DNA of 64,000 nt from Streptococcus parasanguinis (GTDB lineage Bacteria > Bacillota > Bacilli > Lactobacillales > Streptococcaceae), in assembly GCF_018499505.1 (NCBI RefSeq), contig NZ_JAHDAC010000001.1:248001-312000 (forward strand). Reading direction: 5' to 3'. The translations under genes were made by a program, and so were the position numbers. Below the pieces are notes generated by a model. That model was not told where the DNA came from, made no database searches, and saw nothing but the letters and a program-made list of their open reading frames with translations. How positions within the stretch are numbered: position 1 is the first letter of the stretch; every line of letters starts with the position of its first letter. Positions 1-64,000 of the stretch are shown one piece after another.

Positions 1-897
1 GTGGCAGGAGTTACCCTTGTCAGCTTTATTGCAGGCTTAGTGGTACTTCCAAAATTATCAGAAGAAAAGGAAGAAACCAATGACTACCTGATGCAGATCG
101 CGATTTTAAATGATGTCGTCATGGAATTAGAAGCAGACCTAAAGAATAGCAAGCACAAGGGTCCCTTGTATGCGGCGATTGATAACTACCATGGCCGCAT
201 AGAAAACTTGATTCTAGGCCAAGAAAACAGGCTCATTCAAAAGGACTGGGAACAGTTGAAGCTCCTGATTTTGAGTATTGAAAGTGACGGCTTGGAACAG
301 GCCTATGAAGAAGGAAAGATTCGAGAGAGGGGCTACCGTGTCTACCAACGCTATCTTCGCAATATGGAGCAACGTGTCAATCGCAATCTTTCGTCTCGCT
401 TAACCTATTACCTCTTGGTGTCTTTCCGCCTTTTGCGTTTATTAGTTCATGAGATCTTAACCTTTGGATCTGGCTTGCGAAATTGGTGGACCCGAGAGGA
501 CAGCAAGTTAGAGGCCATTGATTATGACCAGATTGCGGCCCTTTATCTGGCCAATACGGAAATCATTATCGAAAGTTTGGAAGACCTCAAGGGGGTTTAT
601 CGGAGCAGTTTGATTTCTTTCTTACAAGAATCTCGTCTGAGAGAGACAGCTATTATTACCAGTGGGGCCTTTGTGGAGCGGGTTATTAATCGCGTAAAAC
701 CAAATAATATCGATGAAATGTTGAGAGGCTATTATTTGGAGCGTAAGATTATTTTTGAATATGAAGCGCAACACCTGATTACTGCCAAGCAAGCGCGTCG
801 TATGCGTCAAAATGTCAATGAATTAGAAAGCTACTCCCTAAGAGAAAGTGCCAATACGCTTCCATACGATTTGATCGAGTATGCACGAAATCGTTGA
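1..897 (+). CDS. Na+/H+ antiporter (CPA1/NhaP-like), C-terminal part
   Basis: Only the 3' part of this gene is present; the reading frame is already open at base 1, so the true start lies outside the window. About 298 residues are visible. The first 17 or so are hydrophobic and look like the last membrane helix. The remaining 280 are charged and helical, with no cysteine-rich or nucleotide-binding motif. This fits the long cytoplasmic tail of CPA1-type sodium/proton antiporters of streptococci, which export Na+ in exchange for H+. The catalytic transmembrane core is not visible, so the family call rests on the tail alone and is moderate. The gene ends just before repeat R1 copy 1 and converges with the ABC ATPase on the other strand. 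Confidence 0.55.
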   Translation: MAGVTLVSFIAGLVVLPKLSEEKEETNDYLMQIAILNDVVMELEADLKNSKHKGPLYAAIDNYHGRIENLILGQENRLIQKDWEQLKLLILSIESDGLEQAYEEGKIRERGYRVYQRYLRNMEQRVNRNLSSRLTYYLLVSFRLLRLLVHEILTFGSGLRNWWTREDSKLEAIDYDQIAALYLANTEIIIESLEDLKGVYRSSLISFLQESRLRETAIITSGAFVERVINRVKPNNIDEMLRGYYLERKIIFEYEAQHLITAKQARRMRQNVNELESYSLRESANTLPYDLIEYARNR

Positions 898-909
898 GAT
901 AAGAGTAAA

Positions 910-1085
910 AGAGGCTGGGACAAAAGTCCTAGCCTCTCAATTATTTTTGGATTGTCGATCAAGATGCAGTGGTTGAGTGGGATCTACTACGCTGATTTCA
1001 TCAGCTTTTACAGCCCTACTCAACTGTGCGGAGGTGGGACGACGAAATCGAATTCTAACGAATTACCGATTTCTGTCCCACTCTC
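910..1085 (+). repeat. R1 dispersed repeat, copy 1
   Basis: A stretch of 176 nt nearly identical to 21442-21618 and, inverted, to 9289-9462. Its ends are imperfect inverted repeats (GAGGCTGGGACA at the left, TGTCCCACTCTC at the right). Internal hairpins include GCTGAT/ATCAGC, TTGAGTGGG with CCCTACTCAA, and a long 3' hairpin starting GTGGGAC and closing GTCCCAC. The first 28 nt (AGAGGCTGGGAC... AGCCTCT) form a terminator-like hairpin for the upstream antiporter gene. No credible gene lies in it. Confidence 0.9.
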
Positions 1086-1108
1086 TTATTGCTTTATTCA
1101 CTTTCTTT

Positions 1109-1900
1109 TCAGTGTGCGATTTCTGGTTTGACAAAGAGTCGCTCGTCACCAAGATCAATAAGGGATACTGGTGCTTCATAAAATTGGCTAAGGACACGGG
1201 GAGTTAGGATCTTTTCCTTTGGTCCTTGCTCGACCACTTGGCCATGTTTGAGTAAGAGGACATGCGTCATGTCTTTTGTAATTTCCTCTGCATGGTGGGT
1301 GACGTAGATCATGGTTGGTGCGTGATCCAGTTGTTTGATATGATGGATCTGACGGAGGAGTTTTTCTCTGGCAAAGAGATCCAATCCACTAGAAGCTTCG
1401 TCAAAAATGATCAGATCTGGCTGGTCCATGAGGCTTCGTGCAATGAGAACGGTCTGCTTTTCTCCCTGGGAGAGCTCACGGTATTTGCGGCCGATCAAAG
1501 AGCTAGCTCCAATCGAAGTCAGCATATCCCGTGCCCAGTTTAGTTCTTCCTCCCCGTAAGCAGCATATAAGATACTACTCTTGTATTGACCAGTTAGGAC
1601 AATTTGCTCTGTCAAAAGATGTTCTGGCAGTCTTTCTGAAATAAAGGAGCTAACGATCCCAATACGCTTCCGCAACTCAGGAATGCCTCCTTCACCAAAG
1701 CGGGTTCCAAGGACAGTGACCTGGCCAGAACTTGCCCAGTATTCAGACATGAGGAGTTTGAGGAGAGTCGATTTTCCTGCCCCATTGAGGCCTAAAATGG
1801 CCCAGCATTCATTTTCTTTTACTTGCCAGTTAATCTCTTTTAAAAGGGCTTTTCTATTGCGGATCAAATTGACGTCTTGTAGTTCAATCAAATTATTCAT
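1109..1900 (-). CDS. ABC transporter ATP-binding protein (YlmA/ModF-like, stand-alone)
   Basis: A 263-residue single ATPase domain. Walker A is GLNGAGKST at residues 37-45, the ABC signature is ELSQGEKQ near 142-149, and Walker B is LIIFDEASSGLD near 163-174, followed by an H-loop in YVTHHAEE. No membrane segments are present and no permease gene is adjacent, so the partner is unknown. It could energise a permease elsewhere or act in a non-transport role, as proposed for some stand-alone ATPases. The start follows AAAGGATGAGGTT. The gene converges with the antiporter gene and diverges from the AI-2E-family permease gene, with a shared promoter region at 1901-1974. Confidence 0.8.
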   Translation of the reverse strand: MNNLIELQDVNLIRNRKALLKEINWQVKENECWAILGLNGAGKSTLLKLLMSEYWASSGQVTVLGTRFGEGGIPELRKRIGIVSSFISERLPEHLLTEQIVLTGQYKSSILYAAYGEEELNWARDMLTSIGASSLIGRKYRELSQGEKQTVLIARSLMDQPDLIIFDEASSGLDLFAREKLLRQIHHIKQLDHAPTMIYVTHHAEEITKDMTHVLLLKHGQVVEQGPKEKILTPRVLSQFYEAPVSLIDLGDERLFVKPEIAH

Positions 1901-1974
1901 AACCTCATCCTTTTGATTAAAATCCCCTCTATTCTAACATAAAATATGGTAGAATAGAAAACAGGAGGTAAGGA

Positions 1975-3102
1975 ATGTTTCGAAATAGTAAATTGTTATT
2001 CTGGACATGTGAGATCTTATTATTGACGGTGATTTTCTATATTTGGAAATCAATGGGGACTTTAATTTCTCCATTTGTATCTGTTCTGAACACCATCCTC
2101 TTACCATTTTTAATTGCAGGTTTTTTATATTACATTACCAATCCGATTGTTGAATTGTTGGAAAAACACTTAAAAATCAAGCGTGTGTTTGGGATTTTGA
2201 TCACCTTAGTTCTGTTGTTTGGGATCATTGGCTTAGGGATCTTTTATCTGCTCCCCATCTTAATCAATCAGTTAACCAGCTTGATCAATTCAACTCAAGG
2301 ACTTTACTGGGAAGTTCAAAGTTTGGTTCGAAAACTCTCGACCAATCCTTTGTTCCAGAATGTGAATATCCAGTCGACGATTCAGCAGTTGAATCTCTCT
2401 TATATGGATATCCTACAAAATCTCTTGAATAGTGTGACCAACAGTTTAGGAAGTGTGGTTAACACCATTGTCAATACGGTCTTTATCTTGATCATGACCC
2501 CTGTCTTCTTGGTTTATTTCTTGGTTGATGGGAAGAAGTTATTGCCGATGTTGGAGCGGACCATTTTACGCAATGACAAACTCCACATTTCAAGCCTCTT
2601 GATTAGTTTGAATGAAACGGTCTCTCGCTATATTAGTGGGATTTCGATCGATGCCTTTATCATTGGAACCCTAGCCTACATTGGCTATAGTTTTATTGGA
2701 TTGAAGTACGCTTTGGTCTTTGCCATTTTTTCTGGGCTGGCCAACTTGATTCCCTATGTAGGACCAACTATCGGGTTGATTCCGATGATCATCACTTATG
2801 CTTTTACCGATATGGATATGATGATCAAAGCAGTCATTTACATGTTGATTATCCAGCAGATCGATGGGAATATTCTTTATCCGCGTATCGTTGGAGGCGT
2901 GATGAAGGTTCATCCGATTACCATTATGGTTCTCTTATTGCTCTCAAGTAATATCTACGGAATTATCGGGATGGTCGTTGCGATTCCAGTCTATTCGATT
3001 GGAAAAGAAATTGTAAAATTCTTGGTAAATCTTTATGATAACCACCGTGCTGCTAAGGAGCAGAAGAAAAAAGAAGAATTTGGAATCATTAATAAATCCT
3101 AG
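1975..3102 (+). CDS. AI-2E family transporter (PerM/YdiK-type membrane protein)
   Basis: A 375-residue polytopic membrane protein with hydrophobic segments near residues 10-30, 33-55, 65-90, 155-180 and several between 210 and 345, the usual pattern of the AI-2E transporter family. The conserved C-terminal block (ANLIPYVGPTIGLIP, then QQIDGNILYPRIVGG) is clear. Some family members export AI-2, while others are linked to Na+/H+ antiport, so the substrate cannot be stated. The ATG follows AGGAGGTAAGG. A terminator at 3102-3136 ends it, so it is likely monocistronic. Confidence 0.85.
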   Translation: MFRNSKLLFWTCEILLLTVIFYIWKSMGTLISPFVSVLNTILLPFLIAGFLYYITNPIVELLEKHLKIKRVFGILITLVLLFGIIGLGIFYLLPILINQLTSLINSTQGLYWEVQSLVRKLSTNPLFQNVNIQSTIQQLNLSYMDILQNLLNSVTNSLGSVVNTIVNTVFILIMTPVFLVYFLVDGKKLLPMLERTILRNDKLHISSLLISLNETVSRYISGISIDAFIIGTLAYIGYSFIGLKYALVFAIFSGLANLIPYVGPTIGLIPMIITYAFTDMDMMIKAVIYMLIIQQIDGNILYPRIVGGVMKVHPITIMVLLLLSSNIYGIIGMVVAIPVYSIGKEIVKFLVNLYDNHRAAKEQKKKEEFGIINKS

Positions 3103-3136
3103 ACTCTAGCGCCTATATGGGCCTTGGAGTCTTTTT
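3102..3136 (+). terminator. Rho-independent terminator after the AI-2E family gene
   Basis: The arms GACTC and GAGTC enclose an inner GCC/GGC pairing and are followed by six T residues. The hairpin starts within the stop codon of the upstream gene. Confidence 0.75.
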
Positions 3137-3237
3137 TGTACATTTTTTTGAAAAAATGCTGGAAAAAGTCAACAAGTGCTATGAAATGTGTTAAAATATA
3201 AGTGATTTTGAAAGAAAATATGAAAAGGTAGGAAAAG

Positions 3238-4719
3238 ATGAGACTGCTCTTATCCAAAAAACAGAGACGCCAATTGCAATTATTGGAAATCTTGATTAAG
3301 GAAAAAAGATGGTTCCACTTGAAAGAGTTGGCCAAGCGTTTGGATTGTACAGAACGTTCGTTAAAAGAGGATTTGTCTAATCTTCGTAGTACATTTGATG
3401 ACTTTTTAATTGAATCCTCTACCAATGGGATCAAAATCAGTTATGAGGATTCGGTTGGGCTTGAGGTGATTTATCATCACTTTTTTAAAGAATCACAAGC
3501 CTTCGACTTGATTGAATATCTCTTCTTCAACAAGGATGTTTCTAATGAATATATTTGCAGAAAGTTTGATCTGAGTTACCAATCTTTCTACCGCTTGATT
3601 CGGACGATCAATCAGAAACTTCAAACCAAATACAATGTAAAGATTGATTTGAAACCCTTGAATCTTGTCGGGGATGAAGTAGATGTTCGTTTCTTCTATG
3701 CCCAGTATTTTGCGGAACGTTATTACTATATGGAGTGGCCTTTCCCAGAATTTAAGGAAGAGGCGGTGACCGATTTGATCACCTTCTTCTTCAAACTCTA
3801 TGGCTATCCATTGACCTTCTCTTTACTCAGGTCTTATAAAGTTCTCTTGACAGTCTACTTATCACGTATTAAGCAGGGCTATTTTATTGACATGCCAACG
3901 AACTATGATGTGTATAAGGACCAGTATCAAGGGGTGACCAATGTCGAGGGGATGTTGCGCTACTTTAGTTTGCAGTTGGGTGTCGAGTTGAATGAAAAAG
4001 TGCTGGAGCAATTCTTCATCATCTTCATTCAAGAGAATTTCTATTTCAGCCCAGAAAGCTTGGTCGAAGCTGCAGAAACTGATCCGTATGCCAAAGAATC
4101 GACCAGACTCATCAAAGATATGTTCAAGGATCTATGCTATACCTATGATTTAGACATTGAAAATCTTGATGAGATGTTGATGCACGTTCACAATACGGCT
4201 CACTTAGGTCGGAAGGAATTATTCTCCGAGTTCCTCTTATTTGATACCAAGACCAATACCAACGAAGATTTCATGAGCATCTTCCCAGCCTTCTATGATG
4301 ATTTGAAGGAGCATATCATCACTTATATGAAGACCATGAAGCATGATCTGAACGAAGAGATCATCAAGCACATGATCTACACGGTCTACACTCACTGGGA
4401 ACGTCTCTTACCGCAGTTATTGCGCCGTCGGAAGTCCATTAAGGTCTTGATTATCAGTCGTTTTGACGATCACCATGCCAAATCTATGATTGATTTTCTA
4501 GATTTCTACTGTACGGATAACTTTGAATTTACGCAGATGATCAAGTACAATCTAACCGTAAACGATATCGAAGCTTCGGATGCAGATGTGGTGGTAGCCA
4601 ACTTTATGATGCCTGAATTAAAGAAAAAACCATTTATTTGTACAAGTAGTCTCTCATCGCTTGAGCTGGTTGAAAAACTCAATGCCTTCTTTTATGATTT
4701 TACCAGTGCAGAACACTAA
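3238..4719 (+). CDS. Mga-family transcriptional regulator (MgaSpn-like)
   Basis: A 493-residue protein opening with MRLLSKKQRRQLQLLEIL, then winged-helix DNA-binding segments (residues about 15-60 and 95-150). A long PRD-like middle follows, and an EIIB-like C-terminal region starts near KSIKVLIISRFDDHHAKS. Length and layout match the Mga/AtxA class and, as I recall, MgaSpn of S. pneumoniae, which is also 493 residues. These proteins act as global virulence or carbohydrate-linked regulators and can be phosphorylated by the PTS. It has its own promoter (TTAAAATATAAG about 40 nt upstream) and its own terminator. No obvious target gene sits beside it. Confidence 0.85.
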   Translation: MRLLLSKKQRRQLQLLEILIKEKRWFHLKELAKRLDCTERSLKEDLSNLRSTFDDFLIESSTNGIKISYEDSVGLEVIYHHFFKESQAFDLIEYLFFNKDVSNEYICRKFDLSYQSFYRLIRTINQKLQTKYNVKIDLKPLNLVGDEVDVRFFYAQYFAERYYYMEWPFPEFKEEAVTDLITFFFKLYGYPLTFSLLRSYKVLLTVYLSRIKQGYFIDMPTNYDVYKDQYQGVTNVEGMLRYFSLQLGVELNEKVLEQFFIIFIQENFYFSPESLVEAAETDPYAKESTRLIKDMFKDLCYTYDLDIENLDEMLMHVHNTAHLGRKELFSEFLLFDTKTNTNEDFMSIFPAFYDDLKEHIITYMKTMKHDLNEEIIKHMIYTVYTHWERLLPQLLRRRKSIKVLIISRFDDHHAKSMIDFLDFYCTDNFEFTQMIKYNLTVNDIEASDADVVVANFMMPELKKKPFICTSSLSSLELVEKLNAFFYDFTSAEH

Positions 4720-4745
4720 AATCAGGACCTGGTCCTGATTTTTTG
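4718..4745 (+). terminator. Rho-independent terminator after the Mga-like gene
   Basis: A near-perfect hairpin, ATCAGGACC/GGTCCTGAT, with a one-base loop and a T run beginning immediately after the stop codon. Confidence 0.9.
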
Positions 4746-4833
4746 ATGGTAAAAAAGAAAATGACATAGAAGAATGCAGGCTCTCCTATTTTGTGGTATA
4801 ATATACAATATTATATACTGGAGGAAATTATCC

Positions 4834-6183
4834 ATGGAAGACCCTGGCAGTCAGGAAATTTTACTGGAAGTTATTTTATTGATTGTTTTGACATTATTGA
4901 ACGCCTTTTTCTCGGCGACTGAAATGTCAATGGTATCGTTGAATCGCTCTCGTGTAGAGCAAAAGGCTGAAGAAGGAGATAAAAAATACATTCGTCTTCT
5001 TAGAGTTTTGGAGCAACCCAACCATTTCTTATCCACTATTCAGGTGGGGATCACCTTGATTACCATCTTATCTGGGGCGAGTCTCGCAGAAAGTCTCGGT
5101 CATGTCATTGCTGGATGGATGGGCAATACCAAAACAGCTCATGCGGCTGGAAGCTTTTTATCTCTAGCATTTTTGACTTATATTTCGATCGTATTTGGAG
5201 AACTCTATCCGAAACGAATCGCTATGAACCTAAAAGATGAATTAGCGGTTCGAACAGCTCCGATTGTGATTCTATTAGGAAAAATTGTTAGCCCCTTTGT
5301 TTGGTTGCTTTCAGCGTCGACCAACCTTTTGAGCCGTATCACGCCAATGGAATTCGATGATGCGGATGAAAAGATGACGCGGGATGAAATCGAGTATATG
5401 CTGACCAATAGTGAAGCAACACTGGATGCGGATGAGATTGAGATGCTCCAAGGGATCTTTTCATTAGATGAAATGGTAGCGCGTGAAGTCATGGTGCCAC
5501 GGACAGATGCCTTCATGGTCGATATCAATGATGATACCAAAGAAATTATTGAAAGTATCCTTAAGCAAAACTTTTCACGGATTCCTGTCTATGATGATGA
5601 CAAGGACAATGTCATCGGTCTCATCCATACCAAACGTCTCTTGAACGAAGGATTTATCAATGGCTTTGATAATATTGTCTTAAGAAAGATTTTACAAGAA
5701 CCTTTGTTTGTTCCAGAAACCATTTTTGTGGATGATCTTTTGAAGGAATTGCGCAATACGCAAAATCAAATGGCTATTCTGCTCGATGAATATGGTGGAA
5801 TGTCTGGTTTGGTTACTCTTGAAGACCTCTTGGAAGAAATCGTCGGTGAAATTGACGATGAGACTGACAAAGCAGAAATTGATGTCTTTGAAATTGCGGA
5901 CAATACCTATGTCGTACAAGGAGCCATGTCTCTAAATGACTTTAACGAATATTTTGACGTTGAGTTGGAAAGCGATGATGTGGATACCATTGCAGGTTAT
6001 TACCTGACAGAGGTTGGGCGAATTCCAACCTTGAAAGAGCGACTCAGCTGTGAAGTCGATAGTCAAAAGAAACACTTAATCCTGACAAATGACAAGGTGA
6101 AAAATGGTCGTGTGACCAAGGTAAAAGTTGAAATTTCTGAAATCGTCGAAGATGATGAAGAAACCAAATCAAAAGAAGATTAG
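4834..6183 (+). CDS. CorC/hemolysin C family protein (CNNM + CBS pair + CorC_HlyC)
   Basis: From the ATG at 4834 (preceded by GGAGGAAATTATCC) the protein has 449 residues. An upstream in-frame ATG at 4774 lacks a good ribosome binding site. Domain order: a DUF21/CNNM membrane domain with about four helices (residues about 5-165, including FFSATEMSMVSLNRSR), a CBS pair (about 195-325, with AREVMVPRTDAF), and a CorC_HlyC transporter-associated domain at the C-terminus. Relatives move Mg2+ or Co2+ or regulate such movement; the hemolysin name is historical. The gene ends at a strong terminator and stands alone. Confidence 0.85.
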   Translation: MEDPGSQEILLEVILLIVLTLLNAFFSATEMSMVSLNRSRVEQKAEEGDKKYIRLLRVLEQPNHFLSTIQVGITLITILSGASLAESLGHVIAGWMGNTKTAHAAGSFLSLAFLTYISIVFGELYPKRIAMNLKDELAVRTAPIVILLGKIVSPFVWLLSASTNLLSRITPMEFDDADEKMTRDEIEYMLTNSEATLDADEIEMLQGIFSLDEMVAREVMVPRTDAFMVDINDDTKEIIESILKQNFSRIPVYDDDKDNVIGLIHTKRLLNEGFINGFDNIVLRKILQEPLFVPETIFVDDLLKELRNTQNQMAILLDEYGGMSGLVTLEDLLEEIVGEIDDETDKAEIDVFEIADNTYVVQGAMSLNDFNEYFDVELESDDVDTIAGYYLTEVGRIPTLKERLSCEVDSQKKHLILTNDKVKNGRVTKVKVEISEIVEDDEETKSKED

Positions 6184-6187
6184 AAAA

Positions 6188-6221
6188 TAGAGGCCTGGAC
6201 GTGTTCCAGCCTCTGTTTTTT
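6188..6221 (+). terminator. Rho-independent terminator after the CorC-like gene
   Basis: Arms AGAGGC/GCCTCT with an inner TGGA/TCCA pairing and a run of seven T. Confidence 0.9.
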
Positions 6222-6275
6222 TCTTGTCAGGGCTAGTTGAATTTTCAAAAAATTTTAAAAATTTCTGAAATAGTC

Positions 6276-6307
6276 TTGACAGCCAAAAAAAATTAAGGTA
6301 AGATAAT
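6276..6307 (+). promoter_or_regulatory. Promoter of the leader and ABC operon
   Basis: TTGACA at 6276-6281 and TAAGAT at 6299-6304 are separated by 17 nt. Transcription would begin near 6311, giving a leader of about 280 nt. Confidence 0.75.
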
Positions 6308-6337
6308 ACCCATAAATAAAGAAAGCAGAAAATAAAC

Positions 6338-6391
6338 ATGAAGCAACAAGCCATTTCAACTCAAAAATTTTACTTTAGCTACTTTAGATAG
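6338..6391 (+). CDS. Aromatic-rich leader peptide (17 aa)
   Basis: An ATG-initiated mini-ORF encodes MKQQAISTQKFYFSYFR and a TAG stop. Five of its last seven residues are Phe or Tyr, encoded as TTT TAC TTT ... TAC TTT. It lies between the operon promoter and a pair of mutually exclusive hairpins ending in a terminator (see 6392-6563), the layout of amino-acid attenuators. It has no Trp codon, although the downstream ABC operon resembles the set called TrpXYZ. The ribosome binding site is weak (GAAAGCAG about 10 nt upstream). Ribosome stalling at Phe/Tyr codons is inferred. Confidence 0.6.
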   Translation: MKQQAISTQKFYFSYFR

Positions 6392-6563
6392 TGTTTGTAG
6401 ACATGATCTCATGGATGCAAACAACCCAAGCAATTTGTTTGTATCTATGTGGCTAAGATTTTTGACGATGGTCCATAGAGCTAGTATCTAAATGGACCGA
6501 GGTTTTGTAACTTGTTGGAGAATTTCAAGCATCCGTTTAGAGAATGATCTAAGCGGATTTTTT
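6392..6563 (+). promoter_or_regulatory. Transcription attenuator (alternative hairpins plus terminator)
   Basis: Segment 1 TGTTTGTA (6392-6399) can pair with segment 2 TGCAAACA (6416-6423). Segment 2, within 6414-6424, can instead pair over 11 bp with segment 3 (6435-6445). A downstream hairpin GGTCCAT/ATGGACC (6470-6476 with 6492-6498) competes with a 10-bp antiterminator: TCTAAATGGA (6487-6496) pairs with TCCGTTTAGA (6532-6541), the left arm of the terminator. The terminator itself is ATCCGTTTAGA (6531-6541) with TCTAAGCGGAT (6548-6558) and six T residues, just upstream of the first structural gene. Confidence 0.75.
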
Positions 6564-6590
6564 GTTTATTTGTAGAAAAGGAGTCAAAAA

Positions 6591-7568
6591 ATGAAAGTAG
6601 TGAAGAAATTACTAGCACCTGTCCTGGTTGTAGGACTTCTGTTAACCTCATTGGTGACCTTACACCATCTGAAGGATGCTAAAAAGAACAATGTCTTTCG
6701 AATTGGGATTTCCCAGTACATCACCCATAAGTCGCTCGATGCAACACGAAAAGGCTTTATCGAGGAGTTGAAGAAAGAAGGCTATGTAGATGGGAAAAAT
6801 ATTCAGATCGATTTCCAAAATGCTCAAGGGGAGCAACGAAATCTGAAAAATATTTCCAAACAATTGGCGGAAGAAAGTGATCTAGTCTTTGCGATTGCAA
6901 CCCCTTCTGCACAAAGTTTGGCTAATACGACGAAAACAACGCCGGTTGTCTTCTCAGCTGTGACCGATCCATTGGCAGCGAAATTGGTGAAAAACCTGAA
7001 AGAGCCTGGTGGCAATATCACAGGGACAAGTGACCAGTCAGAAGATGCGATCTCTACACAGGTAGACATGATTAAGCAAGTACTTCCAACGGCGAAAACA
7101 GTTGGGATCCTCTATACGCAAAGTGAGCCTAACTCCGTCGTCCAAAAAGACAATGCGAAGAAGATCCTTGAAGCTAAAGGCTATCAAGTGGTTGAAAAAA
7201 CCATCCTCGATAGTAACAATGTGAAAGCTGCAGCAGACAGTATCATGTCAGAAGCAGATATCGTCTTTGTTCCGACAGACAATATTATCTCTTCTACAAT
7301 GGACACTGTTAAACAGGTATCCATCAGTCATAAGGTACCAGTTTTTGGTGGATCTGCTGAGATGGTAGCTACTGGTGGCCTGTACAACTTCGGTACCGAT
7401 TATGAGGAATTGGGAAGACAAGCTGCTCGGATGGCTATTCGCATCATGAAGGGTGAGAAACCTGGCAAAGTTGCAGTTGAAACACCTGAAAAATTAGAAT
7501 TGCATACCAATAAAGAGATGGCCAAAGAGCTTGGAATTGATATTAGCTCGTTGAAGGTAGAAAAATAG
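6591..7568 (+). CDS. ABC transporter substrate-binding protein (TrpX-like)
   Basis: A 325-residue exported protein. Residues 1-25 form a basic and hydrophobic signal or anchor (MKVVKKLLAPVLVVGLLL) with no lipobox cysteine. The rest is the ABC_sub_bind fold (IGISQYITHKSLDATRKGF, later VFVPTDN and VFGGSAEMVATGGL). This family includes TrpX, tied by genome context to tryptophan uptake in Gram-positives. It is first in a three-gene operon with the permease (10 nt apart) and the ATPase. The Phe/Tyr-rich leader upstream suggests the substrate here may be Phe or Tyr, or an aromatic mixture; that is inference. Confidence 0.8.
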   Translation: MKVVKKLLAPVLVVGLLLTSLVTLHHLKDAKKNNVFRIGISQYITHKSLDATRKGFIEELKKEGYVDGKNIQIDFQNAQGEQRNLKNISKQLAEESDLVFAIATPSAQSLANTTKTTPVVFSAVTDPLAAKLVKNLKEPGGNITGTSDQSEDAISTQVDMIKQVLPTAKTVGILYTQSEPNSVVQKDNAKKILEAKGYQVVEKTILDSNNVKAAADSIMSEADIVFVPTDNIISSTMDTVKQVSISHKVPVFGGSAEMVATGGLYNFGTDYEELGRQAARMAIRIMKGEKPGKVAVETPEKLELHTNKEMAKELGIDISSLKVEK

Positions 7569-7578
7569 GAGGTTTGAG

Positions 7579-8472
7579 ATGAATTTCGTTTTATCAAGTT
7601 TATCAGAAGGTTTATTGTGGTCGATCATGGCGATCGGTGTTTACTTAACATTTCGAATTTTAGATATTGCCGACATGACGGCAGAGGGAGCCTTTCCACT
7701 TGGGGCAGCAGTTGTAGCCTCCCAAATTCAAGCAGGAAGAAACCCTTGGCTTGCAACCTTGTTGGGCTTCCTAGCAGGGATGATCGCAGGATTGGTTTCT
7801 GGGATTCTCCATACAAAAATGAAAATTCCAGCCCTTTTGACAGGGATTGTCACTTTGACCGGTCTCTACTCTATCAATATTAAAATCATGGGGGGAGTAC
7901 CCAACCTCTCTATTGGCGATGCCAGTACCATTTTCAAAAGTGTCATGAAATTGGGCTTATCCAATGAAGAAGCTGTCTTTTTGATTAGTATTTCTTGCTT
8001 GATAATCGTCTGTATCTTATTGACCCTCTTAATGAAGACGCAACTTGGCTTGGTTTTGCGCTCGACTGGTGATAACATTCCAATGAGTGAGGCCAATGGG
8101 GTCAATGTAGATAACATGAAGATGTTGGGCTACATGATTTCCAATGGTTTGATTGCCCTTTGTGGAGCCATGTTTGCACAAAATGATGGTTTCTCAGATG
8201 TGACTTCTGGTACAGGGACGATCGTAGTCGGCTTGAGTGCTGTGATTATCGCTGAAGTTTTGATCCACGAATTGACCATTGGTTGGCGCTTGCTTTCCAT
8301 CGGGGTTGGAGCTATTGTGTACCGTTTGATTATCTTAAATATTTACGAGATCCCAAATCTCGATCAAAATATGGTTCGTCTCTTCAATGCGATCTTGCTC
8401 GCGATTGTCTTGTTCGCTCCTGAGGCGCAAAAACGTCTTCGTGTTCGTGGATTGAAGTTAGGAAATAAGTAG
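7579..8472 (+). CDS. ABC transporter permease (TrpY-like)
   Basis: A 297-residue integral membrane protein of the BPD_transp_2 type with about 8-9 hydrophobic segments. It contains the family-typical IAIGVYLTFRILDIADMTAEGAF-like opening helices near residues 15-40 and the EANGVNVDNMKMLGYMISNG cytoplasmic loop near 175-195 that contacts the ATPase. The start follows AGGAGGTTTGAG. It lies 10 nt after the binding protein and 9 nt before the ATPase and is certainly co-transcribed with both. Confidence 0.85.
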   Translation: MNFVLSSLSEGLLWSIMAIGVYLTFRILDIADMTAEGAFPLGAAVVASQIQAGRNPWLATLLGFLAGMIAGLVSGILHTKMKIPALLTGIVTLTGLYSINIKIMGGVPNLSIGDASTIFKSVMKLGLSNEEAVFLISISCLIIVCILLTLLMKTQLGLVLRSTGDNIPMSEANGVNVDNMKMLGYMISNGLIALCGAMFAQNDGFSDVTSGTGTIVVGLSAVIIAEVLIHELTIGWRLLSIGVGAIVYRLIILNIYEIPNLDQNMVRLFNAILLAIVLFAPEAQKRLRVRGLKLGNK

Positions 8473-8481
8473 GAGAAAAGT

Positions 8482-9285
8482 ATGGCAACATTATTATCAA
8501 TTGAAGGTATTCATAAGACATTTGAAGCAGGAACAGTCAATGAAAACCATGTCTTAAAAGGCTTGGATCTACAAGTAGAAGAAGGGGACTTCATTTCGGT
8601 TATCGGTGGAAATGGAGCTGGGAAATCAACCTTGATGAACATCTTGGCAGGAAATCTAGTCGTGGATGAAGGGGATATCTTGCTAGAAGGTAACTCCATC
8701 AAAAATACGAGTGTTCGTAAGCGTGCGAAAGATATTGCGCGTGTCTTCCAAGATCCTAAAATGGGGACAGCTTCTCGTTTGACCATTGAAGAAAATATGG
8801 CTATTGCCCAACGTCGGGGGAAATCTCGTGGTTTGAGTTGGGGAGTTCGGGAGAAAGACCGTGAATTATTCCGTGAAGCCTTGAAGGAACTGAATATCGG
8901 TTTAGAGAACCGTCTCAAAGTCGATACCCAATATTTGTCTGGTGGGCAACGTCAAGCTTTGACCTTGGTCATGGCAGCCTTGGTCAAACCCAAACTCTTG
9001 CTTCTGGATGAACATACCGCAGCGCTCGATCCTAAGACCAGTGAAATGGTCATGGAATTGACACAAAAGATCGTGGAAAGCCATGATTTGACAACCTTGA
9101 TGATTACGCATGATATGAACCATGCCATTGAATACGGCAACCGCTTGATCATGCTCTACCAAGGCAAGATCGTTGTCGACGTCAAAGGAGAAGAAAAGAA
9201 AAACCTAACGGTTGAAGATTTAATGCGCCTCTTCCAACAAAACAGTGGTGAAACCCTGGTGAGTGATGAATTGGTATTAGGATAA
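8482..9285 (+). CDS. ABC transporter ATP-binding protein (TrpZ-like)
   Basis: A 267-residue ATPase. Walker A is GGNGAGKST near residues 46-54, the signature is YLSGGQRQA near 152-160, and Walker B is LLLLDEHTAALD with a histidine where many ABC proteins have proline; the switch histidine is in MITHDMNHA. This E-H-T-A form is typical of the TrpZ/YufO-like subgroup. It completes the operon. Repeat R1 copy 2 begins 3 nt after the stop and its first hairpin may end transcription. Confidence 0.85.
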   Translation: MATLLSIEGIHKTFEAGTVNENHVLKGLDLQVEEGDFISVIGGNGAGKSTLMNILAGNLVVDEGDILLEGNSIKNTSVRKRAKDIARVFQDPKMGTASRLTIEENMAIAQRRGKSRGLSWGVREKDRELFREALKELNIGLENRLKVDTQYLSGGQRQALTLVMAALVKPKLLLLDEHTAALDPKTSEMVMELTQKIVESHDLTTLMITHDMNHAIEYGNRLIMLYQGKIVVDVKGEEKKNLTVEDLMRLFQQNSGETLVSDELVLG

Positions 9286-9288
9286 AAT

Positions 9289-9462
9289 GAGAGTGGGACA
9301 GAAATCGGTAATTCGTTAGAATTCGATTTCGTCGTCCCACCTCCGCACAGTTGAGTAGGGCTGTAAAAGCTGATGAAATCAGCGTAGAGAGCCCACTCAA
9401 CCACTGCGTCTTGCTCGACAATCCAAAAATAATTGAGAGGCTAGGACTTTTGCCCCAGCCTC
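9289..9462 (-). repeat. R1 dispersed repeat, copy 2 (inverted)
   Basis: A reverse-complement copy of the R1 element, 174 nt, between the ABC operon and the treR remnant. It begins GAGAGTGGGACAGAAATCGG and ends CCCCAGCCTC. The terminal hairpin has decayed relative to the other copies (GCCCCAGCCTCC in place of GTCCCAGCCTCT), so the left-end stem is weaker. Confidence 0.9.
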
Positions 9463-9464
9463 CT

Positions 9465-10074
9465 TTATTTCCTCCGCTCTGCATAGTCGACAAAATGAAA
9501 CTTGTCTAATTTGTGTCGGCTTTCGGTGAATTGGAATTGCCGTCCGTCTGCTAGGTGAACTTGGGAACGAACCGTTACCACGTGTTGGTCTTTTCCAAGA
9601 TCCAGTAAGATTTTGTCGCGGTTATCGATTGGTGAAATCAAGATTTCTTTTTTTGCATAGCTAATCTGCAATTTCAAGTCTTCTTCTATATATGGTAGAT
9701 AGAGTGCTGGGCAATTTCCTTGGTCAGGCCAGTGATCAGCTCTCTGTCTAGGTAATCAATATCTAAGACAGAAGCGACACCATTCACCACCCGTTGCCGG
9801 GTTACTTTCCAAACCAATCGGTGAAGGGGGAAACCTGTCTTTTTAGCGCCTTTTTCATCGATACTGATTTTTTCCAAACGAATGACATTGGTTTCTGAGT
9901 GAAGACCAGATGCTTTGACGATTTCTTGGTAGCTGGTTAATTGGGAAACGGGGAAGTCAAAGTGTGCTTGCCTACAAATTTGCGATCCCATTCCTTGAAC
10001 AGTCTCGATAAAGCCTTCTTCCTGCAAGAGCTTGAGCGATTTACGGATGGTATCTCTACTGACCTGGTAGTGCC
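9465..10074 (-). pseudogene. treR: treR remnant (trehalose operon repressor, GntR family), truncated and frameshifted
   Basis: Read on the minus strand, the sequence starts inside the winged-helix domain (HYQVSRDTIRKSLKLLQEEG) and continues through the UTRA ligand domain (PVSQLTSYQEIVKASG, then VVNGVASVLDIDYLDRELITGLTKE). At about 9690 the frame breaks: SIYHI is followed by a stop. A second frame continues with YIEEDLKLQISYAKKEILISP to the stop at 9465. About 30 N-terminal residues, the start codon and the promoter are missing; the break joins directly to the treA remnant at 10074/10075. Intact TreR is about 236 residues and represses trehalose uptake genes. This copy cannot be functional. 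Confidence 0.85.
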
Positions 10075-10764
10075 CTTTTCTGGAACAACCATGATCAACC
10101 TCGTGCTCTTAATCGCTTTGTGGATATCAAGAACTTCCGCAATGAAGGAGCGACCATGCTGGCAGCTAGCATCCACTTGTCACGTGGAACTTCTTATATC
10201 TACATGGGCGAAGAGATCGGCATGATTGATCCAGACTATGATTCAATGGCAGATTATGTGGATGTTGAATCCATCAATGCTTACCAAATGCTCTTGGACC
10301 AAAGCAAGTCACCTGAGCAAGCCTTTAAGATTATCCAAGCTAAGTCCCGTGATAATTCTCGTACATCCATGCAATGGGATGCTTCTCTAAATGCAGGTTT
10401 TTCAACAGGTACGCCATGGTTGAAAGTTGGAAAGTCCTACAAAGACAACAACGTTGAAAAGGAAATGGACGGACCAATCTTCACCATCTATAAAGAATTG
10501 ATTCGCTTGCGCAAAGAAATGCGGATCATTTCAGAAGGAAGCTACTTGCCAGCATTGGAAGAGAGTGAGCAAGTCTACGCCTTTGAACGCCACTTAGATG
10601 GTCAAAAGCTCTTGGTACTCAATCATTTCTATGGAAGTAAAGTCGAAGTAGCGATTCCAAAAGACTACCAAACAGGGCGCGTGCTCTTGTTCAACTATGA
10701 TGATGTAGAGGTGGCTGAAAAAGTAATTCTGAAAGCTTATCAGACACTGGCGATTTTAGTTTAA
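10075..10764 (+). pseudogene. treA: treA/treC remnant (trehalose-6-phosphate hydrolase), N-terminus deleted
   Basis: The plus strand opens at the scar with LFWNNHDQPRALNRFVDIKN, the conserved late active-site region of GH13 trehalose-6-phosphate hydrolases, and runs 230 residues to a normal C-terminus (LKAYQTLAILV). Family members are about 540 residues, so roughly the first 310 are gone, including the catalytic nucleophile. There is no ribosome binding site; a GTG at 10120 is only a chance start. Together with the treR stump this is what remains of treR-treP-treA after one deletion that also removed the PTS transporter gene. A good terminator still follows. Confidence 0.88.
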
Positions 10765-10771
10765 GTATTTT

Positions 10772-10806
10772 ACACTTCGATCTTTTTGGCTCGAAGTGTT
10801 TTTTTG
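10772..10806 (+). terminator. Rho-independent terminator after the treA remnant
   Basis: ACACTTCGA (10772-10780) pairs with TCGAAGTGT (10791-10799), followed by seven T residues. Confidence 0.9.
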
Positions 10807-10889
10807 AAAAATATTTTTGAAAGCGCTTGAAAATACAAAATTATTCCCTTATAATAAAAGAGGAAAACTTTTTAGGAATGGAGAAACGC

Positions 10890-13200
10890 ATGAGAAAAAA
10901 CGGTAAAAAGATTCGCTTACTGGGAGTAGCCACCTTATTGGCTAGTCAGTTGGGGGTCTTTAGCAGTGCCCTCACGGTAGTTGCAGACGAGACCACAGCT
11001 TCGACTTCAGAGTCAGCGCTTGTGACGAACACTAGCAGCGAGGAAAGCTCGACAAATCATTCGACTTCCGCTACAACAACAACTACAGACGCTACGACGA
11101 GAGCTTCGAGTGATAAAGAAGAGACATCTAGCAGTTCCTCAGACGCTACTGAGGAGAAAACGGTTAAGGTCGGGGACATTCAAGGGGAATCGCAACGCTC
11201 TCCACTGGAAGGCCAAAAGGTAGCCACAAAAATGCAGTGGTGACTAAGACAGACCGCTATGTTTTTATGCCCAAGATATTGAGTCGGATGGGAATAGCCG
11301 TACTTCAGATGGGATTTATGTTGTTTCCAAATACAAGGTGAAAGTCGGTGACAAGGTGAAAATCACTAGTACCGTCAAGGAAGGCTATATGGAAGAGGTT
11401 ACCTTGGGAGCTGGGAAAACCTTTAAGGAACCAACGAATAGTTTAACGGTGACCATGCTGGTCGATGCTTGGATCACAAAAGATGGGACAGCCCCTCTTC
11501 CAGAAGCTGTGAATATCACTGCGGGCATGCCAGCAGATGTGAAGCCTAATCCGACGGCTTATGCTCCAGAAACCGATGCCCTCGATTATTGGGAAAGCCT
11601 GGAAGGAATGCTCACAGTGGTGAAGAAACCGCATGTCCTTGGTCCCCAGTACAAAGGAGATATCTATGTATTGGGAGAAGATTTCACAGGCCTTCCTTTA
11701 AACAATATTGGGGGTCTGAATCTACGGCCACATGCGCAAAATACAGCGACGATCCCGATTTATGTTGGAAATCAGTTTGCCGCAAAAGCCAAGGATTACT
11801 TTACAGAAGATGTGACAGGAGTGGTAACGTATCGAAATAGCTTCTATAAATTAGAGCCCACTCAACAGTTGACGGTCCAAGATGGTGGCTTGCAGCGTCA
11901 AGCAGCTCAAACGCAACCAAGTGAGGACAAGCTGACCATCGCTTCCTACAATATTGAAAATTTCTCGGCCAACAATGACAAAAATGAAACCCCAGAGGAT
12001 AAGGTGACGCTGATTGCCAATTCCTTTATCCATGAAATTCACAATCCAGACATCATTACTTTGATCGAAGTGCAGGACAATAATGGTAGTGTGGATGACG
12101 GAACGACCAGTGGTGTTGAAAGTGGACGCAAACTAGCCAATCGGATCAAGGAATTGGGTGGCAAGAGCTATGAGTATACGGAGGTTGCTCCAGTAGATGG
12201 CGCTGACGGAGGAAAGCCTGGTTCGAATATTCGTTTGGGAATCCTCTACAATCCAGAACGCGTGAGCTTAGCCAAAAAAGAGGCAGCAACTAGCAACGAG
12301 GCAGCGCAATTTGACAAGGGACACTTGGTTAAAAATCCAGCTCGGATTGCCCCAAATGACCCATCGTTTGATCATACTCGCAAGTCTTTAGCCGTTGAGT
12401 TTGAATTCAAAGGCCAACCAGTTGTGGTGATTGTTAATCATTTGAAATCAAAAATCGGAGATGATGCTATTTATGGGGCAAGCCAACCAGCAGTGGAACA
12501 TACCTTGCCAACGCGTGAAGCACAAGCCAATGTCATCCATCAATTTGTTCAAGAAGGCTTGAAGCAAAATCCGAAGACCACCTTTGTCTTGACGGGTGAT
12601 TTTAATGATTACGATTTCTCAACCACGGCCCAGATCCTTGCTGGCAACGAACTAACCAACTTAATGGCTCAACATGATGCAGGCGATCGCTATTCTTATT
12701 TCTACCGTGGAAGCAATCAAGTTTTGGATAACATTTTTATCTCAAACAACATGGCAGCTAAAGTAAGGTTTGAACCCGTCCATATCAATGCTTCCTTTAT
12801 GAAGGAACATGGTCGTGCATCAGACCATGATCCTGTCTTAGTCCAAATCGACTTTAGTGAAGCACAAACTCCAGGAACGTCGACGGATGATCAACAAGGG
12901 AATATAGGACAACCAACGGATCAAACCAGCCCTTCTTCATCGAATACAGGATCTCAATTAGTCCCTCATCAGTCTCAAGCAAATGAACAAAAGAGTTCAA
13001 CAGCTGAAAGCAAAGAGAAGGGCAAGAACGAAGATGAGAAGCAAGACGACAAGGAAGAGGCAACAACAGAAACCAAGACACCAGGTAAACGGAAAATCCT
13101 TCCATCTACTGGACAAGAAACAAGCTATTTAGCTCTTTTTGGAGTGGCAGTAGCTACGATGAGTCTTGTCTGGTATAAGAAGAAAAGGACTACTCACTAA
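10890..13200 (+). pseudogene. LPxTG-anchored extracellular nuclease (SWAN-like), two frameshifts
   Basis: This is a cell-wall nuclease of about 770 residues if the frame is repaired. The ATG at 10890 follows GGAG; a signal peptide is present (LLGVATLLASQLGVFSSALTVVADE), then a Ser/Thr-rich stretch, an OB-like region starting VKVGDIQGES, an endonuclease/exonuclease/phosphatase domain (IASYNIENFS, IVNHLKSK, LTGDFNDYDF, RASDHDPV) and a C-terminal LPSTG sorting signal with a hydrophobic segment and basic tail. Compared with the expected reading, one base is missing near 11220 and one near 11260, so translation stops at 11243. Such nucleases degrade DNA, including neutrophil traps. It is either a recent pseudogene or carries two sequence errors. 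Confidence 0.8.
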
Positions 13201-13223
13201 CGTGTTTTATAAGAAAGATCTAA

Positions 13224-13249
13224 AAAAGGAGTCGCTGGCTCCTTTTTTT
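13224..13249 (+). terminator. Rho-independent terminator after the nuclease gene
   Basis: GGAG/CTCC stem inside an A-run and a T-run. Confidence 0.8.
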
Positions 13250-13371
13250 CTCCTAAAATACAGGACAGATAGTCCCATATTGGAAACTGTACTAGGACAA
13301 TGAAAACTACTGAAAAGAACAGTTTCTTTTCAAAAAGAAGCTTAAACTCTTTAAAATAGATGGAATCGTGT

Positions 13372-13397
13372 TATAATGAAATCATAAAACGTTTTCA
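13372..13397 (+). promoter_or_regulatory. pflA -10 box and candidate cre site
   Basis: TATAAT lies at 13372-13377. A palindromic AAAACGTTTT with flanking TCA (13386-13397) sits at the expected start of transcription. Its right half fits the CcpA consensus and its left half has two mismatches. CcpA control of pyruvate formate-lyase genes is known in streptococci; this site is a candidate only. Confidence 0.4.
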
Positions 13398-13414
13398 AGA
13401 GAAGAGGTTCCTCA

Positions 13415-14209
13415 ATGGAAAATGAAACAGTTGACTATGGAAAAGTAACAGGAATGGTACACTCAACAGAAAGTTTTGGTGCAGTAGACGGGCCTGGGAT
13501 CCGCTTTATTGTCTTCCTTCAAGGCTGTCAAATGCGGTGTCAATACTGCCACAATCCAGATACTTGGGCAATGGAAACCAACAAGTCCCGTGAGCGGACG
13601 GTGGATGATGTCTTAGAAGAAGCCCTCCGTTATCGTGGATTTTGGGGCGAAAAAGGGGGAATCACTGTCAGTGGTGGAGAAGCCCTCTTGCAGATTGACT
13701 TTTTGATTGCACTTTTTACCAAGGCTCAAGAGTTGGGCATTCATTGTACTTTGGATACCTGTGCTCTTCCTTTCAGGAATACGCCTCGTTATTTGGAAAA
13801 ATTTGACCGCTTGATGGCAGTGACAGACTTGGTGCTTCTTGATATCAAGGAAATCAATGATGAACGACACAAAATTGTGACCAGCCATACCAATAAAACG
13901 ATTTTAGCTTGTGCCAAGTACTTATCTGATATTGGAAAACCAGTCTGGATTCGTCACGTTTTGGTTCCAGGTTTAACGGACCGAGATGATGATTTGATCG
14001 AGCTTGGAAAATTTGTTAAAACCCTAAAAAATGTCGATAAATTTGAGATCCTGCCATACCATACTATGGGGGAATTCAAATGGCGTGAATTGGGAATTCC
14101 GTACAAGTTGGAGGGTGTGAAACCACCGACAAAAGAACGGGTCCAAAATGCAAAAGATTTGATGGAAACAGAAAGTTACCAAGATTACCTGAAACGGGTC
14201 AAAGGATAA
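13415..14209 (+). CDS. pflA: Pyruvate formate-lyase activating enzyme
   Basis: A 264-residue radical-SAM enzyme that installs the glycyl radical on pyruvate formate-lyase, allowing mixed-acid fermentation without oxygen. The iron-sulfur motif is C38-x3-C42-x2-C45 (GCQMRCQYCHNPD). The SAM-binding GGE-like motif is in TVSGGEALLQ near residues 86-95, and the family-typical WIRHVLVPGLTD follows near 178-190. Length is normal. It has its own promoter and terminator. The pyruvate formate-lyase structural gene is not in the window. Confidence 0.95.
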   Translation: MENETVDYGKVTGMVHSTESFGAVDGPGIRFIVFLQGCQMRCQYCHNPDTWAMETNKSRERTVDDVLEEALRYRGFWGEKGGITVSGGEALLQIDFLIALFTKAQELGIHCTLDTCALPFRNTPRYLEKFDRLMAVTDLVLLDIKEINDERHKIVTSHTNKTILACAKYLSDIGKPVWIRHVLVPGLTDRDDDLIELGKFVKTLKNVDKFEILPYHTMGEFKWRELGIPYKLEGVKPPTKERVQNAKDLMETESYQDYLKRVKG

Positions 14210-14216
14210 AAACTAT

Positions 14217-14246
14217 AGACAGCTAGGCCTTCTAGCTGTCTTTTTC
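14217..14246 (+). terminator. Rho-independent terminator after pflA
   Basis: AGACAGCTAG pairs with CTAGCTGTCT (two copies of AGCTAG in inverted order), followed by five T residues. Confidence 0.9.
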
Positions 14247-14334
14247 TGATGAAATGCACAACTATTCCCTTTCTTTAAATGGCAAAACGTGCTAAAATAG
14301 AGTGAATCTATAAATGAAATAAAGAGGTAGAAAC

Positions 14335-15270
14335 ATGTCAAAAATTCTCGTTTTTGGTCACCAAAATCCTGACTCAGATGCTATCGGCTCATCTGTAGCT
14401 TTTGCTTATCTTGCAAAAGAAGCTTATGGTTTGGATACAGAAGCAGTGGCTCTTGGAACTCCAAATGAAGAAACAGCTTTCGTGTTGGACTATTTTGGTG
14501 TGGAAGCACCACGCGTCATCACATCCGCTAAAGCAGAAGGTGCAGAACAAGTCATCTTGACGGACCACAACGAATTCCAACAATCTGTTTCAGATATCGC
14601 TGAAGTAGAAGTATATGGTGTAGTGGATCACCACCGTGTGGCTAACTTCGAAACTGCCAGCCCACTTTACATGCGTTTGGAACCAGTAGGATCAGCATCT
14701 TCTATCGTTTACCGCATGTTCAAAGAACACGGTGTAGCAGTGCCAAAAGAATTGGCAGGTTTGATGCTTTCAGGTTTGATTTCAGATACCCTTCTTTTGA
14801 AATCTCCAACTACCCACCCATCTGATAAAGTCATTGCGCCTGAATTGGCTGAATTGGCTGGTGTCAACTTGGAAGAATACGGTCTTGCCATGCTCAAGGC
14901 TGGTACCAACTTGGCAAGCAAAACAGCAGAAGAATTGATCGACATCGATGCCAAGACTTTTGAATTGAACGGAAACAACGTTCGTGTGGCTCAAGTGAAC
15001 ACAGTTGATATTGCGGAAGTTTTGGAACGCCAAGCTGAAATCGAAGCAGCTATCCAAGCTGCCAATGCAGCTAACGGCTACTCTGACTTTGTTTTGATGA
15101 TTACAGACATCGTCAACTCAAACTCAGAAATTCTTGCCCTTGGTGCTAATATGGACAAGGTAGAAGCAGCTTTCAACTTCAAACTTGAAAACAATCATGC
15201 CTTCCTTCCAGGTGCCGTTTCACGTAAGAAACAAGTGGTTCCTCAATTGACTGAAAGCTTTAATGCATAA
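14335..15270 (+). CDS. ppaC: Manganese-dependent inorganic pyrophosphatase (family II)
   Basis: A 311-residue DHH-family pyrophosphatase that hydrolyses pyrophosphate to drive biosynthesis. Metal-binding residues are visible in [12 protein letters not shown] (H9, D13, D15) and in VVDHHRV near residue 98. The C-terminal DHHA2 domain ends with the substrate-binding [13 protein letters not shown], including the SRKKQ signature. Codon use is strongly biased, as expected for a highly expressed gene. It follows pflA in the same order I recall for other streptococci, but with an intervening terminator and its own promoter (TAAAAT near 14294). Confidence 0.95.
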
Positions 15271-15293
15271 TGATAGGTGGGAAAACCATCGTT

Positions 15294-15318
15294 AAAAAGG
15301 AGTTTCGGCTCCTTTTTT
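15294..15318 (+). terminator. Rho-independent terminator after ppaC
   Basis: AAAGGAG/CTCCTTT hairpin with a T run. Confidence 0.85.
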
Positions 15319-15332
15319 GCTAGGAGAAGATC

Positions 15333-15845
15333 ATGTTAGAAACGGGCGATTTGATTTTTGTCAGTGAAAATACAGAAATGGGACAGGCTATTCAGGCCTC
15401 TACTGGCAACTATTGCCATGTAGCTATCTTTTTGGACGGATTCATTTATCATGCCACGGTAGAAGGTGGCGTCCTTGCCCAATCCCCTGAAGATTTCTTT
15501 GAAGACGGGAAAGTATATGACCTTTATCGCTACCCGAAAATCGATCTCAAAGAAGTCAAAAAGCGGGCAGAGAGTCTTTTAGGGGCTCCCTACAATGCTT
15601 CCTTTTACCCGGATGGAGATGGTTATTACTGTTCCCAGTTCATTGCTGAACTACTTCCTATTTTTGAGACCATTCCCATGAGGTTTGGGGAAGGAGAACA
15701 GGAGATTAGTCCGTTTTGGGAAGATTACTACAAGGAGCTTGGTCTAGCGGTTCCTTTAGATCAGCCCGGGACCAATCCTAGTCAGTTAGCCCAATCACCA
15801 CAGCTACAGTTTAAAGAAAGGTATTTGGAGGATTTGGATTCGTGA
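15333..15845 (+). CDS. YiiX/YebB-like NlpC/P60-superfamily cysteine hydrolase
   Basis: A 170-residue cytoplasmic protein with the circularly permuted papain-like layout of the YiiX family. It opens with LETGDLIFVSENTEMGQAI, with the histidine in NYCHVAIFLDG, and has a catalytic-type cysteine in GYYCSQFIAELL near residue 107-118. Relatives are amidases or peptidases acting on lipid- or peptide-linked substrates, but the substrate in streptococci is unknown. There is no signal peptide. The ATG at 15333 follows TAGGAGAAGATC, itself just after the ppaC terminator. A remnant of repeat R2 lies downstream. Confidence 0.75.
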   Translation: MLETGDLIFVSENTEMGQAIQASTGNYCHVAIFLDGFIYHATVEGGVLAQSPEDFFEDGKVYDLYRYPKIDLKEVKKRAESLLGAPYNASFYPDGDGYYCSQFIAELLPIFETIPMRFGEGEQEISPFWEDYYKELGLAVPLDQPGTNPSQLAQSPQLQFKERYLEDLDS

Positions 15846-15915
15846 AACAACAATCTGAATCTTTGATACAGTTTATAAGAGTTACATCAAACTAAAGAAA
15901 AATAATATTTTAATC

Positions 15916-15946
15916 CTTTCCTCACAGCGGAAAGTCTCGATATATT
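15916..15946 (+). repeat. R2 element, 3' remnant
   Basis: CTTTCCTCAC then AGCGGAAAGTCTCGATATAT matches the 3' end of the R2 elements (CTCAC, GGCGGAAAGTTTC, AATATATT at 33858-33883). The rest of the element is absent. The remnant sits 3' of a plus-strand gene in the same orientation as the full copies. The flanking 15846-15915 holds nothing else I can identify. Confidence 0.7.
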
Positions 15947-15980
15947 ATTTTCTGATTTTAAAAATATGTTCTACGTTCGA

Positions 15981-16009
15981 ATACAACTTGTAAAAGTTGT
16001 ATTTTTTTC
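15981..16009 (+). terminator. Rho-independent terminator
   Basis: ATACAACTT (15981-15989) pairs with AAGTTGTAT (15994-16002), followed by T residues. It separates the YiiX-like gene and R2 remnant from the MBL/TetR operon. Confidence 0.9.
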
Positions 16010-16052
16010 TAATATCCTCTGGATGTTTCTTGTTTAGACAGATAAAATATGA

Positions 16053-16089
16053 TATACTTCACAAAAAAACTAACCACTGATTAGTTTTT
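16053..16089 (+). promoter_or_regulatory. Promoter -10 and candidate TetR operator
   Basis: TATACT at 16053-16058 is followed at 16065-16089 by an inverted repeat, AAACTAA and TTAGTTT separated by 7 nt. It covers the likely transcription start of an operon whose second gene encodes a TetR-type repressor, so self-repression at this site is likely. Confidence 0.55.
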
Positions 16090-16115
16090 GCTGGAATTCA
16101 AAGGAGGAAGTAAAT

Positions 16116-16817
16116 ATGTCTTTCTTGTATCGTTTATTAACACGTACAAAACAAATCAGTCCACATATAAGAAAGTTTGAGTTCGAATTGGGTGTTTTTG
16201 TTGTCAGCATATGGCTAGTTGAATCATCTGGTCGCTTTTATGTGATTGATACGGGAATGCGAGGAATGGAGAAGTACGCTGCCCAGTTTTTACTCCCACA
16301 AAAAATCGAAGCAATTTTCCTGACCCATGGACATCCAGATCATATCAAAGGTTTGCCCTATCTTAGACAGTACTTTGGTAACATCCCTACTTTAATCAGT
16401 GAGAAGGAATTCCCCTATATTTCAGGCAAAGAGCCTTTTCCAAATAGAAAAGAGAAAGAAAAAGTCATTTTTGACCCGGCTACTTTTATAACTGTTGAAA
16501 GTCAAGAAGGTCAAGACTTGTTAAGTAGGGCAGGATTAAAACCCCTATTTTCTCCTGGGCATTCCCCTGGTCATGTTGTTTATTACCATGAAGAGGATCA
16601 AGTTTTAATCGCTGGAGATCTTTTCACAGCTACGAGAGGTGGAAAGTTGCGTCCACCAATGAAAGGATATACAGCAGATATGAGACAAGCTTTAGCCAGT
16701 GGTGAAAGAATTCTCAAGAGTTATCCGCAGGCACTTGTTAGTGTTTGTCATGGTAGTGAGGTAAAAGATGCAGTACGAGATTTTGAGGCATCGGATGGGT
16801 TTAAAGGGAGTTTGTAA
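16116..16817 (+). CDS. MBL-fold metallo-hydrolase
   Basis: A 233-residue metallo-beta-lactamase-fold enzyme. The metal-binding motif is THGHPDHIKG (HxHxDH) near residues 70-79, with further ligands in SPGHSPGHVVYY near 149-160, AGDLF near 171 and VCHGSE near 209. There is no signal peptide. The specific reaction cannot be read from sequence; candidates are thioester or lactone hydrolysis. It shares one base with the next start codon (TAATG), so it is translationally coupled to a TetR regulator that likely controls it. Confidence 0.85.
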   Translation: MSFLYRLLTRTKQISPHIRKFEFELGVFVVSIWLVESSGRFYVIDTGMRGMEKYAAQFLLPQKIEAIFLTHGHPDHIKGLPYLRQYFGNIPTLISEKEFPYISGKEPFPNRKEKEKVIFDPATFITVESQEGQDLLSRAGLKPLFSPGHSPGHVVYYHEEDQVLIAGDLFTATRGGKLRPPMKGYTADMRQALASGERILKSYPQALVSVCHGSEVKDAVRDFEASDGFKGSL

Positions 16818-17395
16818 TGGCAAAGGATACAAGGTCCAGAATTATCAGAGTAGCAGAGGAAATTTTCCGAAAAGAACCTTACCAGAAGGTGGGAATTAGG
16901 CAGATTGCTCAAGCTGCAGGATGTTCACATACAGCTATTTATCAGTATTTTAAAAAGAAAGAGGATATATTATATGCAGTAGCGGAAAAACCGTTAACTC
17001 ACCTCTATCATACTTGCTTAGAAATCAGTCATTCCAAGCAGAATGATAAGGAACGTCTGCTTCAAATCTGTCAAACATACGTGGATTTTGGGTTTAGAGA
17101 ACGTAATTTTTATGAATTATTGATTTTTTACCGTGGAGAGCATGAAGATTCAGGCGATTGTTCGCAACCGTTGATGCAATTGAGAATGAAAAGTTATCGT
17201 TTATTGGAAGAAGCTATTGATGTCTTTTTACCGAAAGACTTATCTGATGCAGAAGCGCTAAATATTCGTAGTGGAATCTTTATTTTTTTACATGGCTTAA
17301 TGAGTATCTACAGTCGGGACAATGAAGAATGTCCAGAACGCATTAAGCAACTATTGACTGATTTTATTTCTTTTAAAATAATAGAAATGAAATGA
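16817..17395 (+). CDS. TetR/AcrR family transcriptional regulator
   Basis: A 192-residue regulator. The N-terminal helix-turn-helix (residues about 8-52) reads IIRVAEEIFRKEPYQKVGIR, then QIAQAAGCSHTAIYQYFKKKEDIL, which is the classic TetR pattern. The C-terminal ligand-binding part is variable and ends with FLHGLMSIYS. It overlaps the MBL hydrolase gene by one base, so the two form an operon, and the inverted repeat at 16065-16089 is a fitting operator. The inducer may be a substrate or product of the hydrolase; this is inference. Confidence 0.85.
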   Translation: MAKDTRSRIIRVAEEIFRKEPYQKVGIRQIAQAAGCSHTAIYQYFKKKEDILYAVAEKPLTHLYHTCLEISHSKQNDKERLLQICQTYVDFGFRERNFYELLIFYRGEHEDSGDCSQPLMQLRMKSYRLLEEAIDVFLPKDLSDAEALNIRSGIFIFLHGLMSIYSRDNEECPERIKQLLTDFISFKIIEMK

Positions 17396-17585
17396 GTTGG
17401 AATAACTTATGGGGCTTCTACAGTAAACTTGGATTGAAAAGACTAAGTTCTTTTATTGCCTTATTTTCCCCTCTTGCCTGCCTATCCATAAATTGAAGAT
17501 TTTGTACTTTGGTATTGATTTCGCTTAAACTAATTTTTATGTTACAATAAGAACGAACCGATAAAACAGTAAACGAGACCTATTC

Positions 17586-18236
17586 ATGATTACAATCATT
17601 AATCCTACACGTTTGACACGTCAGTCATTTTTCAAGGACTTGATCAACTTTTTGGATCAGCACGACGATGTGATCCTGCGGCAAATCAAGGCCCAATTTC
17701 CAGATCAACCAGTGGATAAGCTGATGGAGGAATATATCAAAGCGGGCTTCATCCTTCGAGAAAATAAACGCTACACCCTCAACCTGCCCTTCTTGGAGTC
17801 AGCTGATCGAGTGGACCTGGATCAAGAGGTCTTTGTCCGAGAGGACAGTGAAGTTTATCAAGAATTAAAAGCCAAGGTCTTCCAAACGGAACTCCGCAAT
17901 ACTACCAATGAAGCGATTCTTATAGAGGAGACGGACCTCGAGCGAAATGCACAGACCCTTTCCAATTATTTCTACAAGGTGAAACACCAATACCCATTGA
18001 CGGAGGATCAAGAAAAGCTCTATGCCATCTTGGGAGATGTCAATCCCGAGTATGCTCTTAAGTATATGACCAGCTTTTTGCTCAAGTTCCTTAAAAAAGA
18101 AGTAGTCCAGCAAAAGCGCAAGGACATCTTTGTCGATAGTTTAGAAGTCTTAGGCTATATCCGCAAAAATGCTGAAGGCAAATATGAATTAGTAGTGGAT
18201 TTGGACAAGGAAAGACTGATGTTTATCAAACAATAG
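17586..18236 (+). CDS. DUF1803 family protein
   Basis: A 216-residue cytoplasmic protein found in streptococci next to murE. It opens with MITIINPTRLTRQSFFKDLI and has a charged, helical body with no membrane segment or known catalytic motif. Function is unknown. A promoter with TACAAT at about 17543 lies upstream. The gene converges with murE at a shared bidirectional terminator. Confidence 0.75.
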   Translation: MITIINPTRLTRQSFFKDLINFLDQHDDVILRQIKAQFPDQPVDKLMEEYIKAGFILRENKRYTLNLPFLESADRVDLDQEVFVREDSEVYQELKAKVFQTELRNTTNEAILIEETDLERNAQTLSNYFYKVKHQYPLTEDQEKLYAILGDVNPEYALKYMTSFLLKFLKKEVVQQKRKDIFVDSLEVLGYIRKNAEGKYELVVDLDKERLMFIKQ

Positions 18237-18240
18237 AAAG

Positions 18241-18267
18241 AGGCTAGGAAAACTTCCTAGCCTTGTT
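18241..18267. terminator. Bidirectional terminator between the DUF1803 gene and murE
   Basis: AGGCTAGGAA (18241-18250) pairs perfectly with TTCCTAGCCT (18254-18263). An A/G-rich left flank and a T-rich right flank allow use from both strands. Confidence 0.85.
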
Positions 18268-18275
18268 TCGTTTGA

Positions 18276-19721
18276 TTATAAATAACGTTCAGCAATGGCA
18301 GCATCACCCGGATATTCTTCTTTTACGCCATTGACGATTTGGTAACAGTCCGCTCCTTTTCCAGCGATAATGACGGCATCTTCAGGCTTGCTGCTTGTCG
18401 CCATAGCCAGTTGAATGGCTTCTTCGCGATCTGCGATTTTCTCGACAGGGCGCGTGATAAAACTACTAATCTCTTCAGCGATAGCCAAAGGATCTTCATA
18501 GTTGGGATCATCCGCTGTGAGGAAGACTTGGATCTCAGGATGGTCTTCCAAGAGTATGCCAAAGTCCTTGCGGCGGCTCTCTCCCTTATTACCGGTTGAT
18601 CCAAGGACCAGTGAAATGGTCCCTGTTTGATGGGTTTCGACAACTGAGAGCAGTTTTTTCAAGCTATCTCCATTATGGGCATAGTCGATGAAAACCTTGG
18701 CACCATTTTTCTGAGTCAGCACTTCCATTCGGCCAGGAACGCGCGTCTTAGCAATCCCTTTTTGGATATCCTCGAGGCTCGCACCTAGACGAAGACAGGC
18801 AAGACCTGCTGCTACAGCATTTTCTTGGTTGAAATGACCAATCAGTTGGATATCATAGTCTCCAGCTAGTTTACCAGTTGCTGAGAAGCTGAAAGCTTTA
18901 GAGTTTCCAATTTGATTCTCAGACTGGCTACCATAAAAGTCATGTTCTTGGCCTTCGACTTGCTCTTTCAAGACGGAGAAATGATCCATATCACTATTGA
19001 TGACAACGGCTTGGCTGTTCTTCATGAGGAGACGTTTGTGGTAGAAATAATCCTCAAAAGTTGGGTGTTCAATCGGTCCAATATGGTCAGGACTGATGTT
19101 GAGGAAAACACCAACGTCAAAGGTCAGACCGTAAACCCGTTTCACTAGATAAGCTTGACTGGAAACTTCCATAATGAGGTGGGTCCGATCATTCGCTACT
19201 GCCTCAGCCATCATGGCAAAAAGATCCAAGCTCTCTGGCGTTGTCAGGGTCGATTTAAAGAAGTTTTTACCATCCAGTGTTGTATTCATGGTCGACAGCA
19301 TAGCTGGTCGGTGACTTTGTTCCAAAATATGGTAAGCAAAATAGGCTGCGGTTGTCTTTCCCTTAGTCCCTGTGAAGGCCAATAGTTTTAATTGTTTCTC
19401 AGGGTGTTCATAAAACTCCATGGCGATTAAGCTCATGGCCTGTTTGATATCATTGACGAGGATGGCAGGAATACCAACTTCATAATCTTTTTCAGAGACA
19501 TAAAAGCCGAGTCCATTAGAAATAGCCTGTTCCAGGTATTCTTTTTTGAAGTTGGCCCCTTTGACAAAAAAGAGGGTGCTAGCAGAAACCTTCCGGCTAT
19601 CATAGCTAATAGCATCAAAACTTGTTCCTTCTAGATGGTAGTGGTATTCACCATTTACTAGAACTTCTCGGAAATTTTGGTCATGTTTTAAAATGTTGAG
19701 GGTTTGTTCAATTGTAATCAT
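18276..19721 (-). CDS. murE: UDP-N-acetylmuramyl-tripeptide synthetase (L-lysine adding)
   Basis: A 481-residue Mur ligase that adds the third stem-peptide residue to UDP-MurNAc-L-Ala-D-Glu in the cytoplasm. The N-terminal MurE domain is followed by the ATP-binding loop [13 protein letters not shown] near residues 116-128, the central-domain segment [10 protein letters not shown] near 180, and the C-terminal ligase domain with [13 protein letters not shown] near 346 and [15 protein letters not shown] near 371-385. The substrate loop region reads [15 protein letters not shown] rather than the DNPR of diaminopimelate-adding enzymes, which fits lysine. It diverges from murJ, so two cell-wall genes share the 19722-19808 promoter region. 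Confidence 0.93.
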
Positions 19722-19808
19722 AAAACTATTGTAAACCTAAAGTCCCTATTTTACAAGTGTCATGGAAAAGTTTATAATGAAGAGAAGAAGAAACGAAAGA
19801 GGACACCA

Positions 19809-21437
19809 ATGAGTCACGAACAAAATGACCAGCAAGCCCAGATGCTACGCGGGACTGCCTGGATGACAGCCAGCAACTTTATCAGCCGTTTGCTAGGAGC
19901 CGCTTATATTATTCCTTGGTATATTTGGATGGGAAAATATGGGCCACAAGCCAATGGTCTTTTTACAATGGGCTACAATATCTATGCTTGGTTTCTCTTG
20001 ATTTCGACAGCCGGAGTACCCGTAGCTGTTGCCAAGCAAGTAGCCAAATACAATACCCGGGACCAAGCCGATCATAGCTTTGCTTTGATTCGGGGCTTCT
20101 TGAAATTCATGGGAATTTTAGGCCTAGGATTTGCCATCCTCATGTATCTGTTGTCTCCTGTCTTTGCTAGCCTTTCAGGTGGGGGAAAAGAGTTGATTCC
20201 GATCATGCAGAGCCTTTCTTGGGCTGTCTTGATCTTTCCTTCGATGAGTGTCATTCGGGGATTTTTCCAAGGTTTTAACAACATGAAGCCTTACGCTATA
20301 AGCCAGGTTGCAGAACAAGTGATCCGGGTCATCTGGATGTTGCTCACGACCTTCTTCATTATGAAGATTGGCTCAGGTGATTACGTGCAGGCTGTGACGC
20401 AGTCGACCTTTGCGGCTTTTATTGGTATGGGAGCGAGCCTTCTGGTGCTCTTTTATTACCTTGCAAAGACAGGCTTGCTCTCTTCTATTTTTAGAAAGCA
20501 AGAGGGAAGTGAAGGGATTGACACTCAGGCTCTCTTGATTGATACGATTCGTGAGGCTATTCCTTTTATCATCACAGGTTCCGCGATTCAGCTCTTCCAA
20601 ATTGTTGACCAGATGACCTTTATCAATGTCATGTCTTGGTTCACAGACTATAGTCAAAAGCAGCTCTTGGTCATGTTTAGTTATTTCTCTGCTAATCCAA
20701 ACAAAATTACCATGATCTTGATTGCGGTAGCGACTTCGATTGGGGGAGTTGGGATTCCTCTGTTGACAGAGAATTATGTGAAGGGGGACCTAAAAGCGGC
20801 TGGAAAGCTCGTACAGGATAACTTGACCATGTTGCTAGCTTTCTTGCTTCCAGCCACCTTTGGTGCAGTAGCAGTCGCAAAACCACTTTATACGGTTTTC
20901 TATGGGCAACCAGATGGCTTGGCCTTAGGGCTCTTCATCGTAGCGATGTTGCAGACCGTAATTCTCGGTCTTTACACAGTCTTGTCTCCGATGATTCAAG
21001 CCCTCTTCCAAAACCGCAAGGCCATTTGCTACTTCCTTTATGGTGTAGTGGTGAAATTGGTCCTACAAATTCCATTTATTTTGGTCTTTCGTTCTTATGG
21101 GCCGCTTTTGTCAACGACTATTGCGTTAATGGTGCCAATCGTCCTCATGTATCGGGAGATCCAAACCATTACTCAGTTTAATCGAACCATCATCTTCAAG
21201 CGGACCTTACTTGGTTCTATCCTGACTGTGGTGATGCTACTTGGAGTCTTGATTGCAGGCTTGATTTTGGGCTGGATTTTCCCACCAAATGGCCGTGTAT
21301 CGAGCATGATTTATATCATCGTCATTGGCGGATTAGGAGTTGCTATTTATGGAGCTTTAGGATTATGGCTACGGTATTTTGACCGCTTTATCGGAGGTCA
21401 AGCTGCACGTCTCAGACAAAAATTCCGCATCAAATAA
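19809..21437 (+). CDS. murJ: Lipid II flippase / MATE-like polysaccharide transporter (YtgP/MurJ class)
   Basis: I place the start at the ATG at 19809 (GAAAGAGGACACCA upstream), giving 542 residues. A longer in-frame reading from 19704 would overlap murE and lacks a ribosome binding site. The protein has about 14 hydrophobic segments and begins with MLRGTAWMTASNFISRLLGA, the opening of the MVF/YtgP family. Arginines in helices 1 and 8 and the cationic central cavity typical of MurJ cannot be confirmed by eye. It moves lipid II outward for peptidoglycan assembly. It is divergent from murE. Repeat R1 copy 3 begins directly after the stop. Confidence 0.85.
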   Translation: MSHEQNDQQAQMLRGTAWMTASNFISRLLGAAYIIPWYIWMGKYGPQANGLFTMGYNIYAWFLLISTAGVPVAVAKQVAKYNTRDQADHSFALIRGFLKFMGILGLGFAILMYLLSPVFASLSGGGKELIPIMQSLSWAVLIFPSMSVIRGFFQGFNNMKPYAISQVAEQVIRVIWMLLTTFFIMKIGSGDYVQAVTQSTFAAFIGMGASLLVLFYYLAKTGLLSSIFRKQEGSEGIDTQALLIDTIREAIPFIITGSAIQLFQIVDQMTFINVMSWFTDYSQKQLLVMFSYFSANPNKITMILIAVATSIGGVGIPLLTENYVKGDLKAAGKLVQDNLTMLLAFLLPATFGAVAVAKPLYTVFYGQPDGLALGLFIVAMLQTVILGLYTVLSPMIQALFQNRKAICYFLYGVVVKLVLQIPFILVFRSYGPLLSTTIALMVPIVLMYREIQTITQFNRTIIFKRTLLGSILTVVMLLGVLIAGLILGWIFPPNGRVSSMIYIIVIGGLGVAIYGALGLWLRYFDRFIGGQAARLRQKFRIK

Positions 21438-21441
21438 ACCT

Positions 21442-21618
21442 GAGAGGCTGGGACAAAAGTCCTAGCCTCTCAATTATTTTTGGATTGTCGAGCAAGACGC
21501 AGTGGTTGAGTGGGCTCTACTACGCTGATTTCATCAGCTTTTACAGCCCTACTCAACTGTGCGGAGGTGGGACGACGAAATCGAATTCTAACGAATTACC
21601 GATTTCTGTCCCGCTCTC
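21442..21618 (+). repeat. R1 dispersed repeat, copy 3
   Basis: 177 nt, nearly identical to copy 1 and in the same orientation, with differences only at scattered positions (for example GAGCAAGACGCAG against GATCAAGATGCAG). Ends are GAGAGGCTGGGACA and TGTCCCGCTCTC. Between it and metB (21619-21728) I see only a promoter-like TAAAATAG. Confidence 0.9.
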
Positions 21619-21728
21619 TTTTCTTATAGTTTGAAACTATAGCTAGGTCTTGAAAATGGGAAAACCGCTCTCCTCATAATAGTGATAAAATAGTAAGCAG
21701 TTAGATTGAATGTTTATCGGAGGGCAAT

Positions 21729-22826
21729 ATGAGTAAAAAACGCAATATCAATACTATCTTGGCACAGGCAGGAATCAAGTCGGATAAAGTAACGGGAGCT
21801 TTGACGACTCCTTTGCATTTCTCTACGACTTACCAACACCCAGAATTTGGTCAGTCTACAGGTTTTGACTATACCCGTACGAAAAATCCAACACGCGCAA
21901 CAGCTGAGAAGACTTTGGCAGCTATCGAAAGTGCAGACTATGCTTTGGCGACAAGCTCTGGAATGTCAGCTATTGTGCTTGCTTTTAGCATTTTCCCTGT
22001 TGGTTCAAAAGTCTTGGCCGTTCGTGACCTTTATGGAGGTTCTTTCCGCTGGTTTAACCAACAAGAGAAAGAGGGTCGTTTCTCTTTCACCTATGCCAAT
22101 ACAGAAGAAGAACTGATCCACCATCTAGATCATGTTCCGGTGGATGTCCTCTATATTGAAACACCAACCAATCCATTGATGTTGGAATTTGATATTGCTC
22201 ATTTAGCTAAATTGGCCCATGCAAAAGGTGCCAAAGTCGTGGTGGACAATACCTTCTATAGCCCGATCTATCAACGTCCGATTGAAGAGGGAGCGGATAT
22301 TGTTCTTCATTCAGCAACTAAGTACCTAGCTGGTCACAACGATGTCTTGGCTGGTGTTGTCGTGACAAATGATGCGGACTTGTATGACAAACTCTTTTAC
22401 AACTTGAACACGACAGGTGCTGTTCTTTCCCCATTTGACAGCTATCTGCTGATCCGTGGTCTCAAGACGCTCTCTATCCGGATGGAGCGCTCTACAGAGA
22501 ATGCTCGCAAGGTAGTCGAGTTTTTGAAAACCTCCCCTCAGGTCAAAGAAGTCCTCTACACTGGAAAAGGTGGAATGGTCTCTTTTAAAATTCAAGATGA
22601 GAAAAAAATTCCTAACTTGTTGAATTCCCTTCAAGTATTTACCTTTGCAGAAAGCCTTGGCGGAGTTGAAAGTTTGATCACTTATCCTACCACCCAAACT
22701 CACGCGGACATTCCTGCAGAAGTTCGCCATTCATATGGTTTGACAGATGATCTTCTTCGGTTGTCCATCGGAATCGAAGATGCGGATGATTTGATTGAAG
22801 ATTTGAAACAAGCATTGGAGGCTTAA
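21729..22826 (+). CDS. metB: Cystathionine gamma-synthase / Cys-Met metabolism PLP enzyme
   Basis: A 365-residue fold-type I PLP enzyme of trans-sulfuration. Visible family signatures are YTRTKNPTRATAEKTLAAIE (residues about 49-68), the SSGMSA cofactor loop near 78-83, VDNTFYSP near 175-182, and the PLP lysine in HSATKYLAGHNDVLAG near 199-214. The family includes synthases and lyases that are hard to separate by sequence. Pairing with a C-S lyase 1 nt downstream suggests conversion between homoserine-derived compounds, cysteine and homocysteine for methionine. The start follows GGAGGGCAAT. Confidence 0.85.
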   Translation: MSKKRNINTILAQAGIKSDKVTGALTTPLHFSTTYQHPEFGQSTGFDYTRTKNPTRATAEKTLAAIESADYALATSSGMSAIVLAFSIFPVGSKVLAVRDLYGGSFRWFNQQEKEGRFSFTYANTEEELIHHLDHVPVDVLYIETPTNPLMLEFDIAHLAKLAHAKGAKVVVDNTFYSPIYQRPIEEGADIVLHSATKYLAGHNDVLAGVVVTNDADLYDKLFYNLNTTGAVLSPFDSYLLIRGLKTLSIRMERSTENARKVVEFLKTSPQVKEVLYTGKGGMVSFKIQDEKKIPNLLNSLQVFTFAESLGGVESLITYPTTQTHADIPAEVRHSYGLTDDLLRLSIGIEDADDLIEDLKQALEA

Positions 22827-22827
22827 G

Positions 22828-23991
22828 ATGACCAAATATGATTTCACGACTTTACCGAATCGCTTGACCCACCATACCTACAAGTGGAAAGAAACAGAGA
22901 CAGATCCAGAAATCATCCCGGCTTGGATCGCGGACATGGATTTTAATGTCATTCCAGAAGTACGAGAAGCAGTTATCGGCTATGCAGACCAAATGGTCTA
23001 TGGCTACACCTACGCATCGGATAGCCTCTACCAGTCTATCCTTGATTGGGAAAAAGAAGAGCATGGCTATTCCTTTGAAAAGGAAGCTGTCGTCTTTATC
23101 GAAGGTGTTGTTCCAGCCATTTCAACAGCTATTCAAGCCTTCACCAAGGAAGGAGATGCTGTCTTAATCAATACGCCGGTCTATCCTCCATTTGCCAGAA
23201 GTGTCAAACTCAATCGTCGAAAATTAATCGAAAATTCATTAGTTGAAAAGGATGGTCTTTTCCAAATTGATTTTGATCAGCTCGAAAAAGACATTGTGGA
23301 GCAAGAGGTTAAACTCTATGTTTTGTGTAATCCGCACAATCCTGGAGGCCGTGTATGGGATCGTGAAGTCTTGGAAAAAATCGGCCACCTCTGTCAAAAA
23401 CATGGTGTCCTTCTCGTTTCAGATGAGATCCACCAAGATTTGGCCTTGTTTGGCCACCGTCATACCAGCTTTAACACAGTTGATCCAAGCTTTAAAGATT
23501 TCAGCTTGATCTTAACCAGTGCAACCAAGACTTTCAATATTGCAGGAACAAAAAATTCCTATGTGGTCATTGAAAATCCAAAGCTTCGTACAGCTTTTAA
23601 ACAACGGCAATTGGCCAATAACCAACATGAAATCTCAGGATTGGGCTATATTGCAACAGAAGCGGCTTATCGCCATGGTAAACCTTGGTTGACAGAGCTC
23701 AAGCAAGTCTTTGAAAAACACATTGACTATGTAGTAGATGAATTGCATGAAAAGACCAAAATTCGTGTCATGAAACCCCAAGGCACCTATCTTCTTTGGT
23801 TGGACTTTTCAGCCTATCCTTATACCGATGATGAGCTGCATGCTAAAATTCATGATCAAGCCAAATTGATTTTGAACCGTGGAACAGATTTTGGAAAAGA
23901 AGGAAACTTGCATGCCCGCCTCAATGTGGCAGCTCCCTTCACCCTCATTGAAGAAATTACCAAACGCTTGGTGGAAACTTTTCACAAATAA
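22828..23991 (+). CDS. PLP-dependent C-S lyase (MalY/PatB family)
   Basis: A 387-residue aminotransferase-fold enzyme of the MalY/PatB class. Characteristic segments are PAWIADMDFNVIPEV near 30-44, CNPHNPGGRVW near 168-178, the cofactor aspartate in VSDEIHQDLALFG near 200-212, and the PLP lysine in TSATKTFNIAGTKNSY near 229-244. Such enzymes cleave cystathionine or cysteine, releasing homocysteine or hydrogen sulfide; streptococcal homologues make H2S. It is coupled to metB with a one-base gap. Confidence 0.87.
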   Translation: MTKYDFTTLPNRLTHHTYKWKETETDPEIIPAWIADMDFNVIPEVREAVIGYADQMVYGYTYASDSLYQSILDWEKEEHGYSFEKEAVVFIEGVVPAISTAIQAFTKEGDAVLINTPVYPPFARSVKLNRRKLIENSLVEKDGLFQIDFDQLEKDIVEQEVKLYVLCNPHNPGGRVWDREVLEKIGHLCQKHGVLLVSDEIHQDLALFGHRHTSFNTVDPSFKDFSLILTSATKTFNIAGTKNSYVVIENPKLRTAFKQRQLANNQHEISGLGYIATEAAYRHGKPWLTELKQVFEKHIDYVVDELHEKTKIRVMKPQGTYLLWLDFSAYPYTDDELHAKIHDQAKLILNRGTDFGKEGNLHARLNVAAPFTLIEEITKRLVETFHK

Positions 23992-23994
23992 GTG

Positions 23995-24023
23995 TTGACT
24001 TTCTGTAAGTGAAGGAGTACAAT
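23995..24023 (+). promoter_or_regulatory. Promoter of the mgtA leader
   Basis: TTGACT at 23995-24000 and TACAAT at 24018-24023, 17 nt apart, overlap the end of the C-S lyase gene. Confidence 0.7.
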
Positions 24024-24027
24024 AAAC

Positions 24028-24172
24028 TCGAAATACGGTAGGTGAGGCTACCACAAGGATACGGATGACTACCGCAAAGCAGTGGAGACACTACTCGTTG
24101 GTCAACAGTCCTGATCGCAAAGGTCAAGACTAAGCTCATTTCATTGCCTTGTGGAGCTAAAGCTTGGACGGT
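24028..24172 (+). ncRNA. M-box (ykoK) magnesium riboswitch aptamer
   Basis: Conserved M-box landmarks are present in order: GGTAGGTGAGGCTACC (24037-24052), CCACAAGGATAC, GGTCAACAG (about 24099), and GAGCTAAAGCTTGG near 24154. A perfect 8-bp helix pairs CCACAAGG (24051-24058) with CCTTGTGG (24147-24154). M-box RNAs fold when Mg2+ is plentiful and switch off transporters. Here it lies upstream of a magnesium P-type ATPase gene with a terminator between them. GGTAGG in the aptamer could also pair with CCTACC in the left arm of that terminator, a possible antiterminator. Confidence 0.88.
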
Positions 24173-24218
24173 CAGTTTTTTTGAGAGTTTTGATTGAAAA
24201 ATAAATGACGAGTTTCAT

Positions 24219-24251
24219 GAGTCCTACCGATCGAGGGTAGGACTCTTTTTT
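24219..24251 (+). terminator. Terminator of the M-box expression platform
   Basis: GAGTCCTACC (24219-24228) pairs perfectly with GGTAGGACTC (24236-24245), followed by six T residues. It lies between the aptamer and mgtA, so it is the likely off-switch. Confidence 0.88.
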
Positions 24252-24284
24252 ATGCCTTACCAAGAAAAGAGAAAGGAGAGAGCT

Positions 24285-24374
24285 ATGATACAAATTGACG
24301 ATCATCCCGAACCGCACCGAACCAGCCAATCGCTGATTTGTGTCGTAGGGACTCCAAAAGTGATTGGCTCCTGA
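24285..24374 (+). CDS. mgtA leader mini-ORF (29 aa, proline/acidic N-terminus)
   Basis: A short ORF with an excellent ribosome binding site (AAAGGAGAGAGCT) starts after the M-box terminator and ends 18 nt before mgtA. Its product begins MIQIDDHPEPHRTSQ. An acidic and proline-containing start resembles in kind (not in sequence) the MgtL leader of enterobacteria, where such nascent chains destabilise ribosomes at low Mg2+. Inverted repeats AGCCAATC and GATTGGCT lie inside its 3' half, so its translation could change folding next to the mgtA ribosome binding site. Function is inferred; I know no database entry for it. Confidence 0.5.
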   Translation: MIQIDDHPEPHRTSQSLICVVGTPKVIGS

Positions 24375-24392
24375 TTGAAAAAGGAGATACCA

Positions 24393-27053
24393 ATGCAAAC
24401 AAATAAAGAAAGACTCATTGCTGCTCTTCAAGAACCACTTGAAAGCACCTTTGCCACCTACAAAACCAGTGCCCTTGGTTTAGTTGACGATCAAGTAGAA
24501 GAAAACCGCGATATTTATGGCGAAAATGTCATCACAAAAGGTCAAGAAGATTCCATGATCAAAAAGATCTACGAATCGATCATCAATCCTTTTACTGTGA
24601 TTTTATTGGTCATTGCGCTGGTTTCCTTCATCACCAATGTCTGGCTAGCAAAACCAGGTGAACAGGATCCAACGACCTCCATCATCATTGTGACCTTGGT
24701 CTTGATCTCAGGTGGGATCCGCTTCATTCAAGAATTACGGAGCGACAAAGCAGCTAGCAACTTATCACGTATGATTGTCAATACAGCGACCGTTCTTCGT
24801 GATGGATCAGAACAAGAAATTCCGATCGATGAAATCGTTGTCGGAGATGTGATCAAACTGAGTGCCGGCGACATGATCCCAGCAGATGTAGTTTTGATCG
24901 ATTCCCGTGACTTCTTTGTCCAACAATCTGGACTCACGGGAGAAAGTGATGCTGTTGAAAAGATTTGTCTCAGCAAGGCTGAGAGTCAAAATTTAGATAG
25001 TCTCTTGGCGAGTGAAAGCTTAGCCTTCATGGGGACCAATGTCATCTCCGGACGGGCAACAGCCTTGGTCCTGGTCGTGGGGGATGAAACCATGATGGGA
25101 GCTATTGAGCAAACCATCAACACCTATGACGAACCAACCTCATTTGAAAGAGAAATGAATACCATCTCTTGGCTCTTGATTCGGCTCATGTTAGTCATGG
25201 TACCCGTTGTCTTTGTGATCAATGGCCTCACAGACGGTGACTGGTTAGAAGCAGGTGTCTTTGCCCTCAGCGTTGGGGTTGGTTTGACTCCTGAAATGCT
25301 GCCGATGATTATTACCGCGAGTCTTGCCAAAGGCTCCATCATCATGGCCAAGGAAAAAGTCGTTATTAAAAAACTCAATGCTATCCAAGACCTTGGGGCT
25401 ATTGATATTTTGTGTACAGATAAGACAGGAACCTTGACCCAAGATGAAATCGTTTTGGAGTATCCGCTTGATATCCATGGCGAGTTGGATCTATCAGTCC
25501 TTCGCCGGGCTTACTTGAATTCCTATTTCCAAACCGGGCTAAAAAATTTGATGGACCGGGCGATTATCAATCGGACCCATAAAGAAGCCAAGAAACATGA
25601 GATTGTTCGCGATCTGGATCAAACCTTCCATAAGATTGATGAATTGCCCTTTGATTTTGAACGTCGTCGTATGAGTGTCATTGTCAAAGACGAAGACGGT
25701 GTGGTCAGCATGGTGACCAAGGGGGCCTTGGAAGAAATGCTTTCTGTATCGACTTATGTTGAGTACAAGGGTGAGATTAAACGCCTGACTGATGAAGTCC
25801 GTCAAGAGGTCCTCGCTGAAGTTGCTCAGTTAAATGAACAAGGTCTTCGTGTTTTGGGCGTCAGCTACAAAACCGACTTAGACGAAAATGACATCTTTAG
25901 TGTTGAAGATGAACGAGACATGATCCTAACCGGTTACCTGGCCTTTCTTGATCCACCAAAACCTTCTGCAGCTCCAGCGATCAAAGCTCTTGCAGAATAT
26001 GGGGTAACCGCCAAGATCTTAACTGGCGACAATGAAAAGGTCACCCAAGCTGTCTGTGAAAAAGTAGGCCTAGATGTAGAGCGGATTCTTTTGGGAAGCG
26101 AAATCGATACGATGGCAGACCAAGAGTTAGCACAAGTTGTGGAAACAACAACGGTCTTTGCCAAACTATCACCCGATCAAAAAGCACGGATCATCCTCTG
26201 TCTCAAGAACAATGGCCACAAGGTTGGTTACATGGGAGATGGGATCAACGATGCTCCATCCATGAAGGTCTCAGACGTTGGGATTTCAGTGGATACCGCT
26301 GTGGATATTGCCAAAGAAACGGCAGGTGTCATCCTTCTAGATAAGGACTTGATGGTCCTTGAAAAAGGTTTGGTTGAAGGCCGCAAGGTCTATGCCAATA
26401 TGACCAAGTACATCAAGATGACGGTTTCTTCTAACTTCGGGAACATCTTCTCTCTGCTCTTTGCCAGCATCTTTTTGCCCTTCCTTCCAATGGCGCCCGT
26501 TCATTTGATTGTGCTCAATCTTATCTATGATCTTTCTTGTATCGCCCTTCCTTTTGACAATGTCGACAAGGAATTCCTCAAGAAACCTCGTATCTGGGAA
26601 GCAAACTCCATCATGCGTTTCATGGCTTGGATCGGACCAATTTCATCAGTATTTGATATTATTACCTACATGCTTCTTTACTTCCTTGTTGTTCCTATGA
26701 TTTTAGGTCATGGCTACAACCATGGAGCAGCAGATGCAGCAGCCTTTATCATGGTGTTCCAAACCGGATGGTTTATCGAATCCATGTGGTCTCAAACCAT
26801 GGTTATCCATATGTTGCGTTCACCAAAACTGCCATTTATCCAAAGTCGTCCAGCCTTCTCGGTCGTGGTGACGACTCTAGCAGCAGCCTTCTTTGTAACC
26901 TCCCTTCCATATAGTCCTTTGGCTTCTATCTTGAAGTTGAGCCAACTAAATGGATTGTACTTTGTTCTGTTGTTTGCAATTATCGTCCTCTATATGCTGA
27001 GTGTGACGGTTGTCAAACGTATCTATATTAAGAAATACAAAGAATGGTTGTAA
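24393..27053 (+). CDS. mgtA: Magnesium-translocating P-type ATPase
   Basis: From the ATG at 24393 (AAAGGAG 7 nt upstream) this is an 886-residue P3B-type ATPase importing Mg2+ across the membrane. Features in order: cation-ATPase N-terminal domain, actuator motif LTGESDAVEK near residue 183, phosphorylation site DKTGTLT with D343, nucleotide-binding domain, hinge GDGINDAPSMKVSDVGISV near 617-635, then six C-terminal membrane helices. The upstream M-box riboswitch supports the Mg2+ assignment. A TTG codon at 24375 would also be in frame, but it has no spacing for ribosome binding and overlaps nothing useful. Confidence 0.93.
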   Translation: MQTNKERLIAALQEPLESTFATYKTSALGLVDDQVEENRDIYGENVITKGQEDSMIKKIYESIINPFTVILLVIALVSFITNVWLAKPGEQDPTTSIIIVTLVLISGGIRFIQELRSDKAASNLSRMIVNTATVLRDGSEQEIPIDEIVVGDVIKLSAGDMIPADVVLIDSRDFFVQQSGLTGESDAVEKICLSKAESQNLDSLLASESLAFMGTNVISGRATALVLVVGDETMMGAIEQTINTYDEPTSFEREMNTISWLLIRLMLVMVPVVFVINGLTDGDWLEAGVFALSVGVGLTPEMLPMIITASLAKGSIIMAKEKVVIKKLNAIQDLGAIDILCTDKTGTLTQDEIVLEYPLDIHGELDLSVLRRAYLNSYFQTGLKNLMDRAIINRTHKEAKKHEIVRDLDQTFHKIDELPFDFERRRMSVIVKDEDGVVSMVTKGALEEMLSVSTYVEYKGEIKRLTDEVRQEVLAEVAQLNEQGLRVLGVSYKTDLDENDIFSVEDERDMILTGYLAFLDPPKPSAAPAIKALAEYGVTAKILTGDNEKVTQAVCEKVGLDVERILLGSEIDTMADQELAQVVETTTVFAKLSPDQKARIILCLKNNGHKVGYMGDGINDAPSMKVSDVGISVDTAVDIAKETAGVILLDKDLMVLEKGLVEGRKVYANMTKYIKMTVSSNFGNIFSLLFASIFLPFLPMAPVHLIVLNLIYDLSCIALPFDNVDKEFLKKPRIWEANSIMRFMAWIGPISSVFDIITYMLLYFLVVPMILGHGYNHGAADAAAFIMVFQTGWFIESMWSQTMVIHMLRSPKLPFIQSRPAFSVVVTTLAAAFFVTSLPYSPLASILKLSQLNGLYFVLLFAIIVLYMLSVTVVKRIYIKKYKEWL

Positions 27054-27071
27054 TTGATTCATAGAAAGAGT

Positions 27072-27114
27072 GAGTCCGAACTTAAAAAATTAAGTGTAAG
27101 GGCTCTCTTTTTTT
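27072..27114 (+). terminator. Rho-independent terminator after mgtA
   Basis: GAG-CC and GG-CTC arms with an inner ACTTA/TAAGT helix, ending in a T run. Confidence 0.8.
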
Positions 27115-27204
27115 GGTGAAATTTGGTATAATAAGAAGAATGTAAAGTTGGAAATGAAGATTTCCATGTGCTGTGAGTATCAAAGAGGGACTGAAAGAAA
27201 GAGT

Positions 27205-27240
27205 AGAGCTTGACTCCACTTTTATCATAGCTCTTTTTTG
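27205..27240 (+). terminator. Possible attenuator in the upp leader
   Basis: AGAGCT (27205-27210) pairs with AGCTCT (27229-27234), followed by six T residues, about 35 nt upstream of the upp start and downstream of a promoter-like TATAATAAG near 27128. A terminator between promoter and gene suggests attenuation. I could not identify a PyrR binding site or riboswitch with confidence. Confidence 0.5.
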
Positions 27241-27272
27241 AATAATATCAGCTTAGAAAGAAGGATCTCAAA

Positions 27273-27902
27273 ATGGGAAAATTAGAAGTTATTACACATC
27301 CACTGATTCAACACAAATTGTCTATTCTCCGTCGTACAGATACCTCTACGAAGGCTTTTCGTGAATTGGTAGATGAAATTGCTATGTTGATGGGCTACGA
27401 AGTGTTGCGTGAATTGCCTCTTGAGGATGTTGAAATTGAAACTCCTATTACCAAAACCGTTCAAAAACAAATCGCAGGGAAGAAATTGGCTATTGTCCCA
27501 ATTCTTCGTGCAGGGATTGGGATGGTTGATGGTCTCTTGAGTTTGGTACCAGCTGCTAAGGTTGGCCATATCGGGATGTACCGTGATGAAGAAACCTTGA
27601 AACCTGTTGAATACTTGGTGAAATTACCAGAAGATATTGACCAACGTCGCATTTTTGTAGTAGACCCGATGCTTGCTACAGGTGGATCCGCTATTCTAGC
27701 GATTGACTCCTTGAAAAAACGGGGCGCTAGCCATATTAAATTTGTCTGCCTGGTATCAGCGCCAGAAGGGGTAAAAGCTCTTCAAGAAGCGCACCCAGAT
27801 GTTGATATCTTTACAGCAGCCCTCGATGATCATTTGAATGAACATGGTTACATTGTTCCTGGTCTTGGGGATGCAGGTGACCGTTTATTTGGTACCAAAT
27901 AA
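27273..27902 (+). CDS. upp: Uracil phosphoribosyltransferase
   Basis: A 209-residue salvage enzyme making UMP from uracil and PRPP. The uracil-binding and PRPP motifs are evident: [15 protein letters not shown] near residues 76-90, the PRPP loop [12 protein letters not shown] near 129-140, and the C-terminal [13 protein letters not shown]. Length is normal. The ATG follows AAAGAAGGATCTCAAA. It precedes clpP in the order I recall from S. pneumoniae. Confidence 0.96.
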
Positions 27903-27941
27903 AAAATAGCCATTCATTAGAAATGAGAAAGGTGCTTTAGA

Positions 27942-27971
27942 TTTGACCTTTTTTGACCATTGGTTTATAAT
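27942..27971 (+). promoter_or_regulatory. clpP promoter with CtsR operator
   Basis: Two exact TTTGACC heptads (27942-27948 and 27952-27958) with a 3-nt spacer form the CtsR direct repeat in its reverse orientation. The first heptad contains the -35 TTGACC; the -10 TATAAT is at 27966-27971 with a 17-nt spacer. CtsR represses clp genes until heat or protein stress. Confidence 0.92.
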
Positions 27972-28033
27972 AGCACATATACTTTGAACCTCACGAATCG
28001 TGAAAATGAATGGATACTAAAGGAGAAGAAGAG

Positions 28034-28624
28034 ATGATTCCAGTAGTTATTGAACAAACCAGTCGTGGAGAACGTTCTTACGATATTTATTCCCGTCTGT
28101 TGAAAGATCGAATTATCATGGTAACAGGACCAGTTGAGGACCAAATGGCTAACTCCATTATCGCTCAATTGCTCTTCTTGGATGCCCAAGATAATACAAA
28201 AGATATCTATATGTATATCAATACCCCAGGGGGCTCTGTTTCTGCAGGTCTCGCCATCGTGGATACCATGAACTTTATCAAGTCAGATGTCCAAACCATT
28301 GTCATGGGGATGGCAGCTTCTATGGGAACTGTCATCGCTTCAAGCGGTGCGAAGGGCAAACGCTTCATGTTGCCAAACGCTGAGTACATGATTCACCAAC
28401 CAATGGGTGGTACTGGTGGCGGTACCCAACAAACCGACATGGCGATTGCAGCAGAACACTTGCTCAAAACACGGAATAACTTGGAAAAAATCCTTGCGGA
28501 AAATTCAGGTCAATCCATTGAAAAAGTGCATGCTGATGCTGAACGTGACAATTGGATGAGTGCGCAAGAAACGCTTGAATATGGTTTTATTGATGAAATC
28601 ATGGCCAACAATAATTTGGGCTAA
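28034..28624 (+). CDS. clpP: ATP-dependent Clp protease proteolytic subunit
   Basis: The start is the ATG at 28034 (GGAGAAGAAGAG upstream), giving 196 residues; an earlier ATG at 28010 adds residues not typical of ClpP. The catalytic serine is S96 in GMAASMG, the histidine H121 in MIHQPMGG, and the aspartate lies near residue 172. It forms the double-ring protease that works with ClpX, ClpC, ClpE or ClpL in protein quality control and competence shut-off. A CtsR operator covers its promoter. Confidence 0.96.
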
Positions 28625-28647
28625 ACCTTCCTATGGGAAGGTCTATC

Positions 28648-28676
28648 GAGGCTGGGCAATAGTCCAGCCTTTTTTA
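28648..28676 (+). terminator. Rho-independent terminator after clpP
   Basis: AGGCTGG pairs with CCAGCCT, followed by six T residues. Confidence 0.9.
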
Positions 28677-28746
28677 CTCTCATAAAAGAGTAGTTCTTAT
28701 TCTTGAAATTTGATATACTAGTAACAGAACAAGAAAGGGATTGACC

Positions 28747-29025
28747 ATGTTTGAGAAACAAGAAAGAACAGGCTTAATTGTTAAATTGTATTACAATCGA
28801 GACGGGAAAAAATTACAATCTGTCGGAGATGTCTTGTACCATTCTAAGAAATGCCGTTATGTCCAATTGTATGTGGACAGTGACAAGGCCGATCAAGTCA
28901 TGGAAGACTTAAAGAAAGAACGTTATGTCAAAAAGGTCTTGCCTTGCCATCTCAAAGATTTAGATACAGATTTTGTGGGGAGTTTACAACGATTGGAGAC
29001 CCCATCTGTGGTCACAGAAGGATAG
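28747..29025 (+). CDS. ylbG: YlbG family protein (DUF2129)
   Basis: A 92-residue cytoplasmic protein starting at the ATG at 28747 (AAGAAAGGGATTGACC upstream). It opens with MFEKQERTGLIVKLYYNRDG and has YVKKVLPCHLKDLD near residues 60-74, the family pattern. The biochemical role is unknown. It sits between clpP and livJ with terminators on both sides. Confidence 0.85.
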   Translation: MFEKQERTGLIVKLYYNRDGKKLQSVGDVLYHSKKCRYVQLYVDSDKADQVMEDLKKERYVKKVLPCHLKDLDTDFVGSLQRLETPSVVTEG

Positions 29026-29029
29026 AAAA

Positions 29030-29058
29030 CGCAATCATTTGATAGATTGCGCTTTTTT
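29030..29058 (+). terminator. Rho-independent terminator after ylbG
   Basis: CGCAATC (29030-29036) pairs with GATTGCG (29045-29051), followed by a T run that directly abuts the livJ promoter. Confidence 0.9.
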
Positions 29059-29060
29059 TA

Positions 29061-29089
29061 TTGACAATTGTCAGATAATTCGGTATATT
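29061..29089 (+). promoter_or_regulatory. livJ promoter with CodY-like box
   Basis: TTGACA at 29061-29066 and TATATT at 29084-29089 are 17 nt apart. AATTGTCAGATAATT at 29066-29080 matches the CodY consensus AATTTTCWGAAAATT with two differences and fills the spacer. CodY represses branched-chain amino acid uptake when these amino acids are abundant. Confidence 0.65.
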
Positions 29090-29133
29090 CTTAATGTATT
29101 TATTTTAAGATTCATTTAAGGAGATCATTACAA

Positions 29134-30291
29134 ATGAAGAAAAAATTTGCTCTTTCATTTTTAACTATTGCAAGTGTCGCTCTTCTTGCTGCTTGTGGTG
29201 AAGTTTCTACTTCAGGTTCAAACACAACTGGTAACGAAATCGGCAAAGAACTAAAAGTCGGTTTTAACTTTGAAAAAACTGGTGAAGTAGCAGCCTACGG
29301 TAGCGCTGAACAAAAAGGTGCTCAATTGGCCGTTGATGAAATCAACGCTAAGGGTGGAGCTGACGGTAAGAAGATCGTTGTCACAGATAAAGATAACAAA
29401 TCTGAAACAGCTGAAGCAGCTACAGTCACTACAAACCTTGTAACCCAATCAAAAGTGAACGCTCTTGTAGGACCTGCAACTTCAGGTGCTACTGCAGCAG
29501 CGGTTGCCAATGCTGGTAAAGCAGGTGTTCCATTGGTTACACCATCAGCAACTCAAGATGATTTGACAAAAGGTCAAGATTACCTCTTCCGTGCTACCTT
29601 CATCGATAGCTTCCAAGGAAAAATCATTGCCAAATACACAACTGATAACTTGAAAGCGAAAAAAGTCGTTCTCTACTACGATAACTCATCTGACTATGCG
29701 AAAGGGATTGCTGAAGCCTTCAAGAAATCTTACAAAGGTGAAATCGTAGCAACAGAAACCTTCCAATCTAAGGATACAGACTTCCAAGCTGCCCTTACAA
29801 AAATCAAAGATAAAGACTTCGATGCGATTGTTCTTCCAGGTTACTACACAGAAACTGGTAAGATCGTAAACCAAGCGCGTGGTATGGGAATCAAACAACC
29901 AATCGTTGGTGGAGATGGATTTAGCGATGCTAAGTTCGTTGAACAAGCAACACCTGCTGCAGCTACAGACATCTACTACGTAGCTGGATTCTCTACTGAA
30001 GGTGAAATGACTGATAAAGCCAAGAAATTCGTAGAAGCATACAAAGCGAAATACAATGAAGAACCTTCAATGTTCGCAGCTTTGGCTTATGATTCAGTTT
30101 ACATGGTTGCAGAAGCATCTAAAGGTGCTAAGAACTCTGTCGAATTGAAAGATAACCTTGCGAAGTTGAAAGACTTGGAAGGTGTGACTGGTACGATGTC
30201 AATTGACAAGAACCACAACCCGGTTAAATCAGCTCTTATGATTGGCTTGAAAGATGGTAAAGTCAAATCTGTTGAGTCTGTTAAACCATAA
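29134..30291 (+). CDS. livJ: Branched-chain amino acid ABC transporter, substrate-binding lipoprotein
   Basis: A 385-residue lipoprotein. The signal peptide ends in the lipobox LLAAC with C21 as the lipidation site. The mature part is a type I periplasmic-binding-like fold with KELKVGFNFEKTGEVAAYG and ALVGPATSGATAAA. It captures Leu, Ile and Val outside the membrane for LivHMGF. Codon use is strongly biased toward optimal codons, suggesting high expression. A weak hairpin after it probably allows binding protein to be made in excess of the permease. Confidence 0.93.
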   Translation: MKKKFALSFLTIASVALLAACGEVSTSGSNTTGNEIGKELKVGFNFEKTGEVAAYGSAEQKGAQLAVDEINAKGGADGKKIVVTDKDNKSETAEAATVTTNLVTQSKVNALVGPATSGATAAAVANAGKAGVPLVTPSATQDDLTKGQDYLFRATFIDSFQGKIIAKYTTDNLKAKKVVLYYDNSSDYAKGIAEAFKKSYKGEIVATETFQSKDTDFQAALTKIKDKDFDAIVLPGYYTETGKIVNQARGMGIKQPIVGGDGFSDAKFVEQATPAAATDIYYVAGFSTEGEMTDKAKKFVEAYKAKYNEEPSMFAALAYDSVYMVAEASKGAKNSVELKDNLAKLKDLEGVTGTMSIDKNHNPVKSALMIGLKDGKVKSVESVKP

Positions 30292-30313
30292 TTATCATTT
30301 GTTGTTTGTACAA

Positions 30314-30350
30314 GAGGCTGGGAGAATGAAAATTCCTGGCCTCGCTCTTT
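30314..30350 (+). terminator. Partial terminator between livJ and livH
   Basis: GAGGCTGGGA (30314-30323) pairs with TCCTGGCCTC (30334-30343), including two G-T pairs, followed by a short, interrupted T run. It likely lets some transcripts read through. Confidence 0.65.
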
Positions 30351-30372
30351 ATTGTTAGAAAGGATGGTTCAA

Positions 30373-31242
30373 ATGCTCCAGCAATTAGTGAACGGTCTAA
30401 TCTTGGGAAGTGTCTATGCACTCTTGGCCCTTGGTTATACCATGGTGTATGGAATTATCAAATTGATCAACTTTGCCCATGGGGATATTTACATGGTAGG
30501 TGCCTTTATGGGATATTTCTTATTGAACTCGTGGAAAGTGAACTTCTTTGTAGCCTTGCTCCTAGCCATGGTTGGGACAGCTATTTTAGGGGTTGTAATT
30601 GAATACCTGGCTTATCGTCCGCTTCGTCATTCGACTCGGATTGCAGCCTTGATCACAGCCATCGGGGTTTCTTTCTTGCTCGAATATGGGATGGTCTTCT
30701 TTGTAGGGGCCAATACCCGTTCCTTCCCGCAAGTGATTAAAACGGTTCGTTACAACTTCGGTCCTATTTCAATCTCCAATATTCAGTTGATGATCTTGGG
30801 AGTGTCTGTTTTCTTGATGGTCGCTCTTCAATTTATTATTCAAAAGACAAAGATGGGGAAAGCCATGCGGGCTGTATCTGTCGATAGTGATGCCGCTCAA
30901 TTGATGGGGATCAACGTAAACCGTACGATCAGTTTTACCTTTGCTTTGGGATCAGCCTTGGCAGGTGCTGGTGGTGTCTTGATTGGTTTGTATTACAACT
31001 CGATCGAGCCTTTGATGGGGATGACACCAGGGATCAAAGCCTTTGTCGCAGCCGTTCTTGGAGGAATTGGAATCATTCCAGGTGCGGCCCTAGGTGGATT
31101 TGTTATCGGTTTGTTGGAAACCTTCGCTACAGCGATCGGTCTTTCAGACTTCCGTGATGCCATTGTGTATGCCATCTTGATTGTGATCTTGCTCATCCGT
31201 CCAGCAGGTATCCTCGGTAAAAATGTGAAAGAGAAGGTGTAA
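30373..31242 (+). CDS. livH: Branched-chain amino acid ABC transporter permease LivH
   Basis: I choose the ATG at 30373 (GAAAGGA about 9 nt upstream), giving 289 residues starting MLQQLVNGLILGSVYALLAL; the ATG at 30364 is too close to the ribosome binding site. About eight membrane segments. The EAA-like cytoplasmic loop is GKAMRAVSVDSDAAQLMGIN near residues 165-184. It forms the membrane channel with LivM. livM begins 4 nt after its stop. Confidence 0.93.
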   Translation: MLQQLVNGLILGSVYALLALGYTMVYGIIKLINFAHGDIYMVGAFMGYFLLNSWKVNFFVALLLAMVGTAILGVVIEYLAYRPLRHSTRIAALITAIGVSFLLEYGMVFFVGANTRSFPQVIKTVRYNFGPISISNIQLMILGVSVFLMVALQFIIQKTKMGKAMRAVSVDSDAAQLMGINVNRTISFTFALGSALAGAGGVLIGLYYNSIEPLMGMTPGIKAFVAAVLGGIGIIPGAALGGFVIGLLETFATAIGLSDFRDAIVYAILIVILLIRPAGILGKNVKEKV

Positions 31243-31245
31243 GCC

Positions 31246-32193
31246 ATGAAACAAAATTTAAAAGTGAATTTAGTCTGGCTTGGTCTTTTGGTCGCAGGTT
31301 TTGCCTTGATCCAAGTCTTGGTTGCAGCGGGTGTGCTCAATCTCTTCTATATCCAAATTTTAGAACAAATTGGAATTAATATTATCCTTGCAGTTGGCTT
31401 GAACCTCATTGTTGGTTTCTCAGGTCAATTCTCACTTGGCCATGCCGGATTTATGGCGATTGGTGCCTATTCTGCAGCCATTCTTGGTTCCAAATCACCA
31501 ACCTATGGGGCTTTCTTTGGCGCGATGGTTTTAGGTGCTTTGATTGCTGGTGTCGTTGCCTTGATCGTTGGGGTTCCAACCCTTCGGTTGAAAGGGGACT
31601 ACCTCGCAATTGCGACACTTGGGGTTTCTGAAATCATCCGGATCTTGATCGTCAATGGTGGTACTCTAACAAATGGTGCTGCTGGGATCCTTGGTTTGCC
31701 AGCCTTTACAACTTGGCAATTGGTTTACCTCTTTGTTGTGATTACAACGATCTTTACGATTAACTTCTTACGCAGTCCAATTGGACGCTCTACCCTTTCT
31801 GTTCGTGAAGATGAAATCGCAGCAGAATCTGTTGGGATCAATACGACTAAAGTCAAAGTCATCGCCTTTGTATTTGGCGCGATCACAGCGGCGATTGCTG
31901 GATCTCTCCAAGCCGGCTTTATCGGCTCTGTTGTTCCTAAAGATTACTCTTTCACCAATACCATTAATGTCTTGATCATTGTCGTGTTTGGTGGTTTGGG
32001 ATCAATGTCAGGAACAGTTGTGGCAGCTATCGTCTTGGGTATCTTGAACATGGTGCTTCAAGACTTCTCAAGTGTCCGTATGATCATTTACTCATTGGCT
32101 TTGATTCTCGTGATGATCTTCCGTCCAGGTGGTCTTCTTGGAATATGGGAATTCAGCTTGAAAAAACTACTCTCAAAAAAGGAGGCTAACTAA
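31246..32193 (+). CDS. livM: Branched-chain amino acid ABC transporter permease LivM
   Basis: A 315-residue membrane protein with about nine hydrophobic segments. Family landmarks are VGFSGQFSLGHAGFMAIGAY near residues 58-77 and the ATPase-contact loop SVREDEIAAESVGIN near 184-198. It pairs with LivH. Its TAA stop overlaps the livG start by one base (TAATG), so the two are translationally coupled. Confidence 0.93.
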   Translation: MKQNLKVNLVWLGLLVAGFALIQVLVAAGVLNLFYIQILEQIGINIILAVGLNLIVGFSGQFSLGHAGFMAIGAYSAAILGSKSPTYGAFFGAMVLGALIAGVVALIVGVPTLRLKGDYLAIATLGVSEIIRILIVNGGTLTNGAAGILGLPAFTTWQLVYLFVVITTIFTINFLRSPIGRSTLSVREDEIAAESVGINTTKVKVIAFVFGAITAAIAGSLQAGFIGSVVPKDYSFTNTINVLIIVVFGGLGSMSGTVVAAIVLGILNMVLQDFSSVRMIIYSLALILVMIFRPGGLLGIWEFSLKKLLSKKEAN

Positions 32194-32957
32194 TGGCACT
32201 TCTTGAAGTAAAAAATTTAACAAAAAACTTTGGTGGTTTGACAGCCGTTGGGGATGTAACCATGGAACTCAATGAAGGGGAATTGGTTGGTTTGATCGGA
32301 CCCAACGGTGCCGGGAAAACAACCCTCTTCAACCTCCTAACAGGGGTATATGAACCAAGTGAAGGGACCATTACCTTAGATGGTCAGTTGCTAAATGGTA
32401 AAGCACCTTATAAAATCGCTGCAGGTGGTCTGGGACGTACTTTCCAAAATATTCGTCTCTTTAAAGATTTGAGCGTTTTGGACAATGTCTTGATTGCCTT
32501 TGCTAATCACCATAAACCACATGTCTTTGCGAGTCTTTTCCGCTTGCCAAGCTATTACAAGAATGAAGAAGCTTTGAAAGCGAAAGCCCTTGAATTGTTA
32601 GCGATTTTTGGTTTGGAAAAAGAAGCAGATACCTTGGCCAAAAACTTAGCTTACGGACAACAACGTCACTTGGAGATCGTTCGTGCCCTTGCTACAGAGC
32701 CAAAAATCCTCTTCTTGGATGAGCCTGCTGCAGGGATGAACCCTCAAGAAACAGCAGAATTGACCCAATTGATTCGTCGCATTCAAAAAGAATTTAATAT
32801 TACGATCATGCTGATCGAGCACGATATGAGCTTGGTTATGGAAGTAACCGAACGGATTTATGTATTGGAATATGGTCGCTTGATTGCCCATGGTACGCCA
32901 GATGAAATCAAGACCAACAAACGTGTAATCGAAGCATATCTAGGAGGTGAAGCCTAA
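32193..32957 (+). CDS. livG: Branched-chain amino acid ABC transporter ATPase LivG
   Basis: A 254-residue ATPase. Walker A is GPNGAGKTT near residues 35-43, the signature NLAYGQQRHLE near 150-160, Walker B ILFLDEPAAGMNPQE near 171-185, and the switch histidine is in LIEHDMSLVM. The AAGMNPQE form after Walker B is diagnostic of LivG. It overlaps livM and livF by one base at each end. Confidence 0.94.
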   Translation: MALLEVKNLTKNFGGLTAVGDVTMELNEGELVGLIGPNGAGKTTLFNLLTGVYEPSEGTITLDGQLLNGKAPYKIAAGGLGRTFQNIRLFKDLSVLDNVLIAFANHHKPHVFASLFRLPSYYKNEEALKAKALELLAIFGLEKEADTLAKNLAYGQQRHLEIVRALATEPKILFLDEPAAGMNPQETAELTQLIRRIQKEFNITIMLIEHDMSLVMEVTERIYVLEYGRLIAHGTPDEIKTNKRVIEAYLGGEA

Positions 32958-33667
32958 TGTCTATGTTAAAAGTTGAAAATCTTTCTGTACACTATGGCAT
33001 GATCCAGGCTGTCCGTGATGTCAGTTTCGAGGTAAATGAAGGAGAAGTTGTTTCTCTTATCGGTGCTAACGGTGCTGGGAAAACATCTATTCTTCGTACC
33101 ATTTCAGGTTTGGTGCGTCCAAGTGCTGGGAAAATCGAGTTTTTGGGTCAGGAGATTCAAAAGGTTCCGGCTCAAAAGATTGTAGCAGCAGGACTCTCTC
33201 AAGTTCCAGAAGGCCGCCATGTCTTTCCAGGCTTGACCGTTATGGAAAACTTGGAAATGGGAGCTTTCTTGAAGAAAGATCGAGAAGAAAACCAAGCTAA
33301 CTTGAAGAAAGTCTTCTCCCGTTTCCCACGTTTGGAAGAACGGAAGAACCAAGATGCAGCAACCCTATCTGGTGGGGAACAACAAATGCTTGCAATGGGT
33401 CGTGCACTTATGTCAACGCCAAAACTCTTGCTTCTGGATGAACCTTCTATGGGATTGGCCCCAATCTTTATCCAAGAAATCTTTGATATCATCCAAGATA
33501 TCCAAAAACAAGGGACAACGGTTCTCTTGATTGAGCAAAATGCCAACAAGGCCCTTGCCATCGCAGACCGCGGTTATGTTTTGGAAACAGGGAAAGTCGT
33601 TCTTACCGGAACAGGAAAAGAACTCTTAGCCTCAGAAGAAGTCCGCAAGGCCTACCTTGGTGGATAA
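32957..33667 (+). CDS. livF: Branched-chain amino acid ABC transporter ATPase LivF
   Basis: A 236-residue ATPase. Walker A is GANGAGKTS near residues 36-44, the signature TLSGGEQQMLAMGRAL near 136-151, and Walker B LLLLDEPSMGLAP near 157-169, the LivF-type ending. It works as a heterodimer with LivG. Last gene of the liv operon; an R2 element lies 70 nt downstream. Confidence 0.94.
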   Translation: MSMLKVENLSVHYGMIQAVRDVSFEVNEGEVVSLIGANGAGKTSILRTISGLVRPSAGKIEFLGQEIQKVPAQKIVAAGLSQVPEGRHVFPGLTVMENLEMGAFLKKDREENQANLKKVFSRFPRLEERKNQDAATLSGGEQQMLAMGRALMSTPKLLLLDEPSMGLAPIFIQEIFDIIQDIQKQGTTVLLIEQNANKALAIADRGYVLETGKVVLTGTGKELLASEEVRKAYLGG

Positions 33668-33737
33668 GATTTCTAAAGTTTGTTTGAAAGAAAAAGTTAG
33701 CGAAACCTTTCTTCGGATTGATGATAAAGATAATTTA

Positions 33738-33875
33738 GAAACTTTCCTTAGGTGAGTACGGACGTCAGCGAACTTCGAAGAAGTTCCATGACTTAGTTTT
33801 GAGCCTAAGGTTTCAAAACTCCCGAGTGCTAGAAACAATAATGTTTCTAGCACTTTTCTCACGGCGGAAAGTTTC
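33738..33875 (+). repeat. R2 structured element, copy A
   Basis: A 138-nt core closed by GAAACTTTCC (33738-33747) and GGAAAGTTTC (33866-33875). Inside: GTGAG (33752-33756) with CTCAC (33858-33862); hairpin GAACTTC/GAAGTTC (33770-33786); hairpin GTTTTGA/TCAAAAC (33796-33819) whose loop holds CCTAAGG; and hairpin GTGCTAGAAAC/GTTTCTAGCAC (33826-33853). The loop CCTAAGG (33804-33810) is fully complementary to CCTTAGG (33746-33752), giving a likely pseudoknot. The flanks 33668-33737 and 33876-33965 show nothing else. Confidence 0.88.
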
Positions 33876-33968
33876 AATATATTCCCAAATGATTCAAAAA
33901 ATAGCATAATTTCTATCATGAAGAAACATTAATCTCATTTTATAGGAAAAACAGTTTGAATATGTTCG

Positions 33969-33998
33969 AAAGGAAGGTCCTGAAGACCTTTCTTTTTT
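33969..33998 (+). terminator. Rho-independent terminator downstream of R2 copy A
   Basis: AAGGTC/GACCTT hairpin within GAAAGG...CTTTC, followed by six T residues. It ends any transcript from liv that reads through R2. Confidence 0.85.
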
Positions 33999-34110
33999 CA
34001 TTTTTACTGGCTAAGATTTTTTCTTAGTAAAATAATTTAAAATATATAATTTCCTTTATTAATTTGGTAAAATAAACGTAATTACTAATGACTGAAATGG
34101 ATTATAAGTT

Positions 34111-34977
34111 ATGCATATAGATCGAAAAATTCAATTGGGTGAATTATATAAGGAACTAAGAATTGCCAGAGGCTTAAAACAAAAGGATGTTGCTAGGAAA
34201 GGGTTAAGCATAGCACAATTGTCTAAATTTGAAAATGGGCAAACGATGTTAAGTGCTGATAAATTATTAATAGCGATAGAATCAATCCACATGACTTTTG
34301 AAGAGTTTGGCCATAAATTAAATAATTATGAATTACCTAAAGATATTATTTTAGGTAAGAAGATATCCACTTTATTTTTGAAACAGGATATTAAAGGATT
34401 AGAGTATCTATTAACTGAAGTATTACAGAGTGAAGAGACGGATCAATATCAAAGAATTCAGTCATTTATTATTGAAAATGCGATTCATTCATTAGATCAA
34501 AACTATGAAATAAATATAGAAGATAGAAAAGTATTGGTAGATTATCTATTTTCAATTGAATCTTGGACATGGTTTGAATTATATGTATTTGGAAATACAA
34601 TGACTTTAATTTCAGATGAAGATCTATTATTTTTTGGAGAACAGCTTGCGGTAAGGACTAAAGACTATAATTTTCTTAAACACAATTTAAGTTCTTTAAA
34701 ATTAACGTACATAAATTTAATTGGCGAATTAATTTTAAGAAAAATTGATACTCAAGTTCCATTGTTTATACTCGAGCTAGAAAAGCTTCTTTTCCCATAT
34801 GACATGCTAGAAATCATGTTGTTAAAATTTTTAAAATTAGTAAATGGTTATTTAAAGTCAAAAAATTCTAAAAAGGAAATTAAACAATTTATAGAGTCTC
34901 TTCGAGTTGTTGGTGATAGTCAACTGATTAACATTTTAGAGGTAAAATTGGACCAGTTTGGGATACATATAAATTAG
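34111..34977 (+). CDS. Rgg/GadR/MutR family transcriptional regulator
   Basis: A 288-residue regulator. Residues about 10-65 form an XRE-type helix-turn-helix (LGELYKELRIARGLKQKDVA, SIAQLSKFENGQTML). The rest is the all-helical Rgg C-terminal domain, which in this family binds short secreted peptides. The gene is far more AT-rich than its neighbours. The region around it (33999-34110, 34978-35190) shows no short hydrophobic peptide gene of the SHP type that I could support. An MFS exporter gene follows in the same direction and is the natural candidate target. Confidence 0.85.
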   Translation: MHIDRKIQLGELYKELRIARGLKQKDVARKGLSIAQLSKFENGQTMLSADKLLIAIESIHMTFEEFGHKLNNYELPKDIILGKKISTLFLKQDIKGLEYLLTEVLQSEETDQYQRIQSFIIENAIHSLDQNYEINIEDRKVLVDYLFSIESWTWFELYVFGNTMTLISDEDLLFFGEQLAVRTKDYNFLKHNLSSLKLTYINLIGELILRKIDTQVPLFILELEKLLFPYDMLEIMLLKFLKLVNGYLKSKNSKKEIKQFIESLRVVGDSQLINILEVKLDQFGIHIN

Positions 34978-35190
34978 GCAAAAGATCAGATGTATGAGAC
35001 AGGATATTTCATATTTGAAACTCTGTTAAATATTTAAAATTTAGTAGTAAACTATATTTAGATATAACAATTAAATACTTCGATATTTTGGTAATTCATA
35101 TAAAAGAAAAAGTAATTCTGAAAAACTTAAAAATATTTTTTATTTGAATGAAGTTATGTCTATCAAGTTTCTACTAGAAAGGTATAGCAG

Positions 35191-36429
35191 ATGAAAGTTT
35201 TTTTAAGAAATATTTTTTTTAGGAATCTGGTCTTGTCTAGTTTCTTCGATGATTTAGGATCAACTATTTATAATCTTGTTTTTGTAGTTTTTGCAGCAAG
35301 TATGGCGAATAGTAAATTGGCGGTTGGTGTAGCAAGTTTTATACAATATATTCCAACGATTTGTGCTCTTTTTATTGCAATGCAGGCTGACAAAACAAAG
35401 AATAAGAAATTGTGGTTGCTATTATTAGGATATATACAAGCAGTATTATTTATTATGGTTGCGTTCTTATCGAAAGAAAATTCATGGCTAGTTTTCTCGA
35501 TTGTATGTTTCATTAACATCCTATCAGATTGTATTGCAGAGTACAGAAGAGGCCTAGTATTACCTATGTTTCAGTCGCACATTCCCGAAGAAGACCTGAT
35601 GGAAGCGTACTCTTTTGATCAAGTAATTAGTCAAATAACTTTGATTTCTGGTCAAACTTTGGGAGTTTGGTTACTAACGATTTCTCATAATAACTTCTTC
35701 TTTTTAGCTACGATAAATGCTATAAGTTTCTTATTATCATCGATGGTATTGCTTAAAATCCAAAGACAATTGACACATCCAGAAGTTAATTATTCACCAG
35801 AAAATGGTTTTATCTCACAACTTAAGAACCTTTACAAAAATAGTAAAAGTATATTTAAATATCAAGAGAAAGTACGTTTTGGTCTAATGATTTTTTCAAT
35901 TTTAGGATTAAATTCGCTAGGCAGTGCTATTTTAATAATGTACAATTTGAAATTTACAGAAATAACTCCTTTTGGTTTATCTTTTGCTCAGTCGGTGTTT
36001 TTACTTCAAACAATATTATTTGTTTCAGCCCTAATTGGTGGAATGACCCCTAATGATTATTTTTCTAAACTTTCACTTATTAAAATACTTCAAATAGATA
36101 GTGGATTATTAATAGTCGTAGGAATATGTGGTTGGATAAATGGTTTGGAAATTATTTCCTTTAGTGTGTTGGCATTCATGATGTATCTTAGTAGTAAGGT
36201 AAATCCCAAATTAAATAGCCTTTTAATGGCAAAACTTCCACCGGATATTCTTGCACAAACTAGTAGTTTTTTTAAGGTTATATCAGTATTATCAATGCCA
36301 ATAGCAACTATTTTATTTACAAGTTTATCTATGTGGAACTCTCAGTTTGCCTGGGGTATATTCTTATTATTATCCATTGTGGTATTTGTACTTTCCTTAT
36401 TTTCTAATAAATCGGTTACTAGTGACTAA
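35191..36429 (+). CDS. MFS transporter (multidrug/macrolide-efflux type)
   Basis: A 412-residue major facilitator protein with about 12 hydrophobic segments, opening MKVFLRNIFFRNLVLSSFFD. A charged loop near residues 185-225 separates the two six-helix halves. Closest in kind to drug or peptide efflux MFS proteins; the substrate is unknown. The ATG follows AGAAAGGTATAGCAG. The gene is as AT-rich as the rgg gene before it, and the two together interrupt a gene order (livF then CBS/ACT gene) that I recall as contiguous in S. pneumoniae, so they look acquired as a unit. Confidence 0.8.
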   Translation: MKVFLRNIFFRNLVLSSFFDDLGSTIYNLVFVVFAASMANSKLAVGVASFIQYIPTICALFIAMQADKTKNKKLWLLLLGYIQAVLFIMVAFLSKENSWLVFSIVCFINILSDCIAEYRRGLVLPMFQSHIPEEDLMEAYSFDQVISQITLISGQTLGVWLLTISHNNFFFLATINAISFLLSSMVLLKIQRQLTHPEVNYSPENGFISQLKNLYKNSKSIFKYQEKVRFGLMIFSILGLNSLGSAILIMYNLKFTEITPFGLSFAQSVFLLQTILFVSALIGGMTPNDYFSKLSLIKILQIDSGLLIVVGICGWINGLEIISFSVLAFMMYLSSKVNPKLNSLLMAKLPPDILAQTSSFFKVISVLSMPIATILFTSLSMWNSQFAWGIFLLLSIVVFVLSLFSNKSVTSD

Positions 36430-36579
36430 GATTAGTTTACAAGATTTAAATGTTGAATAAAAAGGTACGTGTGTTTGATTTTTCTAAATTTTGAAAACAA
36501 GAGAAAACTGCTGAAAGCGTTTGAAATCATTCTTAAAATCAAGTATAATAAAACTAATAAAAGCATAGGAGAACTTGTT

Positions 36580-37236
36580 ATGGCTGTTAAAGATTTTATG
36601 ACACGTAAAGTGGTTTACATTAGTCCAGATACTACAATTGCCCACGCGGCAGATTTGATGCGCGAACAAGGTTTGCACCGTTTGCCAGTCATTGAAAACG
36701 ATAAATTGGTTGGTTTGGTGACAGAAGGTACGATTGCAGAAGCAAGTCCATCTAAAGCAACAAGCTTGTCTATTTTCGAGATGAACTATCTGTTGAACAA
36801 GACTAAGGTTAAAGATGTCATGCTTCGCGATGTCATTACCGTCTCTAAATTTGCGAGCTTAGAAGATGCGACCTACCTCATGTATAAGAACAAGGTGGGA
36901 ATTCTTCCAGTCGTGGACAATGACCAAGTATCCGGTGTCATCACAGACCGTGATATTTTCCGTGCTTTCCTTGAAGTATCCGGTTATGGAGAAGAAGGAG
37001 TCCGTGTTCGCTTTGTGACAGAAGATAAGGTTGGCGTTCTCGAACAAATCATTCACTTGATTGTAGAAGAAGGGTATAACATCGCCAATACAGTTAATAT
37101 CCCAACTAAAGACGACCGTGTGGTTATCGAAGTCCAAATTGATGGGGTGACAGATCTAGAAGGAATCCGTAGTAAATTTGAAGCCAACGGTTTGAAAGTC
37201 GATGAAATCACTCGAACAACCGCAAAAGCTATTTAA
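36580..37236 (+). CDS. CBS-ACT domain protein (AcuB-like)
   Basis: From the ATG at 36580 (ATAGGAGAACTTGTT upstream) the protein has 218 residues; longer readings from 36469 lack a ribosome binding site. Two CBS domains (about residues 1-60 starting AVKDFMTRKVVYISPDTTIA, and 75-135 starting KVKDVMLRDVITVSKFASLE) are followed by an ACT domain (about 145-215, VRVRFVTEDKVGVLEQIIHL). Such proteins sense adenine nucleotides and an amino acid. The position after liv genes hints at a role in branched-chain amino acid metabolism; inference only. The name AcuB comes from Bacillus and may mislead. Confidence 0.85.
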   Translation: MAVKDFMTRKVVYISPDTTIAHAADLMREQGLHRLPVIENDKLVGLVTEGTIAEASPSKATSLSIFEMNYLLNKTKVKDVMLRDVITVSKFASLEDATYLMYKNKVGILPVVDNDQVSGVITDRDIFRAFLEVSGYGEEGVRVRFVTEDKVGVLEQIIHLIVEEGYNIANTVNIPTKDDRVVIEVQIDGVTDLEGIRSKFEANGLKVDEITRTTAKAI

Positions 37237-37237
37237 T

Positions 37238-37276
37238 AAAAAATCAGGCTGGATGACAATCCAGTCTGATTTTTCT
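37238..37276. terminator. Bidirectional terminator between the CBS-ACT and yitT-like genes
   Basis: AAAAATCAG-CTGGAT pairs with ATCCAG-CTGATTTTT, usable from both strands. Confidence 0.9.
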
Positions 37277-37277
37277 A

Positions 37278-38165
37278 TTAACGGGTAATGGGTTGTTTTT
37301 CTTTATCTAAAGTGAAGCCTTCGCCGAGAATTTCATGGGCTTCAGAAATGGTGATGAAGGCGAATGGATCGATCTGATTGATGATGTCTTTCATTTGTTT
37401 CATCTCATTCCGTGAAACGACACAGTAGACAATATCCAGGTCCTTACGGCTGTAATAGCCCATCCCGCGGATAAAAGTAATCCCGCGACCCAGATCGTCG
37501 GATACCTTTTTGGCAATTTCTTCTGGTTTAGATGTGACGATAAGGAAACCTTTTCCAGCAAAACCACCTTCTCCAATCAAGTCGATCACAAGGGTGTCAA
37601 TCAGGATAAAGAAGAGGGTATACATAGCTGTACGGACATCTTGGAAGACAACGACAACAGTTATCAGAACAATGGCATCGACAATCAACATGAGTTTTCC
37701 CATACTGAGGGAAGTGTATTTGTTAAAGATGCGAGCGAGGATATCTGTTCCTCCCGTGGTTCCTCCAGCATTGAAAATGATCCCTAGCCCCAAACCAAGG
37801 ACAACCCCTGAGGCGATACAGGCAAGCAGAATATCTCCTTTAAAGGCGTCAAAGATGAAGTGATGGTAGCGGTGGCTAAGGGGCATGGCCTCAAAAATTG
37901 CCATCCATGCCGAAACCGAGAAAGTCCCAAGTAAGCTCAGATAAAGAGATTTCTTGCCCAGCAGTTTCCAAGCCAGAACGAAAAGAGGGATATTGATCAG
38001 CAAGTTCATCAGGGATACGGGGACTTTTAAGAGGTAATAGGTGATCAAGGTAATCCCTGTCGCTCCTCCTTCATAGAAGTGAAAGGGAATGACCAAAAAA
38101 TAGATCCCAAACGAAAAAATGCCGGCCCCCAAGATGATAGCCAGAATATCTTTAAATTTAAACAT
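37278..38165 (-). CDS. YitT family membrane protein (DUF161 + DUF2179)
   Basis: A 295-residue protein with five or six N-terminal membrane helices (two DUF161 repeats, with FYEGGATGITLITYYLLKVP near residues 30-50 and FNAGGTTGGTDILARIFNKY near 131-150) and a cytoplasmic DUF2179 domain at the C-terminus (GRGITFIRGMGYYSRKDLDI). Function is not established. The start follows AGGAGACAACCT. The gene is divergent from tmk and converges with the CBS-ACT gene. Confidence 0.85.
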   Translation of the reverse strand: MFKFKDILAIILGAGIFSFGIYFLVIPFHFYEGGATGITLITYYLLKVPVSLMNLLINIPLFVLAWKLLGKKSLYLSLLGTFSVSAWMAIFEAMPLSHRYHHFIFDAFKGDILLACIASGVVLGLGLGIIFNAGGTTGGTDILARIFNKYTSLSMGKLMLIVDAIVLITVVVVFQDVRTAMYTLFFILIDTLVIDLIGEGGFAGKGFLIVTSKPEEIAKKVSDDLGRGITFIRGMGYYSRKDLDIVYCVVSRNEMKQMKDIINQIDPFAFITISEAHEILGEGFTLDKEKQPITR

Positions 38166-38314
38166 GATAGGTTGTCTCCTAAAACTTTATAAGAACATTG
38201 TAACAAAAAAGTGAAAAAATGAAAATGACTTTGAAAAATTTTCTCTCCTAAAATACAAGATTTTTACCCTTATTTTTGGTAAAATAAAAAGAAGAAAAAC
38301 AGAAAGAGGACACT

Positions 38315-38953
38315 ATGGTAAACGGTACATTAATTTCATTTGAAGGTCCAGAAGGAGCGGGGAAATCATCGGTCCTAAAAGCCGTTTTGCCTCTACTTGA
38401 AGAAAAAGGAATTCCTTTTATTACAACCCGTGAACCAGGCGGTGTAGACATTGCAGAAAAGATCCGCCAAGTCATTTTAGATCCAGACCATACTAGTATG
38501 GATGCCAAGACCGAGTTGTTGCTCTATATTGCTAGTCGCCGGCAGCATTTGGTGGAACGTGTCTTGCCAGCCCTTGCAGCTGGGAAAATCGTCTTGATGG
38601 ACCGCTTTATTGATAGCTCGGTTGCTTATCAAGGGTATGGTCGTGGTCTGAGTGTGGAAGATATCGAGTGGCTCAATCAATTCGCGACAGATGGTCTCAA
38701 ACCAGACCTCACCCTTTACTTTGATCTGGATGTCGAAGAAGGGCTAGCTCGAATTGCGAAAAACCAAGAGCGGGAAGTCAATCGTTTGGATTTGGAAGGA
38801 TTGGAGCTTCACCAAAAAGTCAGACAAGGTTATTTGGCCTTGTATGAAAAGGAACCAGAGCGCATTGTGAAAATCGATGCCAGTCAATCCTTTGAAGCAG
38901 TTTTTGCGGATGTCTTGGCTGTTTTAGAAAATCGCTTGGGGATATTGAAATGA
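38315..38953 (+). CDS. tmk: Thymidylate kinase
   Basis: A 212-residue kinase converting dTMP to dTDP. The P-loop is [11 protein letters not shown] near residues 9-19, the DR(Y/F) motif [14 protein letters not shown] is near 94-107, and the LID region is EREVNRL near 149-155. Length is normal. First gene of the tmk-holB-yabA-rsmI operon; its TGA overlaps the holB start (ATGA). Confidence 0.96.
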
Positions 38954-39843
38954 AGCTAGAAGAGATCCAACAGCTCCAGCCAGAATTGGTGGAGCGCTTC
39001 ACCCAGATCTTAGAACACAAACAGCTCAGTCATGCTTATCTCTTTACAGGCTCTTTTGCCAGTTTTGAGATGGCCCTCTTGCTAGCTCAGAGTCAATTTT
39101 GCGAAGATTTGCAGGGAGTCTGGCCTTGTGGCAAATGCCGTTCCTGCCGCTTGATTGCAGAAGAAGAATTCTCAGACGTAAAGATCGTGCGTCCAGTCAA
39201 CCAGATCATTAAGACTGACCGCATTCGCTCGCTCGTTCAAGACTTTTCTCAATCAGGATTTGAAGGAAGCCGGCAGGTCTTTATCGTCCAAGATGCGGAT
39301 AAGATGCATACCAATGCGGCCAACTCTCTCTTAAAAGTCATGGAAGAACCCCAGAGTGAGATCTATCTCTTCTTGTTGACATCCGATGAAAACTTAATCT
39401 TACCGACTATCAAGAGTCGGGCCCAGCAGGTCCATTTTCCTAAAAAGCAAGCCTACCTAACCGAACTGCTAGAAAAAGAAGGCTTGATTAAATCGCAGGC
39501 AAGTCTAGTAGCTCGTTTTAGTTTTAGTCTCGAAGAAGCAGAGCAACAAAAAAAGAATGCTACATTTTTTGAACTGGCAAAAGTTTGTGATCAGTTCATC
39601 GAACGTTGTCAATCCAATTTGAATCGTGCTTATTTGGAAGTGACCCGCTTAGTGAGCCTAGCAGATGATAAGGAAAAACAAAGCCAGGCCTTTCGTTTGA
39701 TGGAGTTGGCTTTAGAAGAGCAGTTGCGCTTGAGTAGATCCCAGCAGTTGCTTGAGAAATTGAGTCTTGCTCGCAGGATGTGGAAGGCCAATGTTTCTTT
39801 TCAAAATGCTCTAGAATATATGGTTTTGAGCTTAGAAAGTTAA
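38950..39843 (+). CDS. holB: DNA polymerase III delta-prime subunit
   Basis: A 297-residue clamp-loader subunit. The zinc-binding cysteines are visible in [11 protein letters not shown] near residues 58-68. The sensor region is [11 protein letters not shown] near 155-165, and HAYLFTGSF occupies the degenerate P-loop position, as expected for delta-prime, which does not bind ATP. It overlaps tmk by four bases and is followed 9 nt later by yabA. Confidence 0.93.
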
Positions 39844-39852
39844 GGAGTCAGA

Positions 39853-40173
39853 ATGAATAAAAAAGAATTATTTGATGCTTTAGACGGCTTTTCTCAGAAT
39901 TTGTTGGTCACCTTGGCTGAAGTCGAAGCCATCAAGAAAAATTTGAAACAAGTCATCGAAGAAAATACAGCTCTTCGCTTAGAAAATGATAAATTGAGAG
40001 AGCGGTTGGGGGAAGTTGAGAAGACTTCATCCACAAAGTCCCAACACCATGGTCGTGAAAATTTGCAACGTATATACAACGACGGCTTTCATATCTGCAC
40101 TTATTCCTACGGTCAACGCCGTGAGAACGATGAAGAGTGTATGTTTTGTGACGAGTTGTTATTTAGGGAGTAA
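39853..40173 (+). CDS. yabA: DNA replication initiation control protein YabA
   Basis: A 106-residue protein that limits initiation by binding DnaA and the sliding clamp. An N-terminal leucine-rich coiled coil (residues about 1-58) precedes a C-terminal zinc site with ligands in FHICTYSYG and ECMFCDELL. Length and domain order are normal. It lies between holB and rsmI, the usual Firmicute arrangement. Confidence 0.95.
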
Positions 40174-40175
40174 GC

Positions 40176-41033
40176 ATGCAGATCCAACGAAGTTTTAAAG
40201 GGGAAAAGAAAACAGGGGTGCTTTACCTGGTCCCAACACCGATCGGCAATCGTGAGGATATGAGTTACCGCATGGTCCAGACCCTAAAGGATGTGGACTT
40301 GATCGCAGCTGAGGATACTAGAAATACAGGCCTCTTACTCAAGCATTTTGAGATTACGACACCCCAGACCAGCTTTCATGAGCACAATGCCATGGAGAAA
40401 ATTCCAGATCTGATCGCCCATTTAGAATCTGGAAAAGACTTAGCGCAAGTCTCAGATGCAGGACTCCCTAGTATTTCTGACCCTGGTCATGATTTGGTCA
40501 AGGCAGCGATTGAACGCGAGATTCCTGTCGTAGCTGTGCCTGGTCCTAGTGCAGGTATAACGGGTTTGATTGCCAGTGGCCTAGCCCCTCAACCTCATAT
40601 TTTTTATGGATTTCTGCCTCGCAAAGAGGGGCAACAGAAGGCATTTTTCCAAGAAAAAGTGGCCTACCCTGAGACTCAGATCTTTTATGAGTCGCCCCAT
40701 CGGGTGAAGGCAACCTTAGAGAATATGTTGGCTGTCTATGGGGATCGTCCTGTCGTCCTGGTTCGTGAATTAACCAAGATCTACGAGGAATATACTCGCG
40801 GCAGTATTTCTGAGTTAGTCGCATTTCTTGAAGAAAATCCCCTCAAAGGGGAGTGCCTCTTGATTGTCGAAGGAGCCAAGGAAGAAGAGCTAGACCTAGA
40901 AGAGGTCGACTTGATCCAAGAGATCGATACCTTGGTCCAAGAGGGCATGAAGAAAAATCAAGCAATTAAACAGGTCGCTAAACAATACGGCCTGCAAAAA
41001 AGTGAGCTCTATGCTCGTTACCATCAAGACTAG
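40176..41033 (+). CDS. rsmI: 16S rRNA 2'-O-ribose C1402 methyltransferase
   Basis: A 285-residue SAM-dependent tetrapyrrole-methylase-fold enzyme. Conserved segments are LYLVPTPIGNREDMSYR near residues 17-33, IAAEDTRNTGLLLKHF near 45-60, and VSDAGLPSISDPGHDLV near 93-109. It modifies C1402 in the decoding centre. The start codon is 2 nt after the yabA stop, so the genes are coupled. One substitution, R for the usual L in IGN(L)xDM, is visible and probably neutral. Confidence 0.95.
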   Translation: MQIQRSFKGEKKTGVLYLVPTPIGNREDMSYRMVQTLKDVDLIAAEDTRNTGLLLKHFEITTPQTSFHEHNAMEKIPDLIAHLESGKDLAQVSDAGLPSISDPGHDLVKAAIEREIPVVAVPGPSAGITGLIASGLAPQPHIFYGFLPRKEGQQKAFFQEKVAYPETQIFYESPHRVKATLENMLAVYGDRPVVLVRELTKIYEEYTRGSISELVAFLEENPLKGECLLIVEGAKEEELDLEEVDLIQEIDTLVQEGMKKNQAIKQVAKQYGLQKSELYARYHQD

Positions 41034-41050
41034 GAAAGGTTGGAAGCAGG

Positions 41051-41632
41051 ATGGAAATTAGAATGGCTTATCCCAACGAGATTAAGCGAATTATGGAAAT
41101 CATCCAAGATGCTAAGGAAAGCCTGGCTCAAAGACAGGTCGACCAGTGGCAGGATGGCTATCCAGATGAAGAGATCATTTTTGAGGATATTCTAGAAAGT
41201 CGTGGCTATGTGGCAGTTGAAGATCAGGAAGTTGTCGCCTATGCAGCCGTTCACAAGGGAAATGAAGCGGCCTATAACGAGATTTACGATGGCAAGTGGG
41301 AGCATGACAATTATATGTATGTCACTTTTCACCGTGTCGCTGTAGCCAAAGAAGCTGCTGGCAAAGGGGTGGCTCAGACATTCCTTCAAGGTTTAATCGA
41401 AGGAGAAAAAGGGCCGGATTTCCGTTGCGATACGCACCCGGATAATCTAGTCATGCAACATTTGCTTGAAAAATTGGGCTACCATTATTGTGGAAAGGTC
41501 CCTATTGATGGCGTCCGTCTGGCTTATCAAAAGATCAAACGAAAAGCAGAAACGAGTCTATTCCAAGTGGTCTCAGAAGAGGACCGCTGGGACCAAAGAG
41601 CAGAAGCAGCCTACAATGACTCTCTATCTTAA
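41051..41632 (+). CDS. GNAT family N-acetyltransferase
   Basis: A 193-residue GNAT protein. The acetyl-CoA loop reads RVAVAKEAAGKGVAQTFLQG near residues 96-115 (R/Q-x-x-G-x-G/A). The substrate is unknown. The ATG follows GGTTGGAAGCAGG. Its last 17 nt overlap the start of ogt in another frame. The C-terminal 25 residues extend beyond the usual fold end. Confidence 0.8.
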   Translation: MEIRMAYPNEIKRIMEIIQDAKESLAQRQVDQWQDGYPDEEIIFEDILESRGYVAVEDQEVVAYAAVHKGNEAAYNEIYDGKWEHDNYMYVTFHRVAVAKEAAGKGVAQTFLQGLIEGEKGPDFRCDTHPDNLVMQHLLEKLGYHYCGKVPIDGVRLAYQKIKRKAETSLFQVVSEEDRWDQRAEAAYNDSLS

Positions 41633-42107
41633 ACAATTTTATGAAAGCCCTATGGGGCTTCTTTCGATCATTGTCAGTGAAGAAGGCCTTGTTGAGCTTG
41701 ATTTTTATGATCCGAAAGAGGATGCTCCTGATCCCTATGGGGCGCTGGAGCAGGTCCATCCCTACCATGAGAAGGTGAAGGAGTGGTTGGATCACTATTT
41801 TGCGGGAGATCCAATCGCTATCAGCTTTCCACTAGCACCGCAAGGAACAGCCTTTCAAGAGCGAGTGTGGCAGTTATTGCGAGAGATCCCATATGGTGAG
41901 ACCAAGACCTATGGCCAGCTGGCCCAGGATCTTTCTTGTGGTTCAGCCCAAGCCGTGGGACAGGCTGTTGGACGCAATCCCTTGACGATCTTAGTCCCTT
42001 GCCACCGCGTGATGGGAAAAGATGGACAACTGACGGGCTATGCGTCTGGACTCGATCGCAAACGCTGGCTCTTACAGCATGAAGGAATTACCTGGAAGGA
42101 GAAATAA
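41616..42107 (+). CDS. ogt: Methylated-DNA--protein-cysteine methyltransferase
   Basis: From the ATG at 41616 the protein has 163 residues, the normal size; longer in-frame readings to 41466 lie inside the GNAT gene. The acceptor cysteine is C129 in LVPCHRVMG, and the helix-turn-helix-like region is PYGETKTYGQLA near 92-103. It removes alkyl groups from O6-alkylguanine by suicide transfer. The start overlaps the GNAT gene by 17 nt, implying coupled translation. Confidence 0.93.
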   Translation: MTLYLKQFYESPMGLLSIIVSEEGLVELDFYDPKEDAPDPYGALEQVHPYHEKVKEWLDHYFAGDPIAISFPLAPQGTAFQERVWQLLREIPYGETKTYGQLAQDLSCGSAQAVGQAVGRNPLTILVPCHRVMGKDGQLTGYASGLDRKRWLLQHEGITWKEK

Positions 42108-42112
42108 AATCG

Positions 42113-42466
42113 ATGTATACCTTTATTGAATACCCAAAATGTTCGACTTGTCGAAAGGCTAAATCAGAATTGGATGGTCTCCAATGTGAGTTTCAAAGCC
42201 AAAATATTGTCACAGAAACACCGACTAGCCAAGAATTGCAAGACTGGATGGCAGCTTCTGGCCTACCGATCAAGTCTTTCTTCAATACTAGCGGAATGAA
42301 ATACCGAGAACTTGGTTTGAAAGATAAGGTGGATCAACTGACAGTGAAAGAAGCGGCGGATCTCCTTGCTTCAGACGGTATGCTGATCAAGCGGCCTCTG
42401 CTTGTCAAAGATGGAAAAGTTGTTCAAGTGGGCTACCGGAAACCATACGCAGACTTAGATTTGTAA
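42113..42466 (+). CDS. ArsC/Spx family protein (thioredoxin-like reductase or regulator)
   Basis: A 117-residue protein with a CxxC motif near the N-terminus (YPKCSTCRKA, C10 and C13) and the ArsC/Spx-fold segments FFNTSGMKYRELGLKDKVDQ and LIKRPLLVKDGKVVQVGY. It may be an arsenate-reductase-like enzyme or an Spx/MgsR-like RNA-polymerase-binding regulator; the CSTC motif and RPLL block occur in both. It is coupled to ogt, 5 nt away, which hints at a stress role. Confidence 0.8.
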   Translation: MYTFIEYPKCSTCRKAKSELDGLQCEFQSQNIVTETPTSQELQDWMAASGLPIKSFFNTSGMKYRELGLKDKVDQLTVKEAADLLASDGMLIKRPLLVKDGKVVQVGYRKPYADLDL

Positions 42467-42470
42467 GAGA

Positions 42471-42497
42471 AAAGGGAGTTGGACTCCCTTTTCATTT
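42471..42497 (+). terminator. Rho-independent terminator after the ArsC/Spx gene
   Basis: AAAAGGGAGT (42471-42480) pairs perfectly with ACTCCCTTTT (42484-42493). Confidence 0.9.
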
Positions 42498-42550
42498 TGC
42501 AGTGAAGATGATATAATCATACGAGTGAAATCAATGAAAGAGAGTCAAGC

Positions 42551-44092
42551 ATGAGTATTTTAGAAGTGAAAAATTTGAGTCACGGTTTTGGGGACCGGGC
42601 TATTTTTGAGGATGTGTCCTTCCGTTTGCTAAAGGGAGAGCATATCGGTCTTGTCGGGGCCAATGGTGAGGGGAAATCGACCTTCATGAGCATCGTGACT
42701 GGTAAAATGCAACCTGACGAAGGAAAAGTGGAGTGGTCTAAGTATGTGACGGCAGGTTACCTGGATCAGCATTCGGTCTTAGAAGAAGGACAAACGGTTC
42801 GCGATGTCTTACGGACCGCTTTTGATGAGTTGTTCACAGCTGAAGCTCGCATCAATGACCTCTATATGGCTATGGCTGAGGAGGGAGCCGATGTTGATGC
42901 TTTGATGGAAGAGGTCGGGGAACTCCAAGAGCGTCTAGAAAGTCGTGATTTTTATACCTTGGATGCCAAGATCGATGAAGTGACGCGTGCTCTTGGGGTC
43001 ATGGACTTTGGGATGGACACGGATGTAACCTCCTTGTCAGGTGGGCAACGGACCAAAGTCCTCTTGGCCAAACTCTTACTTGAGAAACCAGATATCCTTC
43101 TCTTGGACGAGCCAACCAACTACTTGGATGCAGAGCACATCGATTGGCTCAAACGCTATTTGCAGAATTATGAAAATGCCTTTGTCCTTATTTCCCACGA
43201 TATTCCTTTCTTGAACGATGTAATCAATATCGTCTACCATGTGGAAAATCAGCAGTTGACCCGCTATTCAGGAGACTACTACCAATTCCTTGAAGTCTAT
43301 GAAATGAAGAAATCGCAATTGGAAGCGGCTTATGAACGCCAGCAAAAAGAGATTGCTGATTTGAAAGATTTCGTAGCCCGTAATAAAGCGCGTGTGGCTA
43401 CACGGAATATGGCTATGTCTCGTCAGAAGAAGCTGGACAAGATGGAACTCATTGAGTTGCAAAGTGAGAAACCAAAGCCATCCTTTGAGTTTAAAAATGC
43501 CCGCACTCCTGGACGTTTTATCTTCCAGGCTAAGGATCTTCAGATTGGGTATGATCGTCCTTTGACCAAGCCTTTGAATCTAACATTTGAACGCAATCAA
43601 AAAGTGGCCATCATCGGGGCCAATGGGATCGGGAAAACCACTCTCTTGAAGAGCTTGCTGGGAATCATCCCACCGATTGCTGGAGAAGTAGAGCGGGGAG
43701 ATTACCTAGAACTTGGTTACTTCGAGCAAGAGGTCGAAGGGGGCAATCGCCAGACGCCACTTGAGGCAGTCTGGAATGCCTTTCCGGCTCTCAACCAGGC
43801 AGAAGTCCGTGCAGCTCTTGCCCGCTGTGGCTTGACCACCAAGCATATCGAGAGCCAAATTCAGGTGCTATCCGGTGGAGAGCAAGCCAAGGTACGCTTC
43901 TGTCTCTTGATGAACCGTGAAAACAATGTCTTGGTACTAGATGAACCAACCAACCACTTGGATGTGGATGCCAAAGATGAATTGAAACGGGCTCTGAAAG
44001 AATACAAGGGATCGATCCTCATGGTTTGCCACGAGCCAGACTTTTATGAAGGATGGATGGACCAAATCTGGGACTTTAATGAATTAACGTAA
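42551..44092 (+). CDS. ABC-F family ATPase (YbiT-like)
   Basis: A 513-residue soluble protein with two ABC domains and no membrane segments. The first Walker A is GANGEGKST near residues 37-45, the first signature SLSGGQRTK near 157-165, and Walker B LLLDEPTNYLDAEH follows. The inter-domain linker (about 245-305) is charged and helical. The second Walker A is GANGIGKTT near 357-365, the second signature VLSGGEQAK, and Walker B VLDEPTNHLDVD. ABC-F proteins act at the ribosomal E site; this length fits the housekeeping YbiT-like group rather than antibiotic-resistance types. Confidence 0.9.
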   Translation: MSILEVKNLSHGFGDRAIFEDVSFRLLKGEHIGLVGANGEGKSTFMSIVTGKMQPDEGKVEWSKYVTAGYLDQHSVLEEGQTVRDVLRTAFDELFTAEARINDLYMAMAEEGADVDALMEEVGELQERLESRDFYTLDAKIDEVTRALGVMDFGMDTDVTSLSGGQRTKVLLAKLLLEKPDILLLDEPTNYLDAEHIDWLKRYLQNYENAFVLISHDIPFLNDVINIVYHVENQQLTRYSGDYYQFLEVYEMKKSQLEAAYERQQKEIADLKDFVARNKARVATRNMAMSRQKKLDKMELIELQSEKPKPSFEFKNARTPGRFIFQAKDLQIGYDRPLTKPLNLTFERNQKVAIIGANGIGKTTLLKSLLGIIPPIAGEVERGDYLELGYFEQEVEGGNRQTPLEAVWNAFPALNQAEVRAALARCGLTTKHIESQIQVLSGGEQAKVRFCLLMNRENNVLVLDEPTNHLDVDAKDELKRALKEYKGSILMVCHEPDFYEGWMDQIWDFNELT

Positions 44093-44096
44093 ACAC

Positions 44097-44125
44097 AAAA
44101 AGAGAACCCCATGGTTCTCTTTTCA
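44097..44125 (+). terminator. Terminator after the ABC-F gene (left copy of a duplicated hairpin)
   Basis: AAAAAGAGAACC, loop CCAT, then GGTTCTCTTTTCA. 25 of 29 positions match the hairpin at 44387-44415; all four differences are in the loop. Confidence 0.9.
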
Positions 44126-44136
44126 GATTCTTCTTA

Positions 44137-44298
44137 TAAACTTTCTTTAGGTGAGTACGGACGTTAGGTGAAATTATCCAGTGGATGATTTCAGCAATCC
44201 AGGAAGTTCCATGACTAATTATTGAGCCTAAGGTCTCAATAATTCCGTGTGCCTGAAACAAATCTGTTTCAGGCACTTTTCTCACGGTGGAAAATTTC
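44137..44298 (+). repeat. R2 structured element, copy B
   Basis: A diverged R2 copy with the same plan. The outer stem (from AAACTTTCT at 44138 to AAAATTTC ending 44298) carries one mismatch. The inner stem is GTGAG (44151-44155) with CTCAC (44281-44285). The second hairpin is TTATTGA/TCAATAA with loop GCCTAAGGTC, and the third is GTGCCTGAAAC/GTTTCAGGCAC; both arms changed together relative to copy A. The first variable hairpin is replaced by a longer one (TGAAAT-ATCC with GGAT-ATTTCA). The remaining 44299-44386 holds nothing recognisable. Confidence 0.85.
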
Positions 44299-44386
44299 AG
44301 TGGATGAATGACTTAAATAATTAGAATTCATTTTTTTACCAATGAATCTATTAGCTAATTTTATGTAAAATGTTTATCAATATCTT

Positions 44387-44415
44387 AAAAAGAGAACCGT
44401 TTGGTTCTCTTTTCA
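44387..44415. terminator. Terminator of the slrA-like gene (right copy of a duplicated hairpin)
   Basis: AAAAAGAGAACC, loop GTTT, then GGTTCTCTTTTCA. It directly abuts the minus-strand stop codon at 44416 and works as a terminator on that strand. Confidence 0.9.
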
Positions 44416-45261
44416 TTATTTCTTGAAATTGTAGTCTTTTAAAATCTCGATTTTTTCAATCTTGATGTCTGTTTTTGGTTTGTCCTTATCATCGGTTTCG
44501 GCAGACGCAATTTTATCGACGACATCCATGCCATCGATCACTTGTCCAAAGACAGTGTAGTTGCCACCATCAAGGGTTGGATTTCCACCATTTTTATAAG
44601 CATCGATGATCTTAGCTGGGAAGCGGTCAGTTGGGAGTTTACTTGAAATATCATCCTTATTTTGGTTGATATAGAATTGACTACCATTGGTATTTGGACC
44701 AGAATTGGCCATGGCAAGGGCTCCACGAAGGTTGTAAAGGTATGGAGAATACTCATTCTCAAAACCAGTACCTGAATCTTTGGATTTGTCTTTGCCCTTC
44801 CAGATAGATTCGCCACCCGTACCGTCTCCTTTAGGATCCCCAGTTTGGATCATAAAGTTGTTAATGACACGGTGGAAAAGCAAGCCGTTGTAGTAGCCTT
44901 CTTTTGCGTGGGTCAAGAAATTTTCAACTGCAAGTGGGGCATATTTAGGGAAGAGCTTCACAGTGATGTCGCCTTCAGTCGTTGTGATTTTAACCTCTGC
45001 TTCGTCTTCAGCCACTTCATTTGAGAGTTGTGGGAAGACGGCATTTTCATTGGTCATGGCATCGTTAAAATCTTTGCGTAGTTGTTCTAATTTCTTTTGT
45101 TCTTCTTCAATTTTCTTTTGATCTTTTTCACTAGAGCTAGAAGTTGCTGTCTGCTCTGTCTTTTCTTTGCTTGAACTTGAAGAGTTAGCGTCAGTCTTAT
45201 TAGACGAACAAGCTGTCAAAGCCAAGCCGGAAAATAATAGTAGTGCGATTAATTTTTTCAT
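44416..45261 (-). CDS. slrA: Cyclophilin-type peptidyl-prolyl isomerase lipoprotein
   Basis: From the methionine at 45261 the protein has 281 residues; an in-frame start 18 nt further upstream overlaps its ribosome binding site. Signal peptide with lipobox LTAC (C18), then a Ser-rich and charged linker (about residues 20-75), then a cyclophilin domain with FHRVINNFMIQTGDPKGDG, ALAMANSGPNTNGSQFYI and the conserved phenylalanines. The lipoprotein layout matches what I recall as SlrA of S. pneumoniae, a surface rotamase. It is divergent from the DMT exporter gene. Confidence 0.87.
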   Translation of the reverse strand: MKKLIALLLFSGLALTACSSNKTDANSSSSSKEKTEQTATSSSSEKDQKKIEEEQKKLEQLRKDFNDAMTNENAVFPQLSNEVAEDEAEVKITTTEGDITVKLFPKYAPLAVENFLTHAKEGYYNGLLFHRVINNFMIQTGDPKGDGTGGESIWKGKDKSKDSGTGFENEYSPYLYNLRGALAMANSGPNTNGSQFYINQNKDDISSKLPTDRFPAKIIDAYKNGGNPTLDGGNYTVFGQVIDGMDVVDKIASAETDDKDKPKTDIKIEKIEILKDYNFKK

Positions 45262-45435
45262 ATTCTTCCTTTCCAACATAGTTGTCTTTCTCTATTGTAC
45301 CTTAATTTTGCGATACTTTCAAATCTGGATAAAATTTAAATCGAAAATGCTACTCTGAAAATTTGCAGAAAATAGATGAAAGTATTTCCAGATTCCTGTA
45401 TAATAGGATGACTACAGGAGAACGATCATCAAAAA

Positions 45436-46374
45436 ATGAAATCATCACATTTTGCGAGAGCTCTTTGGTTTGGTATCCTAGGTGCTCTCTTTTTTGCATT
45501 TACCTTTATTTTTAATCGAAGCATGAACCTGGCAGGTGGTTCCTGGATGTGGAGTGCTAGTTTGCGCTACCTTTTTAGTTTGCCTATGATGGCTGTTTTA
45601 GTCTGGCAGAAAGTCGAGTTGAAGGGGGTCTTGTCAGCAATTGCACGGGCCCCGTGGACTTGGTTGCTCTGGAGTACGGTTGGCTTTGGTCTCTTTTATG
45701 CTCCTTTATCGATGGCTTCTATCTATGGAGAATCATGGTTTGTGGCTGCGACCTGGCAGATCACGATTTTAGCAGGTCTCCTTCTGACCCCACTTTTTGG
45801 CCAAAAGATTCCAAAAAAACAGTTAGGAATGACTTTGCTGATTTTGTTAGGAATCGTATTGATACAAATCCCATATTTTGGACGAGGTCTCGGAGAAGGT
45901 GTGGTGCGAGCTAGTATCTTAATTTTGATCGCAGCTTTTTCATATCCATTGGGAAATCGCAAGATGCTGGTTCATTGTAAAGAAGAACAATTATCAACGA
46001 CCCAACGGGTCTTTGGGATGACCTTAATGAGTGTTCCTTTTTGGTTGCTCTTATCCGTTTTTGCAGGACTTGATGCAGGCTTGCCATCAGGTGGACAAAT
46101 GCTCCAATCCTTGATCGTAGCTGTATTTTCCGGAGTCATCGCGACCATGCTCTTTTTCGAAGCAACCAACTTGGTGAAACACAACCATCAGCAGTTAGCC
46201 GTTGTTGAAGCTACCCAGGCCGGCGAGGTCCTCTTCACCCTATTTGGAGGCTGTCTCTTTCTGGGAGATCAGATCCCAACCCCACTAGGATTTTTAGGGG
46301 TCTTAATTGTGATCGTCGGTATAGTGGGAAATAGTCTGATGACTTCTTCAAAATATACAGTGGTAGAAAAGTAG
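45436..46374 (+). CDS. DMT superfamily multidrug resistance efflux transporter
   Basis: A 312-residue membrane protein with about ten hydrophobic segments, in the EamA/EmrE-type drug/metabolite transporter superfamily. Recognisable stretches are LFYAPLSMASIYGESWFVAA near residues 84-103 and the C-terminal LGFLGVLIVIVGIVG. The substrate is unknown. The ATG follows AGGAGAACGATCATCAAAAA, a spacing longer than usual. A terminator at 46414 ends it. Confidence 0.8.
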   Translation: MKSSHFARALWFGILGALFFAFTFIFNRSMNLAGGSWMWSASLRYLFSLPMMAVLVWQKVELKGVLSAIARAPWTWLLWSTVGFGLFYAPLSMASIYGESWFVAATWQITILAGLLLTPLFGQKIPKKQLGMTLLILLGIVLIQIPYFGRGLGEGVVRASILILIAAFSYPLGNRKMLVHCKEEQLSTTQRVFGMTLMSVPFWLLLSVFAGLDAGLPSGGQMLQSLIVAVFSGVIATMLFFEATNLVKHNHQQLAVVEATQAGEVLFTLFGGCLFLGDQIPTPLGFLGVLIVIVGIVGNSLMTSSKYTVVEK

Positions 46375-46413
46375 AACTTAAAAGATGATATTGCGGTTCA
46401 GTCTATCAATGCT

Positions 46414-46437
46414 AACACCCACGCGGGTGTTTTCTTT
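46414..46437 (+). terminator. Rho-independent terminator after the DMT gene
   Basis: AACACCC (46414-46420) pairs with GGGTGTT (46425-46431), with T residues after it. Confidence 0.88.
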
Positions 46438-46567
46438 TTGGACAAAATTACTAGTTAAGAAGGAAGTTGCGCAGAGATGGAAAATTCGGTATGATGGGAG
46501 ATATGTTAATTTGTTGGGAAATGAACGAATTCCCTCAAAAACCGTATCATGAATAGGAGGCTACAAA

Positions 46568-47332
46568 TTGGATTATAAAACTCTACGAAAAAACTATAGA
46601 CTCTATATTAGATCTGCTGCCTTGTTGGCAATGCTTCTCATTATTTGTATTGGGTTCGTGGTCAGAGATACTCTTCTTCAGACTGCTGCGCTCTTATTGG
46701 TCCTTGCAGGCTTGTTTTTATTCATCCAATTGCTCAAGAAGAGCTATACCAACAAGTGCAACACCTTGCTGCATGTAGACTTAGATTTAGCTTTTTGGCA
46801 GCAATACCTTCAGTTGAACAAGAATGTGAAAAAAGCTATTTCACAGATAGATATGAAGTTAACATCGGTCGCCTATTCGTTTATGATGGGAGATTTCAAT
46901 ACTGTCATAAAAGAAGCTAGAGAAGCACTTAGTCAGACGGATTATCCGCAGAAATATAAGAATTTTTTTGAGAGTTATCTTATTCGCTCGATCGTGCTGA
47001 CAGATACTGATTTGTCTAGGGAAGAGCTGGAGGATCGGTTGAATGAATTGACTATCACAGACCCTTCACTAGCTGAGAAAACAAAAAAAGTCTGTCTCGC
47101 TCTTTATGATTTAACCATTGCACACCAAAGCAATGACTATTTCGAAGATTTAAGCAATGATTTCAAGTATCAGCAGTTGGAAATTATCTACTTCCAAGCC
47201 TTGAATGCTACTCTTAAAGGTGATCAGCACAGAGCCAATGATCTCTTTCACAAGTTAATCTCAGAAGATGAGTCACTCTATATCGTCCGAAAGGCGCAAC
47301 AATACTTGAAGGATGAGGACAGTTATCTGTAA
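46568..47332 (+). CDS. Membrane protein of unknown function (254 aa)
   Basis: I do not recognise this gene. It uses a TTG start supported by a strong ribosome binding site (ATAGGAGGCTACAAA). The N-terminus has two adjacent membrane helices (residues about 15-34 and 37-54); the remaining 200 residues are charged, helical and likely cytoplasmic, with a repeat-like helical character (NTVIKEAREALSQTDYPQKY). It is first of three small membrane-protein genes (46568-48659) in one direction with short gaps, probably one operon. No catalytic motif is visible. Confidence 0.7.
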   Translation: MDYKTLRKNYRLYIRSAALLAMLLIICIGFVVRDTLLQTAALLLVLAGLFLFIQLLKKSYTNKCNTLLHVDLDLAFWQQYLQLNKNVKKAISQIDMKLTSVAYSFMMGDFNTVIKEAREALSQTDYPQKYKNFFESYLIRSIVLTDTDLSREELEDRLNELTITDPSLAEKTKKVCLALYDLTIAHQSNDYFEDLSNDFKYQQLEIIYFQALNATLKGDQHRANDLFHKLISEDESLYIVRKAQQYLKDEDSYL

Positions 47333-47394
47333 ATCCTCCAATCGAAATAGAGATAAATTGAAAGAGCCTGAAAAAATATAAGGAATTATATAAA

Positions 47395-47877
47395 ATGAAT
47401 CAGAATTTTAACGAGATGTTGTTTGATGAATTGAAATGTTACCGCAGGGAAGGTCTATGGAGATCTTTGGGATTATTGCTGGTCATTATTTTAGTGATTG
47501 TGGGAATGGTCTTGATGGAAGTGAATCATGTTTCTCCATCCAATCAGAATCGTTTTCGTGTTATTGGCTTGACAACGGTCATTGCGCTCTTTAGCTACCT
47601 GATGCCTCTGATGGCAGCTAATCGTGTCATGCGAGACCATCCGGATTGGGTTAAGAAATCGGGGATCCGAGCGAAAATTCCCTTGCCGATGGCTTGGCAT
47701 GTCAAAAGACTTTGCGTCCTTGGAGCGAGTCTATTGGTGATTGGAGTAGGATTTGCTTCGCTATACAAACCACAAGTTCAGCAGACAAATCTGAAGGATC
47801 AACAAGATAATATCCAAGTCAATAATGTAATCGATGTGCCTGAGATTGAAGTGCCTACGAGTGATAGTAAGGACTAG
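47395..47877 (+). CDS. Small membrane protein of unknown function (160 aa)
   Basis: Not recognised. The ATG follows AAGGAATTATATAAA. Three hydrophobic segments (residues about 21-41, 57-77 and 104-122) are followed by an acidic, hydrophilic tail ending VPEIEVPTSDSKD. It lies 62 nt after the 254-residue protein and 32 nt before a third membrane protein. No homology-based function can be offered. Confidence 0.65.
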   Translation: MNQNFNEMLFDELKCYRREGLWRSLGLLLVIILVIVGMVLMEVNHVSPSNQNRFRVIGLTTVIALFSYLMPLMAANRVMRDHPDWVKKSGIRAKIPLPMAWHVKRLCVLGASLLVIGVGFASLYKPQVQQTNLKDQQDNIQVNNVIDVPEIEVPTSDSKD

Positions 47878-47909
47878 TAAGTGACAGATTGAATCTAAAA
47901 GGGGGAAAT

Positions 47910-48659
47910 ATGAAACTTTTTACTTACTCATTTGAAGAAAGTCAATCTTTCGTAAATGAGACCATTATTAGTCGCTTTAACGATAAGGGAAATTGGAAAA
48001 GATTTATTGGTATGCCTTTATTTTCTGCAATAGTCTATCTACTTTATATCCTTCTTCCAGCAGTCTTTAAGGGAATAAGATTAGATGGAGATGGGGATGT
48101 TGCCTATCAATGGTTAAATTTACCTCTTTTGTTTGTTCTACTTTTATTTTATTTGGTCTACATTTTCTATTCGTTTAAATATCGAAAGAAAAAAATGATC
48201 TTGAAATATCTCACTTATTGTTATATGTACCTTCTATTACTATTTATGGAATTAGGATTTGTATTAATTGGGATTTTTTGCAGAAAACTTCTCGGTTTTT
48301 TATCAGCAGGATTAACGATAGTTGTTGTGATATATCTCTTTAGGACGGTCCCGAAAAAGATAAAGGCTGCGGTTGAAGAAAGAAAACCCTATGCTTCCTT
48401 GGCTGCCCTAGCAACAGAAAAAATAACAGATCAATTATTGATCTGGGGAGGAAGTGGAGTTACAGCGGGTTTTGTATTGTTTGATCGTTCAAATCATACA
48501 AATGTAAGAGGAAGCATTGATGCTATCTTAATGCCATTCTGCCCCGCTATTATGGCTGTCGCTCTTTATGTATTCTTTTTAGAAATAGTAGGGGGATACT
48601 ACCTATTTTTGTACTACGAACAATACAAAGAAAAAAATGACAGTTTAAAATCTATTTAA
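47910..48659 (+). CDS. Membrane protein of unknown function (249 aa)
   Basis: Not recognised. The start is the ATG at 47910 (AAGGGGGAAAT upstream) rather than an earlier in-frame codon at 47889. About six hydrophobic segments (residues about 30-50, 72-95, 103-150, 178-198, 215-240). It is more AT-rich than the two genes before it. Likely last gene of the three-gene operon; the next stretch, 48660-48783, contains an imperfect hairpin around ACCTGTC/GACAGGT and a promoter. Confidence 0.65.
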   Translation: MKLFTYSFEESQSFVNETIISRFNDKGNWKRFIGMPLFSAIVYLLYILLPAVFKGIRLDGDGDVAYQWLNLPLLFVLLLFYLVYIFYSFKYRKKKMILKYLTYCYMYLLLLFMELGFVLIGIFCRKLLGFLSAGLTIVVVIYLFRTVPKKIKAAVEERKPYASLAALATEKITDQLLIWGGSGVTAGFVLFDRSNHTNVRGSIDAILMPFCPAIMAVALYVFFLEIVGGYYLFLYYEQYKEKNDSLKSI

Positions 48660-48783
48660 CAAAATAGGAAAAAGTCTGAGTGAAATCCATTTTACATTAG
48701 GCACCTGTCATCAGGAAGCTTTCTTGATCGACAGGTTCTTTTTATTTTGATATGATACAGTCAATGATAGATAGGAGAGACTT

Positions 48784-49325
48784 ATGACGACTATTTCAGA
48801 TGTAATGGAAAAATTTTACTCCGATCACGAGGTGAAACCCTATATTTCACCTGAGAGGGATTTGGAAGCTTGGTTGTTGGATCCAAAGCTTGTTTCCAAA
48901 CGGAATATGGAGCTACTTCGAGATGGCTTGCTTGCTGGGGATATCATTCTCTTGTGGCGAATCCATTTTGGAACCTTTACGACAGAGACTTGGTTTCCTA
49001 AGTATTTCGAATATACTTATGGGATTCATGCTTCGGAACACTTGAAGGCTTTGGTGGAGAAGGGCTATGCTTTTATCGAATCCGCTTTTGATTCGCTGGA
49101 CCATATCAATGCGACCATGAAAAAAGCCATTCTCAAAAAGAAGGGAGTCGCGGGTTTGTCCGAGATGAAGCGGCCGATTTGAACCAAGCTTTGGCTGACC
49201 ATTTTACGGAGGAAGAACTGGCGGAGCAGTTCACAATTCGGGGTTATCAGTTGACGGACAAAGGAAAGCAAGCGCTGCAAGACTATCAAGCCATCATTGA
49301 CCGCCACCCCAAGAAAAACATCTAA
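48784..49325 (+). pseudogene. Unknown protein, single frameshift near 49160
   Basis: The first frame gives 132 residues, with a conserved-looking core (LLAGDIILLWRIHFGTFTTE, WFPKYFEYTYGIHASEHLKA), and stops at 49182. A second frame, one base earlier, continues without stops from VRDEAADLNQALADHFTEEE to ITRG-like text and KKNI at 49325. Repair of one missing base, for example TTT restored to TTTT at about 49158, would give about 180 residues. I do not recognise the family; the helix-rich core may be SAP-like. It is either a recent frameshift or a sequence error. A terminator hairpin (AACAG/CTGTT) follows. Confidence 0.65.
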
Positions 49326-49423
49326 AACAGTGCCCAATCGGTGCTGTTTTTTACTTTATACTGCAAAATTGAGGAAATGATTTTACTAGAGAACTGGCTT
49401 GGAATTGTGATATAATAAAAGTT

Positions 49424-51784
49424 ATGGCAAACAATAATCAATCAAAAAAAACACGGTCGACGAGACGACTGTCCAAAGCAGAATTAGAAAGAAAAAAAGC
49501 GATTCATCGCATGATTGCGACCATTCTCATTAGTCTGGTTTTAGTCTTTGCAGCCTTGAAATTGGGAGCAGTAGGGGTCTTGGCCTACAACTTGATCCGA
49601 CTCTTTGTTGGGAGTTTGGCTTATTTGGCTATTTTAGCGACCTTTTTCTACCTCTACGCCTTTAAATGGCTGGACAAACACGAAGGGGTGATTTCAGGAT
49701 TCCTAAGCTTTTTTGCTGGGGTTCTCTTGATGTTTCAGGCCTTCTTTGTATCCTCCCTTCATTTAGACAATAATGGAATCAAGGTCACCTTTTCAAGAAT
49801 CATGGCAGATCTGATTCATCTGCGAGTGGAGAGTTTTGCTGGTGGTGGTATGATCGGTGCCCTTCTTTATGCTCCGATTTCCTTCCTCTTTTCAAATATT
49901 GGCTCTTATTTTATTGGCCTTCTCTTTATTGGATTGGGGATTCTCTTGATGAGTCCTTACTCCATCTATGATTTGTTTGAAAAGGGATCGGAAGCCTTCC
50001 ACGCTTCTATGGAAAAACGCAAAGAACGTCGCGAACAGAAATTCCTTGAAAAGGAAGCGAGAGCTGCTGAGGAAGCTGCGGCAGCTGAAAGAGAGAAAGA
50101 AGAAGCAAGTGCAGTTCTTCCAACTCCCCTTTCAATGGAAGGGCATCCTGTAGATCCTGAAACGGGAGAGGTGTTGGCGGAGGAGCCGTTCACAGAGACC
50201 TTCCCAGAAGCCGAAATTTTCGCACCAGCAACACCAGAGATCTACCTGCCAGATGAAGAATGGCCTGAAGAGCCTGAAGCATACGAAGAGTTTCCGGAAG
50301 CCGAAGAATTCGAGGATGATGGGGAAGAAGTTCAAGTGGATTTCACACCTAAGGAACTCCTCCAGTACAAGCTTCCAACCATTGATCTCTTCGCACCTGA
50401 CAAGCCCAAAAATCAATCCAAAGAGAAAAACATCGTTCGCCAGAACATCCGCATTTTGGAAGAGACCTTTGCAAGCTTCAATATCAAGGCGACAGTGGAG
50501 CGGGCAGAAATCGGTCCTTCTGTTACCAAATATGAAGTCAAGCCAGCTGTCGGTGTGCGGGTCAACCGCATTTCGAACCTAGCAGATGATTTGGCCTTGG
50601 CCCTAGCTGCCAAGGATGTGCGGATTGAAGCACCGATTCCAGGGAAGTCTCTGGTCGGGATTGAAGTGCCCAACTCAGAGATTGCGACCGTTTCCTTCCG
50701 TGAATTGTGGGAGCAGTCCAAAACAGATCCGGCTAAACTCCTTGAGATTCCTCTTGGGAAGGCTGTAGATGGCTCGGCACGAACCTTTGATTTGGCTCGG
50801 ATGCCCCACCTCTTGGTAGCGGGTTCTACTGGATCTGGTAAGTCAGTAGCGGTCAATGGGATTATTTCGAGTATCTTGATGAAGGCTCGTCCAGACGAAG
50901 TCAAGTTTATGATGGTCGATCCAAAGATGGTGGAGCTTTCTGTCTACAATGATATTCCTCACCTCTTGATTCCAGTGGTGACCAACCCACGCAAGGCCAG
51001 TCGTGCCCTGCAAAAAGTTGTCGATGAGATGGAAAATCGCTACGAGCTCTTCTCGAAAGTAGGCGCTCGCAATATTGCTGGCTTTAATGCCAAAGTGGCT
51101 GAGTACAATGCCCAGTCTGAGATGAAGCAAGTGCCCCTTCCATTGATCGTGGTCATTGTCGATGAGTTGGCAGACTTGATGATGGTCGCAAGTAAAGAAG
51201 TGGAAGATGCCATTATTCGCCTTGGACAAAAGGCGCGTGCAGCAGGGATCCACATGATCTTGGCGACCCAACGACCATCGGTTGACGTTATCTCAGGTTT
51301 GATCAAGGCTAATGTACCTTCTCGTGTCGCTTTTGCGGTATCATCTGGGACCGACTCACGGACCATCTTGGATGAAAATGGAGCTGAGAAATTACTCGGT
51401 CGCGGAGACATGCTCTTTAAACCGATTGATGAAAATCATCCAATCCGTCTACAAGGATCCTTTATCTCAGATGACGATGTGGAGCGAATTGTCAACTTTG
51501 TCAAAGAGCAGGCAGAAGCCGATTATGATGATGCCTTTGATCCAGGAGAAGTATCGGAGTCAGACTTTGATGGCGGTATGGGTGGCTCTGATGAAGGTGA
51601 TCCTCTCTTTGAAGAGGCCAAAGCGCTCGTCATCGAGACCCAAAAAGCCAGTGCTTCGATGATCCAGCGCCGCTTATCGGTTGGTTTTAACCGGGCGACT
51701 CGCCTCATGGAAGAGTTGGAAGCAGCGGGTGTGATTGGACCAGCTGAAGGGACCAAGCCTCGAAAAGTATTGCAACAATCATAA
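49424..51784 (+). CDS. ftsK: DNA translocase FtsK/SpoIIIE
   Basis: A 786-residue septal DNA pump. N-terminal membrane helices span residues about 30-190. An acidic Glu/Pro-rich linker (about 205-310) follows, then the motor domain with Walker [15 protein letters not shown] near 465-478 and Walker [15 protein letters not shown] near 578-591. The C-terminal gamma winged helix ([20 protein letters not shown] near 742-761) reads oriented DNA sequences. It clears chromosomal DNA from the division septum. The ATG has only a weak upstream ribosome binding site (AAAAG). Confidence 0.94.
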
Positions 51785-51850
51785 GGATAGGGAAAAAGGG
51801 CGCTTGTCCCACTCCCTTTTCTTTTTATAGAAAATAGAAAGTAGGAGCAG

Positions 51851-52237
51851 ATGAAGTTAGATACGATTCATCATATTGCCATCATTGGACGGGATCGCGA
51901 CGCTATGTTGCACTTTTATGTGGACCAGTTGGGCTTTGCGATTGTCAGTGAGTATGACCGTCCCGAACGCGGAGATATCTTGATCAATCTCCGCCAAGGA
52001 GAGTTGACTTTAGAACTCTTTATCAAACCGACAGCCCCAGAACGGCCTAAGCTCCCCTTGCCCGAGCATGCGGGACTGCGTCATCTGGCCTTTAAAGTGG
52101 ACGATGTAGAGACCTATCTAGCTAGATTGGATCAGCTAGGTATTGAGAATACAGGCCTTCGCTATGATGATTTTGATGGTAAGAAGATGGCATTTTTCTT
52201 CGATCCAGAAGGATTGCCCTTGGAAATACATGAGTGA
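51851..52237 (+). CDS. VOC/glyoxalase family protein (GloA2-like)
   Basis: A 128-residue vicinal-oxygen-chelate protein. Motifs: TIHHIAIIGRDRDAMLHFYV at residues 5-24, HAGLRHLAFKVDDVE near 75-89, and FFFDPEGLPLEIHE at the C-terminus. Metal-binding His and Glu positions (H8, E52, H80, E125 by eye) are retained, so it may be an enzyme such as a lactoylglutathione-lyase-like protein, but the substrate is unknown. Its stop overlaps the ribosome binding site of the next gene. Confidence 0.82.
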   Translation: MKLDTIHHIAIIGRDRDAMLHFYVDQLGFAIVSEYDRPERGDILINLRQGELTLELFIKPTAPERPKLPLPEHAGLRHLAFKVDDVETYLARLDQLGIENTGLRYDDFDGKKMAFFFDPEGLPLEIHE

Positions 52238-52245
52238 GGAAAGCA

Positions 52246-54564
52246 ATGGTTAGATTAGAAGGACTCAGTCAGGAAGAAGTAGCGAAAAAGATCCAAGAGG
52301 GCAAGCAAAATAAGGTCACGATTAAGACAGAAAAAAGTATTGGGCAGATCATTCGAGACAATGTCTTTACTTACTTTAATCTGATTTTCCTGGTCTTGGC
52401 GGTCTTGCTGGTAGCAGTGAAGTCTTGGAACAATCTCTTGTTTGTCCCGGTCGTCGTGGTCAACTCCTTGGTAGGAATTGTGCAGGAAGTCCGCTCTAGA
52501 CGGATCTTGCGTCAGATGCAATTTCTGCATATGAGTGAGGCGATCGTTCTTCGAGAAGGAAAAGAAGTCGCTCTACCGATCGATCAGCTGGTGGAGGGCG
52601 ATCTGGTTCGCTTTCAAGCTGGAGATCAGATCTATGCGGATGGGGTCTTGCTGGAGGGCGAGCTAAAAGTCGATGAGTCGCAATTGACCGGTGAAGCCGA
52701 TGAGGTCAAAAAAGGAGCGCAAGATGCGCTCATGTCAGGTAGTTTTGTGATCGCTGGTCAAGGTTTAGCGCGACTAGAAAAAGTTGGGAACGACTCCTAC
52801 ATCAACCAATTGAGCCTGGAAGCCAAGCAGGTTAAGTCTTATGAGGAGTCCGATATGGTTCATGCGGTCAATCGCATTGTGGGGATCATCGGCCTTCTCA
52901 TCATTCCGCTAGGTTCGCTCCTTTTTCTTCGCAGCTATATCAGCCTAGGCGATAGCCTCAAGCTCAGTGTGACTTCAACAGTCGGTGCCTTGATCGGGAT
53001 GATTCCGGAAGGCTTGTATCTCTTGATGACCTTGGCACTGGCTCTGGGTGCTGTCAGATTAGCCAAGGAAAAGATCCTGCTCAATAGCATGAAGGGAATT
53101 GAGACCTTATCGCGCGTGGATATCCTTTGTGTCGATAAGACGGGGACCATTACAGAGCCGGGTATGGAAGTGACAGAGATTCGTCCAGTTAAAGATGCTC
53201 AAGACTTGGAAGCTCTAGCTCAGTATGTCAAGGCTAGTATGGATCAAAACGATACCATGGATGCCATCCGAAAATTTCATAAGACACCAGTCAGCCAGCC
53301 TTGGAAGGCTAAAGACATTCAGCCCTTTACGTCTAAGAAAAAATATGGAGCCATTGCCTTTGAATCTGGGATCTATGTATTAGGCGCACCAGAATTTGTC
53401 TTACGAGAGGGCTTCTCTGAGGTTGAAGAGGAGATAGCTCCTGCTACTCAGGCAGGCAATCGGGTCTTGGCCTTTGGGAAATATCGAGGAGAACAGCTTG
53501 GAGAGACTTTAGAGGCTCCTGTAGACTTGGTGGCCTGGATTATTCTCTCCAATCCTTTGAGAAAAAATGCCAAAGAAACCTTTGCCTACTTTAAAGAACA
53601 AGGTGTAACCATTAAGGTCATTTCAGGGGACAACCCAGCTACAGTTTCTGCCATCGCGCAAAAAGCAGGCATTGAAGGAGCAGAAAATCTGATCGATGCC
53701 AGAACCTTGCTGACGGAAGAAGACTTGCACCAGGCGGCGAGCCAATATACGGTCTTTGGTCGGGTGACCCCAGAGCAAAAGAAAAGCCTTGTTGAAGGCT
53801 TGCAGGCAAAGGGGCATAAAGTCGCCATGACTGGAGATGGCGTCAACGATATTCTGGCCCTCAAAACAGCGGATTGTAGTATTGCGATGGAATCTGGAAA
53901 TGATGCGACCAAAAAGATGGCGCAAGTGGTCTTACTGGATTCTGACTTTGGGAAGATGCCGTCTATCGTAGCAGAAGGTCGGCGGGTGGTCAATAATATT
54001 CAACGATCAGCCAGTCTCTTTTTGATCAAGAATATCTTTTCCATTTTGTTGGCTATCTCAGTGACGCTTTTTGCCTTTACTTATCCTATCATGCCGTCGC
54101 AGATGTCTTTGATCAGTGGTTTTACGATTGGGATTCCAGGATTCTTTCTAGCGCTTGAGCCAAATAGTGAGCGCATCAAAGGGCGCTTTATCGAAACAGT
54201 CTTTAAAAATGCGCTACCTGCTGCCTTGACGGATTTTATACTGATCTTCAGTCTGGTATTGCTCTCTTCAGCATTTGGCATGAGGTCGGAAGAGCTCTCA
54301 AGTGCAGCCATCTGCTTGATGGCCTTCGTTGGATTTACCATCATCTACCAAGAATCCCAGCCTCTCAATCACTACAAGAGACTGGTTCTTCTAGGGAATA
54401 TCCTAGCCTTCCTGGTTTCAAGTAGTATCCTAGGTAGATTCTTTAACATGAGCCCCTTGAGGCTTCAAACGCTGGTTATCTGCGCTATCATGGCCGTTCT
54501 TGCTCTCTTCTTGATTCAAGTATTCAAGAAACTAGTGGGCTGGTTCTTTCATCGGAAGAAATAA
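52246..54564 (+). CDS. Cation-transporting P-type ATPase (CtpE-like)
   Basis: I place the start at the ATG at 52246 (GAGGAAAGCA upstream) rather than a GTG 12 nt earlier, giving 772 residues. Actuator motif LTGEADEVKKG near residue 147, phosphorylation site DKTGTIT with D297, hinge GDGVNDILALKTADCSIAM near 532-550, then several C-terminal membrane helices. The ESG-rather-than-EGxD metal signature and the DILALK variant of the hinge place it with CtpE-type ATPases, linked in other bacteria to Ca2+ uptake. The ion here is not proven. Confidence 0.87.
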   Translation: MVRLEGLSQEEVAKKIQEGKQNKVTIKTEKSIGQIIRDNVFTYFNLIFLVLAVLLVAVKSWNNLLFVPVVVVNSLVGIVQEVRSRRILRQMQFLHMSEAIVLREGKEVALPIDQLVEGDLVRFQAGDQIYADGVLLEGELKVDESQLTGEADEVKKGAQDALMSGSFVIAGQGLARLEKVGNDSYINQLSLEAKQVKSYEESDMVHAVNRIVGIIGLLIIPLGSLLFLRSYISLGDSLKLSVTSTVGALIGMIPEGLYLLMTLALALGAVRLAKEKILLNSMKGIETLSRVDILCVDKTGTITEPGMEVTEIRPVKDAQDLEALAQYVKASMDQNDTMDAIRKFHKTPVSQPWKAKDIQPFTSKKKYGAIAFESGIYVLGAPEFVLREGFSEVEEEIAPATQAGNRVLAFGKYRGEQLGETLEAPVDLVAWIILSNPLRKNAKETFAYFKEQGVTIKVISGDNPATVSAIAQKAGIEGAENLIDARTLLTEEDLHQAASQYTVFGRVTPEQKKSLVEGLQAKGHKVAMTGDGVNDILALKTADCSIAMESGNDATKKMAQVVLLDSDFGKMPSIVAEGRRVVNNIQRSASLFLIKNIFSILLAISVTLFAFTYPIMPSQMSLISGFTIGIPGFFLALEPNSERIKGRFIETVFKNALPAALTDFILIFSLVLLSSAFGMRSEELSSAAICLMAFVGFTIIYQESQPLNHYKRLVLLGNILAFLVSSSILGRFFNMSPLRLQTLVICAIMAVLALFLIQVFKKLVGWFFHRKK

Positions 54565-54573
54565 AAGAAAAGG

Positions 54574-54596
54574 CAACTCCAAAGATAGAGTTGTCT
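54574..54596 (+). terminator. Terminator hairpin, left member of a 23-nt duplication
   Basis: CAACTC/GAGTTG hairpin immediately after the P-type ATPase gene. All 23 nt recur at 54869-54891. This copy lacks the long T run, which is replaced by the start of the R2 element. Confidence 0.85.
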
Positions 54597-54600
54597 CAGA

Positions 54601-54664
54601 TTGAAGAAAAAGATAATTTGGAAACTTTCCTTTTGAAGAAAAAGATAATTTGGAAACTTTCCTT
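54601..54664 (+). repeat. Tandem 32-bp duplication of the R2 5' arm
   Basis: Positions 54601-54632 and 54633-54664 are identical, each beginning TTGAAGAAAAAG and ending GGAAACTTTCCTT. The second copy contributes the 5' strand of the outer R2 stem, so the element has two possible left arms. Confidence 0.93.
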
Positions 54665-54790
54665 AGGTGAGTATGGACGTCAGCGAACTTCCACGAAGTT
54701 CCATGACTTAGTTTTGAACCTAAAGTTTCAAAACTCCCGAGTGCTAGAAACAATCGTGTTTCTAGCACTTTTCTCACGTCGGAAAGTTTC
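54653..54790 (+). repeat. R2 structured element, copy C
   Basis: GAAACTTTCC (54653-54662) pairs with GGAAAGTTTC (54781-54790). Inner stem GTGAG (54667-54671) with CTCAC (54773-54777). Hairpins GAACTTC/GAAGTTC with a changed loop (CAC), GTTTTGA/TCAAAAC, and GTGCTAGAAAC/GTTTCTAGCAC. The pseudoknot loop is CCTAAAG, one mismatch from full complementarity with CCTTAGG. The rest, 54791-54868, is AT-rich and otherwise empty. Confidence 0.88.
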
Positions 54791-54858
54791 AGTAAATATT
54801 TGGAGAATTTAAAATTAAAATGATTTCAGGCAATGCAGTATCATCTAGGTTATTTATA

Positions 54859-54895
54859 AAAAAAAAAACAACTCCAAAGATAGAGTTGTCTTTTT
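54859..54895. terminator. Bidirectional terminator, right member of the 23-nt duplication
   Basis: A long A run, then CAACTC/GAGTTG (54869-54888), then five T residues. It serves the minus-strand DUF3397 gene and any transcript through R2 copy C. Confidence 0.9.
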
Positions 54896-54900
54896 CAGTA

Positions 54901-55245
54901 TTAGATAAATAAACTAACGGTTAGGATCAGATAGAGCAAGAAGGTGATCAGAAAACCAGCGCGCCAGAAGTATTTGATAAATTTCGGATAATAAAAACTC
55001 TTTTTCTTTTTTAAGAAATAAACCGTTAGCCCCAAGGCCAAAAGCGAAAGGCTCAAGGCTAGCAGTGGTAAGAGGCTGTGGTAAAAGGCACTGTCTGAGA
55101 TCAGGTAGTATTCCAAGGCAAATAAAGGAAAGGCAATATCGGTAGATCGCCATCCTCTTTTTTGGAGTTTAAAGAGGTGAACAATGATGCCACTCAGAAT
55201 CAGCGTTAAAAAAATAAATAATACAGAAGCAACTTTGATTAACAT
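54901..55245 (-). CDS. DUF3397 family membrane protein
   Basis: A 114-residue protein with four hydrophobic segments (residues about 4-24, 38-52, 57-79 and 90-112), beginning MLIKVASVLFIFLTLILSG. Size, topology and the position next to ribosomal protein genes agree with DUF3397, a Firmicute family of unknown function. It converges with the P-type ATPase gene and is divergent from rplK. Confidence 0.7.
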   Translation of the reverse strand: MLIKVASVLFIFLTLILSGIIVHLFKLQKRGWRSTDIAFPLFALEYYLISDSAFYHSLLPLLALSLSLLALGLTVYFLKKKKSFYYPKFIKYFWRAGFLITFLLYLILTVSLFI

Positions 55246-55298
55246 AGCTTCATTCTATCATAAAACGAAAAAAAAGTTTACTATATTTTAATTTTTTC

Positions 55299-55326
55299 TT
55301 GCAAAAAAAGAGAAATCGTGTATAAT
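55299..55326 (+). promoter_or_regulatory. rplK promoter
   Basis: TTGCAA at 55299-55304 and TATAAT at 55321-55326 with a 16-nt spacer. Confidence 0.75.
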
Positions 55327-55332
55327 AGAAAG

Positions 55333-55390
55333 GTATGCACAAAGCATACTTGTGGGAGGTAAAAATCTGTAATTACCGCCAAAACCACAA
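55333..55390 (+). promoter_or_regulatory. rplK leader with hairpins, candidate L1-binding RNA
   Basis: A hairpin GTATGC/GCATAC (55333-55349) is followed by TTGTGG (55350-55355) paired with CCACAA (55385-55390), enclosing GAGGTAA and TTACC. The GTGGGAGG start resembles the site before rplA (55882-55908) and L1 target RNA. Ribosomal protein L1 represses this operon in other bacteria. Confidence 0.5.
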
Positions 55391-55405
55391 AGGAGGATTT
55401 AAGAA

Positions 55406-55831
55406 ATGGCTAAAAAAGTCGAAAAACTTGTAAAATTGCAAATCCCTGCTGGTAAAGCTACTCCAGCTCCACCGGTTGGTCCAGCGCTTGGTCAAGCAGG
55501 TATCAACATCATGGGATTCACTAAAGAGTTTAACGCTCGTACAGCTGATCAAGCTGGTATGATCATCCCAGTTGTTATCACTGTTTATGAAGACAAATCA
55601 TTCGATTTCGTTACAAAAACACCACCAGCTGCTGTTCTTTTGAAAAAAGCTGCAGGTGTTGAAAAAGGTTCAGGTACACCAAACAAAACGAAAGTTGCAA
55701 CTGTAACTCGTGCACAAGTACAACAAATCGCTGAAACTAAGATGCCAGATTTGAACGCTGCAAACATTGAGTCTGCAATGCGTATGATCGAAGGTACTGC
55801 TCGTTCTATGGGATTCACTGTTACTGACTAA
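55406..55831 (+). CDS. rplK: 50S ribosomal protein L11
   Basis: A 141-residue ribosomal protein of the stalk base and thiostrepton-binding region. The opening [27 protein letters not shown] is characteristic (residues 10-36), as is [10 protein letters not shown] at the C-terminus. Highly biased codons. A strong ribosome binding site (AAAGGAGGATTTAAGAA) precedes the ATG. It is followed by rplA, the usual order. Confidence 0.98.
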
Positions 55832-55879
55832 TTGTAACAATCCTATTTGCCCGCAATACACTTGATCAAATGACGAGTG

Positions 55880-55910
55880 ACGTGGGAGATGAAAATCGAT
55901 ATGACCACAT
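55880..55910 (+). promoter_or_regulatory. Candidate L1 autoregulatory hairpin before rplA
   Basis: GTGG (55882-55885) pairs with CCAC (55905-55908), enclosing GAGATGAAAA and GATATGA, the kind of asymmetric loop seen in L1-binding sites on 23S rRNA and on L1 mRNAs. Confidence 0.6.
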
Positions 55911-55928
55911 TACAAGGAGAAAGATAAA

Positions 55929-56618
55929 ATGGCTAAAAAAAGCAAACAACTTCGTGCTGCTCTTGAAAAAATCGACAGCACAAAAGTCTACAGCGTAGAA
56001 GAAGCTGTAGCTCTTGCAAAAGAAACTAACTTTGCAAAATTTGACGCAACTGTAGAAGTTGCTTACAACTTGAACATCGACGTGAAAAAAGCTGACCAAC
56101 AAATCCGTGGTGCAATGGTATTGCCAAACGGAACTGGTAAAACAGCTCGCGTACTTGTATTTGCACGTGGTGCAAAAGCTGAAGAAGCAAAAGCTGCTGG
56201 TGCAGACTTCGTAGGTGAAGATGACCTTGTTGCGAAAATCAACGATGGTTGGTTGGACTTCGACGTAGTTATCGCTACACCTGACATGATGGCTCTTGTT
56301 GGACGTCTTGGACGTGTCCTTGGACCACGTAACTTGATGCCAAACCCTAAAACTGGTACAGTAACAATGGATGTTGCGAAAGCAGTTGAAGAGTCTAAAG
56401 GTGGTAAAATCACTTACCGTGCTGATAAAGCAGGTATCGTTCAAGCGATCATCGGTAAAGTTTCATTCGATGATACTAAATTGGTTGAAAACTTTAAAGC
56501 TTTCAACGACACAATCCAAAAAGCAAAACCAGCTACAGCTAAAGGTACTTACGTAACTAGCTTGACTTTGACTACAACTCAAGGTCCTGGTATCAAAGTG
56601 GATGTTAACTCACTTTAA
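55929..56618 (+). CDS. rplA: 50S ribosomal protein L1
   Basis: A 229-residue protein of the L1 stalk, which helps release E-site tRNA and usually represses its own operon. Hallmarks are [40 protein letters not shown], and [16 protein letters not shown] near residue 130-146. Highly biased codons. The ATG follows CAAGGAGAAAGATAAA. A hairpin terminator (56630-56656) ends the operon. Confidence 0.98.
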
Positions 56619-56629
56619 TTGAAATGAAA

Positions 56630-56656
56630 AGTTGCCTTCGGGTAGCTTTTTTTTGT
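56630..56656 (+). terminator. Rho-independent terminator after rplA
   Basis: AGTTGCC/GGGTAGCT stem with loop TTC and eight T residues. Confidence 0.88.
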
Positions 56657-56782
56657 ACTCCATTTTTATTTGCTACAGTTGGTAAAACTAATCGGATGGA
56701 AAAAAGAAAATTTTGATGGATATGACTATATAAAAAACGTAATTTATGGTAAAATAATACAGATCAAAAAAGGAGAGAGAAA

Positions 56783-57514
56783 ATGGTAGAACCTAAGTAT
56801 AAACGTATCTTAATCAAGCTATCTGGTGAGGCTCTTGCCGGCGAACGTGGTGTCGGAATCGATATCAAAACTGTCCAAAATATGGCCCAAGAAATCAAGG
56901 AAGTTCATGAACTTGGAATTGAAATTGCCTTGGTGATTGGAGGGGGAAACCTTTGGCGTGGAGAACCTGCTGCTGAAGCAGGGATGGATCGTGTCCAAGC
57001 AGACTACACAGGTATGCTCGGTACTGTCATGAACGCCCTTGTGATGGCTGATTCGCTTCAACAAGTTGGCGTGGATACCCGTGTTCAAACAGCGATTGCT
57101 ATGCAACAAGTTGCAGAACCATATATCCGTGGTCGTGCCCTTCGTCACCTTGAAAAAGATCGGATCGTGATCTTTGGTGCAGGGATCGGTTCTCCTTACT
57201 TCTCAACAGATACGACCGCAGCCCTTCGTGCAGCTGAGATTGAAGCAGATGCCATTCTCATGGCCAAAAATGGGGTCGATGGTGTTTACAATGCCGATCC
57301 GAAAAAAGATGCTTCGGCTGTGAAATTTGAGGAATTGACTCACCGTGATGTGATCAATAAAGGTCTTCGCATCATGGACTCAACAGCCTCTACTCTCTCC
57401 ATGGACAACGACATTGACTTGGTTGTCTTTAATATGAATGAACCAGGCAATATCAAACGCGTTGTCTTTGGTGAAAATATCGGAACAACCGTATCGAATA
57501 ACGTAGAAAAATAA
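56783..57514 (+). CDS. pyrH: UMP kinase
   Basis: A 243-residue amino-acid-kinase-fold enzyme phosphorylating UMP to UDP, normally GTP-activated and UTP-inhibited. Motifs: [13 protein letters not shown] at residues 8-20, [10 protein letters not shown] near 51-60, and [13 protein letters not shown] near 163-175. Length is normal. The frr gene follows after 19 nt, the order found in S. pneumoniae and many Firmicutes. Confidence 0.97.
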
Positions 57515-57533
57515 TAGAAAATAGAGGAAGATT

Positions 57534-58091
57534 ATGGCAAACCCAATTGTAGAAAAAGCAAAAGAAAGAATGACTCAGTCTCACCAAAGTTTGGGACGTG
57601 AATTTGGTAGCATCCGTGCTGGACGTGCAAATGCAAGTCTTTTGGATCGTATTTTCGTAGAATACTACGGAGTAGAGACACCATTGAACCAATTGGCATC
57701 TATCACCATTCCAGAAGCGCGTGTCTTGTTGATCACACCATTTGATAAATCATCTTTGAAAGACATCGAGCACAGCATCAATGCTTCTGACCTTGGTATC
57801 ACTCCAGCCAACGATGGTTCTGTTATCCGCTTGGTCATCCCAGCTTTGACAGAAGAAACACGTCGTGACTTGGCTAAAGAAGTGAAAAAAGTTGGTGAAA
57901 ATGCTAAAGTAGCGATCCGTAACATCCGCCGCGATGCTATGGACGAAGCGAAGAAACAAGAAAAAGCAAAAGAAATTACAGAAGATGAATTGAAAGGTCT
58001 TGAAAAAGAGATCCAAAAAGTTACGGATGACGCTGTTAAGCATGTAGATGAAATGACAGCTCACAAAGAAAAAGAATTGATGGAAGTTTAA
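57534..58091 (+). CDS. frr: Ribosome recycling factor
   Basis: A 185-residue protein that splits post-termination ribosomes with EF-G. The three-helix-bundle domain holds [20 protein letters not shown] near residues 20-39 and [24 protein letters not shown] text near 106-125; the C-terminus is Lys/Glu-rich helix. Length is normal. Probably co-transcribed with pyrH. Confidence 0.97.
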
Positions 58092-58190
58092 TCCATCCCA
58101 ACCATTACAGGAAAGAAAGACTCAGTTGGCACTGCTGGCTGGGTTTTATTTCCATTATTCTTGTGAAGAGGCAAGAGGAAAGAAGGAAAC

Positions 58191-59045
58191 ATGAATACGA
58201 ATCTAGCAAGCTACATCATGGGAATGGTCATTGATGAAAATGATCACTTCTATTTTGTTCAAAAAGATGGCCAGACCTACGCGCTTGATAAAGCAGAAGG
58301 CCCACACAAAGTCGGAGAAAGTGTCAAGGGCTTTGCCTATACAGATATGAAGCAAAAGCTCCGACTTACGACACTTGAAGTCACTGCAACTCAAGAAAGC
58401 TTTGGCTGGGGAACGGTCACGGAAGTGCGCAAGGATTTGGGAGTCTTCGTGGATACAGGGCTTCCAGATAAGCAGATTGTTGTCTCATTAGATATCCTAC
58501 CGGAGATTAAAGATCTATGGCCAAAAAAGGGCGATCGTCTCTATATTCGCTTAGAAGTCGATAAGAAAGATCGGATTTGGGGGATCTTAGCCTATCAGGA
58601 AGATTTCCAGCGTTTGGCTCGTCCAGCCTACAACAATATGCAAAACCAAAACTGGCCAGCCATTGTCTACCGCTTGAAATTGTCTGGGACCTTTGTTTAC
58701 CTTCCAGAGAACAATATGCTGGGCTTTATCCACCCAAGTGAGCGCTATGCAGAACCTCGTTTGGGAGAGGTCTTAAATGCTCGCGTTATTGGTTTTCGTG
58801 AGGTGGACCGGACCTTGAACCTATCTTTGAAGCCACGCTCCTTTGAGATGTTGGAAAACGATGCCCAAATGATTTTGACCTATTTGGAAGCCAATGGAGG
58901 CTTTATGACCTTGAATGATAAGTCATCTCCAGAAGAAATCAAAGCAACTTTTGGGATTTCAAAAGGTCAGTTCAAAAAGGCTTTGGGTGGCTTGATGAAG
59001 GCGAAAAAAATCAAGCAAGACCAGTTTGGAACAGAGTTGATCTAA
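58191..59045 (+). CDS. cvfB: S1-domain RNA-binding protein (CvfB family)
   Basis: A 284-residue protein with three S1-like RNA-binding segments (around residues 5-60, 65-130 and 145-220) and a C-terminal winged helix ([20 protein letters not shown] near 251-270). In Staphylococcus aureus, CvfB influences virulence-factor expression; in streptococci it affects RNA stability. The ATG follows GAAAGAAGGAAAC. yozE-like gene starts 11 nt after it. Confidence 0.88.
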
Positions 59046-59055
59046 GAGGAGGCTT

Positions 59056-59271
59056 ATGCGAAAATCGTTTTATACTTGGCTGATGACGGAGCGCAATCCT
59101 AAAAGCAATGCTCCTAAGGCCCTTCTGGCGGATCTTGCTTTTCACGAGTCTGCTTTTCCCAAGCATACAGATGACTTCGACGAGGTCAGTCGCTATCTAG
59201 AAGAGCATGCAAGCTTTTCCTTTAATCTTGGCGATTTTGATGCGATTTGGGAAGAATACCAAGCCCACTAG
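59056..59271 (+). CDS. YozE family small protein
   Basis: A 71-residue protein of the YozE/SAM-like helical family: [20 protein letters not shown], then [16 protein letters not shown] and FDAIWEEY at the end. Function unknown. Coupled to cvfB by an 11-nt gap with AGAGGAGGCTT as ribosome binding site. A weak hairpin (AGGTCGAG/CTCGGCCT) lies downstream. Confidence 0.88.
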
Positions 59272-59350
59272 AGAAGGACAGGTCGAGGATGGTTTTTTCT
59301 CGGCCTCTTTGTTATAATAATAGAAAAACACAGGTAGAGAGGTTCTTTAT

Positions 59351-60349
59351 TTGCAAGAACATTCAGTTGAAATTACATTAACGCATCCAGACGATCTCTT
59401 TCATTTGTTTGGATCTAACGAACGCCATCTCCGTTTGATGGAGCAAGAATTTGGGGTAACTATTCATGCCCGGACAGAAATCGTCCAAATTATTGGGGAA
59501 GAAGAAAGCTGCGAGCAAGTTCGTCAAGTCATCCAGGCTCTTTTGGTCCTCGTTAACCGTGGCATGACCATTGGAACGCCGGATGTGGTGACCGCCATTA
59601 CCATGGTGAGAAATGGGGAATTGGATAAGTTCATCGCTCTCTATGAAGAAGAAATTATCAAGGATAGTTACGGCAAGCCCATTCGGGTTAAAACGCTTGG
59701 TCAAAAGATCTATGTCGATAGTGTCAAGAACCATGATGTCACTTTTGGGATTGGACCAGCGGGGACTGGGAAAACCTTCCTAGCAGTGACTTTGGCCGTG
59801 ACTGCCCTCAAGCGTGGTCAGGTCAAGCGGATCATTTTGACCCGTCCTGCTGTAGAAGCTGGAGAGAGCCTTGGTTTCCTACCAGGGGATCTTAAAGAAA
59901 AAGTAGACCCTTATCTACGTCCGGTCTATGATGCTCTTTACCAGATTTTAGGGAAAGACCAAACCACTCGGATGATGGAGCGGGAGATTATCGAGATTGC
60001 GCCTTTGGCTTATATGCGGGGGCGGACCTTGGACGATGCCTTTGTCATCCTCGATGAAGCGCAAAATACCACCATCATGCAGATGAAGATGTTTTTGACT
60101 CGTCTTGGTTTTAACTCTAAGATGATTGTCAATGGAGATACTAGCCAGATTGACCTTCCTCGAAATGTCAAATCCGGCTTGATTGATGCTCAGGAGAAAT
60201 TGAAGAACATTTCTCAAATTGACTTTGTGCATTTCTCTGCCAAGGATGTCGTTCGTCATCCAGTAGTAGCAGAGATTATCCGGGCCTACGAGCCCATTCC
60301 AAATCCAGTCCTCAAAGAAAAACCGGATGTGGAAGAAGAAGCAGAATAA
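59351..60349 (+). CDS. phoH: PhoH-like ATPase
   Basis: A 332-residue protein with a TTG start (GAGAGG about 8 nt upstream), as I recall for its pneumococcal counterpart. An N-terminal KH-like part precedes the ATPase: Walker A GPAGTGKT near residues 135-142, Walker B AFVILDEAQNTT near 230-241, and a GDTSQIDLP sensor near 261-269. Family members are RNA-linked ATPases or helicases connected to ribosome maturation through the neighbouring ybeY in many genomes, but ybeY is not in this window. Confidence 0.93.
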   Translation: MQEHSVEITLTHPDDLFHLFGSNERHLRLMEQEFGVTIHARTEIVQIIGEEESCEQVRQVIQALLVLVNRGMTIGTPDVVTAITMVRNGELDKFIALYEEEIIKDSYGKPIRVKTLGQKIYVDSVKNHDVTFGIGPAGTGKTFLAVTLAVTALKRGQVKRIILTRPAVEAGESLGFLPGDLKEKVDPYLRPVYDALYQILGKDQTTRMMEREIIEIAPLAYMRGRTLDDAFVILDEAQNTTIMQMKMFLTRLGFNSKMIVNGDTSQIDLPRNVKSGLIDAQEKLKNISQIDFVHFSAKDVVRHPVVAEIIRAYEPIPNPVLKEKPDVEEEAE

Positions 60350-60382
60350 AAAAGGTAAAGATCATAGGATCTTTACCTTTTT
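60350..60382. terminator. Bidirectional terminator between phoH and ald
   Basis: AAAGGTAAAGATC (60351-60363) pairs perfectly with GATCTTTACCTTT (60368-60380). Confidence 0.92.
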
Positions 60383-60392
60383 ATGTTAGAAA

Positions 60393-61505
60393 TTAAACCA
60401 ATTCATCAATTGGTGTGAAGTCGCGCTCTAAACCAGTAGCAACGGGTTGGCTAGTGATGTGACCTTGGTAAGTGGTGACCCCTTGGCGCAAGCCTTCGTC
60501 GAGGGCAATTGCCTTGTGGAAGCCATTGTCAGCTAGGGATTCGACATAAGGAAGGGTCACATTGGTAAGGGCGATTGTAGAGGTACGAGCGACAGCCCCT
60601 GGAATATTGGCAACGGCATAGTGGAGCACGCCATGTTTTTCGTAAACTGGCTCCGTATGTGTTGTGACACGGTCTGCTGTTTCAATTACCCCACCTTGGT
60701 CAACGGCCACATCGACGATGACTGAACCGGGACGCATTTGTTTAACCATATCGTCTGTCACTAATTTAGGAGCTTTAGCACCAGGAATCAAGACAGCTCC
60801 GATGACAACATCGGCATCACGGACGCTGGCTTCAATGTTAAATGGATTAGACATAAGGGTTTGGATTTGGTGACCAAAGACATCTTCCAGAACTGCCAAA
60901 CGCTTAGCGCTGATATCTAAGATGGTCACTTGGGCACCGAGTCCAAGGGCGATACGAGCTGCGTGGGTTCCAACGACCCCGCCTCCGATGATGGTAACTT
61001 TTCCTTTTGGAACACCTGGCACCCCACCTAGGAGGACTCCTGATCCACCTTCTTGTTTGGTCAGGAAGTGAGCACCGATTTGCACGGCCATCCGTCCAGC
61101 CACCTCACTCATTGGCACCAAGAGAGGTAATTGTCCATCAAGGTCACGCACCGTTTCGTAGGCCACCCCTGTTGTTTTAGCTGAGACCATAGCGTCCGCT
61201 AATTCTGGTGCAGCAGCCATATGCAAGTAAGTGAAGAGCAAGAGGTCTTCACGAAGGAAGCCATATTCTTCAGCGAGGGGTTCTTTGACTTTGACCACCA
61301 TCTCAGCGGCCCAAGCTTCTGCAGCAGTCGCAACAATGGTTGCCCCTTGCTTCGTGTAATCTTCATCCGCAAAGCCAGAACCTAGTCCTGCATTTGTTTC
61401 CACCAAAACTTGATGACCTTTCTTGACCAAGCTTTGTACGCCTGCAGGTGTCAAACCGACCCGATTTTCGTTGTTTTTAATTTCTTTAGGAATTCCAATG
61501 AGCAT
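60393..61505 (-). CDS. ald: Alanine dehydrogenase
   Basis: From the methionine at 61505 (AAGGAGGCAAGA upstream on its strand) the protein has 370 residues; an extended in-frame start at 61583 lacks a ribosome binding site. It opens [20 protein letters not shown]. Catalytic lysine and histidine are in [12 protein letters not shown] near 72-83 and [13 protein letters not shown] near 92-104; the NAD-binding glycines are in [15 protein letters not shown] near 172-186. It interconverts L-alanine with pyruvate and ammonia. It stands alone and converges with phoH. Confidence 0.94.
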
Positions 61506-61705
61506 TCTTGCCTCCTTGCTCAGATTTAGGTGTAAAAAGGCCATTGGTGTGAGATAGCTCTCGTGACTCAATGACCTTTTCACTCCTTATCTGATTGTTT
61601 TGATTGATTTTATTGTATAGAAAAGTGGGTTAAAAAGCAAGAAAAATTTGAGCTTGCCTTCCTTTATTTTATTTGCTAAACTAATCCCTAAAGAAGGAGT
61701 GTTAA

Positions 61706-62275
61706 ATGGAAAATTTATATGTGAAGTTAGCGGCTTATCGTGAAGTGGAGACAGAGCGTTTGCACTTGCGTCCGGTCACTCTTGAAGATGCACCGGCTAT
61801 GTTTGAGTATGCTTCTGATGAGACAGTTACGCGCTATACCTTTGCAACCAATCAAAGTCTAGAAGAGACGCGTAATAATATTGCCCTCTTTTACCTAGCG
61901 AGTCCACTTGGAAGATGGGGGATCGAGCTAAAAGAAAATGGAAAATTTATCGGGACGATTGATTTACTGGATTTGGATCTTTGTATGAAAAAGGGGAGTA
62001 TCGGCTATGTTCTGAATAAAGACTATTGGAACCAAGGTCTTGCGACAGAAGCTACCAAGGCAGTCATTGCCTTGGCTTTTGAACAGTTAGGGATGAACAA
62101 GCTCATTGCCGTTCATGATCAGGACAACCCAGCTTCTGGACGGGTGATGGCCAAATCAGGTATGAAATATTCTCACGAGGAGCCCTACGCGATGTTAGAC
62201 TTGCATGAAGAAGGGAGAATGGTGACGAGAGTTCATTATGTCCTCACGAAGGAAGAATATTTGGCAGAAAAATGA
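61706..62275 (+). CDS. GNAT acetyltransferase (RimJ/RimL-like)
   Basis: A 189-residue acetyltransferase_3 protein: EVETERLHLRPVTLEDAPAM near residues 13-32, then SIGYVLNKDYWNQGLATEAT near 97-116 containing the acetyl-CoA loop, and GRVMAKSGMKYSHE near 145-158. Relatives acetylate ribosomal proteins or small molecules; the substrate is unknown. The ATG follows AAGAAGGAGTGTTAA. A tRNA gene follows on the same strand. Confidence 0.85.
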   Translation: MENLYVKLAAYREVETERLHLRPVTLEDAPAMFEYASDETVTRYTFATNQSLEETRNNIALFYLASPLGRWGIELKENGKFIGTIDLLDLDLCMKKGSIGYVLNKDYWNQGLATEATKAVIALAFEQLGMNKLIAVHDQDNPASGRVMAKSGMKYSHEEPYAMLDLHEEGRMVTRVHYVLTKEEYLAEK

Positions 62276-62284
62276 GTCAGGATA

Positions 62285-62314
62285 TTGACAAAAGACCTAT
62301 CTCCATGATATAGT
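62285..62314 (+). promoter_or_regulatory. tRNA-Thr promoter
   Basis: TTGACA at 62285-62290 and TATAGT at 62309-62314, 18 nt apart, placed just upstream of the tRNA. Confidence 0.7.
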
Positions 62315-62325
62315 AGATAGGTACT

Positions 62326-62398
62326 GCTGGTTTAGCTCAGTCGGTAGAGCGCATCCATGGTAAGGATGAGGTCGCCGGTTCAATCCCGGCAACTAGCA
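62326..62398 (+). tRNA. tRNA-Thr (anticodon GGT)
   Basis: A 73-nt cloverleaf. Acceptor arm GCTGGTT with AACTAGC (one G-T pair), D arm GCTC/GAGC, anticodon stem CATCC/GGATG with loop ATGGTAA and anticodon GGT, T arm GCCGG-TTCAATC-CCGGC, discriminator A. CCA is not encoded. Read as ACC/ACT-decoding threonine tRNA. Confidence 0.95.
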
Positions 62399-62409
62399 TA
62401 GCAGAAGAG

Positions 62410-62442
62410 AGAAGCTTAGAGAGGATCTAGGCTTCTTTTTTT
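62410..62442 (+). terminator. Rho-independent terminator after tRNA-Thr
   Basis: AGAAGCTTAGA pairs with TCTAGGCTTCT (one mismatch), followed by seven T residues. Confidence 0.88.
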
Positions 62443-62493
62443 GCGAGTCCATCTTTAAAAGTCCAGCTTTTTTCAACAATTTTCAAAAAAACG

Positions 62494-62522
62494 TTGACAA
62501 GCAAGGAAATACGTGGTAAAGT
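62494..62522 (+). promoter_or_regulatory. Promoter of the ABC exporter leader
   Basis: TTGACA at 62494-62499 and TAAAGT at 62517-62522, 17 nt apart. Confidence 0.75.
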
Positions 62523-62553
62523 TAGAACAACAAAGAGAAAGGAGAAAACCATC

Positions 62554-62625
62554 ATGAACAAAGTAGATGTTTTGATGACACAATTGAATACACAGCTTCT
62601 CCAATCTCAGTTGAGTTCGATGTAA
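62554..62625 (+). CDS. Leader peptide upstream of the ABC exporter (23 aa)
   Basis: A mini-ORF with a strong ribosome binding site (AAAGGAGAAAACCATC) starts MNKVDVLMTQLN and is rich in Gln, Leu and Ser toward its end (LLQSQLSSM). It ends 14 nt before a strong terminator and 167 nt before the ABC exporter start. The arrangement (promoter, short translated ORF, two terminators, drug-exporter-type gene) is that of ribosome-mediated attenuators such as bmrB before bmrCD in Bacillus subtilis. Translation of the ORF is inferred from its ribosome binding site. Confidence 0.6.
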   Translation: MNKVDVLMTQLNTQLLQSQLSSM

Positions 62626-62636
62626 ACTATAAATGG

Positions 62637-62766
62637 AACCCAAGATGGAGGAGTCTGTCTTGGGTTTTTTGTATGCATTTTTACCTGCCTTAACTGAATT
62701 GGTGATAGGCATCAGAAGGCCCAAGTGTGGACTGAGCACGTACTCAGCTCCTTGCTTGGTTTTTTT
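62637..62766 (+). promoter_or_regulatory. Double terminator/attenuator before the ABC exporter
   Basis: Hairpin 1: AACCCAAGA (62637-62645) with TCTTGGGTT (62658-62666) and a T run. Hairpin 2: CCAAG (62721-62725) with CTTGG (62755-62759), inner CTGAG (62732-62736) with CTCAG (62743-62747), and seven T residues. CTTGGG of hairpin 1 is also complementary to CCCAAG (62720-62725) of hairpin 2, so pairing across the two would open both terminators. Confidence 0.75.
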
Positions 62767-62792
62767 CTGTGCCATTTTGAAAAGGAGAATAT

Positions 62793-64000
62793 ATGATTAG
62801 AGCTATTTGGGAGTATATCAGGGAGCGCAAGTGGCGATATGTGAAGATCGCTATGGTACTGATTCTTTATGACTACACTTTATTGATCCCGACGCAAGTC
62901 ATCCAGCGCTTAGTGGATCATTTGAGTCAGCGGACGCTGACGCAATCCAACTTTGTATGGGATATGGCCCTCTTGGTAGGGTCAGCCATCCTTAATTACC
63001 TGACGGCTTTTTATTGGCAGTTGCGACTTTTTCAGTCGTCAGTCCATTTCAAGGCGACCCTTCAGGGACAAGCTTTTCGTAAGTTAGTAGCTATGCGGCG
63101 TCCTTTTTTTGAGAAATTCCGTTCAGGGGATCTCTTGACGCGCTTTACGACAGATGTGGATGGGATGGCTGATATGGCTGGTTACGGGATGATGGTGCTC
63201 CTGTTTGGCGGTGGCTTGTTTGCCTTTATTATTCCGACCATGTTTTTCATTTCTTGGCAATTAACCTTGATTTCCTTTATTCCCATGATCTTCCTCGTCG
63301 TCTCTACATATTTTTTGAGTAGAAAGCAGGAGGAGTATGTTGAGCAAAACCGGGAAGCGGTCGCTCAGTTGAACGATGAAGTCTTGGAGTCCATCGAAGG
63401 AATTCGGGTCATGCGGGCCTATAGTAGACGGGACCAGCAGGTCAAACAGTTTCAGAAGAAAACAGCCAGTCTATCCAAAACAGGGGACAAAATTGCCTCT
63501 ATCCAGTATTCTTTTGGACCTTTAGCCCTGTTGTTTATTGGATTCTCGACAGTCTTGCTCCTGCTATTTGGAGGCCAGTCCCTGGCAAACGGGCAGTTGA
63601 GCCTTGGCAAGTTATTGGCTTTACAGCTGTATTTGGTCTTTTTAATTGAGCCGATGTGGATGATGGCGGACTTGATCTTGGTCTACCAGACAGGGCAAAT
63701 GTCCTATAAAAAATTAAAAGAAGTGATTGATGAAACAGATGATCTGGAGCCAGATGGTCCTCACTACTTAGAGCAGATTGATTTGGTGCAGTTTAAGGAC
63801 TATTCTTTCAGCTATCCTGGTGCTGAGCGAAAGAGCCTGTCAGGCATTGATTGGACTATCCAGCGAGGACAGACGGTAGGGATTGTTGGTCGTACCGGTG
63901 CAGGAAAGACTACCCTGGTTCGACAATTCTTGCGGCAGTACCCAGTTGGTGAGGGAGAATTCTTGATTAACCAGCAACCGATCGTGGACTACAACCGACA
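62793..64000 (+). CDS. ABC exporter half-transporter (multidrug/peptide type), 3' end outside the window
   Basis: About 402 codons are visible. A six-helix ABC membrane domain (residues about 15-300, with RSGDLLTRFTTDVDGMADM near 111-129 and VLESIEGIRVMRAYSRR near 196-212) is fused to an ATPase whose Walker A, GIVGRTGAGKTTL, is near residue 364-376; the signature and Walker B lie beyond the edge. It belongs to the heterodimeric exporter class (LmrC/EfrA/PatA-like); a partner gene is expected downstream. The leader with two terminators suggests induction by translation inhibitors; I recall that patA of S. pneumoniae is also controlled by an attenuator. Identity with PatA is not established. 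Confidence 0.85.
   Translation, partial: MIRAIWEYIRERKWRYVKIAMVLILYDYTLLIPTQVIQRLVDHLSQRTLTQSNFVWDMALLVGSAILNYLTAFYWQLRLFQSSVHFKATLQGQAFRKLVAMRRPFFEKFRSGDLLTRFTTDVDGMADMAGYGMMVLLFGGGLFAFIIPTMFFISWQLTLISFIPMIFLVVSTYFLSRKQEEYVEQNREAVAQLNDEVLESIEGIRVMRAYSRRDQQVKQFQKKTASLSKTGDKIASIQYSFGPLALLFIGFSTVLLLLFGGQSLANGQLSLGKLLALQLYLVFLIEPMWMMADLILVYQTGQMSYKKLKEVIDETDDLEPDGPHYLEQIDLVQFKDYSFSYPGAERKSLSGIDWTIQRGQTVGIVGRTGAGKTTLVRQFLRQYPVGEGEFLINQQPIVDYNR

Follow-up and report, generated by a model that had tools for sequence, protein, structure and literature searches.

The structured repeat that occurs three times in the window (the whole 64,000-nt stretch of Streptococcus parasanguinis DNA analyzed here) is best explained as part of a mobile element. 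With a probability of roughly 0.8, we read it as a ~260-nt IS1182-type MITE that carries a structured core and often lies between two copies of a terminator hairpin at the 3' ends of genes. The terminal repeats, the duplication of the hairpin and the likeness to streptococcal IS1182 elements together indicate that the element behaves in this way. An IS1182 transposase is likely to move it, as its sequence suggests, and the core itself is a conserved multi-helix fold that is probably functional.

Copies of the element and their terminator hairpins

The sequence-only reading had described three full copies on the plus strand, and these are present as described at 33738-33875 (copy A), 44137-44298 (copy B) and 54653-54790 (copy C). 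A covariance model (R1) scores them at 157.3, 112.4 and 152 bits, respectively, copies A and C being identical to two of the sequences used for training and copy B not being among them. These coordinates cover the core only; the full unit is longer and includes terminal repeats and duplicated hairpins, all annotated here on the plus strand. Around the 138-nt core of copy A, the terminal repeats have both decayed to 13 of 19 consensus positions (left, 33713-33731; right, 33952-33970), and a terminator-like hairpin detected by a terminator scan lies 3' of the right one (33968-33996). Copy B, whose variable hairpin is 24 nt longer, lies between a first terminator hairpin at 44097-44125 and a second at 44387-44415 with the same stem and a different loop; its right terminal repeat is decayed (44370-44388, 12/19), its left one is barely recognizable (9/19), and the empty site in contig L061 has a single hairpin. 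In copy C, the two hairpins (54574-54596 and 54869-54891) are identical over 23 nt, the left terminal repeat (54596-54614) matches at 15/19, no right terminal repeat is recognizable (best 11/19), and the 5' end of the element contains a short tandem duplication (54601-54662, in which 54601-54630 equals 54633-54662). The window also holds a second repeat family of ~178 nt with an inverted structure of its own (910-1087, 9284-9467 in inverted orientation, and 21443-21620; copies 94-99% identical), as well as an M-box magnesium riboswitch at 24027-24184 (RF00380, 94 bits).

The number three is an effect of the size of the window: the 1.84-Mb genome (G000) has about 33 element sites, counted after split rows had been merged by hand and with three fragments (22, 23 and 66 nt) and reverse-strand echoes left out. 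The 138-nt fold makes up the core of a non-coding element that measures ~260 nt and ends in inverted repeats (TTAGATTGAAGACAAAG / TTTGTCTACATTCTAA), as seen in a 260-nt consensus derived from the 34 of 85 copies with a recognizable right end; the element is short and has no transposase gene. Four of the ~33 sites are long forms (C8:57405-57706, C11:273479-273778, C8:506673-506975 and C14:84353-84653), in which the two parts of the core span 300-303 nt instead of 138. The additional sequence measures ~163-165 nt in this genome and ~265 nt in contig L033. In these long forms, as in those of L033, L060 and L097, it looks like an extra structured domain ahead of the last hairpin, placed between core positions ~65 and ~74 in the relatives. 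The element is carried by S. parasanguinis, S. australis, S. rubneri and S. xiaochunlingii; flanking sequences from the genome studied here align with S. parasanguinis contigs at 90-97%. In the wider genus (94 copies), 13 or more of 17 positions match at 25 left and 24 right ends, compared with 0 and 0 in shuffled flanks, and both ends match at 12 or more of 17 in 22 copies. To judge by their sequences, most of the 94 copies are incomplete at one or both ends, whether by loss or from the outset.

Many copies have a terminator hairpin on their upstream side and the same hairpin on their downstream side, the latter followed by a T-run. In 40 of 87 copies, the duplicated hairpin scored no lower than the 95th percentile of 261 mismatched-flank controls, and in 8 of these it exceeded the control maximum; these controls pair the flanks of different copies, related sites occur among both controls and copies, and some of the 87 rows represent one site in several genomes. 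Among the best 24 rows, hairpins are 19-31 nt long, and in 23 of them 21-27 nt separate the end of the left hairpin from the core. The other 47 of the 87 copies have no duplicated hairpin above control, and for copies that lack the duplication or both ends, decay and other origins cannot be told apart.

Comparison of full with empty sites gave 12 aligned pairs, of which 7 were clean, representing 4 distinct sites. At three of these, there is one hairpin when the site is empty and two when it is full, one of the two being sometimes decayed. For instance, the window has a single terminator hairpin at 42471-42493 (plus strand), at which the S. parasanguinis contigs L061, L113 and L072 carry the element together with a second, decayed left hairpin. 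At the fourth site, the hairpin is single in both states: the window is empty at 4718-4745 (plus strand), and the copy in a relative (G030, L147) has no visible left hairpin copy. In S. parasanguinis S32 (L113:7105-7242), an element occupies the terminator of copy B in the opposite orientation, on evidence that includes an eighth, misaligned full/empty pair, pointing to a separate insertion, independent of copy B, at one target.

Two further observations concern the flanking hairpins. At L138, L352 and L359, they have identical stems and reverse-complementary loops (25/25, 20/20 and 20/20 matches after inversion), so that one hairpin was probably flipped after insertion. In L304, a core copy has a group II intron match (RF00029, 1669-1733, minus strand, 47.6 bits) at a distance of 24 nt, and group II introns and the element may share terminator targets. 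Group I or II introns and IStrons had been considered for the core itself on account of its GTGAG and GTTCCATGACT motifs, and were dropped since, with the score thresholds applied, no Rfam intron match covers the core; a group II match that ends at 33737 is at chance level (E = 0.81).

The statement that all copies lie 3' of plus-strand genes in one orientation holds for this genome and fails for the genus. Here, 27 copies were examined and 26 of them follow a gene on their own strand, 15 of these 26 being uninformative for orientation as they lie between convergent genes. Between tandem genes, 31 copies agree with this orientation and 5 do not among the 80 of the parasanguinis group, compared with 20 and 36 among the 94 of the wider genus; both tallies are based on simple open-frame calling. 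Given the wider-genus counts and the presence of both orientations at the site of copy B, we abandoned a universal orientation rule.

A conserved, covarying fold

Copy A has a predicted folding energy of -58.7 kcal/mol, compared with -29.3 ± 3.5 kcal/mol for 200 dinucleotide shuffles (z = -8.3), and copy C is similarly far from its shuffles (z = -8.1). The nested fold comprises a closing stem, a GTGAG/CTCAC helix, a CGGA/TCCG helix, a GTCA/TGAC helix with the variable hairpin, a hairpin with a CCTAAGG loop, and the last hairpin; the CGGA/TCCG and GTCA/TGAC helices are additions to the architecture proposed earlier. The unpaired stretches around GGAC, AGC and CCTA..GT are conserved. Covariation of the stems, first claimed from the copies in the window, is borne out by compensatory changes that recur genus-wide. 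In an alignment (A1) of 50 of 64 non-redundant copies, from which 14 were left out (162-nt variants, truncated and long forms, and some others), both sides had changed in 37 of 55 tested pairs, a set that includes 4 pseudoknot pairs. In this alignment, 93.9% of cells were paired; none of 500 shuffles reached the observed values, and slid partners gave 27-50% pairing. RNAalifold returned 47 pairs, 37 of them with double changes. The proposed pseudoknot fared differently: the complementarity between CCTTAGG and CCTAAGG is kept in 89.9% of cells, but covariation is absent (0 of 7 pairs, with 500 of 500 shuffles reaching that value). We therefore regard it as conserved complementarity that is not supported as a covarying pseudoknot.

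Selection on the folded structure, as the sequence-only reading had proposed, is supported by this covariation, by the covariance-model scores and by conservation at orthologous sites. The latter was assessed in 28 ortholog pairs from 12 groups, one of which (g12) gave no result. In the 12 cross-species pairs (g1-g3), core identity was 0.89-0.98 and was higher than that of the element's 3' part in 11, than that of the upstream flank in 10 (the remaining 2 tied at two digits), and than that of the downstream sequence in 10 (1 tied, 1 lower). In the 16 pairs from close relatives, the core exceeded the 3' part in 10, tied with it in 4 and was lower in 2. Eight ortholog pairs had 45-51 of 51 base pairs identical and differed at 3-8 of 36 unpaired positions; of the 22 base pairs that had changed in these comparisons, 1 was compensatory. 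Part of the core's conservation could be due to gene conversion among copies.

Such selection might act on the core as DNA, in the form of a cruciform or hairpin recognized by, for example, the transposase or a host protein, rather than on RNA. The base pairs are indeed mostly of the Watson-Crick type, with little of the G-U tolerance usual for RNA, and the predicted folding energy of copy A hardly differs between its strands (-58.7 and -59.6 kcal/mol). However, 29 of 30 IS1182 loci have no match to the core although most have the same ends, and the conserved unpaired GGAC, AGC and CCTA..GT stretches suggest more than a palindrome, which leaves this explanation rather unlikely. We consider it less likely still that the element is a chain of spare terminators and nothing else, its hairpins being kept for stopping transcription. 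The last hairpin is followed by TTTT in most close copies, copies are located at gene ends, and in several insertions the upstream hairpin has fewer T's than the downstream one, all of which would suit a terminator. Yet the T-run is missing in some divergent copies (e.g., L157), a simple terminator scan flags the downstream host hairpin only and not the core, and a terminator would have no need for third and fourth hairpins, a CGGA/TCCG helix or conserved loops.

Relationship to IS1182 and to other small repeats

Streptococcal IS1182 elements, of which ISSmi2 is a named example, are the closest counterparts of the element. The IS1182-family transposase (NF033551) was found at E ≤ 0.001 in 83 of 118 Streptococcus genomes, 42 of them above the curated cut-off. 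In 30 loci, taken as the best match per genome, both ends match those of the repeat at 14 or more of 17 positions in 20 and one end does so in 7 more, meaning that in 27 of 30 loci the terminal repeats come within 1-3 of 17 bases at one end at least; in the remaining three (L221-L223, which have longer transposases), neither end resembles the repeat's. At a looser threshold, both ends were recognized in 25 loci, and in 16 of these the IS is flanked on both sides by the same hairpin (16-27 nt, at most 1 mismatch; the 16 include one site counted in two genomes), which likens them to the element in both target and whole-hairpin duplication. The other 9 of the 25 have no hairpin duplication. The two differ in that the IS measures ~1540 bp and encodes a transposase, and in that 29 of the 30 loci lack the fold. 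The one locus with it, L203 (95.4 bits), has the core at 1260-1396, between the left end (1223) and the start of the transposase gene (1474), a position at which other IS1182 elements have, as judged by eye, a terminator-like hairpin.

The properties expected of a MITE were thus found in the element itself: terminal repeats that match those of an IS, a target duplication like that of the IS, small size, and no transposase gene. An autonomous partner in the same genome was not detected, as NF033551 had no match at E ≤ 0.001 in G000, an assembly that is 90% complete, nor in G024, both of which are rich in copies. Conversely, three genomes (G074, G076 and G077) have IS1182 and no core was found in them. 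Nine stray sites in G000 resemble the terminal repeats away from any core, and no obvious transposase lies between two such ends, with frames judged by eye.

ISSmi2 of S. mitis B6 is described as having no stop codon of its own and creating no target duplication, the latter being a difference from the streptococcal element studied here (PMC2828477). ISSmi2 is placed in the IS1182 family (PMC10383233) and likely belongs to the subgroup studied here. Full-length streptococcal IS1182 matches have open frames of ~440 to 610 aa, a spread that would be consistent with the missing stop codon described for the ISSmi2 transposase gene. In staphylococci, the IS1182-family elements IS1272 and TnSha1 are likewise described as inserting into terminator hairpins; there, the hairpin is deleted or replaced, whereas the streptococcal element duplicates it (PMC4923244, PMC5678879). 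The legend of Fig. 13 in the IS1272 paper draws duplication as an alternative branch of the model (PMC5678879).

Mobile small repeats with a conserved RNA-like fold also include the bcr1 repeats of the Bacillus cereus group, whose host and ends are unrelated to those of the element. IS200/IS605 elements are not known to have terminal inverted repeats or target duplications. It is very improbable that the element is a BOX, RUP or SPRITE repeat or a single-stranded hairpin element of the IS200/IS605 (REP-like) type, the last being at odds with its inverted-repeat ends and duplicated target. The BOX, RUP and SPRITE repeats of S. pneumoniae are likewise streptococcal, intergenic, small, interspersed and structured, are found near gene ends, and have been called parasitic, SPRITE having been likened to a terminator (PMC3049150). 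Moreover, a 2013 survey lists three SPRITE-profile hits in an S. parasanguinis genome (PMC3875467). SPRITE, as a terminator-like repeat, was in fact our first guess, which we rejected on ends, GC content and fold: SPRITE is described with AAAA/TTTT ends, a single 18-bp duplex and a mean GC content of 28.1% (PMC3049150), while the element has a multi-branch fold and 42-43% GC (43% in copy A, 42% in copy C). Terminator duplication is not among the features described for any of the three in the part of the source available (PMC3049150).

The SSRC8 small RNA and the spread of the fold

The sequence-only reading could name no known family, and had listed a catalogued match as counting against it. 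There is such a match: the Rfam family RF02616 (SSRC8_2) is the same sequence family on the opposite strand, catalogued as an sRNA with no mention of a mobile element in the text consulted. On the minus strand of copy A it scores 47.9 bits, short of the gathering score (72); at the gathering score, copies B and C are not reported, and another copy of the same genome, at the L138 site, passes with 78.4 bits. At E ≤ 0.001, RF02616 occurs in 170 of 197 Streptococcus genomes, with 24 of 197 (G000 included) above the curated cut-off and 0 of 14 in the control. In all 18 other core-carrying loci scanned, its match overlies the core on the minus strand, and no other Rfam family overlaps the core there. 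The best match (L351, 340.8 bits) extends over 281 model positions from one hairpin copy to the other, with the first hairpin at 3-21, an end TCAGAACGGAGACA that resembles the end of several IS1182 elements and, at 260-282, the second hairpin and its T-run. SSRC8 of S. pyogenes was detected by Northern blot and circular RACE, and its level falls in late stationary phase; the transcript comes from the strand opposite to that considered by the sequence-only reading, and the available text of the paper uses neither "transposon" nor "insertion sequence" (PMC3675131). In the open-access literature, we found no paper that describes this MITE or ties SSRC8 to a mobile element. The catalogued sRNA SSRC8 thus appears, from its sequence, to be a copy of this element, read from the other strand.

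The reverse order is conceivable, namely that the core is in the first place a streptococcal small-RNA gene family (SSRC8-like, minus strand) that acts in trans or antisense to the 3' ends of its neighbors, with mobility as a mere means of spread. We hold this for possible though doubtful. It would account for the wide occurrence and consistent minus-strand overlap of RF02616, for the experimental detection of SSRC8 and for the conservation of the core at orthologous sites, but up to 46 copies per genome would be unusual for a trans-acting sRNA, and the transcription reported in the accessible literature concerns one locus in one species (PMC3675131). The wobble pairs also lean towards the minus strand: in the plus-strand reading of alignment A2 (from whose 111 rows 11 reverse-strand echoes, plus 8 duplicates, were dropped), we counted 4330 Watson-Crick, 45 G-T, 96 A-C and 160 other cells. 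This excess rests on related sequences, however, with both kinds of wobble rare and 20 of the 96 A-C cells in one helix (P2b), and we discarded it as proof of the strand. The suggestion of a structured RNA, a mobile element or both thus stands as regards mobility, through the IS1182-type terminal repeats, duplicated hairpins and empty sites. It is not supported as regards movement as a single-stranded hairpin, and an RNA has been reported for one relative.

The model detects the fold in 176 of 197 Streptococcus genomes at E ≤ 1e-4. Searches with stricter filters and a capped number of matches scored per genome found it in at least 20 of 148 genomes and at least 2 of 48 genera of the order, and in at least 26 of 398 genomes and at least 1 of 145 genera of the class. 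The exception outside Streptococcus in these searches is a genome from another family of the order (G314), which has 46 matches. No IS1182 ends were seen by eye in the 11 copies of G314 read with their flanks, and the fold is therefore not tied to IS1182. Within L365-L384 of this genome, some copies form tandem arrays and in some the outer sequence extends the closing stem; 18 of 20 copies lie behind a co-oriented gene, the median distance from stop codon to core being 11 nt, and 10 of 20 are followed by at least four T's. One may tentatively see in the fold a functional nucleic-acid family of its own, near-universal in Streptococcus, that rides different mobile vehicles to gene 3' ends (IS1182 ends beside duplicated terminators in Streptococcus; no such ends, and partly tandem copies, in G314). 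It would then be a self-spreading module that takes over or tunes termination, with SSRC8 as one domesticated copy.

For the IS1182-type MITE that we favor in Streptococcus, we propose that the transposase would cut at the feet of an extruded terminator hairpin and that filling-in would then leave a complete hairpin on either side. With the second hairpin and its U-tract, the host gene would retain a functional terminator, and the insertion would do almost no harm. The core is probably transcribed, whether it forms the 3' end of the mRNA from upstream or gives, as in SSRC8, a minus-strand RNA that runs from hairpin to hairpin. Its role would most likely be to guard the element against transcription, by analogy with the terminator-like hairpin that other IS1182 elements appear to have at the same position, although some divergent copies, such as that in L157, do not have the T-run that this role predicts behind the last hairpin.

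These results connect an IS family, a repeat found across the genus and a streptococcal sRNA listed in Rfam, which have so far been kept apart. Where annotations treat SSRC8 as an sRNA in its own right, the entries could be reinterpreted as copies of a mobile element, and the many natural insertions offer material for the study of hairpin-targeted transposition. They suggest a low-damage way of landing in a genome, in which the element picks a terminator and copies it, such that the host gene likely retains its stop signal.
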